Origin: Opitutales bacterium
GTDB taxonomy: Bacteria; Verrucomicrobiota; Verrucomicrobiia; Opitutales; JABSRG01
NCBI GenBank assembly: GCA_028280845.1
Contig: JANQKZ010000003.1
Span: 1 to 55,474 of the forward strand
Length of the DNA: 55,474 bases
Reading direction: 5' to 3'
Below the pieces are notes generated by a model. It ran no database searches, was not told where the DNA came from, and saw only the letters and a list, made by a program, of their open reading frames with translations. Positions 1-55,474 of the stretch are shown here, piece by piece (position 1 is the first letter of the stretch; each line of letters begins with the position of its first letter). Position numbers and translations under genes: made by a program.

Positions 1-3000
1 TGCGGTCATTGAGCATCCGGTCCCATATGGAGCCCCACTGCCGATTATCATCCGATAAACCGAGATAGTCCCAGCGGTTGGGCATATTATTGCTCGCCAT
101 GGAATACAGGTTGATCCCGCCGGCTTCCCCGATGGGGTCGCGATTGATAAAGCGTCCGTGTTTGGGGTCGTAAAAGCGCCTGCCATAATAGACCAAACCG
201 GTTTCTCGGTCGGTATATTGCGAGGAAAACCCGAAATTGAAACTGCTGTAAGACCCGTTCTGGCCGGTGATATATCCGGTGGCCAGGTACTCATAGCGGG
301 CGGTTTCCGCCCCGCTGCTGTTCAAATAGGCCGTAATGTTGCCCATGGCATCATAGACGGGATAGTAGGTGGTACCACTTTGCTTGACCGCGAGCAATCC
401 CCCGGGCCCACCGGACCGTCCGTTAAATCCGGCAAAGTCAGGTCCCCACAAGAATGTTTTCAATAAGGTCGACCCCGTTTGGCCGGTTCCCGCGTTGAGC
501 TCCGCAATCAGGGTCCACCCATTCCAGACGAATTTCGTTGAACCGGTGACGGTCCCGCTCGGGCCGCCCGTCCGGACGGTTTTCCGCACGCGGCGACCCG
601 CGTAGTCGTAGGTAAACTGGAGGGTCGTCCGTGGACTGAGGACCTGCTCCATCTCATAGAGCCGGTTCTCGGCGTCATAGCGGTAATACCAGGTCCCGTC
701 CCGGGTCAGGTTCCCATCAGAATCATAGGTGACCGTGGACTCACTGTGATAGCCGGTAATCGAATTATAGCTATTCGTGTTCGTGTAGGTTGAATAATAG
801 GTATCATTACTCGAGCCACTCACCTCGGTATGGGTACGATTACCGATCAGGTCGTAATCCAGGGTGATGTAGTGGGAACCGGCTCCGGAATGTTTGGTGT
901 CTCCGCTCAGCTCACCGGCATCAGAATAGCTGTACTCCCGGGTGTCCGCGGTGATAGCACTGGTCCCCGACCGGGTCATCCTGTAGCGAAACCCGCGACT
1001 GTCAAAAGTGCTGTTGTAGTCTCCCCGGACCGTCGTGTTCCACTGGGTCAACACGCGATCCAGGACCATCCGGTTAGTGTCCAGGTAGTTGGTTCGGACG
1101 TATGTATTGCTATTGGCACTGGTTACCGACTCTACCCAATCCGTTCCCGTTTCGTAACCCAGGTTGAATTTATTGACCGGCCCGCTGGTCGCTTCAATGG
1201 AATCGACACGCCCGTTGCTGGCGTAATCAATGATAGCGTTCACCTCTACCGTACTGCTTAATTTTAGCTGAAATCCGGTGGACCTTTTCATGAAGGGCGA
1301 CGTGCCCTCATAGGTGTAGACCAGGTTTCGTGACCCGAAGAAGGCAGGGAGCGATTCGGTATTCCGTTGAGAGTCACCATAGTAGGAGAAACTCCGTGTG
1401 CCGGTGGCATCGGTAACCGAACTCAAGGTGCCGTCACGATTATAGGAGAATTCCACGTCGGGAGTCACCCCGCCGTCACCGTCGTAGGTGATTCTTTTCA
1501 GCTCATAGGTGCGATGGCTGACATGGCTGGTCCCCGCCGTAGAATCATAATACTGGTAGTTTGACTTCAGCGAGCTGCTCCTGGCCCACGTCCTTGACTT
1601 TACCTGTCCCAATTCATTGTAGGTGTATTCGACATCCGTCGAGTCCGGGTTGATTTTCTTCAATAGCAGCCCGGTGGCTTCCTCAAAGTCCCACTGCGTG
1701 GTGTGGCCACCGGAGGGGTTGGGCCAGGATGACCCGTTAAAGTTGGACCCGCTGGTCTTCCAGGTTTTCATCGAAGTCATGCGTCCCAGAGAATCATATC
1801 CATAGAGCACGGGTTTGGTCCCGTTTCCCCAGACTTTCCAGGGAAGCCCCATATAATCATAAATGGTATAAGTTTGTTTTCCCCCGGGGTCGGTCACCAG
1901 AATCCGGGAAGGATTACTCCCCGTGCCGCTCCACGAATAGGAATAGGTAGTCGTTTTTCCATTATCATTAATGGAATTGGGCGTGGAGGAATAGTTATTC
2001 GCGTTATAGGCCCATGTTTTCGTGCTGTACGAAGTGCTTCCGTCATAGCGGCCACGCTCATATTGCTTTCGCCCTAAGCTATCGTATTCCACAACGGTCT
2101 TCACTCCCGTCTGAGAGACATCTTCTTTGAAATAACCGTTAGTGGTGGTCGTGTATTGCCATGCGCCGTCCGTCGGAACGGTTGAGAACTTCCTGACCCG
2201 TGTCTTGTCTACCGAGTCCACAAATATCCACTCAATGGTATGACGACCCGTGTGGTCCCACACGCCCTGGTCTTTGACGACAAGGCCGTGTCCATTCGTA
2301 CCAAAATCATGGCCTGCATAATTGGTCAGGCGGGTTATCGTTTTGCTGATCTGGGTGGCGGTTTGATTGTTGAGCGTTTTATATCCGAAAACCTGTTCCT
2401 GTAAAAACCAGGCACTCTGAAACTCATAATATGAGTGCATGTATTCCTCGATACGATCATTGGAGTTCAGGTCTAAGGCCCCATTCGCATTCAGGTCATT
2501 CCCTTCAAAAGCCAGTCGACCGCCCTCGTCGTATACATACAGCGTATCCGCGGTCAGATAGGTAGAGGTTGCCGCATACTTGGTTTTTCTGGAATTCAGG
2601 AACCCGTGTGTGGAATCATAGGAGTATTCCGTTTCGATCTTTTTTGAGGAAGCCCCTGCCCACCCGTTTGCCGGCGTGGTCTCCTTGACCACGCGCCCCA
2701 ACCAGTCCTTCTGCTCCTCGACCCAGCCATTCGCCGTCGATGAGGCGTTTTTAGTCGTGGTTTTCAAGCCAGTACTATTATAGGAATAATCGTAATACTT
2801 GGGGGCCTGGGCTGTTCCGGTGACGGATAGTGTGTTTCCATCGTAAAGCAGCTCTTCGACGGTGGTCGCCCCATTGGGGTGGGTGACGGTTGTCCTCCTG
2901 TCAGTATTAAAGGTGAAGGTGGTGGTAAGACTTCCCCCTTCCGGAGAGGGTTCGCTTTTCTGAGTCACCCGGCCGGCTTTATCATAGGTAAGGATCGTTT

Positions 3001-5182
3001 TTCCGTTAGAGTTATAATACGACTCCTTCAGCTGGTTCGCCTTGTCATATACCCTGGTCTGTACTCTTGCGGGATATTTTGATGTTCCACCGAAACCATA
3101 GGTAACCTGGTTTCTGTTGAGCAGGCTATTGTGGGCATACTTGGTAATGGTTCCATCCCAATCCACCAGCTGCGTCTTGAGGCCTGCCGTATAGGAATAG
3201 GTCTTTTTGTGGTCACGGGAGGCGACACTCCTGATGGTGTCAAACACCTCAATTAATCGACCATGGGAGTCATATTCATATGCCAGGCTCGAAATTGGGT
3301 TTTCGGTGCTTGTCGTCGTATAGACGTGGGTCTGCTCCAATACCTGACGGCCATGGGAGTCGATGACCGTCACTTCAAAGGTCGACAGCTGATTGACCAT
3401 GAAGAGGGAATCCACCGTCCAGGACTGGGATCCTTTGGTCCAGCTACTGACGTTCGTCCCGCCCGTTGCTGAACCAAAGGTTTGCTGGCTGGTTTGCCCG
3501 TTCAATTTAACGATAAACCAATCATCACCACTGGAACTCTCCGAAAAGGCGCGGGTGGCGGGATTCCAGTTTCCCTTGAAATAGGCATACGACTCTTTTT
3601 TCCCATCCGGGTAGGTCACGGAATGGTTTTTCCGGTGGAAAAAAGACGTCGAATTATCTAAGCGATAGGCTTTGGTTATTGTAGTGAGGGAGTTACTCGT
3701 ACTCGAAAATTCGTTTTTCGTGATTTGTGCGATGGTATGCGAATTAACCGTGGCCGAATTCCAATTGTAGCTCCACGTCGTTTTCGCCACCTGCGTGCCT
3801 TTCACCGATACTGTTTTGCTGGCAGGCGCCGTACTCGACCCATCCCAATTGGACGTGTAGGTGTAGGTTTCCAAGTGGCAATTGGTCGTATTTGCGCTGT
3901 TGGGGGATGTCACCTCGCTTTTCCACGGTCGGTATATCCTGTAGATCTGCCCGGCATTGTAGAGTGTCAGATTGTTGTAATACTCGTATTTGACCCACCC
4001 TCCGTTTGGATTGATCTGGTGTTTGATGGCCCGGGGCCATCCATACCCCGAAGTGGATGTATAATATTCGTACGAGGTCTCAGGCGGGTTGGTCGTGGTT
4101 GGTCCTTCGGTTACTTTGGTAATTTCCTTTCCCCAGCTGTAGCTGGTATAATCCTTCTGTTTTACCCGAACCGGGGCCGTGGTGGCATTGGAACCGCCAT
4201 AGTAAACTGTGGTTGTGTTGCCGCTCTCAACGGAAACGATGCGCTGGTCGGTATCTGTCATGGCCCCGCTGGCATTGGATTCGCGCCAATCGTACAGGGT
4301 CCAGCTCGATCCGGACTTTTCCAGTTTGGTCGTCCAATATTCGCTATCCTCTTCCCGAATAATCATAATATTATTCGTCCCGTATTTTTTTATCGTGTAG
4401 ACGATGATCGGACTTCCGGTTGTTGTCCAAAGGCCCCCGGATTTGCTGCCGACCGCCGACCGTGGGTAAACTTCGATATCAAATTCTGTTGAACCGGAGG
4501 AGTAGGTATCCACGTGGACTAATATTTCAGGGCTCAATACCTGTTTGATCGCACCGGATTGCCGGATGACTTCCACTTCATTGGAGTCAACGGAGTTGTA
4601 TTGGAGAATTGAGGTTTCGAACAGGCCCGCTGTTAATGCATCCTCACGGAAACCAATCCCACTTGCAGAATCACCATTGCTCAAATTACCAAGGCTGAGG
4701 AACCATATCGGCTTATCTTCCGGAAAGGATGAGGATTCACCCCCGCGTAGACCGATGACTTCGCTTACCGGATCGTATTCTGCCTCAAGGCGGAAAGTAA
4801 AACTATAAGCGGTGCCTTTGACAAAAGTTGTATGAGGCCGGCCATCCAGATAAACAGTGTAACCCGGGACTCTGGGGAAAATGACCCTCACAAAGCCCAC
4901 CCCGCTGCTCGTTACAGTAACATTGTACTCTTTTCCCGGGATGACATCCGTTGTTTTCATCGATGAATAAAAGATGGAACCCGGCACCGGATTTGATACC
5001 GTCCCCGTACTTGCACTTCCCAGGGATGATCCAAAAGAAAATGACGAAAAGAACGGGTTGGTGGCGATAGCCTCCCCGAAATAGGAAACAGGCAGCGTCG
5101 TTGGATTGTCCAGCTGGCTGTCGGCATAACCGTGTGTAGCCGCAACTATGATAAGAAAATAAATCCCAAGGTTACGTTTCAT
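1..5182 (-). CDS. Rhs/YD-repeat secreted protein, C-terminus beyond window
   Basis: Giant cell-surface or secreted Rhs-family protein of at least 1,727 residues; the reading frame stays open from an ATG at 5182, behind a strong AGGAGGAG ribosome site, to the window edge. The N-terminus is a signal peptide (MKRNLGIYFLIIVAA..., likely cut after GYA). A beta-rich N-terminal region is followed by many YD-type repeats (for example YEYDSHGRL, LQFTYDYAGRRV), then the Rhs-associated core (YYGRRFYDPKHGRFINRDP, then NLYSMASNNMPNRWDYLGL, from about residue 1662). This core normally closes the YD shell just before a variable tip. A DLNANGALDLNSND calcium-loop-like insert sits near residue 900. The last visible residues only start the variable tail, so a toxin or other tip cannot be judged. 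The gene follows the small secreted protein ending at 5201 by 18 bases, probably one operon. Confidence 0.9.
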   Translation of the reverse strand, partial: MKRNLGIYFLIIVAATHGYADSQLDNPTTLPVSYFGEAIATNPFFSSFSFGSSLGSASTGTVSNPVPGSIFYSSMKTTDVIPGKEYNVTVTSSGVGFVRVIFPRVPGYTVYLDGRPHTTFVKGTAYSFTFRLEAEYDPVSEVIGLRGGESSSFPEDKPIWFLSLGNLSNGDSASGIGFREDALTAGLFETSILQYNSVDSNEVEVIRQSGAIKQVLSPEILVHVDTYSSGSTEFDIEVYPRSAVGSKSGGLWTTTGSPIIVYTIKKYGTNNIMIIREEDSEYWTTKLEKSGSSWTLYDWRESNASGAMTDTDQRIVSVESGNTTTVYYGGSNATTAPVRVKQKDYTSYSWGKEITKVTEGPTTTNPPETSYEYYTSTSGYGWPRAIKHQINPNGGWVKYEYYNNLTLYNAGQIYRIYRPWKSEVTSPNSANTTNCHLETYTYTSNWDGSSTAPASKTVSVKGTQVAKTTWSYNWNSATVNSHTIAQITKNEFSSTSNSLTTITKAYRLDNSTSFFHRKNHSVTYPDGKKESYAYFKGNWNPATRAFSESSSGDDWFIVKLNGQTSQQTFGSATGGTNVSSWTKGSQSWTVDSLFMVNQLSTFEVTVIDSHGRQVLEQTHVYTTTSTENPISSLAYEYDSHGRLIEVFDTIRSVASRDHKKTYSYTAGLKTQLVDWDGTITKYAHNSLLNRNQVTYGFGGTSKYPARVQTRVYDKANQLKESYYNSNGKTILTYDKAGRVTQKSEPSPEGGSLTTTFTFNTDRRTTVTHPNGATTVEELLYDGNTLSVTGTAQAPKYYDYSYNSTGLKTTTKNASSTANGWVEEQKDWLGRVVKETTPANGWAGASSKKIETEYSYDSTHGFLNSRKTKYAATSTYLTADTLYVYDEGGRLAFEGNDLNANGALDLNSNDRIEEYMHSYYEFQSAWFLQEQVFGYKTLNNQTATQISKTITRLTNYAGHDFGTNGHGLVVKDQGVWDHTGRHTIEWIFVDSVDKTRVRKFSTVPTDGAWQYTTTTNGYFKEDVSQTGVKTVVEYDSLGRKQYERGRYDGSTSYSTKTWAYNANNYSSTPNSINDNGKTTTYSYSWSGTGSNPSRILVTDPGGKQTYTIYDYMGLPWKVWGNGTKPVLYGYDSLGRMTSMKTWKTSGSNFNGSSWPNPSGGHTTQWDFEEATGLLLKKINPDSTDVEYTYNELGQVKSRTWARSSSLKSNYQYYDSTAGTSHVSHRTYELKRITYDGDGGVTPDVEFSYNRDGTLSSVTDATGTRSFSYYGDSQRNTESLPAFFGSRNLVYTYEGTSPFMKRSTGFQLKLSSTVEVNAIIDYASNGRVDSIEATSGPVNKFNLGYETGTDWVESVTSANSNTYVRTNYLDTNRMVLDRVLTQWNTTVRGDYNSTFDSRGFRYRMTRSGTSAITADTREYSYSDAGELSGDTKHSGAGSHYITLDYDLIGNRTHTEVSGSSNDTYYSTYTNTNSYNSITGYHSESTVTYDSDGNLTRDGTWYYRYDAENRLYEMEQVLSPRTTLQFTYDYAGRRVRKTVRTGGPSGTVTGSTKFVWNGWTLIAELNAGTGQTGSTLLKTFLWGPDFAGFNGRSGGPGGLLAVKQSGTTYYPVYDAMGNITAYLNSSGAETARYEYLATGYITGQNGSYSSFNFGFSSQYTDRETGLVYYGRRFYDPKHGRFINRDPIGEAGGINLYSMASNNMPNRWDYLGLSDDNRQWGSIWDRMLNDR

Positions 5183-5200
5183 TTTGCTCCTCCTATAGTT

Positions 5201-5728
5201 CTATTTTTTGGAAAAAGTTAGTTTGCCCGAGACATGATCAAGCTCAGATTGCAGGCGCTCATCCTCTGGTGCGTATTTCAATCCCTCCTCAATTAAGCCG
5301 AATGCCCGGTAATGATGGCCCAATACCCGGGACTCCAACCAGGCCTCCCAATATGGCCGCTCCGATTTTTGAGCATTGGCCTCGTCTTCAATCCGGGATA
5401 GAAGTTTTAAGGTAAATTCGGCCAGACCTTCCGCTGCGGCATAGTCATCCTCATTCATGAACCAACTGCACAGGACCACCGCCCGCCTGGCGATGGCCGC
5501 ACTTTCCAGGTTTCCGGGCTCCAACCGGTTTTTCGCCCGTAATAGCCGCTTCACCTCTCCCCATTTTTGGGACAGTACCGCTTCCCGAAGCGAAGTCGCA
5601 ATTTCTTCTTCAATCTGGACGGGATCCTCCAACTCTGCGACGGTTTCGCCCTCTTGGACAGCATAGGCCCCAGGGGCAAAAGATAAAAATGTGAACACCA
5701 GACACCACCCTAATAAGAACCTCTTCAT
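5201..5728 (-). CDS. Small secreted helical (TPR-like) protein upstream of the Rhs gene
   Basis: A 175-residue protein with a clear signal peptide (MKRFLLGWCLVFTFLSFAPG..., likely cut after AYA). The mature part is helical with TPR-like alternation (AEGLAEFTLKLLSR, YRAFGLIEEGLKYAPEDERL) but no family I can name. It ends 18 bases before the start of the Rhs gene on the same strand, so the two are probably co-transcribed, and a periplasmic role in handling or delivering the Rhs protein is possible but inferred. No good Shine-Dalgarno site is visible. A perfect 16-bp palindrome lies 46-61 bases upstream. Confidence 0.75.
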   Translation of the reverse strand: MKRFLLGWCLVFTFLSFAPGAYAVQEGETVAELEDPVQIEEEIATSLREAVLSQKWGEVKRLLRAKNRLEPGNLESAAIARRAVVLCSWFMNEDDYAAAEGLAEFTLKLLSRIEDEANAQKSERPYWEAWLESRVLGHHYRAFGLIEEGLKYAPEDERLQSELDHVSGKLTFSKK

Positions 5729-5773
5729 AGGAATAAGCTTAATATTAGAAATCCTGATTTAAATGCTTTTAAC

Positions 5774-5789
5774 TACCTAAATTTAGGTA
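5774..5789. promoter_or_regulatory. Perfect 16-bp palindrome upstream of the Rhs operon
   Basis: The sequence TACCTAAATTTAGGTA is a perfect palindrome 46-61 bases upstream of the first gene of the Rhs operon. The position fits an operator. It overlaps a GGTAAAC word (5786-5792) that recurs in the dyads upstream of the ATPase gene at 8906. The cognate regulator is unknown. Confidence 0.45.
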
Positions 5790-6209
5790 AACTGAAGCCT
5801 CCCAACCCCTATTTGGTTTCTTCTAAGCTGTTAGGTTTATTTATTCTTGATGCTTTCGGGCATACGATGAGCACCCCCCGCACAGGAGCTACTGCGGTGT
5901 CCCGAACTTCCCTGACCCCAAGAACAACCGGGGCTTCGACCTGACGAAAGAGCGCAGCGAGAAGCCTGGACAGCGATAGCGGAAGCAGAACACCTCAGGT
6001 GGAATCCTTCGGAGGCGGACTCTGCCCGCCTTGACTCGCACCGCAAGACTTCGGCGCGACCCTCTTGATTTCAGGCATCGCAGAAGCGATGGAAGGGCCC
6101 TCAGGGATTGGCTGCGCCGATGGCTTGGTCCTGCGGACTGCTCGCTTGGCGAGCCCCCATCTCCAGTCGCTTGGCGCCTTCCGTCGAACTCCGTTCTCAT
6201 CCCTTCGTG
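5790..6209. other. GC-rich intergenic stretch, no gene recognised
   Basis: Between the Rhs operon and tRNA-Ile2. Several short frames are open but none has signal peptide, domain or ribosome-site support, and they overlap each other on the minus strand. The only recognisable structure is a 15-bp copy of the tRNA 3' end at 6095. It may be the decayed remains of something inserted beside the tRNA. Confidence 0.4.
6095..6109 (-). repeat. 15-bp duplicate of the tRNA-Ile2 acceptor/T-arm 3' side
   Basis: GGGCCCTCAGGGATT occurs here and identically at 6235-6249, inside the tRNA gene, in the same orientation and 140 bp apart. Duplicated tRNA 3' ends are the usual footprint of site-specific integration at tRNA genes. 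The segment between the copies is too short to hold an element, so at best this is a scar. Confidence 0.45.
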
Positions 6210-6236
6210 CCACCAAGCTGCAATGCAGCTTGGTGG
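6210..6236. repeat. 12-bp perfect hairpin overlapping the tRNA 3' end
   Basis: CCACCAAGCTGC (6210-6221) and its exact complement (6225-6236) are separated by 3 bases. The right arm contains the encoded CCA end and discriminator base of tRNA-Ile2. Transcribed with the tRNA it would form a stable stem, possibly a processing or termination signal. No T-run follows, so it is not a standard intrinsic terminator. Confidence 0.5.
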
Positions 6237-6306
6237 GCCCTCAGGGATTCGAACCCTGGACCAAAGGATTATGAGTCCTCTGCTCTAACCGCTGAGCTAA
6301 GGGCCC
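6231..6306 (-). tRNA. tRNA-Ile2 (anticodon CAU, lysidine-modified)
   Basis: A 76-base cloverleaf with a 7-bp acceptor stem (GGGCCCT with AGGGCCC), discriminator A and encoded CCA (6231-6233). The D-arm is GCTCAGCGGTTAGAGC, the anticodon loop CTCATAA, and the T-loop GGTTCGAATCC. CAU could mean initiator Met, elongator Met or Ile2. The start GGGCCCTTAGCTCAG and the ACTCATAAT loop closely match bacterial tRNA-Ile2, whose wobble C is converted to lysidine by TilS to read AUA, so Ile2 is preferred. Confidence 0.9.
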
Positions 6307-6453
6307 GCTCAGATAAAAGGAATCGTTTTACAACGATGGGTGGAAACTGTCATTTCATCTGACAGAACGGGAAATGCCAGCTTAATTAAAAGGAAAAAAA
6401 GGCCGCTCCAACGGATTCGCATTGCATTTTATACCGTTTAGCATACAACCATT

Positions 6454-6462
6454 TGGTATAAT
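6454..6462 (+). promoter_or_regulatory. Extended -10 promoter, probably leaderless
   Basis: TGGTATAAT combines an extended -10 TG with a perfect TATAAT (6457-6462) and ends five bases before the ATG at 6468. A start site 6-8 bases past the -10 would fall on or next to the initiation codon, predicting a leaderless mRNA. No Shine-Dalgarno site is present, which agrees. Confidence 0.5.
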
Positions 6463-6467
6463 TTATC

Positions 6468-7559
6468 ATGAATCCTTTTCGATACGGAAAAATCGTAACC
6501 GGGGAGTTCTACTGTCCTCGTCCGGAGGACATTCGGTTAAAGAATGCGTTTTCCGGGGGGCGGAATGTGGCCTTGATCGGTCGCCGGAGAGTGGGAAAGT
6601 CTTCATCTATTCATAATGTGGTATCCGCTATGCGCCCCCGTCACACGCTGGTTTATTTTGATTTCTACCAGGTTAGAGGTGTGGATGACATGGTTCAGCG
6701 GATGCTCAGGGCCCTTCCCTCTCAAACCTTCGACTGGTTGAGGGATTTCGCAAGGGGTTTGACCCGTTTACGGCCGAAACTGGAGTTGGATCCCACCACG
6801 GGCACCCCATCGATTGGAATAGGTTCTGAGGCGGTTTTAGACGAACAGACCCTGGAGGATCTGTTAATTCAATTGGGGAAAATGCGAAATACGGTTATTG
6901 CCTTCGATGAATTCCAGGATGTGGCGATCATGAAAACCGGGGAGGGGGTTCTAGCCAGGATGCGGAGTGTCATTCAACAGCAATTGGACTCCCTGTATGT
7001 CTTCTCCGGGAGCAGCCGTAAAATGATGACCGCTCTTTTTGAAAATTCGACACAACCCTTCTTCCAAGCCGCGGAGAAACTTGAAATTGGGCCTATCCCT
7101 ACAAAGAAATTCACCAACTGGATCGTTAAGCGCTTCCAGACCCGGACAATCCATAAGGAAACCGCAGCATCTATTGTGGAAGAATTTGAAGGTATTCCGG
7201 GGGACATTCAGCGTTTCTGCGCGGCCCTCTGGGATGTGTCGTTACCAGGAAAACCAATTAATGCTGCTGAACATCTCCCCCTCGCGAAGGACTACGTCTT
7301 GGAGAGCCATAGCTCGACCTACAATAACATATTTTATCGCTATACGGTGAAACAGAGACAGGTCCTCATCGCCCTTGCCAAGCTGGGAACGAAGAGTCCC
7401 CATTCCAGCGAATTTCTCAAGAAAGCCGCAGTGTCCTCCCAGGTATCTCAAAAGGCAATTAAGCGATTGCTCAGCGATGCTATTCTTTCCCGGGACGAAG
7501 ACGGCCTATTTTTCGATGACCAGTTCTTTGCCGCGTGGATTCGCCGTATGCACCCGTAA
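6468..7559 (+). CDS. STAND/AAA+-type P-loop ATPase
   Basis: A 363-residue predicted cytoplasmic ATPase of the archaeal-type ATPase_2 (MNS/STAND) kind. Walker A is GRRRVGKSS (38-46), Walker B is VIAFDEFQD (143-151) with the DE pair intact, and a sensor-like FSGSSRKMM follows (179-187). The C-terminal third is helical and resembles a winged helix (LKKAAVSSQVSQKAIKRLL...). Such proteins often act as stand-alone switches in defence or in unassigned mobile-element functions; the role here is unknown. It stands alone, reads toward the ATPase at 7608-8906 with 48 bases between stops, and begins with an ATG directly after a TATAAT. Confidence 0.8.
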   Translation: MNPFRYGKIVTGEFYCPRPEDIRLKNAFSGGRNVALIGRRRVGKSSSIHNVVSAMRPRHTLVYFDFYQVRGVDDMVQRMLRALPSQTFDWLRDFARGLTRLRPKLELDPTTGTPSIGIGSEAVLDEQTLEDLLIQLGKMRNTVIAFDEFQDVAIMKTGEGVLARMRSVIQQQLDSLYVFSGSSRKMMTALFENSTQPFFQAAEKLEIGPIPTKKFTNWIVKRFQTRTIHKETAASIVEEFEGIPGDIQRFCAALWDVSLPGKPINAAEHLPLAKDYVLESHSSTYNNIFYRYTVKQRQVLIALAKLGTKSPHSSEFLKKAAVSSQVSQKAIKRLLSDAILSRDEDGLFFDDQFFAAWIRRMHP

Positions 7560-7607
7560 GGGTTTTGCCGGCTTATCGGGATGGCCTGGGGTTCCGCCTG
7601 ACGTAAG

Positions 7608-8906
7608 TTAACTTGGACCTCCCAGGTCGGCCAGGACATGGAAGCGGGCTTGAACCTGATAGTATTGGCTGCGGCCTATTTTATCGGCCAAACGGATGTA
7701 TTTGAGCTCGAGGAGCTTGTTAATATGCTTGGTGATCTGCTGTTTGTAGCGTCCAGTCTCCTTCCCCAGGGCCGATGGAGTGAAGCGCTTCAGCCGGGTC
7801 GCGACGAGAAACACCTCACGGTCGGCCGGGCTGAGGTGGGTTTCAATTTCATTCAGCTGGATGGCCTGAAGCAGCTCCGTCGCTTCGGCGAGCGACAAGG
7901 TCTCCGCCACACTATCCGGTAAATGACTGACCAGGGAGGTCACTGCATTCATGATGGGCCGAAGCCTCGCTTCAAACGTATCGTAGAGGTAATCGATGAC
8001 CGCTTTTTCGACCGGGGAGATGTAGGTCTTCCCCGGAGCGGCCAGCAACTCGTACCGTCGCTCGATAATGGTATAAACCTGTTGTTTAGAAAGCGGCTTC
8101 AGGTAGAGGGGCTTATCGAAAAAGATACTCCGGACCCGGCTGTTGGGTGCGATCACATTTTGGAACATCCCGGGATATCCCACGAAAATAAAGTACACAT
8201 TCGGCTCCTGAATGCTGTCTCGAATATCGTCGAAAAAATCTCGCAGCACCGATTCTTCCCGGCGCTTCAGGAGTTCCAGATTGTCCAGGTGAAAGATCAC
8301 CCCGGAGCAGTTTAAGACGGTTTTCGCCTTTTGCACCAACTGCCGGAGATAGCCGCGTAAATCATCTGCAGTCACATTTTCTGCCACAAATTTAGTTTTC
8401 CCGGACTTGGAAAGCCCACCTCCCGTGCCGACCACACTGAAACTCACCCCAAGACTTCCCTCTTTTTCCAGGTGAACTCCGGTAATGGCCGATACTTCCT
8501 GGAGCAAGGTATCCTTGGCAATGTCCGCCTTTTTCATATCCAGGCGAAGACGACCGGAAAGTGCCGCCAACAGGCTGATCAGGAAATCATGTTCCCCCCA
8601 GCCATGTTTCACCGAAATCTCGCTCACCGGAGAGAGCAAGGGAGGCGCAGCCTTGGTAGTCCACATATAGCGGTAGTAATTGACAAATGTCGTTTTGCCC
8701 ACCCCCGGATCCCCTTCGATCACAATGCGCCCTCCCCCTGGATTGCGAAGGAAATTCTGTAAAACGGTTCCGGGATTTAGCAACCCCTCCCGTTCCACAT
8801 AGGCATTTCCCACCGATAAGCCTCCTCCGAAATTTGCCGGAAGTGCCATGGTTTCAAACGGATCCCCTCGAAATCCATAGCGCTCCCATAGGTTTTGATT
8901 CAACAT
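7608..8906 (-). CDS. AAA+ ATPase with C-terminal winged-helix domain
   Basis: A 432-residue ATPase. Walker A is GDPGVGKTT (65-73) and Walker B is VIFHLDNLE (203-211). The arginine-rich lid region is followed by a C-terminal winged helix (about 375-432; LGKETGRYKQQITKHINKL). The N-terminus has the WERYGFRGDPF motif common at the start of ExeA/Orc1-like ATPases. A DNA-binding ATPase involved in replication, transposition or regulation is plausible, but the precise family is not recognised. The gene is convergent with the ATPase ending at 7559. Its 220-base upstream region carries two strong dyads, suggesting autoregulation or an origin-like site. No clear Shine-Dalgarno site. Confidence 0.75.
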   Translation of the reverse strand: MLNQNLWERYGFRGDPFETMALPANFGGGLSVGNAYVEREGLLNPGTVLQNFLRNPGGGRIVIEGDPGVGKTTFVNYYRYMWTTKAAPPLLSPVSEISVKHGWGEHDFLISLLAALSGRLRLDMKKADIAKDTLLQEVSAITGVHLEKEGSLGVSFSVVGTGGGLSKSGKTKFVAENVTADDLRGYLRQLVQKAKTVLNCSGVIFHLDNLELLKRREESVLRDFFDDIRDSIQEPNVYFIFVGYPGMFQNVIAPNSRVRSIFFDKPLYLKPLSKQQVYTIIERRYELLAAPGKTYISPVEKAVIDYLYDTFEARLRPIMNAVTSLVSHLPDSVAETLSLAEATELLQAIQLNEIETHLSPADREVFLVATRLKRFTPSALGKETGRYKQQITKHINKLLELKYIRLADKIGRSQYYQVQARFHVLADLGGPS

Positions 8907-8931
8907 GATCGGGTCTTGTACAAAAGTAAAC

Positions 8932-8959
8932 TTTGGTAAACAGAAACAGGTTTACCAAA
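8932..8959. promoter_or_regulatory. 10-bp-arm dyad upstream of the AAA+ ATPase gene
   Basis: TTTGGTAAAC (8932-8941) and GTTTACCAAA (8950-8959) are perfect inverted repeats around an 8-base spacer, 26-53 bases before the ATG at 8906. This is operator-sized and symmetric. The GGTAAAC core is repeated in the second dyad at 9017-9060. Confidence 0.6.
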
Positions 8960-9016
8960 TTAACCGCCTTTTGCAAGGGACGAATGAAGGCACCCCTGAA
9001 TTAGAGCAATCTACCC

Positions 9017-9060
9017 TAGTAACAATCGGTAAACCTATTTCGGTTTACTAACTGTTACTA
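9017..9060. promoter_or_regulatory. 44-bp concentric dyad (nested inverted repeats)
   Basis: The outer arms TAGTAACA/TGTTACTA (9017-9024, 9053-9060) and inner arms GTAAACC/GGTTTAC (9029-9035, 9042-9048) share the same centre at 9038.5. About 17 of 22 positions pair across that axis. Located 111-154 bases upstream of the ATPase start, this is a good candidate binding site for a multimeric regulator or an initiator-type protein. Confidence 0.6.
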
Positions 9061-9126
9061 TCTAATGATTGGTGGGACTACCAAACCGTAACCCTGGGCC
9101 ACCAAGGGGAACCTGAACCGGTGGTC

Positions 9127-9561
9127 TCAGCTCTCCGGCCAGATCCGGATGGAATCGTAGACGATCACTTTCGTCCAGAGATCCTTGGATGCTTCAACAA
9201 AACGGACATGGGCTGGATGGGCTTGATACACATCCTGGGCTGCCGCGTCCTTAAAGGTCACAATCAGGTCATAGGTATAGGAATTATCGACAACCCCGCG
9301 TGGAGTGCCCGCAGGTTCTCCTACCTGGACGGATTGAATCACCTCAACCTCCTCGAGAAAGGAAATCAGGTTTTTTAAAAAGCGGTCGCGGTCGGTCTGG
9401 CTATCCGGGTTGGCCAACCAGAAGTAGACGTGATGGCAAAAGGGGCCTTGAATCACGGCGGGTCCGGTACCTTTATGAGCAGCGGCCTGGGCTGAAGCTC
9501 CTCCCACGACCATAGCCGACACGGTAGCGAGGGAACCTTTGACTAAACTCCTACGTTTCAT
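9127..9561 (-). CDS. Tat-exported Dabb (stress-responsive A/B barrel) protein
   Basis: A 144-residue protein. The N-terminus (MKRRSLVKGSLATVSA..., then AQA) has a twin-arginine signal. The mature part begins with HHVYFWLANP and continues with FLKNLISFLEEV, DLIVTFKD and YQAHPAHVRFVE, the pattern of dimeric ferredoxin-like alpha/beta barrel (Dabb) proteins. Members include small cyclases and binding proteins; this one's substrate is unknown. It starts nine bases after the atpC stop on the same strand and so is probably transcribed with the ATP synthase operon, which is unusual. Confidence 0.8.
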   Translation of the reverse strand: MKRRSLVKGSLATVSAMVVGGASAQAAAHKGTGPAVIQGPFCHHVYFWLANPDSQTDRDRFLKNLISFLEEVEVIQSVQVGEPAGTPRGVVDNSYTYDLIVTFKDAAAQDVYQAHPAHVRFVEASKDLWTKVIVYDSIRIWPES

Positions 9562-9570
9562 CCTGCTGAT

Positions 9571-9990
9571 TTAGTTCTTTTTGCGGGCTTTGGCCATTTG
9601 TTGGGCCATGGCGAATCGCATCTGCGCTTCAAGCTGCTCAATGGCATCGGGGTCCAGGTCCTCTTCCTTTGCTTGTTCGAGGGCCTTTTCCGCCCGGGCC
9701 CGAGCATCCTCCACTTCACTCATGTCGATTTCTTCCACTTGGATAGCCGCCTCGGTCACAACAGTCACCTGGTCGCTTTTGACCTCGGCAAACCCTTTGT
9801 CGACGGCGAGAAACTCCAAACTTCCACCCTGGGTCGTCACTTGTAACTCTCCGGCTTCCAGCATCGTCAACAGCGGGATGTGCCCGGGGAGAATCCCGAC
9901 TTCCCCCTGGGTCGTGGGAAGCACCACGGACGCCACAGTCTCATTGTAGACCTTGGCGACCGGGGTGACGATTTTTAGCGTGATAGCCAT
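9571..9990 (-). CDS. atpC: ATP synthase F1 subunit epsilon
   Basis: A 139-residue epsilon subunit of the F1 sector, forming the central stalk with gamma and regulating ATPase activity. The N-terminal beta-sandwich is typical (VVLPTTQGEVGILPGHIPLLT, 23-43), and the C-terminal two-helix hairpin is present (VEDARARAEKALEQA...). Last of the eight ATP synthase genes and only eight bases behind atpD. Confidence 0.97.
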   Translation of the reverse strand: MAITLKIVTPVAKVYNETVASVVLPTTQGEVGILPGHIPLLTMLEAGELQVTTQGGSLEFLAVDKGFAEVKSDQVTVVTEAAIQVEEIDMSEVEDARARAEKALEQAKEEDLDPDAIEQLEAQMRFAMAQQMAKARKKN

Positions 9991-9998
9991 GACAGAAA

Positions 9999-11441
<1,443 letters not shown>

Positions 11442-11448
11442 TTAAGAG

Positions 11449-12348
11449 TTAGTTTTGCACCGATGCCGCGGATGCCGCAATTTCCAGCACTTCCTGAGTG
11501 ATCGCAGCCTGGCGGGCTTTGTTATAATCGAGGGTCAAATCATCTATCAGATTGGAGGCATTATCGGTCGCGCTCTTCATCGCCACCATCCGGGCACTGT
11601 TTTCGGAGGCCCGGGTCGATAACATCATCTGATACAATTCCTGCTTGAGGAAGAGCTCGGGCAGCTCGGCTAGAATTTCCTGAATGCTTGGCTCAAATTT
11701 CATTTCCCGGTCATCACTGGGGGGCGCTTCCGGAATGTTGGAATCCTTTTTCCTCAGCTCTTCCATTCGGGCGAGGAAGTCACCCAGGCCGGCAAAGGGA
11801 AGAATGGGAACCTCGGCGGGTTCTTGAATGAGTGTATTGACAAAGCGCGGATACACCACCGAGACGCTGTCGATTTCTTTTTTCAGGAACTGGTCAACCA
11901 GAAATTCGCCAATAACCCGGATCTGGCGGAAATTCACTTGCTCATCCACTTCGAAATCAGCCATCAGATCGCGCTGGCTACGGCTCAAATACTGTACTGC
12001 CTTTCGACCGACCGCCACGTACCGGGTAGTGGCCTTGTCGTGATTCTTCGAAAGATACCGGAACAAATTGGAATTCAAAGGCCCGCAAAGCCCTCGATCT
12101 GTCGCCAGGACGAGCACCCCATGCTTCTTAACCTCCCGCGCCTCAAACAAGGGGTGTTCAAAACTCTCGTGATAGTGCTCCAGGCTGCTCAGCAGGTCAG
12201 CAATGAATAAGGCATAGGGGACTCCGGCAATGGCAGCATCCTGGGCCCGCTTCATCTTTGATGAAGCGACCAGTTGCATGGCTTTGGTGATTTGCCGGGT
12301 ATTCTTAACCGACTTAATCCGCCGTTTAATCTCTTTTAGGTTAGCCAT
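11449..12348 (-). CDS. atpG: ATP synthase F1 subunit gamma
   Basis: A 299-residue gamma subunit, the rotating central shaft. The N-terminus (LKEIKRRIKSVKNTRQITKAM) and the C-terminal helix (ASENSARMVAMKSATDNAS...) are diagnostic. The central Rossmann-like domain (VLATDRGLCGPLNSN) is present. Located between atpA and atpD as in most operons. Confidence 0.97.
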   Translation of the reverse strand: MANLKEIKRRIKSVKNTRQITKAMQLVASSKMKRAQDAAIAGVPYALFIADLLSSLEHYHESFEHPLFEAREVKKHGVLVLATDRGLCGPLNSNLFRYLSKNHDKATTRYVAVGRKAVQYLSRSQRDLMADFEVDEQVNFRQIRVIGEFLVDQFLKKEIDSVSVVYPRFVNTLIQEPAEVPILPFAGLGDFLARMEELRKKDSNIPEAPPSDDREMKFEPSIQEILAELPELFLKQELYQMMLSTRASENSARMVAMKSATDNASNLIDDLTLDYNKARQAAITQEVLEIAASAASVQN

Positions 12349-12427
12349 GAATTAAAAGTAAGATTTCAGAATCTGCATGATGAGGTTTTATTCTTCAGGA
12401 GACCTTCTGCTGTTCGAATTCTGATTT

Positions 12428-13966
12428 CTAACCTGCTGAATAGGTGCTTTTCCAGGCTTCAACTGCCGTTTTCAATTCGGCGGTAATCTCGTCGGTCAAT
12501 TGCTTTTCCGAGCGAATCTTATCCATCACTCCGGTAGCCACCGATTCCAGGTTTTCCCGAAGAGAGGCCGCGGCCGGAGAAATCCCATCAACCGAGATAT
12601 CATCAAAGTAATCGTTTTGGATCGCCCAGATCAGGCCAACCTGCACTTCGACGGAGATGGGGTTCAATTCGTTCTGCTTGAACAGCTCAACGATGCGACC
12701 GCCCCGGTCGAGGATGGCTTTGGTTTTAGCATCCAGGTCTGAACCGAATTGAGCGAAAGCTTCCAACTCCCGGTAATTGGCCAACTGGCCTTTAATCCGT
12801 CCAGCCACCTTTCGAATAGCCTTGATCTGGGCGGAGGACCCCACCCGGCTCACGGAGAGACCCACCGATACCGCAGGGCGAATCCCCTGGTTAAACAGGT
12901 CCGTCTCGAGGAATATCTGGCCGTCCGTGATGGAAATCACATTCGTCGGAATGTAGGCCGACACGTCACCGGCCTGAGTCTCAATAATGGGGAGCGCCGT
13001 CAACGATCCGCCACCGTGCTCCTCATTGAGTCGAGCGGAACGCTCCAGCAAGCGGCTGTGCAGGTAGAACACATCCCCAGGATAAGCTTCACGTCCCGCC
13101 GGGCGTTTCAAGACGAGCGAAATCTGGCGGTAAGCGGCTGCGTGTTTAGAGAGGTCATCGTAAACGATCAGGGCATCCATTCCGTTTTCCATGAACCACT
13201 CCCCCATGGATGCTCCAGCAAACGGAGCGACATACAAATTGGCCGGGTTGTCCGCCGCGGGGGCTGCGATCACGATGGCATGTTCCAGGGCATCGTTTTC
13301 TTCCAGGGTCTTAATGATCCGGGCGATGTTGGATTGCTTCTGTCCCACCGCTACATAGATGGAGTACAGCGGGCGGAAGTCCGGGTCTCCGCTGGCAAGT
13401 CCTTGTTTATTAATCCGGGCCTGGTTCAGAATCGTATCAAGTGCGATGGCCGTTTTGCCAGTCGTCCGGTCTCCAATAATGAGCTCACGTTGCCCACGGC
13501 CGATCGGAATCATGGAGTCGATAGAAATAATCCCCGTTTGAACCGGTTGATCCACCGACTTTCTCGGAATGATCCCCGGAGCGATCTTTTCAACGGGATA
13601 GTTGTCCTCAGTGTTTACCGGGCCTTTGCCGTCGAGAGGTTCACCCAGAGCATTGACCACACGCCCCAACAGGGCCTTCCCCACGGGAACAGAGAGTAGC
13701 CGACCGGTCGTCTTGACCTCGTCGCCTGCTTTCAAGTGGGAAACATCACCCATGACCACGCAACCGACCTCGTCTTCTTCGAGGTTGAGGGCCATGCCGA
13801 AAATACCTCCGGGAAACTCCAACATCTCGTTGGACATGGCTTTAGATAAACCGGAGATGCGGGCGACCCCGTCGGCAATTGAGATAATCTCGCCTACATT
13901 TTCCTTCGTTGCCTGAGCATCGAGCTTGGCGATTTCCTGTTCAATTTGTTCAACAATACTGCTCAT
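12428..13966 (-). CDS. atpA: ATP synthase F1 subunit alpha
   Basis: A 512-residue non-catalytic nucleotide-binding alpha subunit. Features include the N-terminal helix that binds delta, the P-loop GDRTTGKTA (most homologues have GDRQTGKTA), and the conserved [15 protein letters not shown] segment. Normal length. It follows atpH by 34 bases. Confidence 0.98.
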
Positions 13967-14000
13967 GGGTATCTTACTAAAGTGTCGGTTTTAAAAAAAG

Positions 14001-14396
14001 TTAGAGAATAGAGGATTCGAGGGCTTTCAGGCGGCCCGCAACGGAGTTATCGATCACGTCGTCGCCGACATGGATCTTTACCCCGCCGATCAAATCGGGG
14101 TTGACCGATTCAGCGACTTGCAGCGGGCGCCCATATTCAGTCGTCAACTGGCTGCGGATCGCTTCCAGCGATTCAGTTGAGATCCCCCCGGTATGCTCCA
14201 CCAACACGCGGGAATTCTGAATCTCCCTTTTAATATAAAAGAGATAGGCATGGAGAATCTGGCGTAAGCCGTCCGGTTTCTGCTGAACCAGGGTGTCCAG
14301 GGTTGCCCGCACCCGGGCTTCGGAAACCAGCCCGTTCTCCTTGGATACGCCTACCAAGGCTTTGGCCATTGCTTTGTATTTATGCTCGCCGGTCAT
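14001..14396 (-). CDS. atpH: ATP synthase F1 subunit delta, short form
   Basis: Delta (OSCP) subunit, which joins F1 to the peripheral stalk. The C-terminal part is canonical (VNPDLIGGVKIHVGDDVIDN, then VAGRLKALE). The protein has only 131 residues against a usual 175-185, the shortage being in the N-terminal helical domain. atpF ends just eight bases upstream, so no longer start is available and the shortening is real in this sequence. The reduced N-terminal bundle is the part that normally grips the alpha N-termini. Confidence 0.93.
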   Translation of the reverse strand: MTGEHKYKAMAKALVGVSKENGLVSEARVRATLDTLVQQKPDGLRQILHAYLFYIKREIQNSRVLVEHTGGISTESLEAIRSQLTTEYGRPLQVAESVNPDLIGGVKIHVGDDVIDNSVAGRLKALESSIL

Positions 14397-14404
14397 GGAT
14401 TCAA

Positions 14405-14956
14405 CTAACTGGTATACAGCTCCTTGGCTGCGGCCTCCGTCAGGCGGCCCTTCTCCGTTTCATCGAGTTCCTTCTTCAGCACTTTCCCTGAGGTTTGAAC
14501 AACCAGCTGGGCGACCTCTTTGCGGACATCCGAAATCATTTTGTTGCGCTCACGTTCGATTGTATCTTCCGCGCGCTTCAACATGTCCTCCGTCCTCTGG
14601 GCCGTTTCCTGGGTCTGTTTTTCGTAAAAGATTCTCGCTTGCTCCTTGGAGTCCGAAATAATTTTCTGCGCTTCCTGGTTGGCGGCCTTAAGGGCCTCGG
14701 CTTGCTGGCGTTCGCTTTCGGCCAGCTGACTCTTCATTTCTTCGGCGTATTGGAGGCCGTCGGATATCTTCTGCTGGCGCTCCTCAATCGTGGTCAGAAT
14801 GGGCTTGAAGGCGAATCGGTAAAGGAGGGCGGCCACAATCACAAAATTGATGATCTGGGCCACCAGGATTTTACCATTGATCCCAAATTGGCCCACGAGA
14901 CCGGCGCTTTCTTCGGCGGTCGCAGCAGCGGCAAGGAAAAGGGTGGAGTCTAACAT
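14405..14956 (-). CDS. atpF: ATP synthase Fo subunit b
   Basis: A 183-residue b subunit: an N-terminal membrane anchor ([20 protein letters not shown], about 30-49) followed by a long charged coiled coil (about 55-170), forming the peripheral stalk. Single-gene b type, no b'. The extra 28 residues before the membrane helix are alanine- and glycine-rich. Confidence 0.96.
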
Positions 14957-15031
14957 ATTTAGGTGGGATTGCTGGCAGAAAAGGACGATGGGCAGCCGGC
15001 GCCTGCTTGAGCAGGACGCCGGCTCACCAAA

Positions 15032-15259
15032 TTACATGGTTCCAAGGAAGAGCGCATAGAAAGCGACAGCTTCGGCCAGAGCCATCCCGATGATGGACTG
15101 GACGAGGATCTTGCCCGATGCGCCGGGATTCCGGCCCACGGCTTCCACCGCCTTCGTGCCAATCAGGCCTACCCCGATAGCAGCGGCTGTACAGCCGAGA
15201 CCAGCAGTAATACCACGGGCAATATTGCCTTCCAGTGCTAAGAGAATGATGTCGAACAT
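15032..15259 (-). CDS. atpE: ATP synthase Fo subunit c
   Basis: A 75-residue proteolipid forming the rotor ring, with two membrane helices joined by a polar loop (VGRNPGASGK, 41-50). The essential carboxylate is Glu63 in SIIGMALAEAVAFY. Sodium-binding c subunits usually carry a Gln in helix 1 and Glu-Ser/Thr in helix 2; neither is seen, so proton coupling is likely. The in-frame codons upstream to 15334 are excluded because the family starts at MFDIILLALEG. Confidence 0.96.
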   Translation of the reverse strand: MFDIILLALEGNIARGITAGLGCTAAAIGVGLIGTKAVEAVGRNPGASGKILVQSIIGMALAEAVAFYALFLGTM

Positions 15260-15348
15260 GGGATTTATCTTTAGGTGTTTTGAATTAGGATTCTGGCCGT
15301 CCAAGCTAACTTTCCAACGCAAGGTCCCGGCCAAAAAGGGTCAGGGAC

Positions 15349-16215
15349 TTAGTGGGCGTGGTCTCCTCCTTCATGGTTGCAAATCAGGCCGATGTAAACT
15401 GCGGTCAGCAGGGTGAACACCAAGGCCTGGACGAGACCGATTAAGATTTCCAAAAAATAGAAGGGTACTGGAATGAGGTAGGGCAACACCGGGATCAGGT
15501 TCGTCATCCCATCGAGGAGATTTTCCCCACCGAATACGTTTCCATAAAGACGAAAGGACAGCGAAACGGTCCGGAACGCCGCCGAGATCACTTCAATGAG
15601 TCCAACCCCAATGAAGATCGGAGTGAGCAGGATAAACATGAATAGCCCCACCTCTTTTTTATCGGCCTTGTTTCCAAACCAGTCGTAGATGAGCGCCTTG
15701 ATCCCCGCGTAACGGAGCACAAAATACAGCCAGCATATCTGCACCACGATAGCCAGGGCCAGGGTCATGTTCAGGTCTGCATTGCCGGGACGTTGCCAGT
15801 AAATCAATTTCCCCGATTCATCATAGATTCCGAAAGTTCCTACCCCGGGTAGCAGTCCACTCCAATTATGGATGAGAATAAAGGTAAAGAGGCCGCCTAA
15901 CAACCAGAAGGTAGGCCCCACCATTTTCTTGCCCACAATGGGTTCGACCAAGTCTTTGACGCCTACTACCAGACCCTCGATGACGGCCTGCCCCTTGGTC
16001 GGCACCAGCTTGGGTTTTCCTACCATCATCTGTACCACCAGAATAATGAGGAGGGATATGATCCAACTGGTGACCATCGCGTTGGTGACCGGAAGTCCCG
16101 CCAGCTCAAATAGGTTGTAAGGGCTGGGGCTGACTCCCTCCTTACCCGCTGCACTCAGGGGCTGGATGGTGAAAAAGATGAGAGGGGATAAGAGTCCTAT
16201 CCGTCTAAGGAACAT
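15349..16215 (-). CDS. atpB: ATP synthase Fo subunit a
   Basis: A 288-residue membrane subunit forming the proton half-channels. The essential arginine is in [14 protein letters not shown], and the family C-terminal helix pattern ([17 protein letters not shown]) is present. The N-terminus is a hydrophobic leader before [11 protein letters not shown]-like sequence. First gene of the operon; no atpI is visible upstream. Confidence 0.96.
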
Positions 16216-16443
16216 GGTTGCGACAAGTGGTGGCTATCCGCTGGGATTTGTGGAACTGAAAAAGATTTTCTTAGTGAAACAGATGCTATTCTACGTCAAC
16301 ATTAGAAATCGATATTAAATCAGAAATATTTCCTTTTCGCACACCCTTCATAAGGAATACTTATTCGACGTGCGGGAGGATTAAAATTGCGATCCTAAGC
16401 AGGGACTGCCTAGTTTAAACTTTCCTCCCCTCTTACCGTATCC
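16216..16443. promoter_or_regulatory. Divergent promoter region, atp operon and small membrane gene
   Basis: About 230 AT-rich bases separate the divergent starts of atpB and the gene at 16444. It must hold both promoters. No confident -35/-10 pair or operator is recognised. Confidence 0.4.
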
Positions 16444-16734
16444 ATGCCTGAAATTCCCAACTTAACCGACCGCATCGCCGAACTGCGGGAATACAAGCAT
16501 GCCAAGAGCCTCAAGTCCCCCCAACAGAAAGCGCCCAAGGCTCCCCGCCCCCTTCGCAAGAAGGAAAAGCCGCCTGCCGAGATAAAGGCCAAGGCAGAGC
16601 GGCCTGCCCCGACTCCAGTTCCGCATGTGGAGCGCCCCATCGCCCTGAGTCCCTTGGTCCCCTTTGTCTATGGCGCTCTGTTTGCCGCACTCATCGGCCA
16701 GCTCTTCCTCCTGGCGATGCTGGACCTGCTTTAA
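16444..16734 (+). CDS. Small lysine/proline-rich tail-anchored protein
   Basis: A 96-residue protein: a charged N-terminus (LTDRIAELREYKHAKSL), a Lys/Pro/Ala-rich linker (about 25-65) and a single C-terminal membrane helix (VPFVYGALFAALIGQLFLLA). The positive linker would face the cytoplasm. No known family. Divergent from the ATP synthase operon and convergent with trmB. Confidence 0.7.
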   Translation: MPEIPNLTDRIAELREYKHAKSLKSPQQKAPKAPRPLRKKEKPPAEIKAKAERPAPTPVPHVERPIALSPLVPFVYGALFAALIGQLFLLAMLDLL

Positions 16735-16755
16735 GGTGAGCCCGGTCGACTCTAA

Positions 16756-16767
16756 GCTCCCTGACTC
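16756..16767 (-). repeat. GAGTCAGGGAGC dispersed repeat copy
   Basis: On the minus strand this is GAGTCAGGGAGC, identical to the core of the repeats at 43920-43947 and 45082-45109. It lies just downstream of the trmB stop. Confidence 0.4.
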
Positions 16768-16773
16768 CTGCTC

Positions 16774-17451
16774 TTAATCTATCCCTGTCGACTGAGACGA
16801 TCGGTCTCCATTACCTGGATCTGCCGCACTCCACCCTCGCACGGCGATCAGTGAACTCCAGGACTCCATAAACTCCTGAAAATAGCTGGACTCCTCAAAG
16901 GGCCATTCAGCCTTCGGTTCAATTTCCCAATCCGGATGATCGCGCACATGGTCTACCGTCCACGCAAAATATCCCTCATGGTCTGTCCGGTAATAAAGCC
17001 GCCCTCCGGGGGTCACGCGCTCAGCCAGCTGGCTGAGGAACCCTGGCTGAACCAGTCGTTTCTTATGATGTCGCTTTTTTGGCCAGGGATCCGGGAAGAG
17101 CAGAAAGACCTGATCATATCGGATCCCCTCCGGCAGCGAATCCAGAAACTCCCGGCCTTCTGCTTTTATAAAGTGAAGGTGAGACAGGGCCCGCTTATCC
17201 CGTTTCATTTGTCCGCGATGGATGCGGTGCGTCCTCAAGTCAATCCCGACGCAGTGTGTGCTTGGATGGGCCTCCGCGAAGGCCGTGAGCCAATGCCCAT
17301 GCCCACAGCCAATCTCCAGCAGCAGTCGTTCAGCTCCCGCCAGGCCCGCTTCTGAATATAAATCCGCCAGGGCTGCTTTGAGATGAGCCACCCGCTGGTC
17401 CCGCAGGTACTTCATCATCTCATAACTATTATGGTTAGGCTTCTCTTCCAT
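16774..17451 (-). CDS. trmB: tRNA (guanine-N7-)-methyltransferase TrmB
   Basis: A 225-residue SAM-dependent methyltransferase that makes m7G46 in tRNA. The SAM-binding motif is LLLEIGCGHGHWL, the catalytic region is FLLFPDPWPKKRHHKKRL, and GGRLYYRTDHEGYF follows. The ATG at 17451 (MEEKPNHNSYEMMKY) is chosen over a TTG two codons upstream. It follows the PhoR-type kinase gene by 44 bases in the same direction. Confidence 0.94.
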   Translation of the reverse strand: MEEKPNHNSYEMMKYLRDQRVAHLKAALADLYSEAGLAGAERLLLEIGCGHGHWLTAFAEAHPSTHCVGIDLRTHRIHRGQMKRDKRALSHLHFIKAEGREFLDSLPEGIRYDQVFLLFPDPWPKKRHHKKRLVQPGFLSQLAERVTPGGRLYYRTDHEGYFAWTVDHVRDHPDWEIEPKAEWPFEESSYFQEFMESWSSLIAVRGWSAADPGNGDRSSQSTGID

Positions 17452-17495
17452 CGGCAAGGGGCATCACCTGGAACGAAATACAGCGCAGCGGAATA

Positions 17496-18881
17496 TCAAT
17501 CACCGGTCGCGGGCAAGTCTTCAGCAGGTCCGATTCTCGCCGGGGAAGGCGAAATGCGCCGTTGAACATTTACTTTGGGGGGAGTGCTCGGGAGCTCGAC
17601 CCCGTCCGGGAGTTCCGCCGGCAGGGTAAATTCAATACGGGTGCCCTGCCCTGCCTCACTCTGCGCCATAATTTCGCCGCCGTGCAGAAGAATGATGTGT
17701 TTGACTATACTCAGGCCCAACCCGGTGCCGCCGCGCTCTCGGGAGCGACCTTTGTCAACACGATAAAATCGTTCAAAAATGTGAGGCAAGTCCTTTGCCG
17801 GAATTCCCAGACCATCATCCTCAACGAAACACAGGATGCGCTTCTGGTCATCCAGCAACTGCATCCCCACCCGAACCAGGGTAAAATCCCCCGCGTAACG
17901 AAATGCATTGTCGATCAGGTTCTCAAATGCCTGAGATATGCGCACCCCGTCCACATGGACGTAGGTGATGCGGGGATCGAACTCCAACTCGATGGATTGA
18001 AGCCCTGGTTCCAACCGCGATTCAAAATTCTCCGCCAGGTCCCCCACCAGGTTCGGCAGCAAGTGAGGCATGCGTTTGAGCTTATCCGGCCCGGACTCCA
18101 ACCGGGAGAGAGTCAGTAAATCTTCGATCAAGAGGTGCAGGCGTTGGACACTCTTCAGGATTTTCACCAGGAATCGCTGGCGCGCCTTCACAGGTAACTC
18201 ATGGTGATCTTCCACCAGGGTCTCCGAATACCCTTTAATGACCGTGAGCGGTGTCTTTAGCTCGTGGGATACATTCGCCACAAACTCCTTCCGCAGCTTT
18301 TCCAGATGCTTTAATCGGGATATATCATGGAGGACGAAAATTGTGAGCTCGTCGTTCTGATCTCCCAGGCCGGCAATGGGAGAACCGGAGACCTCAAACC
18401 AGGTGAGTTCGGTTCCCCGGTTTACCTCAATTTCCTGGCGACCCATTATCGCACCAGACTTGACTGAGTTCACATAGTCTAAAAACTTTGCGCTCCGCAA
18501 GACCTGCTCCAGGCGCTTCCCCTGCAGCCCCTTCCCTTCGCTCAACAACTGGCGAGCCGCTTCATTCGCCATTACCACAAAGTTAGCGGTATCGACGATC
18601 AGGACCGACTCCTGCATATTCTCCAGGGCCGCTTCCAACTGCGGAAGGGTATCTCCCGACAGCTTACTGAAGTGTGAATCGACTTCAATCAACTGCCGGA
18701 TCGACCGGCAGAGCTCATCAATCGGCCCGAGTCCCCGGATCCCAAACGGTTTTTCCAATAGAAATGGCTTCTTCTGCGCTATGGAGTGATTCAAGTCCGA
18801 TATCAGTCGGTTCAACTTGGAATAGCGGTAGGCCAGAACTGCCAGCAGCAGCCCCAAAATAATGACCAGGGCAATGAGCAT
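17496..18881 (-). CDS. phoR: PhoR-type membrane sensor histidine kinase
   Basis: A 461-residue kinase: one N-terminal membrane helix (1-18) with no periplasmic domain, a PAS domain (about 85-190), HisKA with His206 in FVANVSHELKTPLTV, and HATPase motifs (FENLIDNAFRYA, EDDGLGIP, RGGTGLGLSIVKH). The layout matches the short PhoR type that senses the phosphate transporter state. It lies 31 bases behind its response-regulator gene. No pst or phoU genes are nearby, so the phosphate assignment rests on domain layout and the Pho-box-like repeats upstream. Confidence 0.8.
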   Translation of the reverse strand: MLIALVIILGLLLAVLAYRYSKLNRLISDLNHSIAQKKPFLLEKPFGIRGLGPIDELCRSIRQLIEVDSHFSKLSGDTLPQLEAALENMQESVLIVDTANFVVMANEAARQLLSEGKGLQGKRLEQVLRSAKFLDYVNSVKSGAIMGRQEIEVNRGTELTWFEVSGSPIAGLGDQNDELTIFVLHDISRLKHLEKLRKEFVANVSHELKTPLTVIKGYSETLVEDHHELPVKARQRFLVKILKSVQRLHLLIEDLLTLSRLESGPDKLKRMPHLLPNLVGDLAENFESRLEPGLQSIELEFDPRITYVHVDGVRISQAFENLIDNAFRYAGDFTLVRVGMQLLDDQKRILCFVEDDGLGIPAKDLPHIFERFYRVDKGRSRERGGTGLGLSIVKHIILLHGGEIMAQSEAGQGTRIEFTLPAELPDGVELPSTPPKVNVQRRISPSPARIGPAEDLPATGD

Positions 18882-18912
18882 AGGGAGTTAGTCCTCTATT
18901 AAGAGGGACAAA

Positions 18913-19620
18913 TCAGGCGTCGACAACTCGATATCCGACTCCACGCACAGTTTCGATGATATTCATATTATCTCCCAGCTTCTCCCGCAGGCGCCGAACA
19001 TGAGTATCCACCGTCCGGGTCTCAATCTCCGAATCGTAATTCCAGACATTGATCAAAAGATTCTCGCGGGTCTGGACCCGGCCCTTCCGCTCCATCAAGA
19101 GCTTCAACAGGCGAAACTCCGTCGCCGTTAAATCCACTTCCTTGGCATCCACCGTCAACTTGTGCTGATCCTCATCAATGACCACAGCTCCGACCTGAAT
19201 CCGGGTTCCAGCTGTCGCACTGTCCTTGCTCACCCGTTTGAAAATGGAGCGAACCCGGAGCTGTAACTCCTTGCTGTTAAATGGTTTGGAAAGGTAGTCG
19301 TCCGCCCCGGTTTCCAAGCCCTTTATTCGGTCTTCGGTCTCCCCCTTCGCCGTCAGGAAAATGATCGGAACATTCTTCAAGGTCGGGTCCGCCCGAATCA
19401 TGCGGCAGATCTGGAGTCCATTCAACTCCGGCATCATAATATCCAAAACAAAGAGATCGGGACGAAAATCTCGGGCCTTCCCCATAATCATTAGAGGGTC
19501 ATTGATTGCCTCTACAGAGTAGCCCTCTTGCTTCAATTTGTAACTCAGCAGCTCAGTTACATCGGGCTCATCGTCAACAACGAGTATTTTTTTCCCAAGG
19601 TGAGGGTTAGTAGCATTCAT
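18913..19620 (-). CDS. phoB: PhoB-type OmpR-family response regulator
   Basis: A 235-residue regulator. Receiver domain with phosphorylation site Asp60 (VLDIMMPELNG) and the conserved Lys in YLSKPF; C-terminal OmpR winged helix (LTATEFRLLKLLMERKGRV, TVDTHVRRLREKLGD, VRGVGYR). Normally activates phosphate-starvation genes. Upstream TGTTANAAT repeats 11 bases apart suggest autoregulation. Confidence 0.85.
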   Translation of the reverse strand: MNATNPHLGKKILVVDDEPDVTELLSYKLKQEGYSVEAINDPLMIMGKARDFRPDLFVLDIMMPELNGLQICRMIRADPTLKNVPIIFLTAKGETEDRIKGLETGADDYLSKPFNSKELQLRVRSIFKRVSKDSATAGTRIQVGAVVIDEDQHKLTVDAKEVDLTATEFRLLKLLMERKGRVQTRENLLINVWNYDSEIETRTVDTHVRRLREKLGDNMNIIETVRGVGYRVVDA

Positions 19621-19729
19621 TTCAAAGAAAGATAATGTTACAGCAGTCTTCTATCCATTTCCCATAAATCTCCCTGACACAAGACATTTTTAAATAACAT
19701 AAGTTGCTATATATAAACACCTTAAATCA

Positions 19730-19769
19730 ATTGTAACAATCCCTTCTTCATTGTAACACAATTTTAACA
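19730..19769 (-). promoter_or_regulatory. Pho-box-like direct repeats upstream of phoB
   Basis: On the minus strand, TGTTAAAAT (19769-19761) and TGTTACAAT (19758-19750) are 11 bases apart, the spacing of PhoB half-sites. A third TGTTACAAT follows at 19738-19730. A TATATA stretch at 19708-19715 could be the -10. The phoB start is about 110 bases downstream of the last repeat. Confidence 0.5.
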
Positions 19770-19778
19770 TAAGGGGCG

Positions 19779-21671
19779 TCAGCGGTTCTCACGACGACGC
19801 ATCGCCTCAATCACCACCATCAAGACACTGATATCCGCCGGGTTGATTCCACTGATTCGGCTCGCCTGCCCAAGCGTCACCGGCTGGATCTCCCCCAGCT
19901 TCTGGGCTGACTCATTTCGCAACCCCTTTACCTTCAGAAAGTTTAGATTGGCAGGTATTTTTATTTTTTCAATGTGCTTCAGCTTCTCGATATGTTTCAG
20001 CTCACGCTCGAGATAGCCTCGATATTTAATTCGATACATCACCTCATCCCGTTTTTCATGGGGCAAAGCCAAAAAGGATTCAGGCAGCCCGTCTAAGGGC
20101 TCGTCTCTTCGCACGGCCTCGGCGTAAGTGCCCCCCTTCCCTTTTTCGGTCTCCAAGCGAGCCACCCACTGGTGAATTGTTCTTATTTTTTCTTCTATCA
20201 ATCTGCGCCTGGATTCACTCAATAGACCCAGGTCCTTTACGCGCTCAAACAAACGGAGCTCCGCAGAGTGATGATTGAATAGCAATCGGTGCTCAGCCCG
20301 ACTGGTAAACATGCGATAGGGCTCTTGGGTACCCTTCGTAATCAGGTCATCAATAAGCACACCAATGTAGGCCTCATGACGGGGAATGACCAGGGGAGCT
20401 TTCCCGCTCACTTTCTGAACCGCGTTCACTCCGGCCACCAGTCCCTGGCCGGCAGCTTCCTCATAGCCAGAAGTTCCATTGATCTGTCCTGCAAAAAACA
20501 AATTCTCCACCTTCTTGGATTCTAAAGATGGCTGGAGCTGGGTCGGTGGCGCAAAGTCATACTCAACCGCATAGGCGGGTCGCAGGAGTGCGACCTGCTC
20601 CAGGCCTTCAATGGAGCGCAACATGTCGAGTTGCACATCAAAGGGCAAACTGGTGGAAATCCCGTTGACATACCACTCGTCCGTGTTGCGCCCTTCCGGC
20701 TCCAGAAAGAGCATGTGGCGAGGCTTATCTGCAAAGCGGACAATTTTATCTTCAATACTCGGACAATAGCGAGGCCCAACCCCTTCAATCTGTCCACTAT
20801 ACATGGCAGATCGATGCAGATTATCCCGTACAATGGCCTCGGTCGTCGCATTGGTGTAAGTAATCCAGCATGAAATACGCACACTTCCCGGCGTCCAACC
20901 CAATTTCTCCTGGAAGGATTGTTCCACGTGGAACAACGCTTCTTCGTCCCGGGTATCATAAAAAGCAAATTTAACCGGGCTTGCATCCGCTTCCTGCTCC
21001 TCCAAGACCGAAAAATCAATGGATGAACCCAGGATTCGAGGTGGTGTTCCCGTCTTCAAGCGCTCCAGGGCAATACCCGCTTCCTCAAAGCTCGCGGAAA
21101 GCCCCATGGCGGAGAAATCCCCCATACGCCCCCCCCGATTTGTATTTTGCCCGACATGCAACTGAGCCCGTAAAAACGTCCCCGTGGTCACCACCACCGT
21201 TTTTCCAAAAAAATCGACATCCAGATTGGTATGCACCCCAACCACTTGATCTCCTTCAAAGATCAAACCGGTCACCATAGCCTGAAACAGATTCAGATTC
21301 TCCTGCAGCTCCAACACATGCTTCATTCGATATTGGTAAGCCTTTTTGTCAGATTGGGCTCGAGGGGCTTGGGTCGCGGGGCCCTTGGAAGCATTCAATA
21401 AGCGGAATTGAATGGCAGTGGTATCCGTGTTGATCGCCATCTCACCTCCCATGGCATCAATCTCGCGAACCATATGGCCCTTGGCCTGCCCACCGATTGC
21501 AGGGTTACAGCTCATTTGCGCCACCGTATCCAAATTCCCGGTGAGCATAAGCACATCCGCTCCCATACGAGCCGCGGCCAGAGCTGCCTCACAACCCGCA
21601 TGGCCCGCTCCACACACGACAACATCATAGGGGTTTTGGGCATCTGAGCGTATGGGAGGGAGCGGATTCAT
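19779..21671 (-). CDS. mnmG: tRNA uridine-34 carboxymethylaminomethyl-modification enzyme MnmG
   Basis: A 630-residue FAD enzyme that works with MnmE to modify U34 of certain tRNAs. The FAD-binding motif VVCGAGHAGCEAALAAARMG is at 18-37, followed by the GidA signatures SCNPAIGGQAKGHMVREIDA and TGTPPRI. Full length. Its ATG overlaps the mnmE stop by one base, so the two are translationally coupled. Confidence 0.97.
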   Translation of the reverse strand: MNPLPPIRSDAQNPYDVVVCGAGHAGCEAALAAARMGADVLMLTGNLDTVAQMSCNPAIGGQAKGHMVREIDAMGGEMAINTDTTAIQFRLLNASKGPATQAPRAQSDKKAYQYRMKHVLELQENLNLFQAMVTGLIFEGDQVVGVHTNLDVDFFGKTVVVTTGTFLRAQLHVGQNTNRGGRMGDFSAMGLSASFEEAGIALERLKTGTPPRILGSSIDFSVLEEQEADASPVKFAFYDTRDEEALFHVEQSFQEKLGWTPGSVRISCWITYTNATTEAIVRDNLHRSAMYSGQIEGVGPRYCPSIEDKIVRFADKPRHMLFLEPEGRNTDEWYVNGISTSLPFDVQLDMLRSIEGLEQVALLRPAYAVEYDFAPPTQLQPSLESKKVENLFFAGQINGTSGYEEAAGQGLVAGVNAVQKVSGKAPLVIPRHEAYIGVLIDDLITKGTQEPYRMFTSRAEHRLLFNHHSAELRLFERVKDLGLLSESRRRLIEEKIRTIHQWVARLETEKGKGGTYAEAVRRDEPLDGLPESFLALPHEKRDEVMYRIKYRGYLERELKHIEKLKHIEKIKIPANLNFLKVKGLRNESAQKLGEIQPVTLGQASRISGINPADISVLMVVIEAMRRRENR

Positions 21672-23029
21672 TATTTACCAATACAGAACTCCTTAAAGAG
21701 GATATCCAGCATAGATTCATTATCCACCTTGCCAATGACTTCTCCAAATGCAGTCAATGCATCCCGAAGATCGCTCACCACCAGGATGGACTCCTTGCCT
21801 GTTTTCAGGCGCCCGAAGGCATCACCGAGACGATCCCTGGCCATGGCTAGGGCCTGCGCGTGTCGTGCATTCCAGACCACCACATCAGAGGGAGGCGAAA
21901 ACTGATGTTTTCTTAAGTGAGCCAGCCAGGTCTGCATAAATTCCGGATAACCTTCCTTTGTTTTTAAACTCAACTGGACATGGGGCACTTGAGGGAGAAA
22001 ATCTGTAAGTGGATGCGCCCCATCAAGGTCCGATTTGTTGGCCAGCACCAAGCTATTTTCTGGAAGCAAATGATTTACCAGATCAGCCGGGAAAGCGGGG
22101 AGGGGAGCGGCTGCGTCCAAAACCACGAGGAAGAAGTCGGCTTGCTCGACGAGCTCCATGGTTTTACGGATTCCAAGTTCCTCGATCTTTGAGTCGGGTT
22201 CGTGCAGTCCAGCTGTATCCAGGATTTGAATACCAAATTCCTCAAGCGCGATGCGTTCCTTGATATAATCCCGAGTGGTTCCCGGCTCTTCACTCACAAT
22301 GGCTCGATCCTCACCTGTAAGGGCATTGATCAAACTACTTTTGCCTGCATTGGGAGGTCCAATGATGACCGTTCGAATGCCCTCATCAAGGAAAGGTTTG
22401 TAGCGACTGTTTTGAATATTATCCTCCAGGTCCCGAATGAGTGCCCTCAAATCAGCCACTGGGCCAGACTGATCCTCGGCCGGAAGATCTTCCTCAGGAA
22501 AATCAATATACGCTTCCAGTTGAGCAACTATCCGAAGTAATCGATCCGTAAATGCAGCCACAATCTTGCCCACCGATCCGCTCAATTGTTTTTGCGCAAA
22601 GCGCAAAGCAAGGTCACTACGCGCCTGGATAAGATCACTGATCGCTTCGGCTTGGGACAGGTCGATTCGTCCATTCAGGAAAGCGGTTCGGGAAAACTCT
22701 CCCGGTTCGGCAATTCGGCATCCCCGCCGAACAAGATCTTCAATTATCTTATTGGATATCAATGGGTTACCATGACACGACAATTCAAGCATGGCCTCTC
22801 CGGTAAAGCTCTTGTTCTCCCTAAATGAGGTCACCACAACCTCATCCAGAAGCTCTCCGTCCAAGGCAAAATATTGACCAAAAGTAGCCCGTCGAAACTC
22901 AAGAGGATGCTTCCGTTGCAGGACCGCCATTCCTAAATCCGGACATGCCGGACCGCTTAGACGAATCACCGCAATGGCAGATTCTCCAGTCGGCGTACTA
23001 AGGGCTACAATGGTGTCTCCTGATGGCAT
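21671..23029 (-). CDS. mnmE: tRNA modification GTPase MnmE
   Basis: A 452-residue GTPase. The N-terminal tetrahydrofolate-binding domain contains GEFSRTAFLNGRIDLSQAEA. The G domain has G1 GPPNAGKSS (224-232), G2 EEPGTTRDYIKER and G4 NKSD. The C-terminus ends in FCIGK, the zinc/formyl-binding tail. Overlaps mnmG by one base. Confidence 0.97.
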   Translation of the reverse strand: MPSGDTIVALSTPTGESAIAVIRLSGPACPDLGMAVLQRKHPLEFRRATFGQYFALDGELLDEVVVTSFRENKSFTGEAMLELSCHGNPLISNKIIEDLVRRGCRIAEPGEFSRTAFLNGRIDLSQAEAISDLIQARSDLALRFAQKQLSGSVGKIVAAFTDRLLRIVAQLEAYIDFPEEDLPAEDQSGPVADLRALIRDLEDNIQNSRYKPFLDEGIRTVIIGPPNAGKSSLINALTGEDRAIVSEEPGTTRDYIKERIALEEFGIQILDTAGLHEPDSKIEELGIRKTMELVEQADFFLVVLDAAAPLPAFPADLVNHLLPENSLVLANKSDLDGAHPLTDFLPQVPHVQLSLKTKEGYPEFMQTWLAHLRKHQFSPPSDVVVWNARHAQALAMARDRLGDAFGRLKTGKESILVVSDLRDALTAFGEVIGKVDNESMLDILFKEFCIGK

Positions 23030-23337
23030 AAGAATGGATGCATGCTATAAATGCAGCCCGCCACAGAAAAGAAAAAGCCCCTGCTGTGCAAATCAGAAAC
23101 AAAGTCCCGGGAGACGGGAGTAAGCAACTTAAAGGTCCGATCGTGACAGGGCAGACCCGGTCACACCGCAAATCGCTTCTGTAGGAGCGACCGCTTGACT
23201 CGCCGGATTCCGGCACTGAGAGAGGAGGCGGTTGCGTTGCGACCCCCTACGTCAAGGCATGCAATCGCGGGGCAAGCCCGCTCCGACAATCGACCCATCC
23301 CACAGAAGCTTCCGTGAATACGAAGACCCCGCCTGGA
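23030..23337. other. Gap between recA and mnmE holding REP-like repeats
   Basis: No gene is visible. It holds the mnmE promoter region and a cluster of REP-like palindromes (23178-23289). Confidence 0.5.
23178..23289. repeat. REP-like inverted repeat cluster
   Basis: TCTGTAGGAGCGACC (from 23178) is followed by TTGCGACCCCCTAC (23237-23250) and by TCGCGGGGCAAGCCCGCTCC (from 23265), the complement of the common REP core GGAGCGGGCTTGCCCGCGA. Related copies occur at 30444, 40444 and 41572. Confidence 0.55.
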
Positions 23338-24399
23338 TCAGCCTTTTTCCTCCTCTGCGTCCCCCTTGGCCAGCGTGGCCCCTACCTGTACCTGGACCTT
23401 TTCCAGAATGATATTTTTAATCTCCTCTAAGAGCTCGGGTTTCTCCGCCAGCGTAGCTTTAGCGGCTTCGCGCCCCTGCCCAATCAGATCTCCCTTATAG
23501 CTAATCCACGCGCCTTTCTTATCCAGAATCTTTTGTTCAATCCCAAGGTCGAGGATAGATCCCGTTTGAGAGATTCCTTCATTATACATGATGTCGAATT
23601 CACATTCCGTGAAGGGTGGGGCGATCTTATTTTTAACCACCTTCAAACGGGTTCGGTTTCCCGTGACTTTACCCGAGGTATCCTTAATCATCCCGATCCG
23701 CCGAATATCCATGCGAACACTGGAGAAAAATTTGAGCGCACGACCGCCTGGTTGCGTTTCAGGGTTCCCAAACATCACCCCGATTTTTTCCCGGATCTGA
23801 TTGGTAAACAGGCAGACACACTTCGTCTTGCTGATGGCGCCCGTGAGCCGGCGCATCGCCTGGCTCATCATGCGGGCCTGCAGGCCCACTGTGGTATCTC
23901 CCATCTGGCCATCCAGCTCCGTCCGGGAGACCAGGGCCGCGACGGAATCCACCACAATAACATCAATTGCGCCGGAACGGATCAGGGTTTCGGCGATATT
24001 CAGGGCATCCTCCCCGCTTTCCGGTTGGGACACCATCAAATTGTCCACGTCTACCCCCACTACGCGGGCATACCGGGGGTCCAGCGCGTGCTCCACATCA
24101 ATAAATACTGCATTACCCCCTATCCGCTGAGCATGTGCAATTACACTGAGACAGAAGGTGGTTTTACCCGAGCTCTCCGGACCATAAATTTCACAGATAC
24201 GCCCGCGCGGGAGTCCACCCGCTCCCAGCGCCAGGTCGATCGCGACGGATCCCGTGGAAATGACGTCTACTGCCAGCTTGGTCGAGTCGCCCAGTCGCAT
24301 GAGAGCCCCCTCACCAAACTGTTTGTTGATCGCGGAAACTGCGAGATCAAGGGTCTTCGTTGCGTCGTCACTCTTTTTGGAAGGGGATTTGGTTGCCAT
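23338..24399 (-). CDS. recA: Recombinase RecA
   Basis: A 353-residue recombinase for homologous repair and SOS induction. P-loop GPESSGKTT (73-81), DNA-binding loop regions ([16 protein letters not shown]) and the [10 protein letters not shown] segment are intact. The acidic C-terminus (DAEEEKG) is typical. A LexA-like box sits 83-96 bases upstream. Confidence 0.98.
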
Positions 24400-24481
24400 T
24401 GCGTCGGATTGATTGATGGGTAGATCTTTAAAGGAGATTGAATTATAGCATTGCCATAATCAAGAAAAAATAATGAAAATT

Positions 24482-24495
24482 TGTTCACTATAACA
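24482..24495. promoter_or_regulatory. LexA-like SOS box between recA and a divergent gene
   Basis: TGTTCACTATAACA fits TGTTC-N4-GAACA, which I remember as the reported Verrucomicrobia LexA motif, with one mismatch (T for G). It lies between the divergent recA and 24519 starts, nearer the latter (24 bases). Confidence 0.55.
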
Positions 24496-24518
24496 TATTT
24501 GCCAGTTTTCCAAACCCG

Positions 24519-24950
24519 ATGACCACCGCTCCAGTCGAAGTTCAATCCCGAGAGACGCAAAACGGCCTCCGGTATGCCCGCTGGGCTGGCATGCTGCTCG
24601 GCCTCTTCCTTATTGGGTACGGCCCGTACCTCTACCAGCAGGCGGGTTCAGCCGCCGGGCTGGCCCACCTCTTGAGGGCCCTTTTTTATATGGCTTACGG
24701 GATCCTGCTATTACTCCCCCTGAATAGAATCCCAAGTGATCGCGCCTGGACGGCCGTCTTTGCGGGCTTCGTCATGATGACCGTGGCCCTGGTGTTTGTG
24801 CTCATCGTTTCGGTCATTTTCGATTACATGGCCGCCGCAGAGCGAGACGAACGACTGGGGGTTCCTGGAAAGGAGGGAACCATTATCTTCTTTGGGCTTA
24901 TGCAGATACCCGTCCATCTCTTTCTCCGTAAGCCGGATTTAATCGATTAG
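24519..24950 (+). CDS. Four-helix membrane protein of unknown function
   Basis: A 143-residue protein with about four membrane helices (MLLGLFLIGYGPYLYQQ, LLRALFYMAYGILLLL, FVMMTVALVFVLIVSVIF, and a short C-terminal one). No family recognised. It starts 24 bases beyond a LexA-like box and is followed after nine bases by a DMT transporter, so it may be first in an operon with SOS-linked expression. Confidence 0.7.
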   Translation: MTTAPVEVQSRETQNGLRYARWAGMLLGLFLIGYGPYLYQQAGSAAGLAHLLRALFYMAYGILLLLPLNRIPSDRAWTAVFAGFVMMTVALVFVLIVSVIFDYMAAAERDERLGVPGKEGTIIFFGLMQIPVHLFLRKPDLID

Positions 24951-24959
24951 GCGGAAAGC

Positions 24960-25880
24960 ATGAACTTCCGCCTGTTGCTCCTCCTCATGGGGGTTGTGGC
25001 TACTTCCACATCCGTCATTTTCATCAAGCTCAGCCAGACCTCGCCGATTCTGCTTTCAGCGTACCGGTGCATCCTGGCCGGTTTGATCCTCCTTCCTGTG
25101 TTCTTGAAAGAAAAGGGCAGGGCAGGGGAGGCCTTTCACTGGGAGCATTGGAAACGGGCGTTCTGGCCCGGGCTGGTCTTATCCCTCCACTTTATAGCCT
25201 GGATCTATGGAGCGCGCCGCACGGATTCCGCCAATGCGACCCTGATTGTCAATTTTGTCCCGATCGCCCTGCCATTTTTTCTCTATCTTCTGGTCCGGGA
25301 ACGGATTAACGGGAAGGAAATCCTGGGAACCGGGATAGCCACAGTTGGGGTACTTATCCTGGGGGTCGGAGATTATGAATTTCGCCCCCACTATCTTCTG
25401 GGAGACGCCATCTGTTTCCTGGCGATGCTACTCTACGCGATCTACCTCACGCAGGGCCGGCAAAACCGGGATTTCCCATCCATCTGGCTCTATGTCGTGC
25501 CCGTCTACCTGATTTCTGGCGCAATCGGCTTATTCATCGCGCTGATTATAGGTGAAATCCCAGTCCTTGTCGATTTTCCGGAATTGGTGTGGATTCTGGG
25601 CTTAGCCATCGTTCCCACCGTCCTGGGGCATTCCATCATGAATTATGGCATGAAGGTTTTCCGAGGTCAGCTGATCGGCTTGCTCAACCTGGGCCAGTTC
25701 ATATCCGCGGCCGCCCTGGCATTCATATTTCTGGGGGAAGTTCCGATCATGACGTTTTATCCCGCGGCGATGTTAGTGGTGATCGGGGCCGCCCTGGTCG
25801 TCCTGACTCATGAGGAGTCACCGCCGCTCCCCAAACACTCGCCATCGACTAAATCCAAAATTAATCACTCCGGGAATTGA
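24960..25880 (+). CDS. EamA/DMT-superfamily transporter
   Basis: A 306-residue inner-membrane protein with ten predicted helices in two EamA repeats (first from SVIFIKLSQTSPILLSAYR, second from LLGDAICFLAMLLYAIYL). The family exports or imports amino acids and metabolites; the substrate cannot be read from sequence. The C-terminal tail is hydrophilic (SPSTKSKINHSGN). Confidence 0.85.
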   Translation: MNFRLLLLLMGVVATSTSVIFIKLSQTSPILLSAYRCILAGLILLPVFLKEKGRAGEAFHWEHWKRAFWPGLVLSLHFIAWIYGARRTDSANATLIVNFVPIALPFFLYLLVRERINGKEILGTGIATVGVLILGVGDYEFRPHYLLGDAICFLAMLLYAIYLTQGRQNRDFPSIWLYVVPVYLISGAIGLFIALIIGEIPVLVDFPELVWILGLAIVPTVLGHSIMNYGMKVFRGQLIGLLNLGQFISAAALAFIFLGEVPIMTFYPAAMLVVIGAALVVLTHEESPPLPKHSPSTKSKINHSGN

Positions 25881-25913
25881 AGTTAGAAAGATATCCTTCA
25901 CCTTCTTGTGGCT

Positions 25914-26567
25914 ATGGATTTGCCTGACATCAAACACGTGATCTGGGATTGGAATGGAACGCTTCTCGACGATGCGTGGCTTTGCGTTGAACTCATAAAT
26001 GGTATCCTCGCTCGACGAAATCTACCCACTCTATCCATGGAGCATTATCGGGATACCTTTGATTTTCCGGTCATCAATTACTACGAACGTCTCGGCCTTC
26101 ACAGTAAAGAGGAACCCTTCGAAGAAGTAAGCAAGGAGTTCATTTCGGGGTATGTATCCCGCTGGAAGGACTGCAAACTACAGCCCGATGCCCGGGAGAA
26201 TCTGGAGACCATAAGCAATCTCGGCATCTCCCAAAGCGTCCTTTCCGCCAGCCATCAGGATGCCCTGGACGAAGCCATCACCCACTTCCGCCTGAATGGC
26301 TTTTTCCTCGGCTTGATTGGCCAGGACGACAACTACGCCCACGGGAAACTGGAACGGGGACAAGAATGGGTTTCACATCTGGATTGGGCTCCGGAAGAAA
26401 TCCTGCTCATCGGGGACACTGTTCACGATTTCGAAGTGGCCGGGAATATTGGCATGCATTGCGTGCTCTTGAGTCATGGACACCATGCGGAAAAGAAGCT
26501 CCATCAATGCGATATTCCAGTGTTCTCTCATTTCGAACAAATCCATAATATCCTCAGCCCAACCTAA
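25914..26567 (+). CDS. HAD-superfamily hydrolase, Gph-like
   Basis: A 217-residue haloacid-dehalogenase-fold phosphatase. Motif I is WDWNGTLLDD (the second Asp of DxD replaced by Asn, as in a known subgroup), motif II SVLSAS and motif IV LIGDTVHDFEVA. A helical cap occupies about 15-85. Probably dephosphorylates a small molecule such as phosphoglycolate. The ATG at 25914 is preferred to the GTG two codons upstream. Confidence 0.82.
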   Translation: MDLPDIKHVIWDWNGTLLDDAWLCVELINGILARRNLPTLSMEHYRDTFDFPVINYYERLGLHSKEEPFEEVSKEFISGYVSRWKDCKLQPDARENLETISNLGISQSVLSASHQDALDEAITHFRLNGFFLGLIGQDDNYAHGKLERGQEWVSHLDWAPEEILLIGDTVHDFEVAGNIGMHCVLLSHGHHAEKKLHQCDIPVFSHFEQIHNILSPT

Positions 26568-26609
26568 GTTAACAGGAACATGGCTTGGATAATCAGATCC
26601 ATTCTTACC

Positions 26610-27227
26610 ATGAAGACTCTAATCTTTTGGCGAAGGGCCGCACTCCTCCCGGCGCTGCTTTTAAACTCCATCGCCCTTTCAAATATGAATGCAGAAACTC
26701 CCAGCAAAACGGAAACCGCAGTCCTCGGCGGCGGGTGCTTCTGGTGCGTGGAGGCCGTCTATCATCGAATCGATGGTGTCGTCTCTGTCGAATCAGGCTA
26801 TGCCGGCGGTCATGTTAAAAATCCTACCTACAAGCAGGTGATCACCGGAAAAACCGGACATGCTGAGGTCGTGAAGATCACTTATGACCCGGACAAAATC
26901 ACTTACGATCAGGTGATTGGTTTGTTTTGGGAAGCTCATGACCCAACCACCCTCAACCGGCAGGGTGCAGATGTGGGCCCTCAATACCGCTCCATTATCC
27001 TTTACGAAAACGACGCGCAAAAACAGATCGCTGAAACTTCCAAAGTCAATGCGGCGGCCAACTTCGACGATCCCATCGTGACGGAAATTGTCCCGCTTAG
27101 GGCGTTCTACATGGCGGAGGGCTACCACCAGGATTACTATGAGAATAACTCCCGGCAGGGCTACTGCACCTACGTTATAAAACCCAAGCTGAAGAAGCTC
27201 GGCCTCGACGTAGCGCCGGATCGTTGA
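26610..27227 (+). CDS. msrA: Exported peptide-methionine (S)-S-oxide reductase
   Basis: A 205-residue MsrA that repairs oxidised methionine. The catalytic site is GGGCFWCVEAVYHRIDGV, and the family signatures YAGGHVKNPTYKQV, GHAEVVKITYDP, FWEAHDPTTLNRQGADVGPQ and YHQDYY are present. The N-terminus is a signal peptide (MKTLIFWRRAALLPALLL...), pointing to the periplasm. This is why the ATG at 26610 is chosen over one ten codons upstream. Confidence 0.92.
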   Translation: MKTLIFWRRAALLPALLLNSIALSNMNAETPSKTETAVLGGGCFWCVEAVYHRIDGVVSVESGYAGGHVKNPTYKQVITGKTGHAEVVKITYDPDKITYDQVIGLFWEAHDPTTLNRQGADVGPQYRSIILYENDAQKQIAETSKVNAAANFDDPIVTEIVPLRAFYMAEGYHQDYYENNSRQGYCTYVIKPKLKKLGLDVAPDR

Positions 27228-27528
27228 TCGATATCGATTTTTCCTCGATTCAGGTCGCCGGTTCCGGCAGCCATTGTTTTGCCTCGCCCATCGACCCCCC
27301 ATTGCTGGGACGAGCTTACTTCGCGATTGCTCAAAAGGAGTAGAGTGGGGCAGCTTGCCCCGAAGCTTCCAGTGAAGGGGGGACCCACCGCCCCAGTTCT
27401 TTTTGGCTGTAAGCTTCTAGATGAAAAACGCCGTTTGGCGGCTGGACGAATCGTCCGGCCCCACCAGCAAAAAAGGTAGGGTGGGGCGCCCCGACCCGCC
27501 GGGGCTTCATTACATTCCCAAGCGAACT
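27228..27528. other. Convergent intergenic gap with several hairpins
   Basis: No gene. Contains GGGGCAGCTTGCCCC (27347-27361), GGACGA/TCGTCC (27444-27456), GCCCCACC/GGTGGGGC (27458-27465, 27480-27487) and GGGGCGCCCC (27483-27492). It lies between the convergent msrA and HDAC-like genes, so some of these stems may be terminators. Confidence 0.5.
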
Positions 27529-28443
27529 CTAAACCTTAAACCGCTCCGCCCAATCCGCGGCGGCCAGAACCGAGTTCGCATGGATCCTTGCCGTCATATG
27601 GCGTTCCCGGTTATACCCACCTCCGTAAACCACCGCCGTCGGGATCTGGTGCCGCGCCAGAATACCCAACACCAGGTCATCGCGCTCCCGAATCCCCCCA
27701 AGGGTCAGCTGAAGCTGGCCAAAACGGTCATCCTTATGCACGTCGGCCCCGCTGATCCAGATGACAACATCCGGCTCGGCCTGGAGCACCGCTGGTTCGA
27801 GGGTCTGCTCCAGGGCCTCCAGGTAAGCGTCCTCGCTGGCATAACGCGGCAGGCCCACATCGACATCCCCAGGCTCTTTTTTCGAGGGAAAGTTCTTCGC
27901 CACATGAATCGAGTAGGTGAACACCATGGGATCTCCGCGAAAAAAGGCATGGGTAGCGTTACCCTGGTGCGCATCCGTATCAACAACCATAAAGGTGAGT
28001 TCAGGGTACCTCGCCTGAAGGTGCCGGATCGCTATAGGACCATCATTGAATACACAAAACCCCTGGCCTCGGTCGGGAAAGGCATGGTGGGTGCCCCCTG
28101 CCAGATTACAGGCAATTCCATCGTCAAGCGCAGCCTCCAGCGCCTGGACCGTTCCTCCCGCGCCGTATCGGGATCGATCATACAATCGAGGATGCGCCGG
28201 TAAGCCCAATCGGTTACGCGCATACCTGGATAAACCATGGCTCCGAACCTGCTCCTGGTATTGGCGGGCGTGGACCCGGTCCAGCATCGCCTCAGAAACT
28301 GGGATCGTCGGCACGATCTCTGCCCGCCCCGTCTGGACCAGCTCCGCCTCCACCAGGGCCGCCGCCTCCGGGAACTTGTACATGGGAAAGGGGTGCTCCG
28401 GAGGGAGGGGAAAATAATATTCAGGATGGTAAAAGCACCGCAT
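27529..28443 (-). CDS. Histone-deacetylase-fold amidohydrolase
   Basis: A 304-residue member of the arginase/deacetylase fold. Zn-site and catalytic motifs: LAGGTHHAFPDRGQGFCVFN (HH pair), VVDTDAHQGN (Asp and His ligands) and SGADVHKDDRFG (Asp ligand), then GGGYNRE. Closest in feel to the class IV (HDAC11-like) bacterial proteins, which remove acyl groups from small molecules or proteins. Substrate unknown. Divergent from the nucleosidase at 28509. Confidence 0.88.
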   Translation of the reverse strand: MRCFYHPEYYFPLPPEHPFPMYKFPEAAALVEAELVQTGRAEIVPTIPVSEAMLDRVHARQYQEQVRSHGLSRYARNRLGLPAHPRLYDRSRYGAGGTVQALEAALDDGIACNLAGGTHHAFPDRGQGFCVFNDGPIAIRHLQARYPELTFMVVDTDAHQGNATHAFFRGDPMVFTYSIHVAKNFPSKKEPGDVDVGLPRYASEDAYLEALEQTLEPAVLQAEPDVVIWISGADVHKDDRFGQLQLTLGGIRERDDLVLGILARHQIPTAVVYGGGYNRERHMTARIHANSVLAAADWAERFKV

Positions 28444-28508
28444 GCGCCTTTCTTTACAAAGGTGAGAAACTAAAAGATTTCAAACCCCACGTGAGTCCCC
28501 TGTCCTCC

Positions 28509-29369
28509 ATGCCCACCGGCGCATCCCAGATATTGTTCGTCACCGCCTTGCCCGCGGAGACAAAACCCCTGGTCCAGCACTTTGGGCTGAAGCGGCAAAC
28601 CCAAACGGGCAAATTTGTCTCTTTTTCCAATGCTAAGGGCCTGGCCCTCGTTCAAACCGGGGTGGGACGGATCCCCGCTGCAGTGGCCACCACTTACGCC
28701 CTGCAAACCCTCACCGGATCGGTTCAGGTCATCAACCTCGGGCTGGCCGGATGCCGGGACGCAGATACCCCCATCGGGTCGATCTTTCGTGTGAATAAAA
28801 TTCATGAGCTCAACACCGGCCGCACCTTTTTCCTCGATATGCTGACCAGGGGGTCGTTACCCGAAACCGGCTGTATCACGGCCGACCAGCCCGTGGATGT
28901 CTGGCCGGATACCACCATGGAGGATGAAACCCTCTGCGACATGGAGGCCTCGGCCGTGCTGCAAGCGGCGCGTCAACTTGGACCAGCCGACCATTTCCAT
29001 TGTCTGAAAGTGGTCTCAGACTATGGACTATCCGGTGGCCCCAAGTGGATGGCGGAATGGGTTGAGTCCCTCCTGCAACCCCATCTTTCTGTCCTGGAAT
29101 CCCTGGTTGAACAACTGGCCCTCCTCGAGGAGCCCGCCACCTCAACTCTCAGCCCGGATGAGGATCATCTCCTTAAGGAACTGATTGAATATGCTCGACT
29201 CACCACCACCCAGGCCAACCAGTTGAAAACCACCATGGTGAGAGCTAGCCTCAGAGGGCTGGAGCTCCCGCCCCTGCTCACTCAAACCCTTGCCAACCCC
29301 GCTCCTCAGCATGCCCGCGATCGAAAAGCCTGGCTCACTCGCCTCCGGTCCCTCCTCCTGGAATCCTGA
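28509..29369 (+). CDS. Nucleoside phosphorylase/MTA-SAH nucleosidase-like protein
   Basis: A 286-residue protein. The N-terminal two thirds have the PNP/MTAN fold: ILFVTALPAETKPLV, LALVQTGVGRIPAAVA, VINLGLAGC, and a DMEASA motif matching the nucleoside-binding DMES/A signature with its catalytic Asp-type region near VVSDYG. The last 80 residues are helical and not part of the basic fold. It overlaps the SPL-like gene by 59 bases in another frame, which points to tight coupling. Start: ATG at 28509 rather than the GTG 18 bases upstream. Confidence 0.78.
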   Translation: MPTGASQILFVTALPAETKPLVQHFGLKRQTQTGKFVSFSNAKGLALVQTGVGRIPAAVATTYALQTLTGSVQVINLGLAGCRDADTPIGSIFRVNKIHELNTGRTFFLDMLTRGSLPETGCITADQPVDVWPDTTMEDETLCDMEASAVLQAARQLGPADHFHCLKVVSDYGLSGGPKWMAEWVESLLQPHLSVLESLVEQLALLEEPATSTLSPDEDHLLKELIEYARLTTTQANQLKTTMVRASLRGLELPPLLTQTLANPAPQHARDRKAWLTRLRSLLLES

Positions 29370-30366
29370 CTTTTCCCACCTGTATATTGAAGAGGGGGCC
29401 CGGGAATATCCCCTCACAGACATGGTGCGAAAGCGCTTTCCTGAAGCGACCATCGTTTGGGTCAAAGACTACCGCCATTTCTTCAACCGCCCTGGCCAAC
29501 GCTTCCAGGTCCAGAAACATAGCATGAAGTTAGTCCTGGCAGTCAAAAAGGATGGCTATATTTATGACGGCAGTGAAAACGCCCAGGATTTCGGCGTATC
29601 CAATTTTTATTACACCACCCCGCTCATCAATTGCATCTACAATTGTGATTATTGCTTTCTTCAGGGCATGTATCCCTCGGCAAACCTGGTGCTTTATGTA
29701 AATCAGGAGGACCTTCAGGAGGCGGTTAAACAGGTAGCCCGACACCCGCCAGACCCCAAGCAACCCCTCCTCCTGGCAGTCTCCTATAACACAGACCTCC
29801 TCGCCTTTGAAAAGGTGGCCCCACTCGCCAGTTCGTGGATCGACGCGACCCGGGACATCCCCCGGTTCCTCATGGAAATCCGGACCAAAAGCGCCAATTT
29901 CCGGGTCCTGGCCGACCTGGAACCCAGCTCCAACACCATCCTGGCCTGGACCCTCTCCCCTCAGGAGGTCATTCGCCCATACGAGAAAGGAACACCCCCG
30001 CTCAGCGCTCGCCTGAACGCCGCCGCAAAAGCCGCCCAGGCGGGATGGAAACTCCGTCTGTGCTTCGACCCGGTACTGAAAATCCCAAATTGGGAATCCG
30101 TTTATCCGGAGTTTATAAACCAGGTCTTCACCGCCATACCAGCCAGCCAAGTAACCGATATCACCATCGGCGCCTTCCGTATGTCGGCCTCCTATTTCAA
30201 AACCATTAAGCGACAACGCGCCGATTCAGACCTGTTCTTCGACGACTACTCCCACCAGGATGGCCTCGTGCGCTACAAAGATCCAGACCAGCAGGCCCTC
30301 GTCGACACCGTTTATTCCCTCTGCAAAGCCCACCTCCCCAAAGACCGCATCGATATCTGGCTATGA
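29311..30366 (+). CDS. Spore-photoproduct-lyase-like radical SAM protein
   Basis: A 351-residue radical SAM enzyme. The cluster motif CIYNCDYC (Cys108, 112, 115) and following FLQGMYPSANLVLYVN match SplB (CxxxCxxCYLQ...YVN), as does the N-terminal LYIEEGAREYPL. SplB reverses UV-induced spore photoproduct in spore DNA. By remembered alignment the H-donor Cys141 of Bacillus SplB corresponds to Tyr159 here (VSYNTD against SCTSD), so the reaction may differ. No spore-forming relatives are expected. The ATG at 29311 is chosen over a TTG at 29290; either overlaps the nucleosidase gene. Confidence 0.8.
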   Translation: MPAIEKPGSLASGPSSWNPDFSHLYIEEGAREYPLTDMVRKRFPEATIVWVKDYRHFFNRPGQRFQVQKHSMKLVLAVKKDGYIYDGSENAQDFGVSNFYYTTPLINCIYNCDYCFLQGMYPSANLVLYVNQEDLQEAVKQVARHPPDPKQPLLLAVSYNTDLLAFEKVAPLASSWIDATRDIPRFLMEIRTKSANFRVLADLEPSSNTILAWTLSPQEVIRPYEKGTPPLSARLNAAAKAAQAGWKLRLCFDPVLKIPNWESVYPEFINQVFTAIPASQVTDITIGAFRMSASYFKTIKRQRADSDLFFDDYSHQDGLVRYKDPDQQALVDTVYSLCKAHLPKDRIDIWL

Positions 30367-30961
30367 CCCCCTCTCTCCCTCTTTATCTTACTCTCATACG
30401 TAGATACAACTCGAATGCCATTTTCAGAATGACTCTAAAAAAAAGCCCGCTCCCACAGAAGGACAAAGAAGAAGACCCGGTAAGCCCGTAGGGCCCGACC
30501 CTGGTCGCGACCTCATGGAATACCCAAAACCCATCCTCGGCTCTCCATTTCTAACTTACTTCCGTCGAGGCTAGGCGACGGGGCCTAAAAGGTAAAGATT
30601 GCACAGAAGATTCATGGCAGGCCCGAGCGATTGGTCCCGTTGCCTATGCCGACTGGTTCGTATCTCTGTAGTTCGTCCAGGCACCGAAACCAAGGCCAGA
30701 GGCAATCCGAACTTTCTTTCTTTTAAACTACGGAAAACGCGGAAAGACACAGAATCCCAATTCCATGTCCTTCTGTGCATTCCGTAGTGGATCTCATTCG
30801 TTATCCTTCCTTCTTTTTGACCACCCGCTGCGCTGGAGTTCACGGAGGTCAGGAAGATTTTCCAGCTCTTTGTTCTCAGTGCTCTCCGGGGTACGTCTTT
30901 CTTTTTCCCGCGAACAGTTCGTTTTTGCAATTAACTGCAAAACCTGTCAGCGAATGATCCA
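30367..30961. other. Long intergenic region with dispersed repeats
   Basis: About 600 bases without a supported gene. It contains a REP-like piece (AAGCCCGCTCCCACAGAA, 30443-30460), the palindrome GGTCGCGACC (30503-30512) and the interrupted inverted repeat at 30728-30787. The rest is unassigned. Confidence 0.5.
30728..30787. repeat. Interrupted inverted repeat CTACGGAA...CACAGAA
   Basis: CTACGGAA (30728-30735) and CACAGAA (30748-30754) are matched by TTCTGTG (30771-30777) and TTCCGTAG (30780-30787). This is a nested pair typical of dispersed intergenic repeats found in many environmental genomes. Confidence 0.5.
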
Positions 30962-32278
30962 ATGGATTGTGCTGTAGTAACAGGAGCCGACAACACGGCG
31001 GGAGAGGCGATTGCCAGGAAGCTCGTCAACATGGGGTACCGGGTATACGGACTCGGTCAATTTACCAAAGCACCGGAATGGGAGCATCGACAATTTCACC
31101 CCGTGGGGTGCGATCTCACCCAGCCCCAAAACGTTTCCGATGCCCTGGAGGGGATCACGAGCCAGCGCAATTTAATTTCCGTGTTCGTCCACGCCGCTGT
31201 CTACACACCGGTTGACAAAGAGGACCAATCCTTTGAATCCTCCTCCCCGGGAGCAATTGATGCCGCGTTCCGCATCCATTTGCTTTGCCCGGTCCAGATC
31301 AGTCGCCAGTTGCTCCCCTCACTCCGGGTAACCAAGGGCCACCTCATCATTGTGGCCCCTCATCCGCCCGCCACCCTCGCCGCGCACCCGGCCCTGGCTG
31401 CAGCTGCGGCCGGGCTCCAGCAGTTTGGAGAGTCGTTTTTTGATGAAGTTCGCGAAGAGGGGATAAAATTGACCACCTTGTACCCCCGCCCCAACGATCC
31501 CCGCTTCCTCCAACGACGAAAGTCAGTCCTCAAACGATCCGATGTCCTCGACCCGGACCAATTCGCCCAGGCCGCCGAGCACGTCCTCCGGGAAGCCAAC
31601 TTCGGCAACGTCATCACCGAGCTGGTCGTCCGCCCACAAACGAGCGACTCAAAGAACCAGATTCCCGATACGCATATCAAGCTGGATGCCTACAGCGAAA
31701 TTCAGCTGCCCCCGCCCCAGCATTTTCCTCCCGAGCCCGTACCCTTGATCATCCCTCAACCGCCTCCTTTCGAACGCAAGGAGACTGAGCGGCCAGACAA
31801 CAATAAAAGCCGGTCACGGCGCCGCCGTCGAAATCGCAATCGTCAGCGCCAGGATCAGGACCTCACTCCGGATAAACCGGAAAATCGGGAGCTCCAACCC
31901 AAACACTCCCCACGGCCAGACCCAAAGGACAAGGAAGCTCCCGCAGGAGATAAGCCGGAGAAAAAGCGGGACAACCGTTCCCGGAACCGCGGACAGCCTG
32001 CTAAGCCAAAAGTCGAACCGGTCGTAAAAACAGAAGAGGCTCCCATCCAGGTAACCCGGCAGCCGGAACCCACGCCGGCGATGGAGCCAAAACCTGCTCC
32101 AAAAAAGAAAACCATCGCGAAGAAAAAGACGGTTCCCAAAAAGAAGACGGCCGTCGCCAAAACGAAAACCGCAGCTAAGAAAAAAGCGGCAGCCAAGAAG
32201 AAAACAGCCCCGAAAAAGAAGGCCGTGGCGAAGAAAAAAGCCGTCGCCAAAAAGAAAACGACCGCCAAAAAGAAGTGA
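30962..32278 (+). CDS. Probably inactive SDR-fold protein with histone-H1-like tail
   Basis: A 438-residue protein. Residues 1-215 are a Rossmann-type short-chain dehydrogenase: TGADNTAGEAIARKL (7-21) binds NAD(P), and HAAVYTP (77-83) replaces the usual NNAG. The Ser, Tyr and Lys catalytic positions appear lost (VAPHPPATLAAHPALAAAAAG, 131-151). After a proline-rich linker come SRSRRRRRNRNRQRQ (about 281-296) and a tail of repeated KKK-ala/thr/val units (about 375-438), like histone H1 or AlgP tails that bind nucleic acid. A nucleotide-sensing, DNA- or RNA-binding protein is plausible. Low-complexity tails can also arise by simple repeat expansion. Confidence 0.8.
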   Translation: MDCAVVTGADNTAGEAIARKLVNMGYRVYGLGQFTKAPEWEHRQFHPVGCDLTQPQNVSDALEGITSQRNLISVFVHAAVYTPVDKEDQSFESSSPGAIDAAFRIHLLCPVQISRQLLPSLRVTKGHLIIVAPHPPATLAAHPALAAAAAGLQQFGESFFDEVREEGIKLTTLYPRPNDPRFLQRRKSVLKRSDVLDPDQFAQAAEHVLREANFGNVITELVVRPQTSDSKNQIPDTHIKLDAYSEIQLPPPQHFPPEPVPLIIPQPPPFERKETERPDNNKSRSRRRRRNRNRQRQDQDLTPDKPENRELQPKHSPRPDPKDKEAPAGDKPEKKRDNRSRNRGQPAKPKVEPVVKTEEAPIQVTRQPEPTPAMEPKPAPKKKTIAKKKTVPKKKTAVAKTKTAAKKKAAAKKKTAPKKKAVAKKKAVAKKKTTAKKK

Positions 32279-32347
32279 ACCCCTCCTGGCGGCCCTCCGG
32301 CAAGAGAGCCTCTTTCTGTCTCCTCGGATATCAGGCGGGCGATGGGC

Positions 32348-33541
32348 TCAACTGTCGAGAAAAGCCTTCATCTTCCCGATCCCCTCTTCAATCTGTTCCG
32401 CATCAATCCCGGAATAGGCGAACCGGACATAGCACTGGGTTTCCCCCGGGAGGGGCCGGCCAAAGTGGAGCCGCGTGCAGAAGGACACACCGGTTGCTTT
32501 CAGGACGGCCCGGCGAAAGCCTTCATAGTCAGTGAGTCCCTTATTCCGCATGGCCCCGGTCACGTTGGGGAAGAGATAAAACGTGGTTTCCGGTCGAGCG
32601 CAGGTGATGCCCTCGATCGAATTCAGCGCATCCACGGCGACATTTCTGCGCTCCTGCAGCGTGGCCAGGATCTGATGGACTTCAGACTGGTCCCCGGTCA
32701 GCCCGTCGATAGCTCCATACTGGATGAAATGGTTGGGGCAGGACTCCAGGTTCACATTTTGCCGGGTAATGACTGCAATGACATCCTCCGGCCCGATGGC
32801 CGCCCCCAGCCGCCAGCCGGTCATGGCAAACTTTTTAGAAAAGGTATAGAGAATTACCGATCGCTCCTGCATACCCGGTATGCTGACGAAAGAGCGGCTC
32901 TTACCCGAATAACGCACATCGAAGTAGGCCTCATCGACCAGGACATAAAGGTCATGCTCGCGCACCAGCTCGGCGAGTTTTTCAAATTCATCTGGCCCGG
33001 CCTCCGCCCCGATCGGGTTCTGTAGATCGTTCAGAATCAGGATGCGGGTGCTTGGAGTCAGTTGGCGCTCAATACCCGCAATATCGATGACGAAACCGCT
33101 TTCGGTCTCCTGGTAACCATAGGGCAGGGCAACCCCGCCCTGGAATTCGATTTGCGATTCGTAGATGGGAAACCCCGGGTTGGGGTAGAGCACACCATCC
33201 CCGGGATTCAGGACTGCATGGAGGAATTTACCGATCACCGGCTTGCCGCCCGGCTGTATGGACACGTTAGCCATCTCGTAGTTTACCCCGTGGCTGGCGC
33301 TGATATCCGCCGCCAGCACTTCCCGGAGCTGAGGGATTCCCGCATTGGGGCAATACCCGGTCTTGCCCTCGCGCATGGCCTTAATGGCGCCTTCCTGTAC
33401 CGTCATCGGCGTGGATAAGTTCACATCTCCCAAGTGAAACGGATAGACGTGATTACCCTGTGCAGCAAAAGCCGCAGCCTCACCTGAGACGGCAAACGCG
33501 GTTTCCGTGCCCAGGCGTTGAATGTGTTCAGCAATTTTCAT
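32348..33541 (-). CDS. Class I/II PLP aminotransferase
   Basis: A 397-residue fold-type I aminotransferase. The PLP Schiff-base lysine is in YTFSKKFAMTGWRLG. Other signatures are YCPNAGIPQLREVL, NPGFPIYES, NDLQNPIGAEAG (usually NPSNPTG) and VLVDEAYFDV. Substrate is likely aspartate, alanine or a related amino acid. It lies 30 bases behind the hydroxypyruvate-reductase-like gene in the same direction, so the pair may interconvert serine/glycine-type 2-oxo and 2-hydroxy acids. Confidence 0.85.
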   Translation of the reverse strand: MKIAEHIQRLGTETAFAVSGEAAAFAAQGNHVYPFHLGDVNLSTPMTVQEGAIKAMREGKTGYCPNAGIPQLREVLAADISASHGVNYEMANVSIQPGGKPVIGKFLHAVLNPGDGVLYPNPGFPIYESQIEFQGGVALPYGYQETESGFVIDIAGIERQLTPSTRILILNDLQNPIGAEAGPDEFEKLAELVREHDLYVLVDEAYFDVRYSGKSRSFVSIPGMQERSVILYTFSKKFAMTGWRLGAAIGPEDVIAVITRQNVNLESCPNHFIQYGAIDGLTGDQSEVHQILATLQERRNVAVDALNSIEGITCARPETTFYLFPNVTGAMRNKGLTDYEGFRRAVLKATGVSFCTRLHFGRPLPGETQCYVRFAYSGIDAEQIEEGIGKMKAFLDS

Positions 33542-33571
33542 GGGAGTCGAATGGAAAGGAAAAGGTTGAGG

Positions 33572-34705
33572 TTAACGAAGTCCAAGGGCTTCCGCATTGA
33601 CGATACTGGGAGCAGCCTCCGGGGTAGCTCCCTCGAGGAAGGGCAACACGCCCCCTTGATCCCAAACCGGATAACCCTGCAGCACGCCGGCTACATTGGC
33701 GGCAGCGAGAGACGCCATCCCTTCGCGGGTCCACACCGTGGCTGAGGCGATGTGGGGCACGATGACGACGTTGTCCAGCTCGGCCAGACCGGGAGCCATC
33801 TCCGGTTCTTTTTCAAACACATCCAGGCCTACCCGGAAATCCGGGTGCTGCCGGCAGTGGGCCACCAGGGCTTGTTCATCAATGATCGGGCCCCGGCTGC
33901 TGTTCACCAGGATCGCATTGGGCTTCATCAATTTCAGCCGATCTCCATTAATCAGGTGAGTCGTGCTGGGATCGAGAACCGTATGCAGGCTGACAACGTC
34001 GGCCGCTTCCAGAACCTCCTCAACCGTGGCCGCCCGGTGGCAGGTGACCCGGGGCTCCCCTTGCTTTTCCAAAAAGTCCCCGTAATCCGCGATAGTGGCC
34101 TCGAGGGCTTCATTGGGATACAGGTCATAGTAAACCATGTTCATCTTATGCCCTTCCACCATCATGCGCGCGTAGGCCGCGCCAATGCGCCCGGCCCCGA
34201 TCACTCCGACTGTCTTGCCATGAAAGAGCTGCCCCATGAAAAGGGTAGGGAGCCATCCCGTAAATTGCCCACCACGCATATAGCGATCGGCCTCCACTAC
34301 CCGTCGGGATGCGGAAAACGTCAGGGCCACGGCCAACTCGGCTGTGGTTTCCGTAAGCACCCCTGGCGTGTTCCCTACCGGGATCGCCAGACGGGTGGCG
34401 GCATCGACGTCGACATTATTAAACCCGACCGCATAGTTGCTGTAGGCTCGCCCTCCTGCAGCTTTGAGGGCGCCCAAGAGGGTAGCATCCCAAGCCTCTG
34501 TCAGTTGGCCGATCACCCCGTCGCACCGCTCCCCCATCAGGTCGATAATCGTCGCCTGGTCGAGGATCTTCGTTCCTGGAGCAATTTCGATCCGGCAACC
34601 AGCCTGTATCAGGATCTGTTTCCAGTGATCTCCGGGGAGCTCCTTCGTGACCACCACGCGGAGGGATCCTTCGGGATTGAGAATAGTCGGGTTCAAGGGG
34701 TTCAT
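33572..34705 (-). CDS. D-2-hydroxyacid dehydrogenase, plant hydroxypyruvate-reductase type
   Basis: A 377-residue NAD(P)H-dependent reductase. The Rossmann motif is GVIGAGRIGAAYARMM. Catalytic Arg, Glu and His are in NSSRGPIIDE, EKEPEMAPG and VVPHIASATVWTREGM. The sequence VVEADRYMRGGQFTGWLP and the end SIVNAEALGLR closely recall plant peroxisomal hydroxypyruvate reductase (HPR1). Likely reduces hydroxypyruvate or glyoxylate to glycerate or glycolate. Probably in one operon with the downstream aminotransferase. Confidence 0.88.
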   Translation of the reverse strand: MNPLNPTILNPEGSLRVVVTKELPGDHWKQILIQAGCRIEIAPGTKILDQATIIDLMGERCDGVIGQLTEAWDATLLGALKAAGGRAYSNYAVGFNNVDVDAATRLAIPVGNTPGVLTETTAELAVALTFSASRRVVEADRYMRGGQFTGWLPTLFMGQLFHGKTVGVIGAGRIGAAYARMMVEGHKMNMVYYDLYPNEALEATIADYGDFLEKQGEPRVTCHRAATVEEVLEAADVVSLHTVLDPSTTHLINGDRLKLMKPNAILVNSSRGPIIDEQALVAHCRQHPDFRVGLDVFEKEPEMAPGLAELDNVVIVPHIASATVWTREGMASLAAANVAGVLQGYPVWDQGGVLPFLEGATPEAAPSIVNAEALGLR

Positions 34706-34936
34706 GATTGTCCTGTCCTCTAGAGAAGCAGATGAAGGAAAGTGAAGGAAGTCGACACGCTATAACGATATGCTGTTCATTCCAAGCCACCGGAAGGCGA
34801 CCGTAAAGCACCGATTCATCGGAACCCGGGTCATAACGATTTCAAATATTAGCGAAGCGGGAATCTCGCAAAATATGCCCCACCATTTTCTCCCTTTTGT
34901 CTTCCGCTTGCGCTATTGCTTCTCAAACTGCTGGAT

Positions 34937-37021
34937 ATGCGGCTCAACCTGACTTTCCTGCTCCACTTTTGCTTTATCCTCACCATTATAGGCTCAGACA
35001 CGAGCCATGCGGACACCGACGACCCTTACCTGTGGATGGAAGAGGTCGACAATGAGGAGGCTCTCGCCTGGGCGAAAGCTATCAGCGACCACACCACCAC
35101 AGAGCTGGAAGCGGTGGCCGAATTTGGCCCTATCCACGAGCAACTCCTCGAGATCTATAATTCACAGGACCGCATCCCGATGCCGGCTCTTCACGGCGAT
35201 TGGGTCTATAATTTCTGGCGCGATGCTGACCATGTTCGCGGCCTCTGGCGACGCACCACGCTGGCCAGCTACCAGGAAGACAAGCCGGAATGGGAGCCCG
35301 TCCTGGACCTGGACGCCCTCGCTGAGGTCGAGGGAGAAAACTGGGTCTGGAAAGGGGCCACCTTCCTCGCTCCCGACGAGCGACTCGCCCTCGTCCGCCT
35401 GTCCCGGGGGGGCGCCGATGCCGTGGTCCTTCGCGAATTCGACACTGTGGCCAGAGCATTCGTAGACGATGGCTTTGTTCTGCCCGAGTCCAAAGTACGG
35501 GTCTCCTGGCTCGACCAGGACACCCTGTTCATCGGGACCGATTTCGGTGAAGGGTCCATGACCGACTCCGGCTACCCACGGCGGACCCAGCGGTGGAAGC
35601 GAGGTCAGCCCGTAGAGGAATCCACTATGATCCACGAGGGCGCGGTGGAGGATGTCTCCGTGTCGACCTGGGTTTATCACCGGCCTCATGATCGCTATGT
35701 CGTGGTCCGTGCCTTCCACGAGTTTTTCCGTTCCACCTTCTTCCTGTTCCTGGAGGATCGCCTCGTTCATTTGGACATCCCGGCCGACGCCGAACTCAAA
35801 GGCTTCTTTAAAGATAAGCTGGTCGTGCATCTACGCTCCCCCTGGACTCCGGGCGACCAGACCTATCCGGCAGACGCCCTCCTGGCCTTGGATTTAGATA
35901 CCTTCCTTCAAGGTAACCGGGAGTTTGAGCCCCTCTTCCAACCCACTGATCGCGTCGCCTTCGATGAACTGCTCTTTACCCGCGACCACATCGTATTCAC
36001 CACCCTCGATAACGTCGTCAGCCGCCTCTACCAGCTCGAGCTGGCCGACGGCACCTGGAAGAAGACCGAGGTGGACTTACCCGGCCTGGGCGCAGTTCAA
36101 CTCAGGTCCTACTCCGAGACCCAGAACCTCTACTTCTTTACCTACACCGATTTCGTGACTCCAACCAGCTTGTTCCTTGTTCAGGAGGGTGCACCCCCGA
36201 TAAACTTCAAATCCTCTCCGGCCTGGTTCGACACCGAGGGCGTGACCATCGAACAGCATGAAGCCCTGTCTAAAGATGGCACCCACATCCCCTACTTTTT
36301 GCTGAAACCTCGCGGCTACGAGGCCAATGGCGCCAACCCCACCTTACTCTACGCCTACGGCGGATTTGAGGTGTCGATGCGCCCTTACTACTCCGGCACC
36401 CTAGGATCCTCCTGGGTCGAACGCGGGGGAGTCTATGCCCTGGCCAATATTCGGGGCGGGGGCGAGTTTGGCCCCCAATGGCACCAGGCCGCCCTCCGGG
36501 AAAATCGACAGAAAAATTTCGACGACCTCATCGCCGTGGCCGAAGATCTGGTCAAGCGCGGGGTCACCACTCCGGCTCACCTCGGCATCGAAGGAGGGTC
36601 CCAAGGGGGTCTCCTCGTCAGTGGAGCCTTCACCCAACGCCCCGATCTCTTCAATGCCGTCGTCAGCGCGGTTCCCCTGGCCGACATGAAACGATACAAC
36701 AAACTCCTCGCGGGTGCCAGCTGGATGGCGGAGTACGGCAACCCGGACACCGAGGATTGGGAGTACATCAAGCATTGGTCTCCCTACCACAACCTCAGCC
36801 CCGAGGCCGAGTATCCCCCCGTTTTCTTTTGGACCAACACCCGCGACGACCGGGTCCACCCGGCGCACGCCCGCAAGATGGTCGCCCGCCTTCAGGAATA
36901 TGGAAAACCGGTGTATTACTATGAAAACACCGAGGGTGGCCACGGTGGTGCCACCAACCTCAAGCAAAGCGCCTACATCCGCGCCCTGACCTACGCCTAC
37001 CTCTGGAAACGCCTGAGATAA
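34937..37021 (+). CDS. Secreted prolyl oligopeptidase (S9A)
   Basis: A 694-residue serine peptidase. N-terminal signal peptide (MRLNLTFLLHFCFILTI...). Then DPYLWMEEV, the usual start of the beta-propeller that gates the active site, and the alpha/beta-hydrolase domain. Catalytic residues: Ser555 (GGSQGG), the Asp of NTRDDRV (about 637) and His669 (GGHGG). Cleaves short proline-containing peptides, here outside the cytoplasm. The ATG at 34937 is preferred to an in-frame TTG seven codons upstream. Confidence 0.92.
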   Translation: MRLNLTFLLHFCFILTIIGSDTSHADTDDPYLWMEEVDNEEALAWAKAISDHTTTELEAVAEFGPIHEQLLEIYNSQDRIPMPALHGDWVYNFWRDADHVRGLWRRTTLASYQEDKPEWEPVLDLDALAEVEGENWVWKGATFLAPDERLALVRLSRGGADAVVLREFDTVARAFVDDGFVLPESKVRVSWLDQDTLFIGTDFGEGSMTDSGYPRRTQRWKRGQPVEESTMIHEGAVEDVSVSTWVYHRPHDRYVVVRAFHEFFRSTFFLFLEDRLVHLDIPADAELKGFFKDKLVVHLRSPWTPGDQTYPADALLALDLDTFLQGNREFEPLFQPTDRVAFDELLFTRDHIVFTTLDNVVSRLYQLELADGTWKKTEVDLPGLGAVQLRSYSETQNLYFFTYTDFVTPTSLFLVQEGAPPINFKSSPAWFDTEGVTIEQHEALSKDGTHIPYFLLKPRGYEANGANPTLLYAYGGFEVSMRPYYSGTLGSSWVERGGVYALANIRGGGEFGPQWHQAALRENRQKNFDDLIAVAEDLVKRGVTTPAHLGIEGGSQGGLLVSGAFTQRPDLFNAVVSAVPLADMKRYNKLLAGASWMAEYGNPDTEDWEYIKHWSPYHNLSPEAEYPPVFFWTNTRDDRVHPAHARKMVARLQEYGKPVYYYENTEGGHGGATNLKQSAYIRALTYAYLWKRLR

Positions 37022-37039
37022 AAAACCGTAGGACCACCC

Positions 37040-38248
37040 TCACCAGGTCATCTGCGTAAACGCGGGCGAGGTCGCCTCGGGATGCCGCATATAGCGAAAG
37101 AGCTGATCCTGTTTAAACACATTGCGCAGCTTGATGTGGATGGGGTGATCCAGAATCCGCACCCGGGACAGGGTCTGGGTCTCCGGATCGAAAATATCGG
37201 CATATAAACGCTCGAACCGCTCCGGGCTGTTCACCGCGCGGTGCACCTCCATCATGTTGAGCGGACCCTCCTCACCGAGATAAGCTCCCCAGATGTTGAA
37301 GGAGAGGTCCATCCAGATCCAACGCTTTCGGTCATGGCTGAAGACCTCATTCGTCGTATGGCCGGCGGCCAACAGGATTTCATAGCCCTCCTCGCCGGTC
37401 GGCGGCCCGGGGAACAGCTGGTGCCGCATCAGAATGAAGCGGGTGGGGCTGCCAAAGACATTATTGGCATGGGCAAAGACCATCGCCATGTTCGCACACC
37501 AGCACTTGTCCTCCCCCGCCATGAGCCGACGGTATTGATCAAACGGCCCCAGGGCGTCCAACGCATTGGAAGGCGTGCCTCGGTGCGGAGTCAACTCGGT
37601 CACCAGCCGGCTCGCCAAGACCCGGGCCTGCTCATAATCGTCCATCTCCGACGTGAACAACCCTCCCCAGGTTTCGTGAGCAAAAGCCATGTCGGCTTCG
37701 TCGGGCTGCTCCAGCACCCAGTCACTCAGGCGCGACCGGGCAAAATTCAAGTCCGTCTCTCGGATGTGAATCCGGCTATGCCCATCTTTGATCCGACCAC
37801 GCGACAGGTAGTTCTCTTTCGGAAAGAACATCGTCGCCAGGTGGTAGGCCCGGGAGCGCGACTCATCTTGCTTCAGTCCAAAAATCTCCAGCTCCCGGCG
37901 CTCATTGGAAAAATCCTCCAGCGTATGGTTGTCCTCAAACTCCACTCGAATTCGTCCCGTCTCCGTGACTTGCTCCGCCCCCCCGTTAATCGTGTAGGCA
38001 TACGATTCAATCTCAGGATCGTCCGAAGCCAGTTGCAGAGTAAACCCGGTCCCATCCTCCAGCGGGTAAATCCCACCAATAAGGACCGCATCCCCCCGCG
38101 GGTAAAGGTCCCAATACTTGGAAGCAAAATCGTGATATTCAAAAGCCGGCTGCGGGCTGTGCCAGATCGGCGGGGCATGCGTCGGCTGGGGTTGACCTGC
38201 GAGGAGCCCCGTCGCCCCCATCAAAAAACAGAAAAGCGATTTCCACAT
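37040..38248 (-). CDS. Secreted transglutaminase-like protein
   Basis: A 402-residue exported protein (signal peptide MWKSLFCFLMGATGLL...). The C-terminal half has a transglutaminase-like thiol triad: Cys249 in EDKCWCANMAMVF, His297 in AAGHTTNEVF and Asp314 in WIWMDLSFN. This fold includes peptidases and amidases as well as cross-linking enzymes. The N-terminal part (about 30-170) is unassigned. It is convergent with the prolyl oligopeptidase, 18 bases apart, and could act with it on external peptides. Confidence 0.72.
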   Translation of the reverse strand: MWKSLFCFLMGATGLLAGQPQPTHAPPIWHSPQPAFEYHDFASKYWDLYPRGDAVLIGGIYPLEDGTGFTLQLASDDPEIESYAYTINGGAEQVTETGRIRVEFEDNHTLEDFSNERRELEIFGLKQDESRSRAYHLATMFFPKENYLSRGRIKDGHSRIHIRETDLNFARSRLSDWVLEQPDEADMAFAHETWGGLFTSEMDDYEQARVLASRLVTELTPHRGTPSNALDALGPFDQYRRLMAGEDKCWCANMAMVFAHANNVFGSPTRFILMRHQLFPGPPTGEEGYEILLAAGHTTNEVFSHDRKRWIWMDLSFNIWGAYLGEEGPLNMMEVHRAVNSPERFERLYADIFDPETQTLSRVRILDHPIHIKLRNVFKQDQLFRYMRHPEATSPAFTQMTW

Positions 38249-38320
38249 AATCCCACAGCCTAACGCAGACCGCCCACCCCAAAAGCCAACCCTTGATTTC
38301 CTGTAAATCCCCCAAAAATA

Positions 38321-38366
38321 TCTTCCTCTTCCTCCTCATCTTCCTCTTCTTTTTCTTTTTCCCTAT
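38321..38366. repeat. 46-base pyrimidine tract
   Basis: The plus strand is C/T with a single interrupting A for about 46 bases (TCTTCCTCTTCCTCC... to TTTTTCCC). It lies 73-118 bases before the transglutaminase-like start (on the minus strand an AG-rich leader). Simple-sequence DNA with no assigned role. Confidence 0.5.
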
Positions 38367-38507
38367 CCCAAAGGACGAAACCATTTGCCTTCAACCAAGC
38401 CAGGGCTTGATTTCCGCTTCCCCCCTGCATTGGTTTGAAATGGTTTAGGTAGGGGTTCTCCCCGACTTTCCCCAAACTCCACCCACCCCCAATCCTTAAT
38501 CTGGAAT

Positions 38508-40358
38508 ATGAAGCTCACCCCTTTCGCTTTACTTGCCTTCCTGCTTGGTCCGCTGGCAGGTTTCGCCACCATCACGGGCACCCCACAAACCTGGCACACC
38601 CTTACCGTTTCCATCGACGGCCCGGAAGTAGAAGAGACCGACCCGTCCACCTTCCTCGACTACCGATTCACCGTGACCTTCACCCAGGGAGACACCCAGT
38701 TTGTGGTTCCCGGCTTTTTTGCCGCCGATGGTCAGGCCGGATCGTCCCACGCCGCCGCAGGCAACCAATGGCAAGCCCGCTTCACCCCCAATCGGGCCGG
38801 TGAGTGGCACTACACGGCAGAGCTGTTAACCGGGCCGCGCATCGCGATTTCCGAGGAAACCACGGGGGCCACCCTCGTCGCCCAAAGCTCGGGTCAGATC
38901 CAGATCCAGCCCAGCCAGGTCTCTCCCGAGGGCCAGGACTTTCGGGGTCACGGGCGCCTGCGCTATGTCGGCCGGCATTACCTGCAGTTCGAGGGCTCAG
39001 GGGCCTTTTTCATCCATGCAGGCCTAGGCAGCCCGGAGAACATGCTCGCCTTCGATGGCTTCGATGGCACCTACGATGCCGCCAGGGAACCGGAGTTTCC
39101 CTCCCTCGGGGAAGATCAGCTGCATCATTTCGGACCTCACCGTCAGGACTGGCAACCGGGCGACCCGGATTGGACCGACGAGGACGGAGACGATGCCAAA
39201 GGCCTCATTGGCCTGATCAACTACGCGGCCAACCAGGGCTTGAATTCGGTCTACCTCATGCCCTTCACCTACGAGGGTGATGGTTGGGATATCTGGCCCT
39301 GGATCGATCCTGCGGAGCGCACCACCTTCGATGTCAGCAAGCTGGACCAGTGGGAGTGGACCTTCCAACACATGCAAGCTAGGGGGCTGCATATCCTCAT
39401 GTTGCTCACCGAAACGGAGAATGAGAACCTCTTCGAGTTGAGAGATGGCGACGCCCCCTTTGCCGATACCCGGAAACTCTACTATCGGGAAATGATTGCC
39501 CGCTTTGGCCACCTGCTGGCCCTCACCTGGGACTTGGGCGAAGAAAACGGATGGGACGATGAAAAAGGGGAAGAAGTCGGGCTTGGGAACAGCCATGAGC
39601 AGCGCCTCGCCTTCTCTCAATATATTCGAGACCTGGACCCCTACGACCATCCGATCAAGGTGCATGAAATTTCCATCGTCGAAATCTACCCCCAGCTGGC
39701 CGGCCACCCCGCCTTTGAAGGGCCCACCCTGCAACGCCATCTCCACTACAATCAGGTGGTGCGCGAACACCTCGAGCTGTCTCGCGAGACCGGCCGCCCC
39801 TGGCTCGTCAGCATGGACGAACCGCTGGGATGGGAGTTCGGCCTCCGCCCCGATGCCGACGACCCCACCCGGGACCACGCCCGCAAAGATGTCCTCTGGG
39901 GCACCCTCATGGCGGGGGGATCGGGCGTCTCCTGGTATTTTGGTTGGCAGAACAATGCTCCCACCAGCGACCTGAGCAGCGAAGACCTCCGCGTCCGCGA
40001 ACGCATGTGGCAACAGACCCGGGTAGCCCATGCCTTCTTTACCCGCCATCTCCCCTTTGCCCGCATGCAGGCCGCGAACCACTTGGTCGAAGCGGCACAG
40101 GATGATGACGAGGAAGAGGCCTATGTCCTGACTGATTTCCAATTCACCTACGCCGTGTATTTGAAAAACGGCGGCGCCCCTCGCCTCAACCTCGCCAACC
40201 TGCAAGGCACCTTTGATGTGCGCTGGTACGATCCCAGAACCGGCGGGGCCCTGCAAATCGGAGAGATCGACCAGGTCCAGGGCGGTTCGGTCGTCAACCT
40301 CGGCTCTCCTCCCCACCAGACGGACCAGGACTGGGCCGTCCTCGTTCAAAAGCGGTAG
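38508..40358 (+). CDS. Secreted glycoside hydrolase with DUF5060 domain
   Basis: A 616-residue secreted protein (signal MKLTPFALLAFLLGPLAG...). A beta-sandwich DUF5060 domain (about 25-100; TFTQGDTQFVVPGFFAADG) leads into a TIM-barrel catalytic domain (about 140-510) and a C-terminal collagen-binding-like beta domain (FDVRWYDPRTGG). Candidate catalytic acids are in LTWDLGEENGWDD (about 345) and LVSMDEPLGWEF (about 437). This domain set is typical of polysaccharide-degrading enzymes in Planctomycetes and Verrucomicrobia; substrate not determined. Confidence 0.82.
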   Translation: MKLTPFALLAFLLGPLAGFATITGTPQTWHTLTVSIDGPEVEETDPSTFLDYRFTVTFTQGDTQFVVPGFFAADGQAGSSHAAAGNQWQARFTPNRAGEWHYTAELLTGPRIAISEETTGATLVAQSSGQIQIQPSQVSPEGQDFRGHGRLRYVGRHYLQFEGSGAFFIHAGLGSPENMLAFDGFDGTYDAAREPEFPSLGEDQLHHFGPHRQDWQPGDPDWTDEDGDDAKGLIGLINYAANQGLNSVYLMPFTYEGDGWDIWPWIDPAERTTFDVSKLDQWEWTFQHMQARGLHILMLLTETENENLFELRDGDAPFADTRKLYYREMIARFGHLLALTWDLGEENGWDDEKGEEVGLGNSHEQRLAFSQYIRDLDPYDHPIKVHEISIVEIYPQLAGHPAFEGPTLQRHLHYNQVVREHLELSRETGRPWLVSMDEPLGWEFGLRPDADDPTRDHARKDVLWGTLMAGGSGVSWYFGWQNNAPTSDLSSEDLRVRERMWQQTRVAHAFFTRHLPFARMQAANHLVEAAQDDDEEEAYVLTDFQFTYAVYLKNGGAPRLNLANLQGTFDVRWYDPRTGGALQIGEIDQVQGGSVVNLGSPPHQTDQDWAVLVQKR

Positions 40359-40443
40359 CCAACCCCTGCAACCGGGATGCCCCTCTCCAAATCTTAGTCT
40401 TATACTTACTCTCAATCTTAAACCTATAATAAACCTCTCAACT

Positions 40444-40474
40444 TGTAGGAGCGACCTTGCGTCGCGACCCTACA
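40444..40474. repeat. REP-like hairpin
   Basis: TGTAGG (40444-40449) pairs with CCTACA (40469-40474) and GCGAC (40451-40455) with GTCGC (40461-40465). Same family as the cluster at 23178. Between two convergent genes, so it may also stop transcription. Confidence 0.55.
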
Positions 40475-40569
40475 ATAAATTCCGCATACCGGTAGGGGCG
40501 CAGACTCGTCATTGACCATGTCGATTGGTTGCGCCCTTTAAGATTCCCCACCAAAGACCGGTTCCACGC

Positions 40570-41475
40570 CTAATCCTCAAATGGATTCGCGTTCAACCGG
40601 TACACCTCATAATCGTCGTACCACCCCTTGGCCGTCGCCATCAGCCGGATGGAGAAATATCCATCAGCCAGGGGTTCATCATCGGTCCAGTCAATCAGGG
40701 GTTCTCCATCGCATTTAAAGACAATTCGCCCCTGCCAACCATAGATCTCTAGCTGCACCTCGCGATCCAGGGCCTCACGGGGAATATCGCCCAACTGCTG
40801 CGACATGAGCTGCCGCCCCGGAGCCCGGCGCATATGCGAACTGCCCCGCGGACCTGACCAATAACTGATGCGGTAGTTCGCGATGTCGCCCGACATGTAT
40901 TGCCCCCCCAGGCCAAAACGGGGCGCAAGATCCGGATCAAAGATACTTTCGCCACCCACCCCTCGCGCAGAAAAGCTCACCATATGGAGCGGATTGGGAT
41001 TCGCCGCTTGAAACGTGATCCGAATCAAAAAATTTTCCGGGTGCAGTTCCTTGTTCCAGAGCTGCAGATGCCCCCCTTTAAACGAGGACGGATTCGCCGG
41101 GTTCATCAGATACTTCTCCAGGTTTTCGGGCTCGCGCTCCTTCACCCATTGCTCGAGGTAGCGATAGTAATGGTTCCCCCCCGGCTCCAACAAGTTGACC
41201 CCCTCGCCCAAGGCCTCCAGCTCCGGTAACCACTTCGAGTAAAGCAGGAGCCGACCCTTGTCGATTTGAGCCACACCCGGCCCTTCCATCACCCAGTCCT
41301 CCAGCGACGCTTCCGAATCAAAGGAGTCGTGGTAAATCTTCGTCGGGGGCGATGCGTGACTCACCGAGTCGCACCCCCCAAGAAGACCCAGGCTTGCGAA
41401 CGCCAACCCCAATGGAAACCAGAGCTGCCTCCAAATCCGCTGTTTCCTCTGTCGTCCCAGTTCGAGTCTGTTCAC
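40570..41475 (-). CDS. DUF1961 lipoprotein
   Basis: A 301-residue lipoprotein: a hydrophobic leader with lipobox LGLLGGC, then a beta-sandwich domain matching DUF1961 (YHDSFDSEASLEDWVMEG, LQLWNKELHPENFLIRITF, ANYRISYWSGPRG, PLADGYFSIRLMATAKGWYDD). These occur beside polysaccharide-utilisation enzymes. Start: a GTG at 41475 is chosen; the frame extends to a TTG at 41511. It is convergent with the glycoside hydrolase and may act on the same substrate. Confidence 0.75.
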   Translation of the reverse strand: MNRLELGRQRKQRIWRQLWFPLGLAFASLGLLGGCDSVSHASPPTKIYHDSFDSEASLEDWVMEGPGVAQIDKGRLLLYSKWLPELEALGEGVNLLEPGGNHYYRYLEQWVKEREPENLEKYLMNPANPSSFKGGHLQLWNKELHPENFLIRITFQAANPNPLHMVSFSARGVGGESIFDPDLAPRFGLGGQYMSGDIANYRISYWSGPRGSSHMRRAPGRQLMSQQLGDIPREALDREVQLEIYGWQGRIVFKCDGEPLIDWTDDEPLADGYFSIRLMATAKGWYDDYEVYRLNANPFED

Positions 41476-41571
41476 GCGGTTAAATAGCAACAAAGCGCTC
41501 AACCCGGTCAACCCTTTAGGCCATTGTCATCTCCTTGATTCGGAGGGCCCGCTACCCCAGTTACAGCTTCC

Positions 41572-41594
41572 TGTAGGAGTGGGCTTGCCCGCGA
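41572..41594. repeat. REP-like element
   Basis: TGTAGGAGTGGGCTTGCCCG begins at 41572 and runs to CGA at 41594. Close to the REP core GGAGCGGGCTTGCCCGCGA. Lies downstream of the TonB receptor gene (41744-43783). Confidence 0.55.
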
Positions 41595-41743
41595 TATCCC
41601 ACGCGCTCGACTTTCCCTCGCGGGGGAAGCGCGCCGCCTCCTTCGATCCTTAATTTGGGGTCTAGCTTCCCACCAATAGAAGGCCCGCGCACAGCGTAGA
41701 AACCGGTTGCCATGCGCGGACCCTGTGCAGCAAAAAGCTTAGC

Positions 41744-43783
41744 TTAGAAGACCCACTCGGCCCCCAGGTAGAGGGAGCGGGGGAAGCGGGGACCATAGAC
41801 GTAGGCGGAATCCCTGTCGGGACCGGAATCCAAATCGTCCTGATAGGCGTCGGTCAGGTTGCGAACGCCGGCTTTGAGCACCCAGAGGGTATTTTCCGAC
41901 AGGCGCAGGTTGTAGGTCATCCCCAAGGTCAACTCGAGGAAGGACTCGCTGGTTTCCAGGCGGTCTTCCGGAATCCATCCGGCGTAGTGCGGCACTTCCA
42001 TGGAACCGGTATAACGCCCACCAAAGAAGATTCCGCCCCAGTCCGGGGTGTAGGTCAGTCGGAGCTGCCCATAGGCGTCCGGCGTGCGCTCAAAGTTCTT
42101 ACTTCCAAAATCCCCGGCCGGTTCGTCGTAGCGGGCCTGTTGGAGCACGATGCCGCCTTCCAGCACAAGGTCCGGCCGGAAACCGTAGCCCGCATTGAGT
42201 TCCACGCCATAGACGTAGGCCTCACCGGCGTTGATCCGGAAAAATTCGGTTTCCGGGGTGCCGGGATTATCGATCTCGACCACGTCGAAGGCATCCTGGA
42301 GCTGCGTCCAGAAGAGATTACCCTCGAGAAAGAAGGGCTCACTCACCCCCATGATGGTCCACTCGGGCTGCCAGTAGGCCCCGGCCATCAGGCTGAGGGA
42401 GGACTCTTCTTTGAGATCCGCACTGTTGCGAATCACGTTGGACTCCCCGCCGGATGACCCGATGTGCAGATCCTCATCAAAGACTTCCGGGGGGCGGAAA
42501 CCGGTAGACACGGAAAAGCGGTAATCCACCGTGGCCGAAGGGCTGAAACGGATGGATGCCCGCGGGGAAAAGATAAGCCCGTCGATGCTGGAGACATCGT
42601 CGACCCGGAACCCGGCCACGCCACTCCACCGGCTGTTGGGGTTCCACTCGACCTGGGCCAGGTAGCCCATGTTTTCATAATTCTCTTCCAGGAGGCGGTC
42701 GTAAGCCGGTTGTTCATCGGTCAGCTCCTCGTTGCTGTATTGCAGCCCCCCCGAGGCGGAGATGGAGTCCGTGAACTGATGCGTGAGCAGCGCATCCAGG
42801 AAGTAAGCCGGATTTTTACTGAACCCAAAAGCATTGGGATCGCCGCCTCCGCCATAATAAGTGTCGCGCTCCGTGTTGAGATAGCTGGCTGTGGTTTCCA
42901 GCAAGGTCTTATCCCCGATCTGGCGCTTCCAGTTCAGGGCTGCGGAAAACAATTCACTGTCGATCCACTCGGCCACTTCGGCGTCCGTCACCGGACGATC
43001 CAGGTTGTCACCGCCCCGGCGTTCTTCCGCTGTGTATCCAAGATCCAAATACCATTCGCTCTTGGCGTTGGGATTGAAAAAGACGCGTCCGGTTATGCCG
43101 CTTATGGTGCGTTCGGTCACTTCCGTGAATCCATCTCCATCCCGATCATAACCGGGCCGGGTCTGGTAGAGCCCGGTGACGGATCCGGACCATACGGCTT
43201 CGGTCCCTACCCAGTAGCCCGAGCCAGAGGCGTTGTGCATGGGGCCATCGCCATAGCTCTCCAGCTCGTAGCTCAGATTGCCCCCGATTTCGGTCGGCTT
43301 TTTCGGGACGATATTGACCACCCCAGCCACAATCCGTGGACCGTAGAGGGCGGACCCTCCGCCTTTGACCACTTCAATCTGCTCTACCGCTGAGGCCGGT
43401 ATTTGCTCAATCCCGTAGACCCGAGCCAGGGACGACATAACCGGCCGCCCATTGGTCAGAAAACCGGTATACTCCCCCTGCATGCCCAGCATGCGGACCT
43501 GGGAGAAATTACAGTTCTGGCAGTTCGCCTCGACCCGAATCCCCGTGTTCCACTCGAGGGCGCAGGCCAGGTCCTTCGCCCCCAGGGTTTCAATTAACTC
43601 CTGGCCGATGACTTCAGTCCGCACCGGGACCTCCCGGATCAGGTGTTCAGAGCGGGTCCCTGTCGTGACAAAGGGGTCCAACTGCTGGACTTCCTCATCC
43701 TCGTAGACCCCGCCGGTTTGCATCATGCCCGGCGTGGCCAGGGCCAACGCCAGCATACCAGTCATTAGTTTCTTTGTAAGCAT
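41744..43783 (-). CDS. TonB-dependent outer-membrane receptor (FepA/CirA-like)
   Basis: A 679-residue receptor: signal peptide, TonB-box region, plug domain (residues about 40-160, GGSALYGPRIVAGVVNIVPKKP) and beta-barrel ending in the aromatic C-terminus RSLYLGAEWVF. The plug has an unusual cysteine pair CQNC (88-91) followed by NFSQVRMLGMQGEYTGFL, a form also seen in Bacteroidetes receptors. Likely takes up ferric siderophore, haem or a related metal complex. A Fur-like site and an AraC/PchR-type regulator fragment sit just upstream. Confidence 0.88.
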   Translation of the reverse strand: MLTKKLMTGMLALALATPGMMQTGGVYEDEEVQQLDPFVTTGTRSEHLIREVPVRTEVIGQELIETLGAKDLACALEWNTGIRVEANCQNCNFSQVRMLGMQGEYTGFLTNGRPVMSSLARVYGIEQIPASAVEQIEVVKGGGSALYGPRIVAGVVNIVPKKPTEIGGNLSYELESYGDGPMHNASGSGYWVGTEAVWSGSVTGLYQTRPGYDRDGDGFTEVTERTISGITGRVFFNPNAKSEWYLDLGYTAEERRGGDNLDRPVTDAEVAEWIDSELFSAALNWKRQIGDKTLLETTASYLNTERDTYYGGGGDPNAFGFSKNPAYFLDALLTHQFTDSISASGGLQYSNEELTDEQPAYDRLLEENYENMGYLAQVEWNPNSRWSGVAGFRVDDVSSIDGLIFSPRASIRFSPSATVDYRFSVSTGFRPPEVFDEDLHIGSSGGESNVIRNSADLKEESSLSLMAGAYWQPEWTIMGVSEPFFLEGNLFWTQLQDAFDVVEIDNPGTPETEFFRINAGEAYVYGVELNAGYGFRPDLVLEGGIVLQQARYDEPAGDFGSKNFERTPDAYGQLRLTYTPDWGGIFFGGRYTGSMEVPHYAGWIPEDRLETSESFLELTLGMTYNLRLSENTLWVLKAGVRNLTDAYQDDLDSGPDRDSAYVYGPRFPRSLYLGAEWVF

Positions 43784-43838
43784 ATCTTATTTCAGGTTGG
43801 AGCAATATAAATGCGCATTATGTAATTCGGTGTCCAGA

Positions 43839-43853
43839 TGAAAATGCGTCTCA
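43839..43853 (-). promoter_or_regulatory. Fur-like box upstream of TonB receptor
   Basis: On the minus strand TGAGACGCATTTTCA resembles the 7-1-7 Fur consensus TGATAATNATTATCA (about 10 of 14 positions). Centred about 63 bases before the receptor start. A 10-bp palindrome AATGCGCATT lies nearby at 43810-43819. Confidence 0.4.
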
Positions 43854-43919
43854 ATACCAAGTTTTTCATTTCCACGCACGCGGAGGAATCCTCGGCGCGT
43901 TGAAAAGGGAAACCATCGC

Positions 43920-43947
43920 CCCTTCGGCTAAGCCGAGTCAGGGAGCA
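43920..43947. repeat. 28-bp direct repeat, copy 1
   Basis: Matches 45082-45109 at 25 of 28 positions, with an identical 15-bp core CCGAGTCAGGGAGCA at 43933-43947. The two copies flank a 1.1-kb segment with an AraC fragment and two small genes. Confidence 0.6.
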
Positions 43948-43982
43948 ATGGGCCCAAGGAATGGGATCCAAAATTTATCTGC

Positions 43983-44084
43983 GAATTCAAGCTGAAGCAG
44001 GGCTATAAAGCCATTTACGGCCAAACCGTTTTCTCCTACCTGCGTGAGGCCCGCATGCGAAAAGCGGAACGCCTGCTGCGGTAA
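43983..44084 (+). pseudogene. AraC/PchR-family regulator, C-terminal fragment
   Basis: A 33-codon in-frame remnant beginning EFKLKQGYKAIYGQTVFSYL and ending EARMRKAERLLR before TAA. It matches the second half of the AraC DNA-binding domain, especially PchR-type siderophore regulators. The sequence upstream has no matching homology and no domain start. So the gene has been lost except for its tail, beside a siderophore-type receptor gene. Confidence 0.7.
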
Positions 44085-44214
44085 GCTGACCCAGGGAGGG
44101 CGGGATGGTATCCCGCCGGGTTTGCCCAGGGCTGGACTAGACTTTATGGGATGACTAATGCCAAAGCTGATTCCGGCTGCATACCATGCAGCCCTCCCTA
44201 TCCCATTTTGCTGC

Positions 44215-44613
44215 CTAGGTTCCTTCCCCACCATTTTCCACAGCCGTACGGGCCTTCCTCGCCTCGATAAAAAATTTGAAGCATAGCACAAAAAAGAGGC
44301 CACAAAGCAATACCATCAAAACCATACTGAATCCCGCAAGGTTCATGGAAAACTCGCCTTTGGCCGCCTGGGGAAGCATGCGCCCCAGGGGGGCAAAAAA
44401 ACCCAACAGGGCAAAGATGGAAGCTCCATGCATGGCATGTTTTTGCCAAGCCGCTTTTAAACCTAAGGCCGAGGATACCAGGAGCGGTAAACCAAAGAAT
44501 GCCGGAATCCATGCGGTCACGCTGACCCCTTCACCCCCAAAATACCCCAAAGCCCCGAGGAGCACGAGAAGCACTCCAAAAATAACACCAAGCAGAGGAA
44601 GGTTTTTCATCAT
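44215..44613 (-). CDS. Four-helix membrane protein of unknown function
   Basis: A 132-residue protein with four membrane helices (LLGVIFGVLLVLLGALGYF, IPAFFGLPLLVSSALGL, ASIFALLGFFAPLG, FSMVLMVLLCGLFFVLCFKF) and a charged tail. No named family. It stands alone. Confidence 0.7.
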   Translation of the reverse strand: MMKNLPLLGVIFGVLLVLLGALGYFGGEGVSVTAWIPAFFGLPLLVSSALGLKAAWQKHAMHGASIFALLGFFAPLGRMLPQAAKGEFSMNLAGFSMVLMVLLCGLFFVLCFKFFIEARKARTAVENGGEGT

Positions 44614-44747
44614 CCACCTAATATCTCATACTTGAACTCCGTTCGCAACGCAGACTGGGGGGAATCGGATCGCTTATTCTGAAAATGGTGGGGTCCCTTT
44701 GGGCCAGCCGCGAATTAGGGTCAAAACGTTGTCTACCCCTAATCTGC

Positions 44748-44969
44748 CTACAACCTCCCGGCAAACACCCGGAACTCGGTTGCGGAGTACACAAAGCTCT
44801 GCACCGTGAATCCCAGCTTTTCCATGACCGGAATCAATTCAACGGGGTCATGATCATCAAGGAACCAGAAGGACTCGCCGCGTTCGACACTCGAGGCCCT
44901 TGCCTCAAAGAGTAACTCCGCGAGGTCGGGTTCGATCACGCGCAAATCTAAGGCGCCAGGATAACCCAA
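44748..44969 (-). CDS. DUF2249 domain protein
   Basis: A 73-residue single-domain protein of the DUF2249 (SirA/TusA-like) fold: LDLRVIEP, GESFWFLDDHDPVELIPVME, then FRVFAGRL. Members occur with nitrogen and sulfur metabolism genes; the role here is unknown. Start is a TTG at 44969 supported by a GGAGAG ribosome site six bases upstream. Confidence 0.75.
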   Translation of the reverse strand: MGYPGALDLRVIEPDLAELLFEARASSVERGESFWFLDDHDPVELIPVMEKLGFTVQSFVYSATEFRVFAGRL

Positions 44970-45081
44970 TCTGCTCTCCTGTAGGGCCCCTGGCTCGCAA
45001 GGGGGCCAATGGCATTTCTATTTCTGTTTAGTGACTGAGCCTCGCCTATTTCCTTATCCCGGCCACTTTGCAACCGTCCTT

Positions 45082-45109
45082 CCCTTCAGCTACACCGAGT
45101 CAGGGAGCA
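45082..45109. repeat. 28-bp direct repeat, copy 2
   Basis: Partner of 43920-43947 with three mismatches and the same CCGAGTCAGGGAGCA core (45095-45109), downstream of fumC. Confidence 0.6.
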
Positions 45110-45143
45110 GGGGACCCTAAGATTTCTGATTCATAAAAATGTT

Positions 45144-46538
45144 TTAGAGATTCCCGGTCATATTCTCCGGTACAACCCAGGCGCTAAACTGCTCCTCGGT
45201 CAATAATCCCAAAGCCAGGGCGGCTTCCTTCAGGGTCGTGTTCTCGGTGTGAGCTTTTTTCGCAATCCTGGCCGCGTTTTCATACCCGATGTGCGGGTTG
45301 AGCGCGGTCACCAGCATGAGCGAATTGTTCAAATGTTCCTGGATCCGCGAGTGGTTCGGCTCGATGCCCACGGCACAGTGGTCATTGAAGGCCAGGCAGG
45401 CGTCGCCCAGCAGGCGGGCGGATTGCAGAAAGGCGTGGATCATGACCGGCTTGTAGACATTGAGCTCAAAATGGCCATTGGCGCCTCCGATTGTCACCGT
45501 GGTGTCATTGCCCATGACCTGGGTGCACACCATGGTCAGGGCCTCTACCTGGGTGGGGTTCACCTTGCCCGGCATGATGGAGGAACCCGGTTCATTCGCC
45601 GGAATGAGGATTTCACCGATACCTGACCGCGGTCCGGAAGCCAGGAGGCGGATATCGTTGGCGATCTTGTTCAAACTGACGGCCAGCTGCTTGAGGGCTC
45701 CGTGGGATTCCACAATCGCATCATGGGCAGCCAGGGATTCAAATTTGTTCTCCGCCGAGACAAAGGGATAGCCCGTCAATTCCGCGATCTTGGCCGCCAC
45801 GGCTTCTGCGTAATTTTTGGGCGCATTCAATCCGGTGCCGACTGCGGTTCCACCCAGGGCCAGCTCCTGCAGGTGGGGCAGGGTGTTCTGCAGCGCTTTC
45901 AACCCGTGGTCCAACTGGGAGACATAGCCGGAAAACTCCTGGCCGAGGGTGAGGGGCGTCGCGTCCATCCAATGGGTGCGTCCGATCTTGACCACTCCTT
46001 CCATCGCTTTGGTTTTGGCGTCCAGTGTGTCTCGAAGCGTTTGGACCTTCGGAATCGTGACCTCCACCAGCATGGTGTAAGCCGCAATGTGCATGGCGGT
46101 GGGGAAGGTATCGTTGGAGGATTGCGATTTATTGACATCGTCATTGGGGTGAATGAGCCGCTCCCCTTCACCCAAGGCATTCCCCAGGAGTACATGGCAG
46201 CGATTGGCCACCACCTCATTGCAGTTCATATTGGACTGGGTGCCCGATCCGGTCTGCCAGACCACGAGGGGAAACTGGTCGTCTAGGTCTCCGGCGATAA
46301 TTTCATCGCAGGCTTGGGCGATGATCTGGGCTTTTTCCTCCGGCAGCACCCCTTTTTCCAGGTTGGTCAGGGCGGCCGCCTTTTTCAAATATCCAAAAGC
46401 ATGGACAACTTCGATCGGCATGGATCCGGAAGGACCAATCGGAAAGTTAAGGATAGAGCGCTGTGTCTGGGCGCCCCAGTATTTACCGGCTGGAACTTCA
46501 ACCGTTCCCATCGTATCGCGTTCAATTCGGGTCTGCAT
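45144..46538 (-). CDS. fumC: Class II fumarate hydratase
   Basis: A 464-residue oxygen-stable fumarase, interconverting fumarate and malate in the TCA cycle. The signature [48 protein letters not shown] and [13 protein letters not shown] are all intact. Full length. The leader carries a strong hairpin (46568-46587). Confidence 0.96.
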
Positions 46539-46951
46539 ATCTCAGTATAGATTGGAAGGTGGCTTCAGGCCAGGACGAGTCCTGGCCGGGAAAATCGTGC
46601 GGTAAACGTAAAGGAGGGATTGCTGGCGGATCGAGTGAAAAGGAGGAGCAGAGTCCTTTTTGGCAGCTGGTATGGGTTGACCATCCTTACAAATGTACCT
46701 GCCGAACCCAGGCAGCGCTCCAGCGGTTCCGGTGTTTACTCGGTTTGAGGGTTCGCCCGACCTCAAACAGTTCCGGGCATTCGATAAAAACCGCAGCCAG
46801 TACTCGTTCATGGAAAGGAATTCTCAGAGACTCGAACATCGGGCGTTGCCTGAAATGAAACCCGCTTGACCAATAGGTGTGGGGCCCAAGGGAGGTTAGC
46901 AGCTCTAAATCGCGCTTGTCGTCCCCTCATCCCCTCTTCACCATGGCGGGG
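46539..46951. other. Divergent region between fumC and a Tat-protein gene
   Basis: About 410 bases. Contains a perfect hairpin GGCCAGGAC/GTCCTGGCC (46568-46576, 46579-46587), in the fumC 5' leader. Otherwise no gene or operator is recognised; the several short frames lack support. Confidence 0.45.
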
Positions 46952-46954
46952 ATG

Positions 46955-48259
46955 ATGAACCGCAGGTCTTTCCTCCAGGCATCGGCGGTCTTTGGGGCCG
47001 GAATCCTGGTTCCCCGCGGTCGGGTCTCCGCGGGGCATACCGACATGCTCTCTCTTAGCGAAAGCTTCGTCCCAACCCGTGCCATCACGAGCGGCCCGGC
47101 CTTCCACTGGTTTGGCTACTACGACAAGCTCCAGTTCGATCCCACGAACCGCTTCGTCCTTACCAATCAGGTGGACTTCGAAGGCCGCACACCCTCCGCC
47201 GACGATCGCATCCGAGTGGGTCTCATTGACCTCGAAGATGAGGACCGGTGGACTGAATTCGGAACCAGCCATGCGTGGGGCTGGCAACAGGGCTGTATGC
47301 TCCAGTGGCTGCCCGGGTCCACGCGCCAGGTGGTCTGGAACGACCGTGACCAGGATCGTTTCGTTGCCCGCCTGCACGACATCGAGTCGGGCGAAACCCG
47401 GACCCTGCCGCGACCGATTTATGCCTTGAGTCCCGACGGGAAATGGGCCGTCACCGCCGACTTCGCGCGCATCCAGAACCTGCGTCCTGGCTATGGCTAC
47501 CAGGGAGTCGAGGATCCCGTTCGCGGCGAGAAAGCGCCGGAGGAATCGGGGATCTGGCGGGTCAACCTCGAGACCGGGGAGTCTCGCCTCATCATCACCC
47601 TGGCCCAACTCGCAGAGATTCCATTCGAAGGTGCCTCTCTTACCGATCATTGGAACTACGTGAACCACCTCCTCGTGAGCCCTGACAGTGAACGTTTCAT
47701 CTTTCTCCACCGGTGGCGGGAAAAAGGACCGGACGATCCCGGGTTCGCGGTCAACAATAGCTTTGTCACTCGCATGTTCACCGCAAACCTGGACGGAAGC
47801 AATCTCTACGTGCTCGACCCGTCGGGGTTCACCTCGCACTTCATCTGGAGAGATCCCCAATACATCTGCGCCTGGACGCAGCCGACCGGGATGGAGGCCG
47901 CCTTTTATCTGTTCCGGGACCAGACCGACGAAGTGGAAGTGGTCGGCCAAGAGAAGATGCCAAAGAACGGACACAACACTTACCTGCCCATCGGAAATGG
48001 GATGGACTGGATCCTCAATGACACCTATCCGACAGGAGTGCACCGCCAGCAGACACCCTATCTCTACCATGTCCCGAGCGACACGCGTCACGACCTCGGG
48101 CACTTCCATACGCCCCTGACTTATAAGGGAGAGTGGAGATGCGACACCCACCCGCGTTCGAGCAATGATGGCCAGCTCATCTGCATCGACTCTCCCCACG
48201 GAGGAAACGGACGCCAGCTCTGGCTACTCGATGTGTCGGAAATCGTGAATACGATCTAG
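46955..48259 (+). CDS. Tat-exported beta-propeller protein of unknown function
   Basis: A 434-residue protein with a twin-arginine signal (MNRRSFLQASAVFGAG...). The mature part has TolB/WD-like propeller strands (GIWRVNLETGESRLI, LLVSPDSERFIFLHRWRE, TANLDGSNLYVLDPSG). It resembles oligogalacturonate-lyase-like propellers, but catalytic residues are not identified. Start: ATG at 46955 because of the Tat motif; the frame is open earlier (to 46877). Confidence 0.75.
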   Translation: MNRRSFLQASAVFGAGILVPRGRVSAGHTDMLSLSESFVPTRAITSGPAFHWFGYYDKLQFDPTNRFVLTNQVDFEGRTPSADDRIRVGLIDLEDEDRWTEFGTSHAWGWQQGCMLQWLPGSTRQVVWNDRDQDRFVARLHDIESGETRTLPRPIYALSPDGKWAVTADFARIQNLRPGYGYQGVEDPVRGEKAPEESGIWRVNLETGESRLIITLAQLAEIPFEGASLTDHWNYVNHLLVSPDSERFIFLHRWREKGPDDPGFAVNNSFVTRMFTANLDGSNLYVLDPSGFTSHFIWRDPQYICAWTQPTGMEAAFYLFRDQTDEVEVVGQEKMPKNGHNTYLPIGNGMDWILNDTYPTGVHRQQTPYLYHVPSDTRHDLGHFHTPLTYKGEWRCDTHPRSSNDGQLICIDSPHGGNGRQLWLLDVSEIVNTI

Positions 48260-48298
48260 CCCGTTTGCCGCAGGCCCATCCCATTGCAGTTGGCCTCA

Positions 48299-48430
48299 TC
48301 AAAAACCTGGTGTGGTCTTCAGGGCTTGCTTCAGCTGATCCTCCAGGTAACGGAGCTCCTCATCCTTTAAACGTCGGGCTTCAGGCTCGCCTCCGGGATC
48401 GGGTCCCGCGATCCGAGCAGGGGGAACCAT
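48299..48430 (-). CDS. Possible small charged protein (43 aa)
   Basis: An ATG-to-TGA frame of 43 codons with a coding-like helix (EARRLKDEELRYLEDQLKQAL). It lies 29 bases after the PhoD-like gene. It could be a small protein or the broken tail of a lost gene. Low certainty. Confidence 0.3.
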   Translation of the reverse strand: MVPPARIAGPDPGGEPEARRLKDEELRYLEDQLKQALKTTPGF

Positions 48431-48459
48431 TTTTGACGAATCAGATCTTAGGAGCTGCA

Positions 48460-50298
48460 CTATAGCCTGATGGTTCGTGCCTGGTCCCCCGCTTCGGCCT
48501 GTTCGACGATGATCTGGTCGGGAGCATCCCTTCCGGCTTTTATGATGAAACGTTTGCCCTGGGGCGCACCTGGATTGAAGGTTCTTCCGTTGGCCCGCAC
48601 GGTGTAGAGGATTTCATTTGTCTTGGCGTCGATAAGTTGGACAACGGGGTCCTCCACATTAAAAGTCAACTCACCCAGTTTGCCCCATGAAGGAGGATTG
48701 TAATTGTCGAACTGAGAAATCGTGCGTGGCCAACCGGTATACTGTTGAGTAGTTGGGTCGGTGATGTCGACATTGCGCGGCCAGCACTCCATGGTAATAT
48801 GACGCGTTCTGGTGTTCAGGCGAACAATACCAAATCCTGCCGAACGCGTGTTGAGGAGCTTACCCGCGGGATTTTTTTCCGGATTCGCGGCAGCGAAATT
48901 GGTAACCTTGTTGTGGAACCCGTCGAGGTGGTCGCCGGTGTATCCGGGGGCACCGGGTTCACGGTTCAGGCCCGGCTCAAGCGGTTCCCACCAACGCAGA
49001 TATAGGTTGGCGATCGATGGAACGCAAAAAGACCAGATGGCGTCGCGGTGTTCCTCTATACCATGGTGAAAGATGGTCGCGAGGTGCTGGTCTCCCGCGT
49101 AGTGAAAAGCGAAGCCTTTGCGAAGTGCGCGGAGTGCACGATTACGGCCGGATTGCGGCCAGCCATTCGAATCCATGTCGGCGTGCAGGCGTCCGTTGGC
49201 GTTGCCATGGATGTGAGCACCCCCACAAAAAATAGTTTGGGACAGGGCCACTTTCATGTCTGCGTTGCGCCAGTCCTGAGCCCACTGATCAAGAAACTCG
49301 AGCTGCCTTTCACCAAGTAGGACTGCACCTTCAACATCGACGCTGGTTGGATCATAGTCGGGATTCCGTATGTGGTCCGGGCGCGGTCCCTGTTTGGGAA
49401 CCCGGCCAGCCGGCCCGGTTTTGAACTTGCGGTCTTCGAGAATGGCAAAGTCAATATTGCCCCAATTGAGGTTTGTAAAATAGACCCCGATTCCCTGGCC
49501 AATCTTGCGGGGATCAACTGGATCGGGAAAGTGGCTGGTCTGGGCGCGTTCGACTTCCTGGACGTAAACTCCGGGTCGGGCATAGCCCCCATCTGAAGCC
49601 CCACTGAGGGTTGAAACCTTGCCGCTTTCCCCCCAGAGGTTGGGTTGGCCAACGTCGTGGTCGTCCGGGAGGCAGAGGGTGGGGCGGTCTTTGATGATTT
49701 CTCCAAAATCACGGCCAAACTTGAGCCATGCGGCGTAATGCTTGAAGTGGTCGTAAACCTGGTCGCCGGAGAAAAAAAGCACGTCGGCATCGACCCGTTT
49801 AATATTGTCGATGATGTCCTGCCGGGAGATATCTCCACCATGGCCCGGTCGGATGGAATTTCCCGTGAAGCCAGCCACAATAATTTCGTCCTTATCTACA
49901 GGGTTCTTCCGAATCACGCCTTTGTAGGTAGCTTCTTTCCCATGCCTGACCCGGTATTTGTGCGCTTGGGTATCGTCCCAGTTTTCTACCCGGAAGGGGG
50001 CTGTCCAACCGGGTTCGATAGCTGTGGTTTGAGCCACCTCCACCCAGGTATCATCCTTCTCGATTTCGAGGCGTACCGTTTTGGTCTCCCCTTCGGCAAT
50101 CGGGTAGAGTTGGGCCGTTAACTTGAGGGTCTGATCATGAACGGTGTAGAGGGCAAAACAGATGATATCCTTTTCCTCTACTTCCGGAATGGTTAAAATC
50201 GCGTCGCGAGATCGTCCTTGATTCCCTGATTGGGCGAAGGCCGTATTGACTATAGCAAAGGCGCCGATGCAAAAGGTGAGATATTTCAGAAAATTCAT
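48460..50298 (-). CDS. PhoD-like metallophosphatase
   Basis: A 612-residue secreted enzyme (signal MNFLKYLTFCIGAFAIV..., then AFA). Metal-site motifs DVLFFSGDQVYDHF and CLPDDHDVGQPNLWGE fit the PhoD/alkaline-phosphatase D-like metallophosphoesterases. Acts on phosphomonoesters or diesters outside the cytoplasm. Its start overlaps the stop of the membrane-protein gene by four bases (ATGA), so it is translationally coupled to it. Confidence 0.85.
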   Translation of the reverse strand: MNFLKYLTFCIGAFAIVNTAFAQSGNQGRSRDAILTIPEVEEKDIICFALYTVHDQTLKLTAQLYPIAEGETKTVRLEIEKDDTWVEVAQTTAIEPGWTAPFRVENWDDTQAHKYRVRHGKEATYKGVIRKNPVDKDEIIVAGFTGNSIRPGHGGDISRQDIIDNIKRVDADVLFFSGDQVYDHFKHYAAWLKFGRDFGEIIKDRPTLCLPDDHDVGQPNLWGESGKVSTLSGASDGGYARPGVYVQEVERAQTSHFPDPVDPRKIGQGIGVYFTNLNWGNIDFAILEDRKFKTGPAGRVPKQGPRPDHIRNPDYDPTSVDVEGAVLLGERQLEFLDQWAQDWRNADMKVALSQTIFCGGAHIHGNANGRLHADMDSNGWPQSGRNRALRALRKGFAFHYAGDQHLATIFHHGIEEHRDAIWSFCVPSIANLYLRWWEPLEPGLNREPGAPGYTGDHLDGFHNKVTNFAAANPEKNPAGKLLNTRSAGFGIVRLNTRTRHITMECWPRNVDITDPTTQQYTGWPRTISQFDNYNPPSWGKLGELTFNVEDPVVQLIDAKTNEILYTVRANGRTFNPGAPQGKRFIIKAGRDAPDQIIVEQAEAGDQARTIRL

Positions 50299-51257
50299 AG
50301 GGTTTCGTTATGCTTTAGTTGTTTGTCAGTCAAAACGGATGGAGCCAAGGGTGGCGGGTTAGCCATGTCAGGGGATTTCATTAAAGATTCGGGGTTCTTG
50401 ACAACAGATTCGGCCTGTCGCGGAACCCGCCATAGGAAATAGAGGTAAAGGGGTATAAGAAAGTGGGGAGCGCGGATTAACGCCTCGTGCAGGAATTGAT
50501 CCGCTCCCCAATAATGGAGACTCCATGACATGCCCGCAACTGGCCGGGCGATAGCAGTGAGTAAACCCCAGATAGCTGCATAGAGAGCAGATGCGCAGCG
50601 AAAGCGTGGAATAAAAATACCGATGCAGACAAGAAAATCCAGAAGGCCAACCGTGTAGAGGATGGCTTGGGCCGTTCCGTATTCGACCTGGAGAATGACC
50701 GTGATCATACCATAAAAATTTGAGGGAGTAGGCCATAAGCCGACCGCATAGCTACCGTGCCCCGCAAAGGTCATGATAAAGGCGATCATAGCCGTCACTA
50801 CCGTAACACGGTGCCGAACTCCTAAAACCATTGCCATGACCAATAGCACCGGGATAAGCATTTGTCCTCCATGCTCAATGAACATCGGCAGTTCACGTTG
50901 GGAGGCGAGATACTTGGCATAGCTCAGAATCGTGAGCAGGACACTTCCACCCAGGAGCGCTGCCATCTGGAGCCATGATTTATTTCGGACCGTGAGGGTC
51001 AGAACCGTACAGGCAAGGTATAGCCAAGCCATTCTGGCAATCCATTTCTGAACAAGCCCATCATTGGCTCCCGTGCCTACAAATTGGTCCCAACTGATCC
51101 CGAAACCGCTAACGAATGCATAGGTTTTTTCCTGCCAGAGAAAGATTCCGTAGGGGCCTTCCCAATAGAAGTGCACCCAGGTCCAACCAGCAAAACAGAG
51201 GAAGGCTCCCAGTCGGAGGAAGAGAATGAGAACATTATCCAGTTTTGCTTGGTTCAC
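50295..51257 (-). CDS. Polytopic membrane protein coupled to the PhoD-like gene
   Basis: A 320-residue membrane protein with about seven to eight hydrophobic helices (for example LFLRLGAFLCFAGWTWVHFY, LIPVLLVMAMVLG, FLIPLYLYFLW) and a hydrophilic C-terminus. Family not recognised. First gene of a two-gene operon with the phosphatase. Confidence 0.7.
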   Translation of the reverse strand: MNQAKLDNVLILFLRLGAFLCFAGWTWVHFYWEGPYGIFLWQEKTYAFVSGFGISWDQFVGTGANDGLVQKWIARMAWLYLACTVLTLTVRNKSWLQMAALLGGSVLLTILSYAKYLASQRELPMFIEHGGQMLIPVLLVMAMVLGVRHRVTVVTAMIAFIMTFAGHGSYAVGLWPTPSNFYGMITVILQVEYGTAQAILYTVGLLDFLVCIGIFIPRFRCASALYAAIWGLLTAIARPVAGMSWSLHYWGADQFLHEALIRAPHFLIPLYLYFLWRVPRQAESVVKNPESLMKSPDMANPPPLAPSVLTDKQLKHNETL

Positions 51258-51686
51258 ATTTAGTTAAAAGGCCATTATCCAATCATGACTTGGTTTGGTT
51301 TTCGAGACGAAATCCTAAAGAGCTCTCAGTCGCAGGAGAAGGCGGCTCACCCCGGGTTATAGAGCATTTTCTTCACAGCCGTTGAAGCAAACAGCTTCTA
51401 AAGGGCGACTAACCGAAAAAGAATCCTAGCACCGCACGTCTGGGTAAACTCCGGGAGGCTGCAGCTACTACCGGCGTATCCTTTTACCCTTGCTGGAGTT
51501 GTTGGACACTCAACACATCACTGTAAGCAGAGGAGAGCTTCGCAGCCTTCGGCAACTGGAGTAAATTCCGTTGATCTGGAGCAACTGCCTTTTGATATCG
51601 CACCCGGCCTGAGCCAATTTTTGTTGCACTCATTTTCCAAGGTTGAGGTTCGGGTCACTGGGCCAAATCGTAAAGCAAACTGAGAT
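51258..51686. other. Intergenic, no feature recognised
   Basis: About 430 bases with no supported gene, repeat or RNA. It lies between the start of the membrane protein gene and the stop of the small gene at 51687. Confidence 0.4.
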
Positions 51687-51863
51687 TTACTTTTGTTTCA
51701 CCTTAGCTTGGTTGAGCAATACTTGTGAATAATCTTCCTGAATCAGTTTTTGTAAATACCTGTCAACCGGCTTGTTATCGATCTCCGCCAATAATCCAAT
51801 CACTTTCCCCAAACGGTCATCCAGGTGAAACTCCGGTCCCGCTTCAGCAAATTTCACCACCAT
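51687..51863 (-). CDS. Small protein (58 aa), possibly ribbon-helix-helix
   Basis: An ATG-to-TAA frame of 58 codons. The helical segment (RLGKVIGLLAEIDNKPVDRY, then LQKLIQEDYSQVLLNQ) resembles short ribbon-helix-helix antitoxins or regulators. It is divergent from the RHH-like gene at 51966, with an inverted repeat starting two bases before its ATG. Function unknown. Confidence 0.6.
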   Translation of the reverse strand: MVVKFAEAGPEFHLDDRLGKVIGLLAEIDNKPVDRYLQKLIQEDYSQVLLNQAKVKQK

Positions 51864-51865
51864 GT

Positions 51866-51884
51866 GTTAGTTTCTGTTACTAAC
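51866..51884. promoter_or_regulatory. Operator-like dyad in a divergent promoter
   Basis: GTTAGT (51866-51871) and ACTAAC (51879-51884) flank a 7-base spacer directly before the 58-aa gene's ATG. A related TTAGTAA word follows near 51944. CTGTTACTA and TTACTAACT here also occur in the dyad at 9017-9060. Confidence 0.5.
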
Positions 51885-51965
51885 TATTCTGTAAAGGCAA
51901 GACTGAAATTGAAAAAAATCACAGGTGACCCATTATTAACGATTAGTAATTTTGTTTTATCCGCC

Positions 51966-52430
51966 ATGCCTCCACAAAAAAAAGCGGCCGCCAAGCGGTC
52001 AAAACCGAAGAAAAAGAATCCAAAAAACGTCCAATCTGTTAATTTTCCCGACGAGGATTTGGAAGTTTATCACATGGCAAAGGAGGTGGCAGGCAAGCTG
52101 CGTCTCAACTTCGCCCAGTACGTGCGCCGGTTGATCTTCCAGGACTTGGAACGATACGGAAAGGAACTCCTTGAGGGGCGTCACCCCTTGCACCCCGTTC
52201 AGAATTTAGAATTCTATCTTGCCGCAAAAAAGGATCTCCTGTCCCACTCCTACCCCGAATCCATTCCACAATCCACCCTGGTATCGGACACCCAATCCGA
52301 ATACCTGGACAGCCATAAAGGTGAAAGCACCAATATTTCAGACATATCAGAAGAGGACCTGGTGAAATTGATCGGGAAAGAAGGCGTGGCCACCCTCAAA
52401 ACTGCCATGGCTTCGTTACCCCGGGACTAA
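51966..52430 (+). CDS. Basic ribbon-helix-helix-like DNA-binding protein
   Basis: A 154-residue protein. A basic N-terminus (KKAAAKRSKPKKKNPKN) leads to a ribbon-helix-helix-like core (VQSVNFPDEDLEVYHMAKEV...RLNFAQYVRRLIFQDLERYG) and an acidic Ser/Glu-rich C-terminal half. Likely a DNA-binding regulator of its own divergent promoter. The ATG at 51966 is chosen because the upstream frame to 51825 overlaps the small divergent gene and its operator. Confidence 0.65.
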   Translation: MPPQKKAAAKRSKPKKKNPKNVQSVNFPDEDLEVYHMAKEVAGKLRLNFAQYVRRLIFQDLERYGKELLEGRHPLHPVQNLEFYLAAKKDLLSHSYPESIPQSTLVSDTQSEYLDSHKGESTNISDISEEDLVKLIGKEGVATLKTAMASLPRD

Positions 52431-52709
52431 ATATTCGAATCCTATACCGGGGAAACACAAAGGGTCAGCCGTGGACCAAAAAGATAAGAGAGGGGAGGGG
52501 TCCCGATGTTTACTTTTTGCGTTTGACCCGAATGGCACTAAGTTAAGGCAAGTATCCAAATATTCTGGCCACGTTGACCAGCAACGGGTCCTATAATTGG
52601 GCTTAGTTCGCAGGGCCTCCTGCTTGCAGGATGGCCGCCAACCCCTGAAAGAGTAACTTAAGGCCATTCGCGTTTGACCCCTTCTCCGCTCCCTCTTGCT
52701 GAGGCCGGG
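52431..52709. other. Intergenic with a dispersed-repeat copy
   Basis: No gene. The end (52690-52720) carries a diverged copy of the GTCAGGGA repeat family (CTCCCT...GGGTCAGGGACGGAG) that can form a hairpin. Confidence 0.4.
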
Positions 52710-53703
52710 TCAGGGACGGAGTTCTCCGGCGCGCGAAACCCAGCTTTGCCAGAGTTCGGGCTCCGCCAGCATCGGGATGAAGACGCCGCCCACCACTGAC
52801 CGGGCGGTGAATTTGCGAGCCTTACCCGTATCGGAAAAGTAAGCGTCGGTCAGGGCAATGCGGTCTGGAGTCGTGTTTACGAAGTGATAGATGGGCTCGA
52901 TGAATTGGTCGAAGGTCTCCCGGTCATGCGCCAAGGTGGCGGTCCACACGCTCCAGTCCAGTTTGGCGATCTTGGATCGGTTGTCCAAAGGCAAACCAAA
53001 CTCATCTTGGACCGACAGATACCAGGTCAACTCGGTTTGGGCCACTTCGGACGGGAACAGGTCGAGGCCGAGAATGCGATCCCAGACCAGATTGTATTTC
53101 TGACTCCAGGTCCCGGGACGGTCGAACGGCAGGCGGTAGCGGTCACCGCCGTCCGCCATCACCATCCAGCGGGCGGCCATGGATTCCGCTTCCTCGCGAT
53201 AATCGGACGCCAACCCGGAATGTCCCAATTGCCGTGCGAGGCTGGCGTAGCACCCCAGAGTGAGGATGGCTTTGAGCGACAGGTTGGTGTTACGGGCCAT
53301 GTGGCCCATGAAATCATCGGTTGATAACTGGTTTTTCGGGTCCATGCCCTCGGCGCGCAGATAAGTAGCCCACTCGGACAAGGCGTTCCAATACTTGCCG
53401 GTGAAACCGGGGTGTCCCGAGGCTAGCGGCCTGGGCTCGGGTCAGAATTTCGCTGGCCAGGGCAATGTCCCCCAGAGCCAGTCCGTAGTTGAAGCCGATA
53501 ATCCGTTCGGAATCCGATTCCCTTCCCTTTTTGGTTCCGGCGATGACTTCTCCGAGTTCGGCCTGGGGTTGAGGAAAGACTGGGTTATCGGGGCTGCAGA
53601 GCCCGTTTGGGCAAGCAAGCAAGATTCCTTCTATAGAAAAACGCAAGGCCCTTAGCCTCATCAGGTCCGGGATGTTGAGGTGAGCTTCATCGGTTTCTCC
53701 CAA
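52710..53703 (-). pseudogene. Glutaminase-like (DUF4965/DUF1793) gene, frameshifted and truncated
   Basis: The downstream part reads well as the family's C-terminal domain (EWATYLRAEGMDPKNQLSTD, LARNTNLSLKAI-like, YNLVWDRILGLDLFPSEVAQ, GLPLDNRSKIAKLDWSVWT). Upstream of about 53420 the matching residues switch frame: ASGHPGFTGKYWNALSEWAT continues only after a one-base shift from the frame reading GDIALASEILTRAQAA. The N-terminal domains are absent. So the gene is broken, or carries a sequencing indel plus a missing 5' end. Confidence 0.65.
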
Positions 53704-53717
53704 AGTCCAAATGAAAA

Positions 53718-53732
53718 TGAGACTTATTCTTA
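53718..53732 (+). promoter_or_regulatory. Fur-like box upstream of the siderophore receptor
   Basis: TGAGACTTATTCTTA partly fits the Fur 7-1-7 pattern and overlaps a perfect CTTATT/AATAAG dyad (53723-53728, 53732-53737). About 47 bases before the chosen ATG. The word ATGAAAATG precedes it and also occurs at the other receptor's site. Confidence 0.35.
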
Positions 53733-53778
53733 ATAAGAGCTTGTGTTTTTACATCCAAGGGTCTGTTTTAGGTGCGCT

Positions 53779-55464
53779 ATGCAACTAGCTAACTCCGCAA
53801 AACAAACTCACACGGGTTCAACCCCATGGGCCCTCAACCCGAAAAAAGTAGCTTTCACCCTGTGCACTTTCTTCGCCATAACGTATACCTTATCCGGCCA
53901 GCTAACGCCTTCTGCTGATCCCGAATCGGAGGAGATCGCCGAACTGGAAACCGTTGTTGTCACTGGGTTCCAGCGAGAATACCAGCAGGCCACGACGGAG
54001 ACGGCGATCGGCTTTTCCGTCGATCCCCAGAGGGTACCCCTCACCACGGTCACGATTCCGATGGACATCCTGGATGACCAACAGGTCAACAATGTGGAAG
54101 ATGCCCTGCGCAATGTCTCGGGAGTCACCAAATTCAAACAGGGGAACGGGGGAGAGGAAAAGTTCTCCATCCGGGGATTCGATGCTTCCCAATCCCTCTT
54201 CAAAGATGGCGCAAAAATAAACAACAGTTTTAACGCCACCAATATAGCCACCACGGAGACGGCCAATATTGAGCGCTACGACGTGCTGAAAGGACCGGCC
54301 ACCATCCTTTACGGGCAAGGTGAACCGGGCGGGGTCATCAATTACGTAACGAAAAAACCGCGCTTCGATCCCTACTACTCTTTTGAGGGAATGGTCGGCT
54401 CCTACAATTACTACCGAGGGGAGCTGGACATTACCGGGCCCATCGGCGGTTCCGAAAGCGATTTTGCTTACCGGCTCATCGCCTCTTACCAGGACAGCGA
54501 GGCCAACCGCGACTTTACTTTCCGCGAGCGACTCCTGATCGCCCCTTCACTCACCTGGCAGATGACCCAAAACACCTCGGCCACGCTGCAATACGAATAC
54601 ATCACGGACAAATATACCCAGGATCGGGGACAGGTCCTCGACGGGAATGCCACAACCGGGTTTTTCTTCTCTGACCGGCAATCTAATGAGCAGTTTTTTG
54701 GATACCCCGGCTATAACGAACGGACGGAATCCGATTTCCACCGATTGGGACTCCAGTTCGAACATCGTTTTTCCAGTCAGGCCAAGTTTTCCCTCAGCGC
54801 GTCCAGCACTCGGGTAGAAAAGACGCTTTACGACACCAGCCCGCTGCCCAGTGACTTTTACCCCTTTCTCGGCCTGCCGCCTAGCCCTGTTTCCTTTGTC
54901 ATCAGCCCAAGCGGGGATGTTGTGATCAGTTTCCGCGGTCAGGGTGGGGACGGGTTCTCCGACACCGTGCTTGCCCGCCAGGAATTCACCTGGGAGCAAA
55001 ACGACCGCGTGAAGCATCAATTCCTGGCCACAGCGGGATTCGAGCGGATCAAAAACGAAAACCTCGTTTACAACGTCAACACGCCCTTCTTCATTTATAA
55101 TGTGGAATCCCGGACCTACACGACCCCGCCGGGTTTTCCTACAGACGTTGATTTCACGGGGTCTCGGCCCGGCTCCCAGACGGATACGCACCAGTATGGA
55201 TTCTCCGTTCAGGACCTGATCTCGATCGATGAGCAATGGCATATCCTACTGGGCGGACAATTTACCAGTTTTGACAACCGGCAGGCTGATGTCACCTCGG
55301 ACAATTTTTCCCCGCGGGTCGGCCTGGTCTATACCCTCTCCCCTGAAGCTTCCTTCTATGCCAGCTGGGCGAATGGATTTGTGCCGACCACCGCTACCGG
55401 GTTTAATCCAGACACTGGAAACGGGGTTGGCGGGACCCCCAGGCTCGCTCTGCTCAAAAAATAG
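53779..55464 (+). CDS. TonB-dependent siderophore receptor, apparently frameshifted at the end
   Basis: A ferri-siderophore receptor of the FhuA/FpvA type. Signal-like N-terminus, plug domain with VPLTTVTIPMDILDDQQVNN, VSGVTKFKQGNG, SIRGF and ILYGQGEPGGVINYVTKKP, then barrel strands to ASWANGFVPTTATGFNPDTG. The frame stops at 55462-55464 after GGTPRLALLKK, well before a normal barrel end. In another frame the same DNA reads DPQARSAQKIEKV up to the window edge, resembling the usual P-S-Q-E segment, so a frameshift near 55435 is likely. Start: ATG 53779 rather than the GTG at 53743. Confidence 0.82.
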   Translation: MQLANSAKQTHTGSTPWALNPKKVAFTLCTFFAITYTLSGQLTPSADPESEEIAELETVVVTGFQREYQQATTETAIGFSVDPQRVPLTTVTIPMDILDDQQVNNVEDALRNVSGVTKFKQGNGGEEKFSIRGFDASQSLFKDGAKINNSFNATNIATTETANIERYDVLKGPATILYGQGEPGGVINYVTKKPRFDPYYSFEGMVGSYNYYRGELDITGPIGGSESDFAYRLIASYQDSEANRDFTFRERLLIAPSLTWQMTQNTSATLQYEYITDKYTQDRGQVLDGNATTGFFFSDRQSNEQFFGYPGYNERTESDFHRLGLQFEHRFSSQAKFSLSASSTRVEKTLYDTSPLPSDFYPFLGLPPSPVSFVISPSGDVVISFRGQGGDGFSDTVLARQEFTWEQNDRVKHQFLATAGFERIKNENLVYNVNTPFFIYNVESRTYTTPPGFPTDVDFTGSRPGSQTDTHQYGFSVQDLISIDEQWHILLGGQFTSFDNRQADVTSDNFSPRVGLVYTLSPEASFYASWANGFVPTTATGFNPDTGNGVGGTPRLALLKK

Positions 55465-55474
55465 AAAAAGTACT

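Follow-up and report, generated by a model that had tools for sequence, protein, structure and literature searches.

An Opitutales family of SDR-fold proteins without the catalytic residues and with a long H1-like basic tail

In Pseudomonas, PhaF and AlgP combine a folded N-terminal part, which is a phasin in PhaF and a putative alpha-helical domain in AlgP, with a long disordered Lys/Ala/Pro tail, and both have been proposed to act as tethers: DNA binding has been seen for AlgP fragments and for KPAA peptides, and the tail of PhaF is believed to anchor granules to the nucleoid (PMC9239181). Lysine-rich repeats also act in DNA binding in actinobacterial TopA and HupS/HupB and in chlamydial HC2, where they stand on a topoisomerase, on an HU domain or on nothing, not on an SDR fold; such repeats stabilise TopA on DNA (PMC7398561), and the lysine-rich tail of Streptomyces HupS is deacetylated by a Sir2-type enzyme (PMC11229371). 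The SDR fold itself serves regulation or scaffolding in NmrA, HSCARG, MAT2B and MRPP2/HSD17B10. Regulation by NmrA, HSCARG and perhaps MAT2B works through contacts (PMC3793261), and MRPP2/HSD17B10 supports a tRNA methyltransferase that has no direct need of its NAD site or catalytic residues (PMC6102140). These proteins bind NAD(P), MAT2B and HSD17B10 retain catalytic residues or activity, and none has been described with an H1-like tail.

Here we analysed a stretch of 55,474 nucleotides from Opitutales bacterium (contig JANQKZ010000003.1 of assembly GCA_028280845.1, the whole stretch hereafter called the window), which encodes an SDR-fold protein with a tail of this kind (Table 1). A regulatory or scaffolding role like that of the SDR proteins above is what we infer for its family. 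The family shares with PhaF and AlgP the plan of a folded N-terminal part followed by a long disordered tail, but the N-terminal part is an SDR, and the repeats are KKKxxA-like and accompanied by a separate Arg cluster, whereas those of PhaF and AlgP are KPAA; homology between the two kinds of tail is not established. As far as the literature covered shows, most subscription journals lying outside that coverage, this SDR-tail fusion is an undescribed variant of a regulatory or dead SDR with an H1-like tail, and it is coherent across the order.

Table 1. Features of the tailed SDR, its neighbours in the window and the MiaB loci of relatives
Feature	Residues	Position	Strand	Evidence or remark
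Tailed SDR CDS	1-438	30962..32278	+	Intact ORF, 438 aa, ATG start; orthologues with the same architecture
SDR (Rossmann) domain	1-229	30962..31648	+	PF00106, AlphaFold2, Foldseek, dN/dS
Degenerate glycine loop TGADNTAG	7-14	30980..31003	+	Alignment to SDRs
Former YxxxK site PALAAAAAGLQQF	143-155	31388..31426	+	Tyr position Leu145, Lys position Ala149
Pro-rich linker DAYSEIQLPPPQHFPPEPVPLIIPQPPPFERKE	242-274	31685..31783	+	Counterpart of DPYxEVVLPPxxYCPPEQPKIPT in relatives
Arg cluster KSRSRRRRRNRNRQRQ	282-297	31805..31852	+	Weak predicted helix 281-298 (AlphaFold2)
Lys/Ala KKK-repeat tail	376-438	32087..32275	+	H1-like composition; pLDDT <50
SPL-like radical-SAM gene		29290..30366	+	PF20903, E=3.8e-21
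PNP_UDP_1 nucleosidase-like gene, same cluster		28491..29369	+	PF01048, E=1.4e-10; gene order as in relatives
HDAC-family gene		27529-28443	-	PF00850, E=1.9e-50
MiaB loci in relatives		L068:5563-6954; L131; L021:5225-6658

The window protein belongs to the SDR superfamily by both fold and homology. PF00106 (adh_short) matched residues 3-179 above its cut-off (E=5.1e-14), and in the AlphaFold2 model, which was built on a 31-row alignment, the SDR core had a pLDDT mostly >90 (about 95), and the tail mostly <50 to 65. The best Foldseek match of the model was 3rkr, an NADP-bound metagenomic SDR (E=9.5e-14), which the family profile also retrieved by sequence (E=1.3e-28); because this alignment reaches the C-terminal SDR strand, which reads ITELVVRPQ and ends at residue 226 in the window protein, the tail is a true addition. 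Relative to classical SDRs, of which 3rkr is the nearest solved one, the fold, the order of secondary-structure elements, the first and third Gly of the loop and the beta-3 Asp are the same, whereas the tailed family is without the catalytic Ser/Tyr/Lys, the NNAG motif and the NADP Arg, and a long basic tail follows the last strand. Alignment to SDRs with an intact site placed His106, Pro133, Leu145 and Ala149 of the window protein at the positions of the catalytic Asn, Ser, Tyr and Lys, and HAAV at that of NNAG, which agrees with a sequence-only reading that had described an apparently inactive SDR with its Ser/Tyr/Lys positions and NNAG lost. The same reading had called the Rossmann loop kept, and this stood in part: the first and last Gly of TGxxxGxG are present, but the middle Gly is replaced by Thr, and the Arg after beta-2, the NADP-type determinant of active relatives, is gone.

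The tail (residues 230-438, 209 residues) is predicted to be disordered. It contains 44 Lys and 18 Arg (K+R 62) against 10 Asp and 14 Glu (D+E 24), together with 33 Pro, and has a pI of 10.6 vs 6.1 for the domain. The Arg cluster and the KKK repeats noticed at first sight of the sequence are both present, and composition, pI and a pLDDT below 50 make the tail a long disordered Lys/Ala-rich C-terminus of the H1-like type. A second model (L059) was of lower confidence and was consulted solely for the position of the predicted tail helix. No Pfam family matched the window protein's tail, HC2 (PF07382) included; the best HC2 score among the tails of relatives was 29.8 bits vs a cut-off of 40, and a search of HC2 over the protein's own genome gave nothing above the cut-off. 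An aspartate-semialdehyde dehydrogenase-like protein of the same genome (G000 contig C55, L133:1222-2355) has a similar AAKKK tail end, and since a K-rich tail thus occurs on an unrelated enzyme of that genome, the tail alone is weak evidence. In another genome, G037, a small protein adjoining the tailed SDR (L009:2991-3536) also has a tail end, KKAxPAKK.

A single-sequence search of the genome contigs gave no relatives, and an alignment-based search recovered them. By hand count from the lists, relatives were present in 73 of the 273 sampled Opitutales genomes and in nine of the 28 families, the 73 comprising 69 genomes at E<=1.7e-37 and 4 from one divergent family, in which the tails were inspected directly. 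Relatives with the same anatomy were found in 12 of the nearest genomes besides the window genome, and relatives also occurred in named contigs of Opitutales, Puniceicoccaceae and Coraliomargarita. In the phylum sample of 387 genomes, strong matches (E<=1.7e-37) fell exclusively within Opitutales; the weaker matches outside the order sit in open frames of ~235-370 aa, as expected of ordinary SDRs. Orthologues share the N-terminal start MD[VI]A[IV]VTGA with the window protein, and the modules almost always follow one another in the same order, namely SDR core, Pro-rich linker, Arg cluster and K/A repeats. The tail measures ~160-530 aa in complete members (about 100 to 530 overall), L031 being a short exception. 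Of 45 members, 44 have an Arg cluster and 41 a tail of net positive charge; the four tails that are not net positive belong to L030 and L031, which are truncated or short, and to L023 and L024, which together with L022 have long, mixed-charge and near-neutral tails. The fusion first read from a single protein therefore recurs in nine Opitutales families, with the tail in most homologues. In one marine relative (L065:3803-5373) the frame is split, with 53 aa followed by a stop and two frames matching, and in G064 a TGA lies within the tailed-SDR match; each may reflect decay or an assembly error.

Selection was estimated on close pairs of relatives. The domain gave dN/dS values of 0.03-0.18 in 13 pairs, some of them with high dS, and the tail gave 0.13-0.45 in 12 pairs, one pair not being computable and the low-complexity alignment making the tail figure a rough one. 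The dead SDR domain is thus under strong purifying selection and is not decaying, and the tail is under weaker selection. A chance low-complexity ORF is ruled out, because orthologues and purifying selection exist. A phage origin was not supported either: a search of viral contigs for the tailed SDR found none carrying the family, and synteny is conserved. That the tail might be a neutral low-complexity extension, produced by repeat slippage and without function of its own, would fit its variable length (~100 to 530 aa), its low sequence identity and the similar tails on unrelated proteins; we nevertheless regard this as extremely unlikely, as the module order and the Arg cluster persist across families in 44 of 45 members and the tail dN/dS, rough as it is, lies below 1.

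The loss of the catalytic residues extends over the whole family. Among 54 tailed members, the catalytic Tyr and Lys were found together in none, and the single survivors, a Tyr in L008 and a Lys in L053, belong to different members. At the Tyr position N, G, F, P, A, S, T, L, Y and D all occur, and conservation across the domain is lowest in the loop that runs up to the former active site. In the marine group, Asn and Glu consistently substitute Tyr and Lys, so that a different chemistry is conceivable there, and the strong purifying selection on the fold would likewise be compatible with a protein that is still an enzyme, its active site having moved or its activity being other than redox. 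This seems quite improbable to us, given that the former-site residues are not conserved family-wide and that the loop next to them varies most; nor was an alternative active site seen that is conserved across the family.

Conservation is highest in the beta1-loop, beta2 and beta3 segments. The first Gly of the loop is retained in 54/54 members, the second in 7/54 and the third in 53/54, the beta-3 Asp is kept in 42/54, and the Arg after beta-2, present in active relatives, is kept in 1/54. The conservation of these segments makes a ligand site of changed specificity possible, and it is also what would be seen in an NAD(P)- or nucleotide-sensing regulator of the NmrA/HSCARG kind, whose domain would bind a (di)nucleotide and whose ligand state would alter binding by the tail; NAD(P)-sensing SDR regulators do exist in NmrA, HSCARG and perhaps MAT2B. 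Such a sensor is rather unlikely here, as the Arg after beta-2 is lost in 53 of 54 members, the second Gly in 47 and the nicotinamide-ribose-binding Lys of YxxxK in 53, NNAG is not retained, and the N-terminal half may be conserved for structural reasons. NAD(P) sensing as originally suggested for the window protein is not upheld, its determinants being eroded.

The origin of the family could be traced through relatives that lack the tail. Three tailless proteins with an intact active site were found: L037, from a Sedimentisphaerales MAG (Planctomycetota), and one protein each on G021 contig C147 and G084 contig C176. They keep all scored positions but two: the PG-motif Gly is Asp in 3/3, and the second NNAG Asn is replaced by Ala in 2. 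All three sit in a nucleosidase - SPL-like - SDR cluster. Genome G021 holds both the tailless, active-looking copy and, elsewhere, a tailed copy. In the IQ-TREE phylogeny the tailed proteins formed one group with support of 100/96, and the three active forms were placed between this group and 18 generic SDRs; several end branches are long, that of the window protein included, and its own place in the tree is therefore unsure. The tailed clade has a single origin within Opitutales. As tailless active relatives stand in the same cluster just outside this clade, the findings indicate that an enzyme became a tailed pseudoenzyme, and the simplest reading is that an active tailless ancestor in the cluster gave rise once to the tailed inactive form. 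The idea of an inactive SDR fused to a nucleic-acid-type tail accordingly holds for the family at large, with the tail in nearly all members, one origin and purifying selection.

The neighbours of the tailed SDR were then compared among genomes. Judged from coordinates, 14 genomes have the SPL-like gene immediately upstream of the tailed SDR, the two frames usually overlapping by a few bases or else almost touching; in the window a gap of 595 bp (30367-30961) separates them, and the gap stretch (591 bp), searched in the genome as a dispersed repeat, was present in a single copy. In marine lineages the SPL neighbour is absent and the other shared neighbours are retained. The SPL-like protein of the window retains CxxxCxxC. 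Aligned to a solved SPL, it carries a Tyr (SYNTD; SY[ND]TD in relatives) at what we take to be the position of the H-atom-donor Cys, and it scored 74.8 bits against the SPL equivalog, whose cut-off is 400; with a score so far below the cut-off, the gene probably does not encode a genuine spore photoproduct lyase. MiaB, a radical-SAM tRNA methylthiotransferase, is encoded by the next gene downstream of the tailed SDR in some families and by one a few kb further on in others; in the window genome there is no such adjacency, MiaB lying on other contigs, and the SPL and MiaB neighbours are missing from many relatives. In the radical-SAM families to which SPL-like proteins and MiaB belong, the known members act on nucleic acids, which points weakly the same way as the tail does.

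An HDAC-family gene is located ~2.5 kb from the tailed SDR in the window and adjoins it in four genomes of one family and in G270. Adjacency of the two as a general rule was rejected, since a hand count found it in 6 of ~13 genomes with both genes, four of them from one family; with the HDAC gene not near in several genomes that have both, it is a lead only. A pseudoenzyme accessory factor that would bring the SPL-like protein or MiaB to DNA or RNA through the tail, with lysines regulated by the HDAC encoded nearby in three families, is very unlikely in our judgement.

SDRs are usually oligomeric. The reading that we favour, and to which we give about an even chance, is that the family is a lineage-specific pseudoenzyme acting as a non-catalytic adaptor, tethered by its tail to a polyanion, most likely nucleic acid. 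An NADP-type SDR of the nucleosidase / SPL-like cluster gave rise to an Opitutales clade without catalytic residues and with a long basic tail; the folded domain would now be a binding or scaffold module for a protein or small ligand, perhaps an oligomer and perhaps one whose ligand pocket has changed in specificity, and the disordered Arg/Lys tail would tether it electrostatically and multivalently to the polyanion, most likely nucleoid DNA or RNA. The net role would be that of an adaptor, as proposed for PhaF and AlgP, and not that of an oxidoreductase. An association with chromatin or RNA is suggested by the composition of the tail and by analogy with published tails. A tail that binds polyphosphate granules, or another polyanion, instead of nucleic acid is kept open by AlgP, whose H1-like tail links it to polyphosphate: AlgP associates with such granules and gives them an even spacing, and they are perturbed when its tail is lost. 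We consider this alternative to the nucleic-acid adaptor distinctly unlikely; no polyphosphate gene was seen adjoining family members, and the present data do not discriminate among polyanions.

Collectively, these results describe a traceable case in which an enzyme became a pseudoenzyme with a polycationic tail, and because active-looking tailless relatives persist in the same cluster, and genome G021 carries one such relative as well as a tailed copy, the transition is directly testable. Automatic annotation would label the family as oxidoreductases, which the sequence evidence contradicts. Were the accessory-factor reading true, the family would be a bacterial counterpart of histone-tail control, derived from a metabolic enzyme that is now dead. 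Should the tail bind DNA or RNA, the nucleoid or RNA adaptors of bacteria would gain an SDR-based class, from an order that has been little studied and has marine lineages among its members.
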